Below are positions 1-24,151 of a stretch of 24,151 nucleotides of DNA, piece after piece. Within the stretch, counting starts at the first letter, position 1. Each line of letters starts with the position of its first letter. The notes beneath the pieces were generated by a model. That model searched no databases and was not told where the DNA came from. It saw nothing but the letters and a program-made list of their open reading frames with translations. This stretch comes from a virus, in IMG/VR virus record IMGVR_UViG_3300015360_003313, positions 1 to 24,151 of that record; one strand, given 5' to 3'. A program made the translations under genes and the position numbers.

Positions 1-90
1 CAATCACAGACGCGAAAGCCATCCAAGGCTCTGACGCACCGATGCTCCACCTCCGTCGGGCAGGCGACTTGGCCGGCAGACCTGGTCAAA

Positions 91-759
91 TTGGAATTTG
101 GGCCGTTTGGGACAGGCTCTAGGAAGCAAGAACTGTACGATTACTTCTCAAAAATTGGTTGGGGGAAAAGTGATGTGGACACTCAGATATTGTCTCCAGT
201 TAGTGCCGCAAATATGTATGTAACCTCATTTGATCCAGATTCTATCATGATGTACTATATCCCAGCGCGGTGCACGCATGAGAACGTCACGGTGGGCGGA
301 AAATCAACGCTGTCGGTCGGCGACACGCAGATGGCAAGGATAGTTTATCCGCGAGGTGATATAAATGCTGCAAAGAAGGAGCGGATTGCCCATCTCAGCA
401 AAGAGGTCAATGCGCTCCAGGCCGCGTCTGGTCATCTACTTACCCAGCTGGATGGGGCCAGGGAAGACATCGCTAAGTGGACCCCGGGAAAGTCCATTGA
501 GGGAGCGATTGCAACCATAAGCCGACAGCTAGCTAACGAAAGAATCCGCAATGAGGAATTTAGGGCAGAACTGACAGCGCGAGCGGGGGAGTTGCGAGAG
601 CAACTAAAGCCGCACGCAAGACGGGCGGCGCCGCAAACAGTGACGGCACGGTACAATAGCGCTGTGGAACTGCGCAACCAAACCCTGGAACGGCTTAAGG
701 ATGCCGGCGGCAAAATAGGTCAGGTCACCAGTGAAATTCTTTCTCTTGGCAACCCATAG
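91..759 (+). CDS. C-terminal part of an astacin-like zinc metalloprotease with coiled-coil tail (partial or decayed)
   Basis: The first ~90 residues match the C-terminal half of bacterial astacin-like (M12A/ZnMc) peptidases: a YDYFSKIGW-type helix at about 16-24, the Met-turn SIMMY at 51-55 after FDPD, and the closing LSVGDTQMARIVYP at 74-87. From about residue 92 to the end the protein is charged and helical, probably coiled coil. The catalytic HExxHxxGxxH should lie just upstream. The frame is open back to base 1 but the ~30 extra codons contain no such motif, and neither other forward frame shows it. The TTG start at 91 is therefore only the first usable codon; the gene is either broken at its 5' end or starts outside the window. 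Base composition is clearly A+T-richer than all genes after 800, so this segment probably has a different origin from the phage genes. Confidence 0.55.
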   Translation: MEFGPFGTGSRKQELYDYFSKIGWGKSDVDTQILSPVSAANMYVTSFDPDSIMMYYIPARCTHENVTVGGKSTLSVGDTQMARIVYPRGDINAAKKERIAHLSKEVNALQAASGHLLTQLDGAREDIAKWTPGKSIEGAIATISRQLANERIRNEEFRAELTARAGELREQLKPHARRAAPQTVTARYNSAVELRNQTLERLKDAGGKIGQVTSEILSLGNP

Positions 760-782
760 GCGCTGATTGAGTTGAGGTTGCC
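748..782. terminator. Weak inverted repeat between convergent genes
   Basis: GGCAACC at 748-754 is complementary to GGTTGCC at 776-782, with a 21-base loop. It overlaps the stop codon of the upstream plus-strand gene and lies before the end of the convergent SRAP gene. There is no T-run and the loop is long, so a terminator role is only possible. Confidence 0.2.
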
Positions 783-831
783 CCACCGCGAGCATTCAGG
801 CAAGGGGAAGAGTGCATTTGCCGCATAGGCC

Positions 832-1509
832 TCACGCGACAATCGGCTCGATCAACCCCCGGTCGTTGTTCCGCACGCTATTCACCGCCGGCGACACCCG
901 CCACGCGTCCATGGTCTCCACGGGTGGGGGCACCAGCAGCGAACGCAACGACGCCTCGCTCGAGGCCGGCGACAGCCATGTCTCTTCCGCCTCGGGCGCC
1001 ACGATCGCCGCCATGCGGTGGTGGACCCGGCCCACCATCTGGTTGGCTACGGTGGTCAGCAGGATGAAGCGCTCCTCCTCGCCACTGTCCACAGCGACGC
1101 GCTCCCACAGCCCCGCGATGCCGAAGACCCGCCGGTCGCGACGGGCGAACGCCCATGGCAGGGCTGCCCCCGTGATGGCCTTGGGGGTCCATTCATAGAA
1201 GGCGGTCGCTGGCACGAGGCAGCGCCGGGTCAGGAAGGCCTCGCGCCACGTGCGCTTGGCCCAGGCGTCCTCGCCGAGCGCGTTCACCAAGAGCGCCTTG
1301 GTGAAGTCGCGCCGCCATCCCCAGCGCATCGGGCGCATCTCCACGGTCATCGCCCCGGCTACGATCGCCGGGTGCAGCTGCATGGGGGCGCCATTCCAGG
1401 TCGGCCCGAGGGCAGCAGCGCCCGGGTGGATGATCCCCCCGCGCTTGGCGAAATCGATCTCCCAAGCCAGCTCATCGGTGGTCCGGTCACGCGCCAGGCG
1501 CCCACACAT
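832..1509 (-). CDS. SRAP domain protein (YedK/HMCES family, abasic-site DNA-protein crosslinker)
   Basis: This is a 225-residue SRAP protein. The family forms a thiazolidine crosslink between its Cys2 and abasic sites in single-stranded DNA, shielding them during replication. The start at 1509 is fixed by the N-terminal MCGR, because Cys2 must become the N-terminus; a longer reading frame upstream would bury it. Other family positions are visible: WGW at 63-65, the catalytic Asn in VNALGED (N76, where NARSE is more usual), RRCLVPATAFYEW with E106, and the active-site His in VHHRM (H163). Length fits the family. It reads toward the left edge and is divergent from the regulator at 1994, with the GGTCAC array between them. 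SRAP genes are common on phages and mobile elements. The Shine-Dalgarno is weak. Confidence 0.93.
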   Translation of the reverse strand: MCGRLARDRTTDELAWEIDFAKRGGIIHPGAAALGPTWNGAPMQLHPAIVAGAMTVEMRPMRWGWRRDFTKALLVNALGEDAWAKRTWREAFLTRRCLVPATAFYEWTPKAITGAALPWAFARRDRRVFGIAGLWERVAVDSGEEERFILLTTVANQMVGRVHHRMAAIVAPEAEETWLSPASSEASLRSLLVPPPVETMDAWRVSPAVNSVRNNDRGLIEPIVA

Positions 1510-1603
1510 GGCCGGGAGCCTGTGTTCGCCCCTCAGGCGCGCCAGGGGTCGTGTCCCCAAGTTCTCACCCCACCCTGCTCGACAGCGGCCCCCAGCCCGA
1601 ATC

Positions 1604-1719
1604 GGTCACACGGTCACATGCGGTCACATCGTGGTCACGTGACCGGTGGTCACATGGTCACACGCCCCTATAGGGGGCGTGACCTGTGACCGTGACCGCT
1701 GTGACCCCACGGTGGTCAC
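1604..1719. repeat. Array of twelve GGTCAC hexamers (iteron- or operator-like)
   Basis: GGTCAC occurs on the plus strand at 1604, 1612, 1622, 1633, 1648, 1656 and 1714, and its complement GTGACC at 1639, 1679, 1686, 1692 and 1701. Copies at 1633 and 1639 form a perfect 12-base palindrome GGTCACGTGACC. A near-palindrome centred on CTATAG (1668-1673) joins the plus-oriented left cluster to the minus-oriented right cluster, so the whole block is a large inverted structure. It is the only such array in the window and lies in the SRAP-regulator intergenic region. Spacing of neighbouring same-strand copies is irregular (6-15 bases). Possible roles are a repressor or regulator operator array or a replication origin with iterons; the sequence does not decide. 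Confidence 0.75.
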
Positions 1720-1737
1720 ATCGTCGACTCAAGTTGG

Positions 1738-1779
1738 CCGGATCGTTTCGTCTCGCCGTTGCGCATAATAGGAGAGAGG
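1738..1779 (+). promoter_or_regulatory. Promoter-like block, copy 1 (upstream of the two-HTH regulator)
   Basis: Bases 1738-1780 match 10166-10208 at 33 of 43 positions, including an exact 13-mer TGCGCATAATAGG. CATAAT at 1764-1769 makes a good -10 element, and a conserved GAYCGK (GATCGT at 1741-1746) sits exactly 17 bases upstream where a -35 belongs, though it does not resemble TTGACA. Both copies are on the plus strand in intergenic DNA ahead of a plus-strand gene block. Here it would drive the regulator at 1994 through a leader of roughly 220 bases. Confidence 0.55.
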
Positions 1780-1789
1780 TTTTTTGCAC

Positions 1790-1805
1790 GGACCCGCACG
1801 GGTCC
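1790..1805 (+). other. Short perfect hairpin in the regulator leader
   Basis: GGACCC (1790-1795) pairs with GGGTCC (1800-1805) around a GCAC loop. It follows a T-run at 1780-1785, not the reverse, so it is not a standard intrinsic terminator for the plus strand. It would lie near the 5' end of a transcript from the promoter-like block. Confidence 0.35.
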
Positions 1806-1819
1806 TCCCGGGGTCGCTT

Positions 1820-1876
1820 TGAAATCAAGATGCCTCCGGGAACAGCTGCAAAGGTCGATTCTGTTTCTTGATTTCA
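1820..1876. promoter_or_regulatory. Long inverted repeat in the leader of the two-HTH regulator
   Basis: TGAAATCAAGA at 1820-1830 and TCTTGATTTCA at 1866-1876 are perfect 11-base complements. Inside them AACAG (1841-1845) pairs with CTGTT (1861-1865), so on the right side the two arms are contiguous, while the left side carries a 10-base bulge. The arms are A+T-rich within otherwise G+C-rich DNA. It may be a protein-binding operator or an RNA hairpin in the 5' leader of the gene at 1994. Confidence 0.5.
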
Positions 1877-1993
1877 GCGGTCCGACCGGCTGCCATGAAT
1901 CGTAACCCCTTAGCGATTCGTGGGATGGCCCGACAGGCGACGCCATTTAACCGTTGCCCCTGTCCGACTTTTCACTTTCCCGGAGGTAACCCC

Positions 1994-2722
1994 ATGACCA
2001 TTCCGGCTCTATGCGAACCAGTCACGAAACCGTTGCCGTTGCACCCCGAGCGGGCAGCGACGCAAGCCGGCCGACCTGCGGAGGCTGCGACTGCGGCCAG
2101 CGAGGCGCGGACCGTTGCGTCCGCCGTTGCACCCGCCCCGGCGACCGCGGCGGCGCGGCTCGATGACCTCCTGACGCGCTGGCAGGCCGGCGCGTCCTTG
2201 GGGACAATCGCGCTGGCGCTGGGCATCTCCCGCCAGCGCGTGCAGGCGCTGCTGCGAGCGGCGGGGCTGGGGAATCTCGCGCGCATGCGGACCGTGGTGC
2301 TGCGCGGCCCGCTGGCCACGCGCGTGCCACGACGGCACCAGGCGGCGGAGGCACGCGCGCTCCTGGACGACCCGCTCGCTGACCTGCTGACGGTGCGCCA
2401 GCGGGCGGTGCTGCTCCTGCGCGCTCATGCGTTCACCCTCGGCGCGACCGGCGCCGTGCTCGGGATCAGCCCCAGCCAGGCGTGGCGGCACATCGCGGTG
2501 GCGAAGCTGCGCCTGCGCGAGATCGCAGCCAACGGGGGCGAGGTGCGCGCGCCGCACCGCTGGCGGCGGGCGCAGACGACGGAGGCGCCGGAAGCTTCGG
2601 CGGCGGACGTGGACGTCGGGCCGGACCCTGATCCGGCCCTGGAGGCCGCGCTTCGCGACCTCGTCAACCCAGGGATCGCGCGGGCGCCGGACTCGGCCGC
2701 TCCGGTGCCCCACGGCGCTTGA
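1994..2722 (+). CDS. DNA-binding regulator with two HTH motifs, the second like sigma-70 region 4
   Basis: The 242-residue protein has an Ala/Pro-rich N-terminus, then a first HTH at about 56-92 (LGTIALALGISRQRVQALL). A second HTH at about 131-178 (LTVRQRAVLLLRA ... TGAVLGISPSQAWRHIAVAKLRLRE) has the layout of sigma-70 region 4 or LuxR-type domains. The C-terminus is acidic and disordered-looking. The ATG at 1994 is chosen because GGAGGT (1982-1987) sits six bases upstream; in-frame upstream starts at 1868 and 1895 lack such a site and would run through the inverted repeat. No sigma region 2 is seen, so it is not a complete sigma factor. By position it could be the phage's early/late switch; target and partner are unknown. 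Confidence 0.72.
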   Translation: MTIPALCEPVTKPLPLHPERAATQAGRPAEAATAASEARTVASAVAPAPATAAARLDDLLTRWQAGASLGTIALALGISRQRVQALLRAAGLGNLARMRTVVLRGPLATRVPRRHQAAEARALLDDPLADLLTVRQRAVLLLRAHAFTLGATGAVLGISPSQAWRHIAVAKLRLREIAANGGEVRAPHRWRRAQTTEAPEASAADVDVGPDPDPALEAALRDLVNPGIARAPDSAAPVPHGA

Positions 2723-2939
2723 ACGTGGGTGCGCAGGACGGCGATCGACGCCAGCCCCACCCCAAGGTGCGTTGGAGAAACGGATCCGCCCAATCGCCGC
2801 GGTTCGCCTCGGCACCCCGCTATCGCATCGCCGCCCTCGACGCTCCCGAGGGGGATGCCGATGATCCGGCTGAGTCCGCCCGCTCGACGCACTCCACGGC
2901 ACGGTTCGCTGCACGGTCCACCCTCAGCCGGGAACCTCC

Positions 2940-4196
2940 ATGCGCATCGAATCCCGCCCCATCGCCTCCATCACCCCCTACGACAACAACCCGCGCCACA
3001 ACGAGGACGCCGTCGCCGCCGTGGCCGAAAGCATCCGGCAGTTCGGCTTCCGTCAGCCGATCGTCATTGATGCGCAGGGCGTGGTGGTTGTCGGCCACAC
3101 CCGACTGCTCGCTGCCCGCGCGCTCGGGCTCACCGACGTGCCGGTTCATGTCGCCGAGGATCTCACCGCCGACCAGGCACGGGCCTATCGGATCATGGAC
3201 AACAAGACCAACGAACTCGCCGACTGGGACCTGGAGAAGCTCGGCCTGGAGCTGAAGGCGATCGAGGCCAGCGACCTCGATCTCGATCTCGGCTTGCTCG
3301 GCTTCGATCCCGACGAGCTGAGCCGACTGCTCGACCCCGGCGCCAAGGCCGGTCTCACCGATCCCGATGAGGTTCCGTCCGTGCCCGAGGCCGGGCAGAC
3401 CGTGTCCCAGCCCGGCGACCTGTGGATCCTGGGCGAGCACCGCCTGCTCTGCGGCGACAGCACCGAGGCGGACCACATCGCGCGACTGATGGACGGCGGC
3501 CAGGCCGATCTGCTGCTCACCGATCCGCCCTACAACGTCGCGTATGAGGGGGGCACTGATGCGGCGATGACCATCGCCAACGATGACCTGGACGAGGTGT
3601 CGTACCGCCGGTTCCTGGTCGAAAGCCTCGGCTGCGCTGTCGCGGTCCTGCGGCCAGGTGGCGCGTTCTACTGCTGGCACGCCGACTCGCAGGGACTGAC
3701 CGTCCGCGGCGCCTGCGCCGACAGCGGTCTGACCGTGCGCCAGTGCCTGGTGTGGGTGAAGTCGTCGCTGGTGCTCGGGCGGCAGGACTACCAGTGGCGG
3801 CACGAGCCATGCCTCTACGGCTGGAAGGACGGCGCCGGCCACACGTGGCTCTCCGATCGCTGCCAGACCACCGTGCTGGAATTCGCCAAGCCCAGCCGCA
3901 ACGGCGAGCACCCGACCATGAAGCCGGTGCCGTTGTTCGTGTACCTGATGCAAAACTCCTGCGCGGCCGGCGGCGTGGTGCTGGATCCGTTCGGCGGCTC
4001 GGGAACCACGCTGATCGCGGCCGAGCAGACCGGACGCCGCGCACGGCTGATGGAGATCGATCCGCGGTATGCGGACGTCGTGGTGCAGCGTTGGCAGCAG
4101 TTCACGGGCAAGCAGGCGCAGCGCATCGCCAGCGCCAGCGCCAGCGCAGCCCGATCAGATAGTAAAGCCCACGTTACCAAGCCTCGGGCCTGGTAA
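2940..4196 (+). CDS. ParB-domain / DNA methyltransferase fusion (beta-class, DPPY)
   Basis: The 418-residue protein starts with a ParB/Srx-like domain (about 1-95: PYDNNPRHNEDAV, GHTRLLAARALG, DNKTNELADWD), followed by a linker and a SAM-dependent DNA methylase. The catalytic motif DPPY is at 195-198, a HPTMKP segment at 324-329, and the SAM-binding motif FGGSGT at 351-356. Motif IV before motif I is the beta-class order, typical of N6-adenine or N4-cytosine methylases; DPPY favours N6-adenine. This ParB-methylase architecture is widespread in phages and mobile elements, usually without a cognate nuclease, and none is seen here. It probably protects phage DNA or alters its regulation. The preceding 217 bases hold no recognisable gene or promoter. 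The stop lies inside the terminator at 4165-4205, so the last residues are encoded by the hairpin. Confidence 0.92.
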   Translation: MRIESRPIASITPYDNNPRHNEDAVAAVAESIRQFGFRQPIVIDAQGVVVVGHTRLLAARALGLTDVPVHVAEDLTADQARAYRIMDNKTNELADWDLEKLGLELKAIEASDLDLDLGLLGFDPDELSRLLDPGAKAGLTDPDEVPSVPEAGQTVSQPGDLWILGEHRLLCGDSTEADHIARLMDGGQADLLLTDPPYNVAYEGGTDAAMTIANDDLDEVSYRRFLVESLGCAVAVLRPGGAFYCWHADSQGLTVRGACADSGLTVRQCLVWVKSSLVLGRQDYQWRHEPCLYGWKDGAGHTWLSDRCQTTVLEFAKPSRNGEHPTMKPVPLFVYLMQNSCAAGGVVLDPFGGSGTTLIAAEQTGRRARLMEIDPRYADVVVQRWQQFTGKQAQRIASASASAARSDSKAHVTKPRAW

Positions 4197-4205
4197 CGTG
4201 GGCTT
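4165..4205. terminator. Strong bidirectional hairpin between convergent genes
   Basis: AAGCCCACGTTACCA (4165-4179) and TGGTAACGTGGGCTT (4191-4205) form a perfect 15-base stem with an 11-base loop. AA and TT at the outer stem ends let it work in both directions. It ends the methylase gene and faces the end of the minus-strand HARE-HTH gene 16 bases away. Confidence 0.8.
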
Positions 4206-4221
4206 GTCCAGCGATCCAGAG

Positions 4222-4719
4222 TCACGCCGCGGTGAACAATCCGCGACTGACCTTCCTGAACCGCGACTGCGTGCCGCGCGACTTCTCCTCGCGGATCATC
4301 GCCGCGTAGATCGTGGAGGCCGGAGTCTTCCCGTTGGTGGTCCACAACTTCTGCGCCAGCACCCGCTCGATGATCTGCGGGGCCGACAGGGGTTCGTCCG
4401 CGGCGCGCAGGACCTCGGCGGCGGCATCGAGGCCGGACAGGCGCTTGGGCGGCGCGGTGCCATCCACCGCTGGGGTCTTGGCAGCGCGGGTCTTCCGCGC
4501 CTTGCTCGACGTGGTCGCGGGGATCGCAGACAGGGCCTGCGATGGAATGAGCGCCGGCGCGGATGCGGATGCCGCGGCGGATGCAGCCGACGGGGCGTTC
4601 GCCGAGGCGATCGGTTCCACGTGGAGCACGCGAGCCTTCCGCGTGCTGGCGCCGGTGGCGTTGGCCTTGGCCTTGGCCTTCGTCGCTTTGGTGGTCTTGG
4701 GTTTCGTGGTGGTGCGCAT
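4222..4719 (-). CDS. Histone-H1-like basic protein with C-terminal HARE-HTH domain
   Basis: The N-terminal ~90 residues are a low-complexity Lys/Ala/Thr-rich tail (TKPKTTKATKAKAKA), like bacterial H1-type nucleoid proteins. Residues about 94-163 form a HARE-HTH (winged-helix) domain: LSGLDAAAEVLRAADEPLSA, LWTTNGKTPASTIYAAMIRE, and SRFRKVSRGLF at the end. HARE-HTH domains are found in RNA polymerase delta-like, restriction and chromatin proteins and are thought to read DNA state. The basic tail plus HARE combination is familiar from planctomycetes. AAGGAGG lies seven bases before the ATG at 4719, an excellent ribosome site. It is the last gene of a minus-strand group facing the terminator. Possible roles are DNA compaction or regulation; the target is not visible. 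Confidence 0.85.
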   Translation of the reverse strand: MRTTTKPKTTKATKAKAKANATGASTRKARVLHVEPIASANAPSAASAAASASAPALIPSQALSAIPATTSSKARKTRAAKTPAVDGTAPPKRLSGLDAAAEVLRAADEPLSAPQIIERVLAQKLWTTNGKTPASTIYAAMIREEKSRGTQSRFRKVSRGLFTAA

Positions 4720-4745
4720 GGGTGCCTCCTTCAGGGGGCGGTGAT

Positions 4746-4772
4746 GCCCGGCCAGGGTTGTCCTGGCCGGGC
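4746..4772 (-). terminator. 11-base perfect hairpin between two minus-strand genes
   Basis: GCCCGGCCAGG (4746-4756) and CCTGGCCGGGC (4762-4772) pair around a 5-base loop. It lies between the end of the DUF6900-like gene and the ribosome site of the HARE-HTH gene. No T-run follows on either strand, so it may attenuate or stabilise transcripts and not terminate them fully. Confidence 0.5.
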
Positions 4773-4782
4773 GGGTGAGGGT

Positions 4783-5337
4783 TCAGTCGGCGCTGGGGCC
4801 GTAGAGGTGGCTGGCGAGGCACCGGGCCAAGAGATCCACCGCGGCCTTGGCGGCAGCATCGGTGGCGGGCAGGTCGAGCCCGCGGTCCCACGCGTAGGCG
4901 ACCGCGCCGGTGTCGAGGCGGCGCAGCTCCAGCTTCGAGATGCGGCTGCGGCCGATCTCGAAGCTCGGCAGGTCGGCGTGCGCGGGGTAGACCTTGGCAC
5001 AGAATCGGAAGGCGCCCACCCGGCCTTGCGCCCAACCACCGCAGCCGGCGGCGGGCTTCGGGCTGGTGAGGATGATGTCGCCGGCAATCACCGTGGGTGC
5101 GGCGGCGGGCGCACTCGTCGTGCGGCGGCGGGCAGCACGCGTGCCGGCCGCGAAGGCGGCGCGCAGGGCAGCGCGGATTTCCCGGCTGGCTTGGCCTTGG
5201 ACAGCGAGGCGGTCGTGGCCTTGGCTCTCCAGGGTCTCCAGCCCGAGGTGGGTCTTGGCGATGGCGGTGAGCACCGCGTTGATCTCCGCGGTGCTGGCGG
5301 TCGAGGTGGTGGGTGGGGTGGCTGGGCGCTTGGCCAT
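4783..5337 (-). CDS. DUF6900-like phage/plasmid protein
   Basis: Residues about 18-67 (INAVLTAIAKTHLGLETLES, SREIRAALRAAFAAG) match the DUF6900 pattern, a short helical domain found in proteins of phages and plasmids; function unknown. The C-terminal part (about 108-181) contains an FRFCAKVYPAHADLPSFEIG segment and an amphipathic helical end, seen here as a separate small domain. The start at 5337 has GGAGAG six bases upstream. A second in-frame ATG at 5481, preceded by its own CACCCCAACGGAG box, would add 48 residues without recognisable domain; both starts sit in a duplicated leader (5335-5548). I prefer 5337. It is a minus-strand gene of the accessory cluster between the methylase and terminase genes. 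Confidence 0.7.
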   Translation of the reverse strand: MAKRPATPPTTSTASTAEINAVLTAIAKTHLGLETLESQGHDRLAVQGQASREIRAALRAAFAAGTRAARRRTTSAPAAAPTVIAGDIILTSPKPAAGCGGWAQGRVGAFRFCAKVYPAHADLPSFEIGRSRISKLELRRLDTGAVAYAWDRGLDLPATDAAAKAAVDLLARCLASHLYGPSAD

Positions 5338-5548
5338 GGCTCTCTCCGTTGGGGTGGTCCGGGTCGTGTTACCCAGCCGCATCGCGATCATCCAGTCGCG
5401 TTTCGCGGTGAAAAACCGTCTCATCATGCGGTGGGCGGGCGGGGCGTTGGCGCGGGTGGTGGCGGGGATGTTCTCGGCCATGGTTGGCTCCGTTGGGGTG
5501 CTGCGTGCGGTGTTACGCAGGCACCTCGAGAGCTCACAGCCGCATCGC
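5335..5548 (-). repeat. Diverged duplicated leader with two ribosome-site/ATG boxes
   Basis: Reading the minus strand, GCGATGCGGCTG...GTAACAC...CACCCCAACGGAG...CCATGGCC occurs twice: 5548 down to 5477 and 5385 down to 5333. The first copy has about 18 extra bases after GCGGCTG. Both copies stay in one open frame, giving similar peptides (NTARSTPTEPTMAE and NTTRTTPTERAMAK). This looks like a duplicated translation-initiation region, with a short former gene between the copies perhaps lost or fused. Confidence 0.6.
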
Positions 5549-5646
5549 GCAGCGTGCCGCTGCCTGATGATCCGGTTCGTGTGTCGGTGATTGCTGGATC
5601 CCGGTGGTGCGTGCGTCACGGCAGCGCGGCTACTGCGCGGCGCGGG

Positions 5647-5946
5647 TCAGGGCTCGAACCCGGCGCTGCGGAAATCCCAGAGTTCACCTGGATCCGGGCA
5701 ATGCTGCTCGATGTAGGCCCGTGCCTGCGCCGCGCTGGTGAACGGCCGGTTGAGCACGTAGCCGCCGCGCCGGTGGTGCGGGTCGCTCGCCAGTCGCAGC
5801 AGTCCGCCCGTGCCCGCGAGCACCAGCACCCAGCCGTGGCCATTGGCGAAGGTGCCGTGGGCGATCAGCGGCTTGGAGCCATCGCGGAAGGCCTCGGCGC
5901 CGGTGAAGGCCGCGCGGTCGGTGTTGGTGAACGGGATCAGGTGCAT
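5647..5946 (-). CDS. Small protein of unknown function
   Basis: A 99-residue protein, MHLIPFTNTDRAAFTG... to ...DFRSAGFEP. I do not recognise the family. It has a beta-rich middle (GWVLVLAGTGGLLRLA) followed by a basic turn (DPHHRRGGY) and a helical end (SAAQARAYIEQHC). The start at 5946 has GGAG seven bases upstream. A longer in-frame extension to 6249 exists but is Arg/Gly-rich, overlaps the divergent gene at 6185 and looks non-coding. It is the first minus-strand gene after the divergent packaging operon and so could be an early or accessory gene. Confidence 0.6.
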   Translation of the reverse strand: MHLIPFTNTDRAAFTGAEAFRDGSKPLIAHGTFANGHGWVLVLAGTGGLLRLASDPHHRRGGYVLNRPFTSAAQARAYIEQHCPDPGELWDFRSAGFEP

Positions 5947-6025
5947 GGCCGGCTCCGAAGTGATGGCCCCGCACCTGTGGCGATCGGGAGCGCGGATGGA
6001 GCCGTCATCGGGAACACGCGGACGG

Positions 6026-6043
6026 CGGTGGATCATTCCACCG
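6026..6043. other. Perfect 7-base hairpin upstream of the packaging genes
   Basis: CGGTGGA (6026-6032) pairs with TCCACCG (6037-6043) around TCAT. It lies in the 238-base divergent region between the gene at 5946 and the small terminase-like gene at 6185, together with the stem at 6078-6104. Such a position suits a packaging (cos/pac) or operator site, which is inference. Confidence 0.4.
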
Positions 6044-6077
6044 ATGCGACCGCGTCGATGCGCACCTCCGCGAGACC

Positions 6078-6104
6078 GCCCGCCGTCACGGGAGGACGGC
6101 GGGC
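6078..6104. other. Perfect 10-base hairpin upstream of the packaging genes
   Basis: GCCCGCCGTC (6078-6087) pairs with GACGGCGGGC (6095-6104) around a 7-base loop. No T-run follows. It sits 80 bases before the start of the small terminase-like gene. Confidence 0.5.
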
Positions 6105-6184
6105 ACGCATCCAGGGTCGATGGTTCACGGCGCCGGCACGAGGGTGCGATCCACGTCCGGTCATCTCCGCCAGAAACGCTGCCC

Positions 6185-6421
6185 ATGTCCGCTGATCCCG
6201 CCGAGCCCGCCGACGGCGCTCCGCGCCTGACCGCGCTGCCCATCGCCACTGTCGTCGCGCTGCTGCGCCGCGCCGGTGCGCGTCATCTCGACACCGACAC
6301 CGTGCGCGCCGATCTCGCCGCCGGCGCGCCAGCCAACGCCGATGGCACCATCAACCTGATATCCTATGGCGCCTGGCTGGTGCGCGAGCTGGCCCGCACG
6401 GAGAGCGACCATGGCAGCTGA
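6185..6421 (+). CDS. Small terminase-subunit-like protein
   Basis: A 78-residue protein immediately upstream of the large terminase subunit. Residues about 21-70 (ATVVALLRRAGARHLD, then GAPANADGTINLISYGAWLVREL) form a small helical, HTH-like unit of a type found before terminase genes in related phages. The same layout is repeated at the N-terminus of the terminase itself (LARLLNST ... IGDGRSVDLLRYLAWL), suggesting that both recognise DNA or form the same oligomer. Its last codons overlap the ATG of the terminase at 6411 by 11 bases, so they are translationally coupled. It is short for a complete TerS, but position and shared domain make a packaging role likely. The start is the first ATG in the frame without shadow-frame extension. 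Confidence 0.6.
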   Translation: MSADPAEPADGAPRLTALPIATVVALLRRAGARHLDTDTVRADLAAGAPANADGTINLISYGAWLVRELARTESDHGS

Positions 6422-8717
6422 TCCCCGGCACGTGCGGCCCGCGGATCTCGCGCGGCTGCTCAATTCGACGCCAGTCGGCACGGTCATCAGCGAGCGCCAG
6501 CTGCATCGCCACCGCACCCGCGCCGGCTTCCGCATCGGCGACGGCCGCAGCGTCGATCTCCTGCGCTACCTCGCCTGGCTCTGCGATCAGGTGCATCGCC
6601 CGGCCGACCCCGTCGCGGCCGATGGCGGCTACGCCGCGCACCGTGCTGCCGCGGCCGAGCGCAGCCGGCTCGCCGCCGAGTCCGGCCGCGACATCGGCGA
6701 GCTGCCGCCGGTGGCCGACCCCGTCCGGAAGGCAGCGGCGGAGCGTGACTTCCGCGTCTTCTGCGACAGCTACTTCCCCGACCTCTTCTACCTGCCCTGG
6801 TCCCCCGATCACCGGAAGGTGATCGGCAAGATCGAAGAGGCGGTCCTGCACGGCGGCCTGTTCGCGATGGCGACTCCGCGCGGAGCCGGCAAGTCGAGTC
6901 TCACGGAATGCGCGTGCCTGTGGGCCATCATCTACGGCCACCGCGATTTCGTCTGCCTCATCGGCTCCGACGAAGCGCACGCCCTCGACATGCTGGAGTC
7001 GCTGCGCACCGAGCTCGACGGCAACGAGCGGCTGCTGGGCGACTTCCCCGAGGTCTGCTTCCCGATCCACGCCCTGCAGGGCATCGCCCACCGCGCCAAT
7101 GGCCAGCTCTACCGTGGCGAGCGCACCCACATCGGCTGGACCGCGCGCGAGATCGTCTTGCCGATCGTCGCCGGCTCACGCGGCGCGGGCGCCATCGTCC
7201 GTGTCGCCGGGATCACCGGGCGGATCCGAGGGATGAAGTTCAAGCGGCCGGACGGTCGCGCCGTGCGTCCGTCGCTGGTGGTGCTCGATGATCCGCAGAC
7301 CGACGAGTCCGCCCGTTCCCCCAGCCAGTGCGCGCACCGCGAGGCGATTCTCGCCGGCGCCATCCTGGGCCTCGCCGGACCGGGCCGAAAGATCGCCGGC
7401 GTGATGCCGTGCACGGTCATCCGTCCCGGCGACATGGCCGATCGCATCCTCGACCGCGACCTCCACCCCGAATGGAACGGCGAGCGCACCAAGCTCGTGT
7501 ACGCCTTCCCGAGCGACACCGCGCGCTGGGAGGAGTACGCGCAGTTGCGCGCCGATGGCCTGCGCGCCGGCCGCGGCTTGGCCGACGCCACGGCGTTCTA
7601 CGTCGCCAACCGCGACGCCATGGACGCCGGCGGATCGATCGCCTGGCCCGAGCGTTTCAACCACGACGAGGCTTCCGCCCTCCAGCACGCGATGAATCTC
7701 AAGCTGCAGGACGAGGCCGCGTTCTGGGCGGAGTACCAGAACGAACCGCTGCCCGAGGTCACCCTCGCTGCCGACGAACTCACCGCCGAGCGCATCGCCA
7801 GCAAGCTCAACGGCCTGGAGCGCGGCGCCGTGCCTACCGCGGCGACACGGCTCACCGCCTTCATCGACGTGCAGCAGAAGGCGCTGTTCCACGTGGTGGT
7901 CGCGTGGGCCGACGACTTCACCGGCTACGTGCTCGACTACGGCACCTTCCCCGACCAGCAGCGGCCCTACTTCACCCTGCGCGATCTGCGCCGCACGCTG
8001 AATGACACCTTCCCGTCGACGGGCCTGGAAGGCGCGCTCTACGCCGGCCTCGAACGGCTCTCCGACGACCTCCTGCGGCGGCGCTGGACGCGCGACGACG
8101 GCGCCGAACTCGCCATCGAGCGGCTGCTCATCGACGCCAACTGGGGCCAGTCGACGGATGTCGTCTACCAAGTCTGCCGGCAATCGGTGCACGCCGCGGT
8201 GCTCATGCCCAGCCATGGCCGCTTCGTCGGCGCCGCCTCACTGCCCTTCGCCGACCACCGCCGCAAACCCGGCGAGCGCGTCGGGCCCGACTGGCGCATC
8301 CCGGCCGTGACCGGCGCCCGCGCGGTGCGCCACCTGCTCTACGACGCCAACGCCTGGAAGTCGTTCGTCTACGCGCGCTTGGCCGTGGCGATGGGCGACC
8401 CCGGTTGCCTGTCGCTGCACGGACGGGACGCCGTGCGTCATCGCCTGTTCGCCGAGCACCTGGTCGCCGAGTACCGGGTGCGCACGTCCGGCCGCGGCCG
8501 GGAGGTCGACGAGTGGCGGTTGCGACCGGAGGCCTTCGACAACCATTGGTTTGATTGCGTCGTCGGCTGCGCGGTGGCGGCGTCGATGCAGGGCGTGGTG
8601 CTGGCGGGGATGGGCGTGGTTGCGACGCGCAAAGCCGGCAGGGTCACGCTCTCGGACCTGCGGCGAGCCCGCCTGGTGCGCCCGCCAGCGAACGCGGGGG
8701 CGACGTCGCATCGTTGA
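6411..8717 (+). CDS. terL: Phage terminase large subunit (ATPase and nuclease)
   Basis: The 768-residue protein packages phage DNA into the prohead. An N-terminal HTH-like module (about 13-61) precedes the motor. Walker A is ATPRGAGKSS at about 154-163 (K161), Walker B is VVLDDPQ with D293-D294, and the adenine/coupling region follows in PSQCAHREAILAG. The C-terminal nuclease domain starts near LTAFIDVQQ (D486) and has a second acidic strand LLIDANWG (D575), in line with RNase-H-like terminase nucleases. It is longer than most TerL proteins, which fits the extra N-terminal module. It overlaps the small upstream gene. Unusually, the next gene is an inverted HTH-repeat gene and not the portal. 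Confidence 0.95.
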   Translation: MAADPRHVRPADLARLLNSTPVGTVISERQLHRHRTRAGFRIGDGRSVDLLRYLAWLCDQVHRPADPVAADGGYAAHRAAAAERSRLAAESGRDIGELPPVADPVRKAAAERDFRVFCDSYFPDLFYLPWSPDHRKVIGKIEEAVLHGGLFAMATPRGAGKSSLTECACLWAIIYGHRDFVCLIGSDEAHALDMLESLRTELDGNERLLGDFPEVCFPIHALQGIAHRANGQLYRGERTHIGWTAREIVLPIVAGSRGAGAIVRVAGITGRIRGMKFKRPDGRAVRPSLVVLDDPQTDESARSPSQCAHREAILAGAILGLAGPGRKIAGVMPCTVIRPGDMADRILDRDLHPEWNGERTKLVYAFPSDTARWEEYAQLRADGLRAGRGLADATAFYVANRDAMDAGGSIAWPERFNHDEASALQHAMNLKLQDEAAFWAEYQNEPLPEVTLAADELTAERIASKLNGLERGAVPTAATRLTAFIDVQQKALFHVVVAWADDFTGYVLDYGTFPDQQRPYFTLRDLRRTLNDTFPSTGLEGALYAGLERLSDDLLRRRWTRDDGAELAIERLLIDANWGQSTDVVYQVCRQSVHAAVLMPSHGRFVGAASLPFADHRRKPGERVGPDWRIPAVTGARAVRHLLYDANAWKSFVYARLAVAMGDPGCLSLHGRDAVRHRLFAEHLVAEYRVRTSGRGREVDEWRLRPEAFDNHWFDCVVGCAVAASMQGVVLAGMGVVATRKAGRVTLSDLRRARLVRPPANAGATSHR

Positions 8718-8778
8718 TCTGCAAGCCCGATCCGAAGCAGACCGCTCGGCAATGCCTCGTCGGCGATAACGGCCGCGA

Positions 8779-9948
8779 TCATTCCGCGAATGCGGGGATG
8801 CCGCGCGCCCGGCGATGGCGGCCGACGAGCTTGGGATGAAGTCCCAGCCGCGCGCCGATGACGCTATCGGAGGCCGTGCCCAGCAGCGCGATCATCGCCG
8901 ACGTCCAGACCGTGGTTCCAGAGGCAGCGATGCCCAGCGCGCCGCGTTTACGGCTGACGGCCGAGCGGCTCATGCCGAGCTGCCGTGCGATCACGCCATC
9001 GTCGGCAGTTCCGAGGTGGGCGAGCATCGTCTTCGTCCACCGCGTCGCCTGAGCCAGGGGCGCGATGCTCAGCGCGGTCCGTTTGCGACACACCTGGGTG
9101 GTGGCGATACCGAGGCGGCGGGCCACGGTGCGATCACTGAGCCGACCGAGCAGCCGCAGGTGCGCGGCGGTCCAGCGATGCCGCCGCGGGTTTTGGTAGG
9201 CCGCGATGCCAAGGGCGCGGCGCTTGGCCTGGAGCGTGGGACGCGCGACGCCGAAGCGGCGGTGCAGCACGATGTCCGGCACACGCCCCAAGGCGTCCAG
9301 GAGGCGACGCGGCCAACGAATCGGGGCGCAGACGATCAGCGGAGCGATGCCGAGTTGCTCCCGGCGCCTGCGGATGCTCGCCTCGCTGTGGCGCCAGCGC
9401 AGCGCCAGCACCCGGTCGGGAACCGTACCGAGGAGCGCTTCCCGCTCCGGCGCCCACACCATCTCCCGGTAACCGGTGACGGGTGGGATGCCCAGACTCT
9501 GACGCTTTCCGCGCACGATGGCGATACGTAGCCCAAGATCGCGCGCCAGCGCCGTGTCGGTCGCGCGCCCGAGTTTGGCCAGATCAGCACGAGTCCACGT
9601 CACCAGTCGCTGGGTCGGCCGCATGAACGCGGGGATACCGCGTCCGCGTCGCCGGTCGCAGACCGATGAGATGGAGATGCCGAGTTGCTCGGCGACGGCA
9701 CGGTCGGTCTCAGTGCCGAGCAGCGCGTCCATCGCTGACGTCCAGCGCACCATCGGGCGGAACGGCCGATACGGGGCGATGCCCCGCCGCTTCCGCATGA
9801 CGGCGACGCTGCTCTCGTGCACCTCGATCATCCCGGCGAGCACGCCGTCGGGCATGGTGCCGAGCAGCCGCAGGTGCTTGACGCTCCAGCGGGGCCCACG
9901 CTGACGAGGGATGGCGGTGGCGGGGGCTGCTGGCGCGGTTGAGGACAT
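8779..9948 (-). CDS. Protein of eight tandem HTH-like (Myb/homeodomain-like) repeats
   Basis: The 389-residue protein is almost entirely eight diverged copies of a 44-49 residue unit. Each unit begins with a Trp (W21, 69, 118, 165, 212, 259, 304, 348), then LLG or LG, an Asp five residues on, an A..LG[IML] turn, a basic stretch with V..KR or similar, and a closing GI or SI followed by A or P. The pattern (Trp, helix, helix-turn-helix, basic helix) resembles compact Myb-like or homeodomain-like HTH units. Only a short Ala/Pro-rich leader precedes repeat 1, and the protein ends at repeat 8. The ATG at 9948 is the nearest start before the repeats; a GTG seven codons earlier is possible. It lies inverted between terminase and portal, as an accessory (moron) gene, divergent from the promoter-like block at 10166. 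A DNA-binding role is inferred from the fold pattern. Confidence 0.8.
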   Translation of the reverse strand: MSSTAPAAPATAIPRQRGPRWSVKHLRLLGTMPDGVLAGMIEVHESSVAVMRKRRGIAPYRPFRPMVRWTSAMDALLGTETDRAVAEQLGISISSVCDRRRGRGIPAFMRPTQRLVTWTRADLAKLGRATDTALARDLGLRIAIVRGKRQSLGIPPVTGYREMVWAPEREALLGTVPDRVLALRWRHSEASIRRRREQLGIAPLIVCAPIRWPRRLLDALGRVPDIVLHRRFGVARPTLQAKRRALGIAAYQNPRRHRWTAAHLRLLGRLSDRTVARRLGIATTQVCRKRTALSIAPLAQATRWTKTMLAHLGTADDGVIARQLGMSRSAVSRKRGALGIAASGTTVWTSAMIALLGTASDSVIGARLGLHPKLVGRHRRARGIPAFAE

Positions 9949-10250
9949 GATCTCTGAAGGGCTCACCGTACGCAGGCACCTCGGGATGCCACCTGGGTGG
10001 CGACGCAACAAAGATTCCCGTACCGCCACGGTGCGCTCCTGCGCATCACCGGAGGAGCGACCGCGCGCCACGACGCCGGAACCTCCGGCAGCCCAGGTGC
10101 CAGCGGCAAACAACTGGTGAGGTCCCGGCACATGCTCCCACGTCGCCATCGCTGCGGCGCTCACCCCGGACCGGTTCTGGTCGCGGCTGCGCATAATAGG
10201 GGAGTGGATTTCATCAGCGCCATCGCTCGGCGCCCCATCGCGATCACGGG
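9949..10250. other. Divergent intergenic region between HTH-repeat gene and head operon
   Basis: These 302 bases separate the inverted HTH-repeat gene from the plus-strand head operon. They hold the promoter-like block at 10166-10207 and a short perfect hairpin, GCCGGA/TCCGGC at 10075-10089. No convincing gene is seen; the reading frames crossing it look like shadows. No clear minus-strand promoter could be picked out for the HTH-repeat gene. Confidence 0.5.
10166..10207 (+). promoter_or_regulatory. Promoter-like block, copy 2 (upstream of the head operon)
   Basis: This is the second copy of the block at 1738-1779. CATAAT at 10192-10197 is the candidate -10 and GACCGG at 10169-10174 the candidate -35, with the same 17-base spacing. 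The block ends about 45 bases before the first head gene at 10251, a good distance for a late promoter after interruption of the packaging operon by the inverted HTH-repeat gene. Confidence 0.6.
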
Positions 10251-10514
10251 ATGACGATGCCGACCGACCCCGCCACTCCTGATCCCACCCCGCCGGCCGC
10301 GCCGACGCCCGTCCCTGCGCCCGACGCCCTGGACCAGGCTATCGCCGACAACGCCGCCGGCCCCAAGCAGGCCACCGGCGACACCGGATCGGTCGAACAG
10401 CACCCGCTCCCCGACCAGATCGCCGCCGACAAGTACCTCGCGGCGAAGAAGGCCGCGCGCCGGCGCGGCAAGGGCGTCTCCCTCACCAAGCTGGTCCCGC
10501 CGGGGACGGCATGA
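10251..10514 (+). CDS. Small head-connector-region protein upstream of portal
   Basis: An 87-residue protein. The first ~35 residues are a Pro/Ala-rich tail; the rest (AIADNAAGPKQATGD, QHPLPDQIAADKYLAAKKAA, VSLTKLVPPGTA) is the kind of short conserved protein found directly before lambda-type portal genes, in the place of lambda gpW. I do not claim homology to gpW itself. An alternative ATG is at 10257. Its stop overlaps the portal start in an ATGA junction at 10511, so translation is coupled. It is the first gene after the promoter-like block. Confidence 0.6.
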   Translation: MTMPTDPATPDPTPPAAPTPVPAPDALDQAIADNAAGPKQATGDTGSVEQHPLPDQIAADKYLAAKKAARRRGKGVSLTKLVPPGTA

Positions 10515-12067
10515 GCGTGCTCGGCCGCATCATCGAGGGCCTGCGGGCCATCGGTCGCAGCAACGCCGCCGTCCCCGGTGGGCGCCGGCATCGGTTCGCT
10601 CCGGGGCGCGTCCGCGTGCGCGCCGCCTACGACGCAGCGCAGACCACCGACGAGAACCGCAAGCATTGGTCGCTGGCGGATGGCCTCTCCGCCGACGCCG
10701 CGGCATCGCCCTGGGTGCGGCGCATCCTGCGCAACCGCTCCCGCTACGAGGTCTGCAACAACGCCTACGCGCGCGGCATGGTGCTGACCATCGCCAACGA
10801 CTGCGTCGGCACCGGGCCGCGCCTCCAGGTGACCGGTATCGCCGGCGACGACGCGCGGCTGGTCGAGCGCGCCTTTGCGGACTGGGCGCGCGGTTGTGAT
10901 CTCGCCGAGAAGCTCCGCACGCTGCGCGTCGCCCAGGCCGAGGACGGCGAGGCGTTCGCGCTGCTGACCTCGAACCCCGGGCTGAACACGCGCGTGAAGC
11001 TCGACGTCCGCCCGATCGAGGCCGACCAGGTCGCGACCCCCGGCTTCCTTCCGACCGGCCCGGAGCGCAGCGCTATCGACGGCATCGTCTTCGACGTGGC
11101 GGGCAACCCGATCGAGTACCACGTCCTCAAGGACCATCCCGGCGCCCAGGGCACCACGCGGTTCCTGCTCGACTCCACCACCGTGCCGGCCGCGTCGATG
11201 CTGCACTGCTTCCGCGCCGACCGGCCGGGCCAGCGCCGCGGTGTGCCCGAGCTGACCCCGGCGCTGCCGCTCTTCGCGCAACTGCGCCGCTACACCCTGG
11301 CCGTGCTCGCCGCGGCGGAGACTGCCGCCGACTTCGCTGGGGTGCTTTACACCGACGCGCCGGCCAACGGCGAGGCCGACGCCGTCGAGCCGATGGACAC
11401 CGTCGATCTCGCCGCTCGCGCGATGCTGACTCTGCCCAGCGGCTGGAAGATGGGCCAGGTCCACGCCGAGCAGCCCGCCACCACCTACGCCGAGTTCAAA
11501 CGCGAGGTCCTCAACGAGATCGCCCGCTGCCTGAACCTCCCCTACAACATCGCGGCGGGTAACTCGAGCGGCTACAACTACGCCTCCGGCCGGCTCGACC
11601 ATCAGGTCTACCACAAGGCCATCCGCGTCGACCAGGCGCGCTGCGCCGCCCGGCTGCTCGACCCGCTCTTCGCGGCCTGGGTGCGCGAGGCGATCCTGAT
11701 CGAAGGGTTCCTCCCCCAGCGGCTGCGCACGGCGGCGACGGACTGGTCGCACCAGTGGTTCTGGGATGGCCAGGAGCACGTCGACCCGCTGAAGGAGGCC
11801 GCCGCCCAGGCCCAGCGCCTGGCCAGCAACACCACCACCCTCGCTGACGAGTACGCGCGAAAAGGTCAGGACTGGGATGAGCAGCTGCGGCAGCGGGCGC
11901 GCGAACGCGCCTTGATGCGCGACCTCGGATTGGAGGCCACCGAACCGACGTCGCCCGGCCGGGCGCAGCCCAGCACGCCTGGACGCGGCGATCCACCGCC
12001 GCGCGATGCACCCGATGGTCCCGCCACCGATGGTTCCGAGGAGGACGGCGATGCCGTGCCCGTCTGA
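10511..12067 (+). CDS. Portal protein, lambda family
   Basis: The 518-residue protein matches the lambda gpB-type portal layout: an N-terminal AAYDAAQTTDENRKHW segment, then NNAYARGMVLTIANDCVGTGPRLQ, AQAEDGEAFALL, an IDGIVFDVAGNPIEYHVL stretch, MLHCFRADRPGQRRGVPEL, and the C-terminal NLPYNIAAGNSSGYNYASGR leading to a long helical segment. Portals form the dodecameric ring at the head vertex through which the terminase drives DNA. Length fits the family. The C-terminus is disordered (Pro/Asp-rich). It starts with the ATGA overlap at 10511 and overlaps the next gene by 17 bases. Confidence 0.93.
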   Translation: MSVLGRIIEGLRAIGRSNAAVPGGRRHRFAPGRVRVRAAYDAAQTTDENRKHWSLADGLSADAAASPWVRRILRNRSRYEVCNNAYARGMVLTIANDCVGTGPRLQVTGIAGDDARLVERAFADWARGCDLAEKLRTLRVAQAEDGEAFALLTSNPGLNTRVKLDVRPIEADQVATPGFLPTGPERSAIDGIVFDVAGNPIEYHVLKDHPGAQGTTRFLLDSTTVPAASMLHCFRADRPGQRRGVPELTPALPLFAQLRRYTLAVLAAAETAADFAGVLYTDAPANGEADAVEPMDTVDLAARAMLTLPSGWKMGQVHAEQPATTYAEFKREVLNEIARCLNLPYNIAAGNSSGYNYASGRLDHQVYHKAIRVDQARCAARLLDPLFAAWVREAILIEGFLPQRLRTAATDWSHQWFWDGQEHVDPLKEAAAQAQRLASNTTTLADEYARKGQDWDEQLRQRARERALMRDLGLEATEPTSPGRAQPSTPGRGDPPPRDAPDGPATDGSEEDGDAVPV

Positions 12068-14165
12068 TCTCGCTGCTGCGCCATCGGCGCAGCCCGCCGC
12101 GCCGGAGACCGCCGTCCTGGCCTTCGCCTGCGCGCCGACCTGGATCGAGGCGGATGCCGCACCAGCCACCGGCCGGACCGCGCTGCCGCGCTTCGCTCTG
12201 GTCGCCTACACCGGCGGGCCGATGCGCCTGGGTGGCTGGCGGCATCCGGTGATCGTCGACCTGACTGGACTGCGGCTGCCGTCGCAGCACCGGCCCATCC
12301 GCCTCGGCCACGATGCCGCGCTGGGCGTCGGCCACACCGACCGCATCGCGGTCGAGGACGGCCGCCTGATCGCCAGCGGGGTGGTCTCGCGCGATACCGC
12401 CGCCGCGCGCGAGGTGGTCGCCTCCAGCCGCAACGGCTTCCCCTGGCAGGCCTCCATCGGCGCCGCCGTCGAGGAGCACGAGTTCGTCCGCGAGGGGCAG
12501 ACCGTGCATGTCAACGGCGCCCTGCACTCCGGCCCGGTGAACGTCGTGCGCCGCTCCACGCTGGGCGAGATCAGCTTCGTGGATCTCGGCGCTGACGGGA
12601 ACACCTCCGCCCTGGTCGCTATCGCCCGCAGCACGCCGCCTTCCGCTTCCGCTCCCGCCGATCCTTCCGCCCCCAGCGCCGCACCAGCGGCCGGAGATGC
12701 CCGCGTGACCACCCCCGCCGCTCCCGTTTCCGCCACCGAGCTGACGACCGCGTCGGCGCCACTCAGCACCCCGGCGGTCGTCGCCGCGGCGACCGCGACC
12801 GCGCCCACGGCGCCGGTCCTGCCAACCGTCGCCGAACTGCGCGCCGCCGCCGTCGCCGAGACCGAGCGCATCGCGGCGGTGCGCCGCTGCTGCGATGGCC
12901 ATGCGGCCATCGAGGCCCAGGCCATCCGCGACGGCTGGACCGCCCATCGCGCCGAACTGGAGGTCTTGCGCGCCGATCGCCCGCAGGCGCCGGCCATCCA
13001 CGTCCACGACCGCGCTCCGACGCCGGCGGTGCTGGAGGCCGCCTGCCTGCTCAGCGGCGGCCTGCCCGGCGCCGAGCGCGTCTGCGAAGCTCCCGCGCTG
13101 GACGCCGCCCAGCGGCGCTTCCGCGGCGGCATCAGCCTGCAGGAGCTGCTGCTCGAAGCGGCCTGGGCCAATGGCTACACCGGGCGCTTCTTCCGCGACA
13201 ACCGCAGCGTGCTGCGCGCCGCCTTCGGCGTCGACGTGCGTGCCTCCGGTGGCCTCTCGCCGATCGACCTCGGCGGCATCCTCAGCAACGTCGCCAATAA
13301 GTTCCTGCTCGCCGGCTTCCTGTCGGTGGAGCGCACCTGGCGGGCGATCAGCGCGGTGCGCCCGGTGACCGACTTCAAGAAGGTGACCAGCTACCGCCTG
13401 ATCGGCGGCAACCGCTACCAGACCGTCCCGCCCGGCGGGACCATCCAGCACGGCAACTTGGGCGAACTGGCCTACGAGAACCAGGCCGACACCCATGCCT
13501 TGCTGCTGAGCATCGACCGCCGCGACCTCATCAATGACGACCTCGGGGCGATCTCCCAGGTCCCCACCGATCTGGGCCGCAGCGCGGCACTGACCGTCAA
13601 CGAGAAGTTCTGGGCGACCTTCCTCGCCAACGCCGCCTTCTTCACGCCCGAGCGCGGCAACCACCTCACTGGTGTCGCCAGCGCGCTGGGCATCGACGGC
13701 CTGACCGCGGCCGAGGTCGCCTTCGCCGAGCAGACCGATCCCAAGAAGAACCCGCTCGGCATCCAGCCCGCGGTGCTGCTGGTGCCGCCGGCGCTGGCCG
13801 CCCTGGCGCGCGCGCTGTTCACCTCGACCGAGCTGCGACAGACCATCGCTGGCCAGGTGTTCCCAACCGCCAATCCGCACCAGGGCCGCTTCCGGGTCGA
13901 GAGCAGCGCCTACCTCTCCAGCCCCGGCGTGGCCGGCAGCTCGCGCAGCGCCTGGTACCTGCTGGCCAACCCGGCTGATCTGCCGGTGATCGAGACCGTG
14001 TTCCTGTACGGGAACGAAAGCCCGACGATCGACTCCACCGAGGCCGACTTCAGCACGCTGGGCATCCAGATGCGCGGCGTGCACGATTTCGGCATCGCGC
14101 TGCAGGAGCACCGTGGCGGGGTGAAGGCGGATGGCCCGGCCGCCGCGCCGTCGCCATCGCCGTAG
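12051..14165 (+). CDS. Prohead protease-major capsid protein fusion
   Basis: One 704-residue reading frame combines two head proteins. Residues about 45-190 are a prohead protease-like domain: RLGHDAALGVG (H87), WQASIGAAVEE (S135), and LGEISFVDLGAD. An Ala/Pro-rich stretch (about 195-255) and a helical, scaffold-like segment follow. The C-terminal half is a capsid protein like Mu gpT: RPVTDFKKVTSYRL, LSIDRRDLINDDLGAISQVP, NEKFWATFLANAAFF, DLPVIETVFLYGN. Self-cleavage would release the mature capsid protein from protease and scaffold. The start at 12051 has a GAGGAGG ribosome site and overlaps the portal end. An upstream in-frame ATG at 12006 lacks such a site. Similar protease-capsid fusions are known in other phages. 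Confidence 0.88.
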   Translation: MPCPSDLAAAPSAQPAAPETAVLAFACAPTWIEADAAPATGRTALPRFALVAYTGGPMRLGGWRHPVIVDLTGLRLPSQHRPIRLGHDAALGVGHTDRIAVEDGRLIASGVVSRDTAAAREVVASSRNGFPWQASIGAAVEEHEFVREGQTVHVNGALHSGPVNVVRRSTLGEISFVDLGADGNTSALVAIARSTPPSASAPADPSAPSAAPAAGDARVTTPAAPVSATELTTASAPLSTPAVVAAATATAPTAPVLPTVAELRAAAVAETERIAAVRRCCDGHAAIEAQAIRDGWTAHRAELEVLRADRPQAPAIHVHDRAPTPAVLEAACLLSGGLPGAERVCEAPALDAAQRRFRGGISLQELLLEAAWANGYTGRFFRDNRSVLRAAFGVDVRASGGLSPIDLGGILSNVANKFLLAGFLSVERTWRAISAVRPVTDFKKVTSYRLIGGNRYQTVPPGGTIQHGNLGELAYENQADTHALLLSIDRRDLINDDLGAISQVPTDLGRSAALTVNEKFWATFLANAAFFTPERGNHLTGVASALGIDGLTAAEVAFAEQTDPKKNPLGIQPAVLLVPPALAALARALFTSTELRQTIAGQVFPTANPHQGRFRVESSAYLSSPGVAGSSRSAWYLLANPADLPVIETVFLYGNESPTIDSTEADFSTLGIQMRGVHDFGIALQEHRGGVKADGPAAAPSPSP

Positions 14166-14230
14166 CCCATCGCCTCGCGATCCGCTGCGCCGCGCCGTCG
14201 TCCGTCCCGCCCATGCCCGAACGGAGTCCC

Positions 14231-14575
14231 ATGCCTCCCATCGCCGCCCTCGTCGCCGATGACTGCGTCATCCCCTTCACGCCCGATGTCGACGCGCCCC
14301 TCGGCGCGGTGGTCGTGGTCGGCGCCCTGGTCGGCGTCGCCCAGCGCGCCATCCCGGCGCGCGTCCTCGGCGCCCTGGCCCTGCGCGGCCTCTACGACGT
14401 GCCGCGCGTGCCGGGCGCCGCGCTGCCCATGGGCACGCGGCTGTTCTGGGACGCCGCTGCCCAGCGCGCGGTGGCCGACGCCGCCGGCGGGGCGAACCGG
14501 CCGCTCGGCGCGTCGGTCGCCACCGCCCAGGCCGAGGCCGCCACCGTCCGCGTCGCCCTCAACCATCCGGGCTGA
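14231..14575 (+). CDS. DUF2190-type capsid decoration protein
   Basis: The 114-residue protein directly follows the capsid gene, as head decoration or stabilising proteins do. The pattern fits DUF2190 proteins: DDCVIPFTPDVDAPLGAVVVVGALVGVA with alternating beta strands, then LRGLYDVPRV, TRLFWDAAAQRAV and a C-terminal AATVRVALN strand. The start at 14231 follows ACGGAG by four bases; an in-frame ATG at 14213 is less likely. The gap to the next gene is only two bases. Confidence 0.8.
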   Translation: MPPIAALVADDCVIPFTPDVDAPLGAVVVVGALVGVAQRAIPARVLGALALRGLYDVPRVPGAALPMGTRLFWDAAAQRAVADAAGGANRPLGASVATAQAEAATVRVALNHPG

Positions 14576-14577
14576 GC

Positions 14578-14964
14578 ATGACCGACCTGCTCGCCCTAGG
14601 CTCGCGCTTCCTGGAACGTCAGCGGCGGCGCTTCCTCAGCCGCGACGTGCGCTACCGGCGCGGCGCGCGGTCGGTGATCGTGCCGGCGACAGTGGGGCGG
14701 ACCGTCTTCCGGCTCGACCTCGGCGGCGGGACGGTGGAGCGCGTCGAGGCGCGCGACTACCTGATCGCCCTCGCGGATCTCCGCAGCCTTGGCCTGCCGC
14801 TGCGCGGGGACCAGATCATCGAGGAGACCGCCAGCCGGCGCCACACCGCCGAGGTGCTCGCGCCCGGCCACGAGCCGCACTGGGCGTGGGCCGATCCCGA
14901 GCGCACGGTGTTGCGCATCCACACCAAGCACCTGTCCACGGAACTGATCCCGGAGCCGACATGA
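14578..14964 (+). CDS. Putative head completion / neck protein
   Basis: A 128-residue protein I cannot assign to a named family with certainty. It is mostly beta-stranded after a basic N-terminal helix (GSRFLERQRRRFLSRDVRYRRG): SVIVPATVGRTVFRLD, GDQIIEETASRR, and DPERTVLRIHTKH. The last motif resembles small head-tail joining proteins that sit between decoration and tail completion genes. It is joined to the next gene by an ATGA overlap at 14961. The role is inferred from position. Confidence 0.55.
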   Translation: MTDLLALGSRFLERQRRRFLSRDVRYRRGARSVIVPATVGRTVFRLDLGGGTVERVEARDYLIALADLRSLGLPLRGDQIIEETASRRHTAEVLAPGHEPHWAWADPERTVLRIHTKHLSTELIPEPT

Positions 14965-15464
14965 ACGAGCGCGCGAATGAGATCGACCTGATGATCCCGC
15001 CGCGACGCGCCCGTGCCGGCGGCGTCTTCACCGCGCTGTCGGCGCGCATCGCGCAGGCGGTCGCCGACGACCTCGGCGCGCACGCCTTCCCGCGCGCCTT
15101 CACCGCCGTGCGTGCCTACCTGCCGCACCACGAGTTGGGCGAGTTCGACACCTGCCGCGTCACCGTGCTGGTCGCCGGGCGGACGCTGGAGCCGGCGGCG
15201 CGTGGCTGGCTCCAGCTCGACCACCGCATCGATGTGGCGGTACAGGAGCGTCTCGCGTCCGACGAGTCCGCCGCCATCGATCCGCTGCTGGAACTGGTCG
15301 AGGCCATCGCGGATCACCTCGCCAACCACCTGCTGGTGGCAGCGCCGGAAGCGCGCTGGGTGAAGTCGGAGCATGCGCCGCTGATCGCCGCCGAGCACCT
15401 CAACGAGTTCCGTCAGTTCACCTCGGTGCTCACGCTGACCTACCGCACCTGGGAGGCGTCGTGA
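14961..15464 (+). CDS. Putative tail completion / tail terminator-like protein
   Basis: A 167-residue protein with a helical N-terminus (FTALSARIAQAVADDL), a beta core (AFTAVRAYLPHHELGEFDTCRVTVLVAG) and VAVQERLASDESAAIDPLLELVEAIADHL, a mix seen in neck and tail terminator proteins. The C-terminal FTSVLTLTYRTWE strand is typical for tail terminators. The ATG overlaps the previous stop (ATGA); its own stop overlaps the GTG start of the next gene. No residue-level proof is available, so the assignment rests on gene order and fold character. Confidence 0.55.
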   Translation: MNERANEIDLMIPPRRARAGGVFTALSARIAQAVADDLGAHAFPRAFTAVRAYLPHHELGEFDTCRVTVLVAGRTLEPAARGWLQLDHRIDVAVQERLASDESAAIDPLLELVEAIADHLANHLLVAAPEARWVKSEHAPLIAAEHLNEFRQFTSVLTLTYRTWEAS

Positions 15465-15895
15465 TCGGGCTCACCATCCGTCAGGCGCAGTCCGGCTTCT
15501 TCGATCGCAGCCGGGTGATTGCGGCCACGAGTGCGGCCGAGCGCCGGGTGCTCTCGCGCTTCGGCGCCTTCGTGCGCCAGCGCGCGCGCACATCGATGCG
15601 CCGGAGCGATGGCACCGCACCGCCGGGCTCGCCGCCGTACGCGCACACCGGGTTGCTGCGGACTCACCTCTACTTTGCGTGGGACGGTTCTCGCCGAAGC
15701 GTTGTGGTTGGCCCTGCGCGGCTGAATCAGAAGGCGGGCGATGCGCCGCGCGTGCTCGAGTACGGCGGCGTGGTAATCCGACGCGATGGCAACGGCACGA
15801 GGGTGACGAGGGTGCGTCCCCGTCCGTTTATGGTGCCTGCTTTCAACCAGGAACTGCAGCGGCTGCCGCCGCTGTGGCGCAGCGCCATCCGCTGA
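15461..15895 (+). CDS. HK97 gp10-like neck/tail component
   Basis: A 144-residue basic protein with GTG start at 15461, preceded by GGGAGG and overlapping the previous stop. The pattern fits the gp10-like neck group: AAERRVLSRFGAFVRQRARTSMR helix, GTAPPGSPPYAHTGLLRTHLYF, VVVGPARLN, LEYGG, and the closing RPRPFMVPAFNQEL. These proteins connect head completion and tail terminator proteins. Its place before the tail tube gene agrees with this. Confidence 0.7.
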   Translation: MIGLTIRQAQSGFFDRSRVIAATSAAERRVLSRFGAFVRQRARTSMRRSDGTAPPGSPPYAHTGLLRTHLYFAWDGSRRSVVVGPARLNQKAGDAPRVLEYGGVVIRRDGNGTRVTRVRPRPFMVPAFNQELQRLPPLWRSAIR

Positions 15896-15931
15896 TCCGC
15901 CTCCGACACCCGCGTCCACCGAAAGGTCACC

Positions 15932-16408
15932 ATGGCGATCCGCCTCGGCTTGCAGGCCGTCACCCTCTTCAAAGTCGCGGGAGTCGCCGACCCCGGTCCG
16001 TGGACGCCGCTGACCAATCTGAAGGACCTGACGCTCAACCTCGAGACCGGCGAGGCCGATGTCACCACGCGCGGTGCCCAGGGCTGGCGGCTGACGGCGT
16101 CCACGCTGCGCGACGCGTCGATCGAGGGCGAACTGCTGTGGGTGCCGGACGGCGATCCCGGCTTCGCGGCGGTGCGCAACGCATTCCTCGCCGGCCGACC
16201 CATCGGCATCCTCGCGCTCGATGGTGGAATCGAACGCATCGGCTCCGAGGGCCTCATGGCGGACATGAGCGTGATGTCGTTCTCCCGCAAGGAGCCCCTG
16301 GAGGAGGCGCTGTCCGTGGACCTCACGCTCAAGCCGACGTTCTCCGCGCTGCCCCCTCAGTGGGTCCGCGTCACTGCGCCCGGCGTCGTCACGCCAGTGG
16401 AGATCTGA
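15932..16408 (+). CDS. Major tail tube protein
   Basis: The 158-residue protein is beta-rich and has the tail-tube pattern: VTLFKVAGVADPGPWTPLT, LKDLTLNLETGEADVTTRG, a helix region (FAAVRNAFLAGRPIGILAL), GLMADMSVMSFSRKEPLEEA and VDLTLKPTFS. The GEADVTTRG motif and the SRKEPLEE segment are characteristic of phage tail tube subunits. It stacks in rings to form the tail shaft; no sheath gene is found nearby, so the tail is probably non-contractile. GAAAGG is found upstream of the ATG. The following gene pair is a tail assembly chaperone, as expected after a tube gene. Confidence 0.8.
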   Translation: MAIRLGLQAVTLFKVAGVADPGPWTPLTNLKDLTLNLETGEADVTTRGAQGWRLTASTLRDASIEGELLWVPDGDPGFAAVRNAFLAGRPIGILALDGGIERIGSEGLMADMSVMSFSRKEPLEEALSVDLTLKPTFSALPPQWVRVTAPGVVTPVEI

Positions 16409-16410
16409 CC

Positions 16411-16923
16411 ATGCACGTCTTCACCGACACCGCCAACCGCCGCTGGGCCGTCGACCTGACCGTGGCAACGCTCAAGCGCGTGCGCGCCCTCGCCGGGGTC
16501 GACCTCATGGCCGCCGTCGGCGGCGACCTGCTGGAGCGCCTCGCCGGCGATCCCGTGCTGCTTGCCGACGTGCTCTTCGCCGTGGTGAAGCCCGAGGCCG
16601 ATGCGCTCGGCGTCACCGATACCGACTTCGGCTGCGCCCTCGCCGGCGATTCAATCGCCGACGCGACCACCGCGCTCCTGGAGGGCCTGGTCGATTTTTT
16701 CCCGAACCCGCGCCGCCGCCTGCTGGCCACGGCGCTGGCCAAGCTCACGTCGTGGCAGCGGGCGGCGATCCAGGCCGCCCAGGACCGCCTGGACAGTCCG
16801 GCGCTGGAGCAGGCGGTGGCCGCCGCGGTGGCGCGGGTGAGCCCGCCATGCACGGACCAGCCACCGCCTGGCGTCTCGTCTGGCGCCTCGCCGGCGTGGT
16901 CGGCGTCGATCCCGGACCACTGA
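16411..16923 (+). CDS. Tail assembly chaperone, upstream (gpG-like) part
   Basis: The 170-residue acidic, helical protein begins two bases after the tail tube gene. It contains LKRVRALAGVDLMAAVGGDLLERLAGDPVLLADVLF and DFGCALAGDSIADATTALLEGLVDFF, then a basic helix and a loose Pro/Ser-rich tail. Size, position between tube and tape measure genes and the overlapping second frame fit the lambda G/GT system, in which the chaperone binds the tape measure protein. The codons TTT TTC at residues 96-97 create a slippery run at 16695-16701. The sequence after about residue 150 is low complexity. Confidence 0.7.
   Translation: MHVFTDTANRRWAVDLTVATLKRVRALAGVDLMAAVGGDLLERLAGDPVLLADVLFAVVKPEADALGVTDTDFGCALAGDSIADATTALLEGLVDFFPNPRRRLLATALAKLTSWQRAAIQAAQDRLDSPALEQAVAAAVARVSPPCTDQPPPGVSSGASPAWSASIPDH
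16695..16701 (+). promoter_or_regulatory. Candidate -1 ribosomal frameshift site T TTT TTC
   Basis: In the zero frame the codons are GAT TTT TTC, so the heptamer has the exact X XXY YYZ form. After a -1 slip the new frame is open, without stops, from 16701 through 16848 to the stop at 17180, joining the chaperone to the overlapping gene in a 256-residue product. A six-T run is rare in this G+C-rich operon. The linker encoded in the -1 frame is Gly/Pro-rich. Confidence 0.45.
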
Positions 16924-17180
16924 GCCTGCGTGAGCTGGTGGCGATGGCCGAGGCCACGAGCACCGACCGCTGGAACCACACCGCCGCGCTCCTGGCCCTG
17001 CTCGCCAACGTCCACCGCGATCCCCGTCGACGCCGGCCGTTCACGCCGGCCGACTTCCATCCCACGCCGCACCGCACGGACCCCCCACCGCCGCTCGCCG
17101 ATCTGTCGGTCTTGAAGACCGTCTTCGTCGAGCGGCGCCTGCCCCCGGAGTTCCACCGATGCGACCGTTCCTCCTCCTGA
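16848..17180 (+). CDS. Tail assembly chaperone, downstream (T-like) part
   Basis: The 110-residue reading frame overlaps the upstream chaperone gene in the -1 frame by 76 bases. From the ATG it reads MHGPATAWRLVWRLAGVVG, LSLRELVAMAEATSTDRWNHTAALLALLANVHRD and PFTPADFHP: a compact helical domain ending in a Pro-rich tail. This arrangement, directly before the tape measure region, is typical of lambda T-like extensions made by a programmed -1 frameshift. Whether it is made by frameshift (site at 16695) or by its own ATG (with GGGTGAG upstream) cannot be decided here. The stop overlaps the next gene start by 22 bases. Confidence 0.65.
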   Translation: MHGPATAWRLVWRLAGVVGVDPGPLSLRELVAMAEATSTDRWNHTAALLALLANVHRDPRRRRPFTPADFHPTPHRTDPPPPLADLSVLKTVFVERRLPPEFHRCDRSSS

Positions 17181-17611
17181 TCGCCGCCACCCTGGCGTTC
17201 GCCACCGGCGCCATGTTCGCCGGCTGCACCTTCCTCACCCGCAGCGAGACCACCCGCAGCGAAGAAATCACCGTCCAGGCCCAGGTGCCGGTGGCCACGC
17301 TGGAGGGAATCAAGACGGCACCGCTGATCGCCACCATCCACCGCGTCGGCAGCGAGAGCGCCGAGAAGATCCGCGAGCTACCCGATCTCGCCGCGCTCGC
17401 CGCTGCCGCCGGCCAGGGCGCCACCAGCCTGGGCGCGGTTGGTGCCGGCACGCCGTGGGGCACCATCATCGGCGGCGCCGGCGCGGCCCTGACCGCGGCG
17501 ACGACCGGCTACCTCGCGCTCAAGAAGCGTGAGCAGATGCGTCGGCCGGAGGAGCCGCGGGCGGGCCACGCCACCGCGTCGGCGCCGCCGGCCGGGCCGA
17601 AGCCGGTCTGA
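17159..17611 (+). CDS. Small membrane protein, possible lipoprotein
   Basis: The 150-residue protein starts with a signal-like segment (RPFLLLIAATLAFATGAMFAGC). FAGC at about 20-23 is an imperfect lipobox with Phe at -3, so lipid attachment is possible. A polar region (about 30-85) is followed by a Gly/Ala-rich hydrophobic helix (WGTIIGGAGAALTAATTGYLAL) and a basic Pro-rich C-terminus. I recognise no family. Position between chaperone and tape measure genes is unusual for a membrane protein; possible roles include superinfection exclusion, lysis or a holin-like function. It overlaps the genes on both sides (TGATG at 17609). Confidence 0.55.
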   Translation: MRPFLLLIAATLAFATGAMFAGCTFLTRSETTRSEEITVQAQVPVATLEGIKTAPLIATIHRVGSESAEKIRELPDLAALAAAAGQGATSLGAVGAGTPWGTIIGGAGAALTAATTGYLALKKREQMRRPEEPRAGHATASAPPAGPKPV

Positions 17612-19536
17612 TGCCAGGCGCCGGCGGCATCCGGGCGGGCCAGGCGTTCGTCGAGCTGTTCGCCGACGATCGCCGGCTCGTGCGCGGCCTGCGCCAGGCG
17701 CAGCGGAAGCTCGCCGCCTTCGGCGGGTTCGTCCGCGGCCTGGGCGCGGGCTTCGCCGCGCTGGGGGCGGGGATCGTCGCCCCGCTGCTGGCAGCGGCGC
17801 GGTCCTTCGCCCAGACCGGGGACGATCTCGACGAGTTGGCCGGGCGTACCGGCGTCTCGGTCGAGGCGTTGTCGGAACTGGGCTTTGCCGCCCGGCTCTC
17901 GGGCGCCGGACTCGCGGACGTCGAGAAGGGCGTGCGCACGCTCCAGCGCACCATCGTCGCGGCGGCGGCTGGCAGCGATTCGGCCGCCGCCGCCCTCGCC
18001 CGGTTGGGTCTGTCCGCCGCAGACCTCCAGCACCTGAGCCCAGAGCAGCAGTTCGACGCGGTGGCCCAGGCGCTGCGCCGCATCGAGAACCCCACCAGCC
18101 GCGCCGCGGCGGCGATGTCCGTGCTCGGCCGTTCGGGCACGCAGCTGCTGCCGATGATCGACGATCTCGACCAGCTCCGCGCGCAGGCACGCGCGCTCGG
18201 GGTCACGCTCTCGACCCGGCAGGCCAAGGACGCGGCCGGCCTGGCCGACGCCTTCGACCGCGTCGCCGCCAGCCTGGGCGGAGTCGTCAACGCCGTCGGC
18301 GGGGCGTTGGCGCCGGTGCTCACCGATCTCGCGAACCGCGTGACCAGCGTCCTGGTCGGCGTGCACGACTGGGTCGCGCGCAACCAGGGTCTGGTGGTGA
18401 CCATCCTCAAGGTCGGCGCCGGGGCAGTGCTGATCGGCGGGTCGCTGGTCGCGCTCGGCCTGGCGGCCACCGTCCTCGCTACGGCCCTCGGCGGCTTGGC
18501 GACCATCGCCAGCGCCGTCGGCAGCGTGCTCGGCGTCGTCGGCGCCGTGCTCGGCGCGCTGCTGACGCCCATCGGCGCCATCATCGGCGGAGTGGTGGCG
18601 CTCGGCGCCGTGGTGCTGACGCAGACCCAGGCCGGCGGGCAGGCGCTGGGCTGGCTGGGGGAGCGCTTCGCCGGGCTGCGCGACGATGCCTCCGCCGCCT
18701 GGACCGGCATCGCCGACGCGCTCCTGGCCGGCGATCTCACCGCTGCGACGCAGGTGGTGTGGGCGGCGCTGAAGCTGGAATGGCAGCGCGGGACGGCGTT
18801 CCTCGCCGACCTCTGGGACAGCACGGTGGCCGGCTTCGCCACGGTCTTCGCCGAGGCCTGGTTCGGTATCCTGGGGACCTTCCAGGGCGTGGTGAACGCC
18901 ATCGGCGACGCGTGGGACCTCGTCACCGGCCTCATCGTCAAGGCCTGGAACACCGCCGTCGCTGCGATGGCGGGGAAGTTCGCGGGCCTGCTCGAGATGC
19001 TCGGCCTCGCCGACGCCGGCTTGGGCGCGGCGATCGATCAGGACACCCAGCGACGCAATCAGGAGATCGACGCCGGCGCCGCACGCCGCCAGCAGGAGCG
19101 GACCCAGGCCTCAGCCGACATCGCCACCGACCGTGAGGCCGTGCTCGCCGGTATCGGCGATGATCTCGCGGCGAAGCAAGCCGACCGCGAGGCTGGCGTC
19201 GGCCAGGCGCGCGCCGAGCTCGACGCCGCGGTCGCAGCGGCGGGCGCGTCGCGTGCGGCAACCAACCGCCGCGCCGCCGACGCCGGCGTGGCACCGGACG
19301 CGCCGACCCTTCCCGACTTCGATGCTCTGCAGGCCAGCCTCGACCGCGTGCCCGAGACGCTCACCGCCGAGGCGGCCAAGCTCGACGTGTCCGGCACCTT
19401 CGGCGCCACCGCGGTCGGTCAGCTCGGCGTCGGCGACACGGCCGGGGAGCGCACCGCCAAGGCGGCGGAGGAGACGGCCAAGAACACCCTCCGCCTGCTG
19501 CGCGCCGTCGAGGACGGCGGCGCGGAGTTCGGCTGA
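17611..19536 (+). CDS. Tail tape measure protein
   Basis: The 641-residue protein sets tail length and is ejected with DNA. Evidence includes a TP901-type N-terminus (AFVELFADDRRLVRGLRQAQRKLAAFGGFVRGLGAGFAAL shape), a DDLDELAGRTGVSVEALSELGFAA segment at about 71-94, a long hydrophobic stretch of several possible membrane segments at about 263-336, and a Gln/Arg/Ala-rich coiled coil at about 476-550. It is by far the largest tail protein before the fibre and follows the chaperone genes. At 641 residues it is shorter than lambda gpH (853), so a tail shorter than lambda's is expected. Junctions with both neighbours overlap. Confidence 0.88.
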   Translation: MPGAGGIRAGQAFVELFADDRRLVRGLRQAQRKLAAFGGFVRGLGAGFAALGAGIVAPLLAAARSFAQTGDDLDELAGRTGVSVEALSELGFAARLSGAGLADVEKGVRTLQRTIVAAAAGSDSAAAALARLGLSAADLQHLSPEQQFDAVAQALRRIENPTSRAAAAMSVLGRSGTQLLPMIDDLDQLRAQARALGVTLSTRQAKDAAGLADAFDRVAASLGGVVNAVGGALAPVLTDLANRVTSVLVGVHDWVARNQGLVVTILKVGAGAVLIGGSLVALGLAATVLATALGGLATIASAVGSVLGVVGAVLGALLTPIGAIIGGVVALGAVVLTQTQAGGQALGWLGERFAGLRDDASAAWTGIADALLAGDLTAATQVVWAALKLEWQRGTAFLADLWDSTVAGFATVFAEAWFGILGTFQGVVNAIGDAWDLVTGLIVKAWNTAVAAMAGKFAGLLEMLGLADAGLGAAIDQDTQRRNQEIDAGAARRQQERTQASADIATDREAVLAGIGDDLAAKQADREAGVGQARAELDAAVAAAGASRAATNRRAADAGVAPDAPTLPDFDALQASLDRVPETLTAEAAKLDVSGTFGATAVGQLGVGDTAGERTAKAAEETAKNTLRLLRAVEDGGAEFG

Positions 19537-20336
19537 TGGCCGCCATCGTCCAGGAGCTGTTCGCCGGCCGCACCGAGACCCTGGGCGACAAGCCCAAGGC
19601 CGAGATCAGCTACGTCGTGCTCGACGCCGCCTCCGAGATCGATGTGCGCGCCGCGGCGCTGAGTGCCATCCCGGTGTTCCACCTCGGCCTGCTCCGCCGC
19701 TCCATCACCCTGGACGAGCGCATCAACGCCACGACCTGGAAGGTGGTCGCCACCTTCGAAGCCCCCGAGCCGCAGGAGCAGGACCGGCCCGAGCCGGTGG
19801 TGTCCTTCGACACCGCCGGTGGAACCCAGCACATCACGCAGTCCCGGCGCAGCGTCGGCCGCTTCGGGCCGTCGGCGTCGGCCGCGCTGGGCGGCGCCAT
19901 CGGCTTCGACGGGCAGAACGTCGCCGGCGTCGACATCACCGTGCCGGTGTTCAACCTCGCCGAGACCCATTTCATTCCGGACGCCGTGGTCACTGCCGGC
20001 TATCAGGGCGTGCTCTTCGCGCTGACCGGCGCGGTCAACAGCGCGTTCTTCCGTGGCTTCCAGCCCGGCGAGTGCCTCTTCCTTGGCGCCTCGGGATCGA
20101 AGCGCGGCGCCGAGCGCTGGGAGATCACCTACAAGTTCGCCGGGCAGCCCAACCGCTTGGACCTTCAGGTCGGCGACATCGGCCCGATCAGCAAACGCGG
20201 CTGGGACTATCTCTGGGTGCAGTACGGCGACGACGTCGACGCCACGGTGAAGACGCTGATCAAGCGGCCGATCGCGGTCTACGTCGAGGAGGTGTATCCG
20301 TCCGCGGGCTTCGCGGCGCTGGGGATCGGGTCGTGA
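19536..20336 (+). CDS. Putative distal tail protein
   Basis: A 266-residue, beta-rich protein directly after the tape measure gene, the usual place of distal tail or tail-tip hub proteins. Visible features: a HITQSRRSVGRFG segment, GFDGQNVAGVDITVPVFNLAETH, FRGFQPGECLFLGASGSKRG, WEITYKFAGQPNR and a final RPIAVYVEEVYPSAGFAALG. I do not recognise a named domain with certainty. The start overlaps the last base of the previous stop (TGATG), and the stop overlaps the GTG of the fibre gene. Virion structural role is likely, exact role uncertain. Confidence 0.55.
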   Translation: MAAIVQELFAGRTETLGDKPKAEISYVVLDAASEIDVRAAALSAIPVFHLGLLRRSITLDERINATTWKVVATFEAPEPQEQDRPEPVVSFDTAGGTQHITQSRRSVGRFGPSASAALGGAIGFDGQNVAGVDITVPVFNLAETHFIPDAVVTAGYQGVLFALTGAVNSAFFRGFQPGECLFLGASGSKRGAERWEITYKFAGQPNRLDLQVGDIGPISKRGWDYLWVQYGDDVDATVKTLIKRPIAVYVEEVYPSAGFAALGIGS

Positions 20337-22810
20337 CGCTGCGCAAGGTCAGCCCCGGCGATCCGCTGCGCATCACCGCCGAGGCGTTCAACGCCTTCAT
20401 CGATGCGGCGCAGGCGGTCCAGGCCGGTCAGATCAACGCGTTGGCGCCGCCGGGTTCGGCGAGTACGACGGCGGGTGTCCTTCTGGTGCGCAACGACTCT
20501 GGCGCCGACCAGGACCGTTTCGCCGTGCTCGGGCTCGCTGTGCCGCTGATCCTGCCCAGCGAGAACCCGCAGGCCTTCGCCCAGCGTCTGGCGTTCAGCG
20601 TCATCCCGCCCGACCAGGACAAGCACGCCGAGCGCTTCGTCGTGCTGCAGGAGCCGATCGCCGCGAGCGCGCTCGGCCGCGCCATGGCCATCGGCGTGAC
20701 GCCGGCGCGGGTCGACGTCGGCGACGAGGCGGATGCCTTCGCAACCATCGCCACCGACCGGGTCGACGCCCTGGTCAGCAGCCCTGATGCTGGCGCGCGC
20801 ATGCTCTGGAAGGAGCCGGGCACCGGCATCCGTCACGCCGTGGTGCTTCTGCCGGCCGTGGCCGCCGCGGCCGGAGGCGACGCCAACCTGGTCATCGAGG
20901 CGCGTCAGACCGCCCATGGCTTCCAACTCGGTGACGTCGTGCGCTGGACCGGCACGGCTTGGGAACTCGCCAACGGTGCGACGGTCGCCGACATCGACGC
21001 CCTCGGCGTCATCGGCCGCATCGCCGATGACGACACCGTCTTCGTCGTGCTCTGGGGGCTGTGCTGCGTCGACGGCCTGCTGCCGCACACCGACTACTGG
21101 CTGGATGCCACCATCCTGGGTGGCCTGACCCCGGTGAAGCCGACCGCGACGGTGGCGCGTCTGGTCTTGCACCACAGCGAGCGGCGGCTCTGCGTCGTCA
21201 ATCCCGGCGGCGGTGCCGCGGCCACACGCTTCGCCGATCTCACCGATGTCGATCTCTCGACCGAGCCGGAGGATGGCCAGGTGCCAGCCTGGGACGCGGC
21301 CGACGAGCGCTGGACGCCGACATCGGTGGTCCACATCGAACCGGTGCCTGCGCACCAGGTGCTCGTCGGTCCAGCGGACGGCGACGATGCCGAGCCCACC
21401 TTCCGCGACCTGGTGGCCGGAGACCTGCCCGAACTACCGCCGACGTCGGTGCTCGCCAATCCCACGGGAGCGTCCGGGCGACCCGAGGCCGTGGCCGCCG
21501 ATGCAGACCACGTGGCGCTGCAACGCGTCGATGGCGTGCTGCGGTGGCTGCAGGTGGGCTCCGAGACGCTCGCCGACGACGCTGTGGTCGAGCGCGTGAT
21601 CGCGGACGGCGCCGTGACCGATCCCAAGATCGTGTCGCTGGACTACGGCAAGCTCACCGACGTCCCTGCCGAGTTCCCGCCCGAACCGCACGACCACGTC
21701 GTGGGCGGCGACCTCACCGGCAGGCTTGCCGATGCCCGTCTCGGCGAGGCCGTGGTCGGCGAGGACCAGATCGCGCCCGGCGCCGTACGCCCGGATCACT
21801 TGGCCGAGATCCCTGGCCCATCGGTGCTCGGCGCCGCGGCCGGGCCCGGGTCGCCGGCACCGATCCTGGCCGCCACCGTCCATGGGGTGTTCCAACTCGG
21901 GGCGGGTGGCCTGGGCTTCGCGCTGCTCGTTGACGCCAACGTCGCCGCCAACGCCGGCATCGCCTGGACCAAGCTCGACACCGCAGCGGCCAAGCCCGAG
22001 GACGTGGGCGCCGCCGCCATCGATCACACGCACGAGCCCGAGGATGTCGGCGCCGCTGCGGCCGAGCACAGCCACCGCATCGAGGATTTGAGCGATGTCC
22101 TGATCGAAGGGCCGACCGTCGGCCAGGTGCTGGTGTTCAACAGCGCGCTCGGCGTCTGGCAGAACGACGATCCGCCAGAGGGCGGGTCCGGGACGCTTCG
22201 CGGCCTCAGCGTCCTCGCCAATGCCGGGCTGACACCCGCACCCGGCGATGGCCTGGTAGCCGCGCAGGACTTCCAGGTGCTGCACCGTGTCGGCGCCACC
22301 TTGCGCTTCGACCTGCTGCCGCGGGCATCCCTGGCACCTGGCGAACCATGCTCGGTCGTCGGTCGCGCGGTCGCGACCCCCGGACCGCTGATCGATATCC
22401 CGGCCGGTGCCGACGACCAGGTGCTCCTGCGCCTGCGCGGCGTGCTGCGTTGGCTGGGTACGGTGCCGCGCCTGCGTTTCGGCGGCGAGGTCGGCGCCCT
22501 GGTGCAGTTCGTTGCCGCCAGCGGCGCAGTCACCCACGAGTACGACGGCACCGGCAACGCATCGTGGCGGCAGCTCCCGGCGGGACGCACGCGCTTCATG
22601 CTCAACGCCACCGACTTCTGGGAGGTCTCTGCCGCCGGGACCGTGTTGACCATCGCGGCGACGGTCGCCGGTGCGCTGCGCCACCGCGTCGTCCTCGACG
22701 CCGCACTCCGCCTGGGCGGGGCAGCCCGCACCATCGCGCTGCGCGAGATCGACATCTGCGACAATGGCGTGGCACGGAAGATGGCGGTGCTCGCGTCGGA
22801 GCCGTACTGA
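20333..22810 (+). CDS. Large tail fibre / tip protein with repeats
   Basis: The 825-residue protein starts with GTG at 20333 (VTLRKVSPGDPLRIT). About residues 184-245 hold a fibre domain pattern (ARQTAHGFQLGDVVRW, LGVIGRIADDDTVFVV). A FADLTDVDLS...PAWDAADERW segment (about 300) is typical of fibre shafts. Three diverged units start at S372 (SVLAN), S626 (SVLAN) and S674 (SVVGR), each followed about 20 residues later by a D..VLxRV or D..ALQRV stretch and VLRW or TLRF. HxH motifs (DHTHEPEDVG, EHSHRIEDLSD) occur before them, as in metal-binding trimeric fibres. The C-terminus ends in ICDNGVARKMAVLASEPY. It probably makes host contact. Longer upstream frame is a shadow of the tape measure gene. 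Confidence 0.75.
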   Translation: MTLRKVSPGDPLRITAEAFNAFIDAAQAVQAGQINALAPPGSASTTAGVLLVRNDSGADQDRFAVLGLAVPLILPSENPQAFAQRLAFSVIPPDQDKHAERFVVLQEPIAASALGRAMAIGVTPARVDVGDEADAFATIATDRVDALVSSPDAGARMLWKEPGTGIRHAVVLLPAVAAAAGGDANLVIEARQTAHGFQLGDVVRWTGTAWELANGATVADIDALGVIGRIADDDTVFVVLWGLCCVDGLLPHTDYWLDATILGGLTPVKPTATVARLVLHHSERRLCVVNPGGGAAATRFADLTDVDLSTEPEDGQVPAWDAADERWTPTSVVHIEPVPAHQVLVGPADGDDAEPTFRDLVAGDLPELPPTSVLANPTGASGRPEAVAADADHVALQRVDGVLRWLQVGSETLADDAVVERVIADGAVTDPKIVSLDYGKLTDVPAEFPPEPHDHVVGGDLTGRLADARLGEAVVGEDQIAPGAVRPDHLAEIPGPSVLGAAAGPGSPAPILAATVHGVFQLGAGGLGFALLVDANVAANAGIAWTKLDTAAAKPEDVGAAAIDHTHEPEDVGAAAAEHSHRIEDLSDVLIEGPTVGQVLVFNSALGVWQNDDPPEGGSGTLRGLSVLANAGLTPAPGDGLVAAQDFQVLHRVGATLRFDLLPRASLAPGEPCSVVGRAVATPGPLIDIPAGADDQVLLRLRGVLRWLGTVPRLRFGGEVGALVQFVAASGAVTHEYDGTGNASWRQLPAGRTRFMLNATDFWEVSAAGTVLTIAATVAGALRHRVVLDAALRLGGAARTIALREIDICDNGVARKMAVLASEPY

Positions 22811-23319
22811 TGCCGCTGATCCCGACACCGGTGCTACGCGGTGGCTGCCTGCCGCTGTGCGCCTGGCTGCGCCCGACGGCATTCCCACCGACGCCGCTCT
22901 TTCCCGCCCAGTGCGACTTCAACGGTTGCCTGAGCCGGCCGGTGCTGGTCATCACCAGCCTGGGTGCTTTCTCCCTGACGCTGCGCTGGCTGGGAGTCGC
23001 GATCAGCGGCAACCCCGCGGACTGCGGCGGAAGCCTCCCGTACGTCATCCCCTCCGACGCCTCGGCGCAGCCGCGGTTCGTCCTCGATCCCATCCGCGCG
23101 CACGCCGATGGCGCCTGGACCAGTTCGACGGTCATCGAAATCTTCCACGTCAATCTCAACGGCACCGCGCCAGCCCCGCGCACGGTCCGCGCGCTCTGGG
23201 GTCAGTGCGCGGACCAGCGCGTGACCTTCCCCAGCAGCGGCGCCGGGCCGCGCTGCTCGACCAACCCAGTGGCGACGCTGACCCTGTTCGACGACGCCAC
23301 CTTCACGCTCACCCCATGA
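22810..23319 (+). CDS. Cys-containing protein of the tail-tip cluster, unknown
   Basis: A 169-residue protein with seven Cys residues spread along it, mainly in the N-terminal half (GGCLPLC, AQCDFNGC, NPADCGG) and in GQCADQR and RCSTN. The middle is beta-rich (VLVITSLGAFSLTLRWLGVAI). No family recognised. It begins with a TGATG overlap with the fibre stop and overlaps the next start. The gene order after a fibre gene suggests a fibre-associated or tail-tip protein, or a chaperone. The Cys could form disulphides in the virion; this is inference. Confidence 0.55.
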   Translation: MPLIPTPVLRGGCLPLCAWLRPTAFPPTPLFPAQCDFNGCLSRPVLVITSLGAFSLTLRWLGVAISGNPADCGGSLPYVIPSDASAQPRFVLDPIRAHADGAWTSSTVIEIFHVNLNGTAPAPRTVRALWGQCADQRVTFPSSGAGPRCSTNPVATLTLFDDATFTLTP

Positions 23320-23750
23320 TCCTCACCGCTGAGCAGCTCGCGCGGCTGCCCGCCTGCGCTGCCATCGTCGCCGCCAAGGGCATCGATGCGCCTTACCTCG
23401 CAGACTGCGCCGTGCGCGCGTACCAGGGCCGGCACGTTGCCGAGTTGTGTCGAGATCTCGACCTGGCATGCGGCGCGGCGACGGAACTGGTGATCGAGGC
23501 TGGGATCGGACGATTGACGCTGGCATGGACGGGGAACCGGTGTGAGCCCGCAGGCCGCGGCACGATCGCACCGCGGTCGATCTGGGCTGAGCCGCTGACT
23601 GCACCGCCCGACCTGCGCGACCAGCGCCAGGCGCTCTGCTCCGCGTGCCGCCACCACGTTGGCCAGCGCTGCACCGTGGCCGGGTGCTCTTGCGCCGGGC
23701 TGGGCCAACCCGCGCGCCGCTTCTCACGCTGCCCGATCGGAGCGTGGTGA
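23316..23750 (+). CDS. Small protein with C-terminal Cys cluster (zinc-ribbon-like)
   Basis: A 144-residue protein. The N-terminal part (MILTAEQLARLPACAAIVAAKG) is helical; the C-terminal 40 residues hold CSACRHHVGQRC, GCSC and RCPIGAW, in total six Cys and two His, like a small zinc-binding knot. Such Cys-rich ends with a final GxW occur in small phage proteins following tail fibre genes, function unknown. Starts in an ATGA overlap at 23316 and ends in a TGATG overlap at 23748. Confidence 0.55.
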   Translation: MILTAEQLARLPACAAIVAAKGIDAPYLADCAVRAYQGRHVAELCRDLDLACGAATELVIEAGIGRLTLAWTGNRCEPAGRGTIAPRSIWAEPLTAPPDLRDQRQALCSACRHHVGQRCTVAGCSCAGLGQPARRFSRCPIGAW

Positions 23751-24151
23751 TGCGCTGTCCCGAGCCGACCACGCGCCCCGCCGTACGGCCGATTCGCTGC
23801 CCACCGCTGCGCGTCACCGCATGCGCCGACTGCGACCTCGACGTCCGTCCGCCGGAACCCTGCGGCGCCGCCACCGCCAGCGGTGGCCAGGGCGTGACGC
23901 GGACGCGGCATGCGCTCGGGAGCGAATCCGGCATCGTCCGCATCCTGTTCCAGATGTTCGGCGCGCCTGATCGCCTCGACTGCTTCCACGCCGGCGTCCT
24001 GGTGGCGACCACGGGCGACGTCGTATCCGGAACGGGCGAACTGTCGTTCCGCTACGACGCCGGACCGCGCGTTCCTGAGAGCTGCCTGATCGTGGTCACT
24101 GGACCGGTCGCTGGGACGCAGTGGATCTACACGTTGCTGTGTCCGGCGTGA
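23750..24151 (+). CDS. Putative tail-tip associated protein, unknown
   Basis: A 133-residue protein ending exactly at the window edge with a TGA stop. The N-terminal third has Cys pairs (RCPEP, IRCPP, CADCDLD, EPCG). The remainder is beta-rich: GIVRILFQMFGAPDRLDCFHAGVLVATTGD, GTGELSFRYDAGPRVPESCLIVVTGP, and TQWIYTLLCPA. This resembles a small beta-sandwich, but I cannot name the family. It overlaps the previous stop by one base and so continues the same late operon, which probably extends beyond the window. Confidence 0.55.
   Translation: MRCPEPTTRPAVRPIRCPPLRVTACADCDLDVRPPEPCGAATASGGQGVTRTRHALGSESGIVRILFQMFGAPDRLDCFHAGVLVATTGDVVSGTGELSFRYDAGPRVPESCLIVVTGPVAGTQWIYTLLCPA

What the first reader, a model, noticed from the sequence alone, without database searches (positions are those of the whole stretch)
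8779..9948. A protein built of eight tandem HTH-like repeats, inserted backwards between terminase and portal
The sequence shows eight repeats of 44-49 residues, each starting with Trp and ending in GI or SI, covering nearly the whole protein. Single units of this kind look like compact Myb/homeodomain-like DNA-binding domains. An unbroken eight-fold array would be a modular DNA reader binding a long or repeated site, different from ordinary phage repressors. It is transcribed against the operon and has no obvious enzymatic domain. The GGTCAC array in the same window is a possible, purely speculative, target.
Basis: partly seen in the sequence, partly recalled or inferred. Interest (0 to 1): 0.75.

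Follow-up and report, generated by a model that had tools for sequence, protein, structure and literature searches.

The report
Eight-unit DNA-binding protein in phage
A virus of Planctomycetota bacteria carries, in a slot where its relatives carry defence and toxin genes, a protein made almost only of eight different copies of a small DNA-gripping module, which looks like a custom reader of a long DNA site whose target is still unknown.

Summary
The 389-residue minus-strand protein at 8779-9948 is eight imperfect repeats of 42-49 residues, each starting with Trp; every unit is recognised by a profile of the other seven (35-56 bits, best shuffle 11). AlphaFold gives 24 helices, three per unit; a single-unit model (pLDDT 90.5) best resembles the GcrA DNA-binding domain, then Myb and homeodomains. 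The unit is not a Pfam family of its own. Its closest relatives are solo arrays of 6-9 units in Planctomycetota (the phage's host phylum); shorter arrays occur on Pseudomonas plasmids and in phages, where the unit is also fused to GIY-YIG nucleases and to an SF2 helicase. Orthologous arrays keep each unit in its place, and the exposed face of helix 3 is the most unit-specific part: the signature of a modular sequence reader. None of the related phages fetched carries it; their terminase-portal gap instead often holds AbiEii, HipA, TacA, McrB-like or PNP-STAND-like genes. So it is probably host-derived cargo at a variable slot, most likely a sequence-specific transcription regulator. The GGTCAC cluster is probably not its target: relatives without the array carry clusters of other motifs there. 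Target and function are unproven.

The parts
8779..9948 (-). HTH-array protein, 389 aa + stop, pI 12.0
9745..9888 (-). repeat unit 1 with linker (residues 21-68)
9598..9744 (-). repeat unit 2 with linker (residues 69-117)
9457..9597 (-). repeat unit 3 with linker (residues 118-164)
9316..9456 (-). repeat unit 4 with linker (residues 165-211)
9175..9315 (-). repeat unit 5 with linker (residues 212-258)
9040..9174 (-). repeat unit 6 with linker (residues 259-303)
8908..9039 (-). repeat unit 7 with linker (residues 304-347); single-unit model pLDDT 90.5
8782..8907 (-). repeat unit 8 (residues 348-389)
8718..10250 (.). cargo slot between terminase and the small pre-portal ORF; terminase-portal distance 272-850 bp in most relatives, up to 5.8 kb with defence/TA genes in others
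6366..8717 (+). large terminase (GpA-type), left flank
10251..10514 (+). small ORF before portal, conserved in relatives; right flank
10511..12067 (+). portal protein, lambda family

Best explanation
A stand-alone, sequence-specific DNA-binding protein made of eight tri-helical (GcrA/Myb-like) HTH units joined by linkers of roughly 10-17 residues, with no enzymatic domain found. Each unit is predicted to place helix 3 in the major groove; because the eight helix-3 faces differ, the array should read one long composite site (or several sites) rather than a repeated motif. The gene was probably acquired from a planctomycetal (host-type) array gene and sits as independently transcribed cargo in the variable terminase-portal slot. 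It most likely acts as a transcription regulator or roadblock, repressing a phage, host or competitor locus. Shown: repeats, homology, slot, host phylum. Predicted: fold. Inferred: DNA binding, specificity, regulation. Target unknown.
For: Eight repeats. AF2: 24 helices = 8 x 3, mean pLDDT 79; single unit pLDDT 90.5, best solved matches GcrA DBD 5yiu/5yiv Z 5.4/5.3, rmsd 1.3/1.6 A over 39 residues, then Myb, homeodomain and Mos1/Tc3 DNA-binding domains at Z about 4-4.5. Pfam generic HTH models pass their cut-offs. PHROG 323 'transcriptional regulator, D5-like' 1e-13. The same unit is fused to GIY-YIG nuclease and SF2 helicase in other viruses. Orthologous arrays are colinear unit by unit; exposed helix-3 columns have 6.6% identity between different units but 54% between orthologous units, against 17-26% and 47-53% for exposed columns of helices 1 and 2; no random 5-column set reaches that ratio. 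pI 12.0, 70 K+R against 24 D+E. Planctomycetal arrays are the closest relatives; portals 72-74% identical lie in a planctomycetal genome. Slot cargo in relatives.
Against: No DNA-binding data and no known target. pTM of the full model is only 0.26, so relative placement of units is undefined. Fold Z values (about 5) are in the range where common arrangements score. Units 1, 4 and 5 depart from consensus in the turn (unit 4 WRHSEAS), so not all eight need bind. High pI partly reflects GC-rich arginine codons. No sigma-70-like promoter was found for the gene. Only one phage in hand carries it, so retention by selection is not shown. Helix-3 statistics come from four orthologous array pairs, none including this protein.
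Confidence: 0.6

Rival explanations
1. D5-like phage regulator: coats or switches the phage's own genome (late transcription, replication, host shut-off), as annotated for T5 D5.
For: Best PHROG is phrog_323 D5-like; T5 D5 is annotated as a DNA-binding protein needed for replication and late transcription; D5 alone is toxic and its HTH is predicted to bind msDNA (PMC13405049).
Against: T5 D5 itself is not detected by the repeat profile and hhalign gives 7% probability. D5 sits among replication genes; this gene is cargo absent from all related phages fetched, so it cannot be essential to the phage type.
Confidence: 0.15
2. Defence or counter-defence cargo: the array recognises invading or host DNA (for instance a rival phage or plasmid site) and blocks its expression or replication.
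For: In relatives the same slot holds AbiEii, HipA, TacA, McrB-like, PNP-STAND-like and other genes; arrays are also common on Pseudomonas plasmids.
Against: No PADLOC match, no effector domain, no partner gene in the slot; other slot cargo is not defence (a MerR-type regulator in L004).
Confidence: 0.15
3. Remnant or relative of a homing/targeting module: the DNA-reading part of a nuclease (GIY-YIG type) whose catalytic domain is lost or encoded elsewhere.
For: GIY-YIG + 4-5 units in Vibrio phages; SF2 helicase + 4 units.
Against: Complete 20-residue N-terminal leader before unit 1; closest relatives are solo arrays of the same length in Planctomycetota; all eight units are intact, no decay.
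Confidence: 0.05
4. Non-specific DNA compaction or nucleoid protein; many weak HTH units give avidity rather than a code.
For: pI 12, long flexible array.
Against: Colinear conservation of unit order and the helix-3 pattern in orthologous arrays argue for unit-specific contacts.
Confidence: 0.1
5. The array reads the GGTCAC cluster at 1604-1719.
For: 12 sites in 116 bp; in the loci fetched, cluster and eight-unit array are both seen only in this phage.
Against: Relatives without the array have GTGGCA x13, GGAACC x10, GGCCAC x10, GTCAAC x8 or TGGGAA x8 in the same position, so a common phage protein with changing specificity is the likelier reader. Eight different helix-3 faces do not suit a homotypic 6-bp site with irregular spacing.
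Confidence: 0.04

Closest known systems
Phage T5 D5 / PHROG 323 'transcriptional regulator, D5-like'
   Same: Phage proteins with HTH units and no known enzymatic domain; this protein matches the PHROG 323 profile at 1e-13 and a planctomycetal array at 7.5e-32
   Different: T5 D5 has 255 aa, sits in the replication region, and is not detectably related by direct comparison; this one has eight clear units and is cargo
Solo HTH arrays of Planctomycetota (e.g. L278:3740-4957, L279:7671-9434) and of Pseudomonas plasmids (pQBR103, pPma4326F)
   Same: Same repeat family; 6-9 units in Planctomycetota, 3-6 on plasmids
   Different: Chromosomal or plasmid-borne rather than in a phage structural operon; the plasmid ones are annotated only as hypothetical protein
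GIY-YIG homing-type nucleases of Vibrio phages (L002)
   Same: Same repeat family, 4-5 units
   Different: Carry an N-terminal GIY-YIG domain
GcrA DNA-binding domain (5yiu/5yiv)
   Same: Best solved fold for one unit: Z 5.4, rmsd 1.3 A, 39 residues, 36% identity
   Different: The solved GcrA domain is a single unit; Pfam and PDB profile searches with the unit did not return GcrA
TALE-like proteins (TALE, BurrH, MOrTL; e.g. PMC5472282)
   Same: Works-like analogy only: tandem units with variable contact residues
   Different: Different fold and repeat length (general knowledge); no relation tested

Membership tests
Tri-helical HTH (Myb/homeodomain-like) repeat protein | Each unit folds as three helices with a C-terminal recognition helix | tested here: met
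   Predicted only: 8 x 3 helices; single unit pLDDT 90.5; GcrA, Myb and homeodomain matches
Tri-helical HTH (Myb/homeodomain-like) repeat protein | Binds double-stranded DNA | not testable with these tools
   needs EMSA/SELEX
PHROG 323, D5-like regulators | Match to the family profile | tested here: met
   1e-13, 52.6 bits, partial coverage (65-191 of 319 in best stretch); T5 D5 itself scores 242.8 bits
PHROG 323, D5-like regulators | Detectable direct homology to T5 D5 | tested here: not met
   repeat profile finds nothing in D5, blastp E 0.18, hhalign probability 7%
PHROG 323, D5-like regulators | Located with replication genes | tested here: not met
   cargo slot in the head operon, absent in related phages
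PHROG 323, D5-like regulators | Required for phage replication and late transcription | not testable with these tools
   needs a deletion mutant of the phage
GcrA family | GcrA sequence model | tested here: not met
   no GcrA family among Pfam matches
GcrA family | DNA-binding-domain fold | tested here: inconclusive
   best match, Z 5.4 over 39 residues, but a Z this low can be a common arrangement
GIY-YIG homing endonuclease | GIY-YIG catalytic domain | tested here: not met
   no match in Pfam/PHROG/NCBIfam; positive control L002 matches
Known anti-phage defence protein | PADLOC model match | tested here: not met
   slot cargo of relatives does match (AbiEii), a positive control

The most novel reading that the evidence does not exclude
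A natural, unit-by-unit DNA code built on the GcrA/Myb-like fold: each 45-residue unit reads a few bases through five helix-3 positions, arrays of 3-9 units read long unique sites, and (GcrA being the nearest fold and the phage encoding an N6/N4 methyltransferase) some units may sense DNA methylation. Phages and plasmids would swap such readers as cargo.
Probability: 0.2. Interest if true: 0.85.

Novelty: new variant of a known kind. Interest (0 to 1): 0.55.

Why it matters
The repeat defines an HTH-array family that has no Pfam model of its own and that recurs alone or fused to nuclease/helicase in phages, plasmids and Planctomycetota. If the unit-specific helix-3 faces encode bases, the colinear orthologous arrays offer a directly testable natural modular DNA code on a very small unit. 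The terminase-portal slot is also a cargo hotspot worth mining for defence genes in planctomycetal phages.

Tried and rejected
Direct protein query in viral contigs found no relative. Profile query A3 was not conserved enough for pattern scans, so degenerate DNA patterns were used; they sample, not exhaust, the family. Alignment of overlapping three-unit rows collapsed onto identical units and was discarded. Alphaproteobacteria as host: portals only about 31% identical, rejected. PDB sequence search: P0001 none at E <= 10; unit profile only generic HTH hits. Foldseek of the full or single-unit model against the PDB gave no match at E <= 0.001; GcrA, Myb and homeodomain Z values are close enough that the exact relative is open. 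GGTCAC as target: rejected as unlikely. Unit-to-unit register between this protein and planctomycetal arrays is unclear apart from unit 1 in some, so it is a relative, not a clear orthologue. Literature: no paper found on this repeat; PMC12931631 was an irrelevant hit.

Full report
OBSERVATION. The window is a 24,151-base IMG/VR virus record. The frame 8779-9948 on the minus strand encodes 389 residues, made of a 20-residue leader and eight repeats of 42-49 residues. Each unit is recognised by a profile built from the other seven with 35-56 bits, against at most 11.3 bits in 500 shuffles. Invariant positions include W1, L9, G10, D14, R32 and I37. The gene runs against the terminase and portal genes that flank it.

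FOLD. AlphaFold2 with planctomycetal relatives gives 24 helices, three per unit, mean pLDDT 79.2, pTM 0.26, i.e. beads on a string. A single-unit model from 33 aligned units reaches pLDDT 90.5. Its best solved neighbours are the Caulobacter GcrA DNA-binding domain (Z 5.4, rmsd 1.3 A, 39 residues, 36% identity; 5yiv is a complex with methylated DNA), then Myb repeats, homeodomains and mariner/Tc3 transposase DNA-binding domains at Z about 4-4.5 (full-length model). These Z values are modest, as expected for 40 residues. Generic HTH models of Pfam pass their cut-offs, but no Pfam family covers the 39-residue unit as such.

RELATIVES. The best PHROG is 323, 'transcriptional regulator, D5-like' (1e-13); a planctomycetal array scores 7.5e-32 and T5 D5 1.2e-71 against it. 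T5 D5 is annotated as a DNA-binding protein required for replication and late transcription, and a 2026 preprint reports it, through its HTH, as the trigger of retron-Kva2 (PMC13405049). Direct comparison with T5 D5 is negative, so this is not a D5 orthologue. The same repeat family occurs as 3-6-unit proteins on Pseudomonas plasmids (86 plasmid records match in all, 76 of them Pseudomonas), as GIY-YIG + 4-5 units in Vibrio phages, as an SF2 helicase + 4 units in a 102-kb viral contig, and as solo arrays of 6-9 units in Planctomycetota. Survey at E <= 1e-8: 9/246 Planctomycetota, 8/149 of a Pseudomonas sample, 2/369 of a Gammaproteobacteria-class sample, 1/195 in the phylum of a Verrucomicrobia genome, 0/181 Alphaproteobacteria. 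The samples include the genomes that were used as centres. By phmmer the ten highest-scoring relatives of the window protein are planctomycetal.

A MODULAR READER? Orthologous arrays from different genomes keep unit order: in an eight-unit pair the matching units are 45-84% identical, against typically 20-50% off the diagonal; a seven-unit and a four-unit pair behave alike. Over four such pairs (22 orthologous unit pairs) the exposed face of helix 3 (columns 25, 26, 29, 30, 33) is 54% identical between orthologous units but only 6.6% between different units; exposed columns of helix 1 are 47% and 26%, of helix 2 53% and 17%. No random set of five variable columns reached the helix-3 ratio in 5000 draws. 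So units have diverged from one another chiefly on the face that contacts DNA in this fold, and then stayed put. This is the expected footprint of unit-specific DNA contacts. It is inference from relatives; the window protein itself has no orthologue in hand.

HOST AND SLOT. Portals 72-74% identical to the window's lie in a planctomycetal genome, and 19 of 246 Planctomycetota genomes hold related ones, while Alphaproteobacteria have only about 31%. Of 103 distinct terminase-portal intervals compared (the window's own among them), 67 are at most 700 bp, 25 exceed 900 bp and 16 exceed 1500 bp. Long ones hold AbiEii (L015, L131, L146), HipA (L147), TacA (L110), an IrrE-type peptidase beside an XRE-like HTH (L119), a PNP-STAND-like protein (L127), a McrB-like AAA protein (L077), or a MerR regulator (L004). 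None of the loci fetched as relatives by terminase or portal carries the HTH array. The gene is therefore lineage-specific cargo.

GGTCAC. The cluster (12 sites in 1604-1719) is unlikely to be the target: at least six relatives without the array have a homotypic cluster of a different 6-mer upstream of the same methyltransferase gene. A common phage protein with changing specificity, or an origin, is the likelier explanation.

VERDICT. Observation confirmed; fold interpretation well supported by prediction; modular, sequence-specific DNA reading is the best explanation but untested; target unknown. New variant of a known kind (tandem-HTH/D5-like phage proteins).

Noticed in passing
window 1604-1719; L284:2485-2626, L007:1253-1403, L038:1023-1165, L109:1658-1773, L118:1534-1649, L076:2077-2216: Homotypic clusters of 8-13 copies of a 6-mer upstream of the ParB-N/methyltransferase gene, with a different 6-mer in nearly each phage (GGTCAC, GTGGCA, GGAACC, GGCCAC, GTCAAC, TGGGAA): conserved position, changing motif; perhaps repressor operators with diversifying specificity or origin iterons.
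   Followed up: partly
window 8718-10250 and the equivalent interval in L004, L015, L077, L110, L119, L127, L131, L146, L147: Terminase-portal junction of this planctomycetal phage group is a cargo hotspot with TA and defence-type genes.
   Followed up: partly
L296:1878-3605 (+): SF2 helicase (ResIII/DEAD) fused to four of the same HTH units in a 102-kb viral contig.
   Followed up: no
L278:2543-4957; L276:3626-5011 and 17836-19044: Several paralogous 7-8-unit arrays within single planctomycetal genomes, two of them adjacent in L278.
   Followed up: no
window 832-1560 (-): SRAP (SOS response-associated peptidase) gene in the phage record; a second SRAP-like ORF (starts MCGRF) lies in the slot cargo of L077, seen by eye only.
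   Followed up: no
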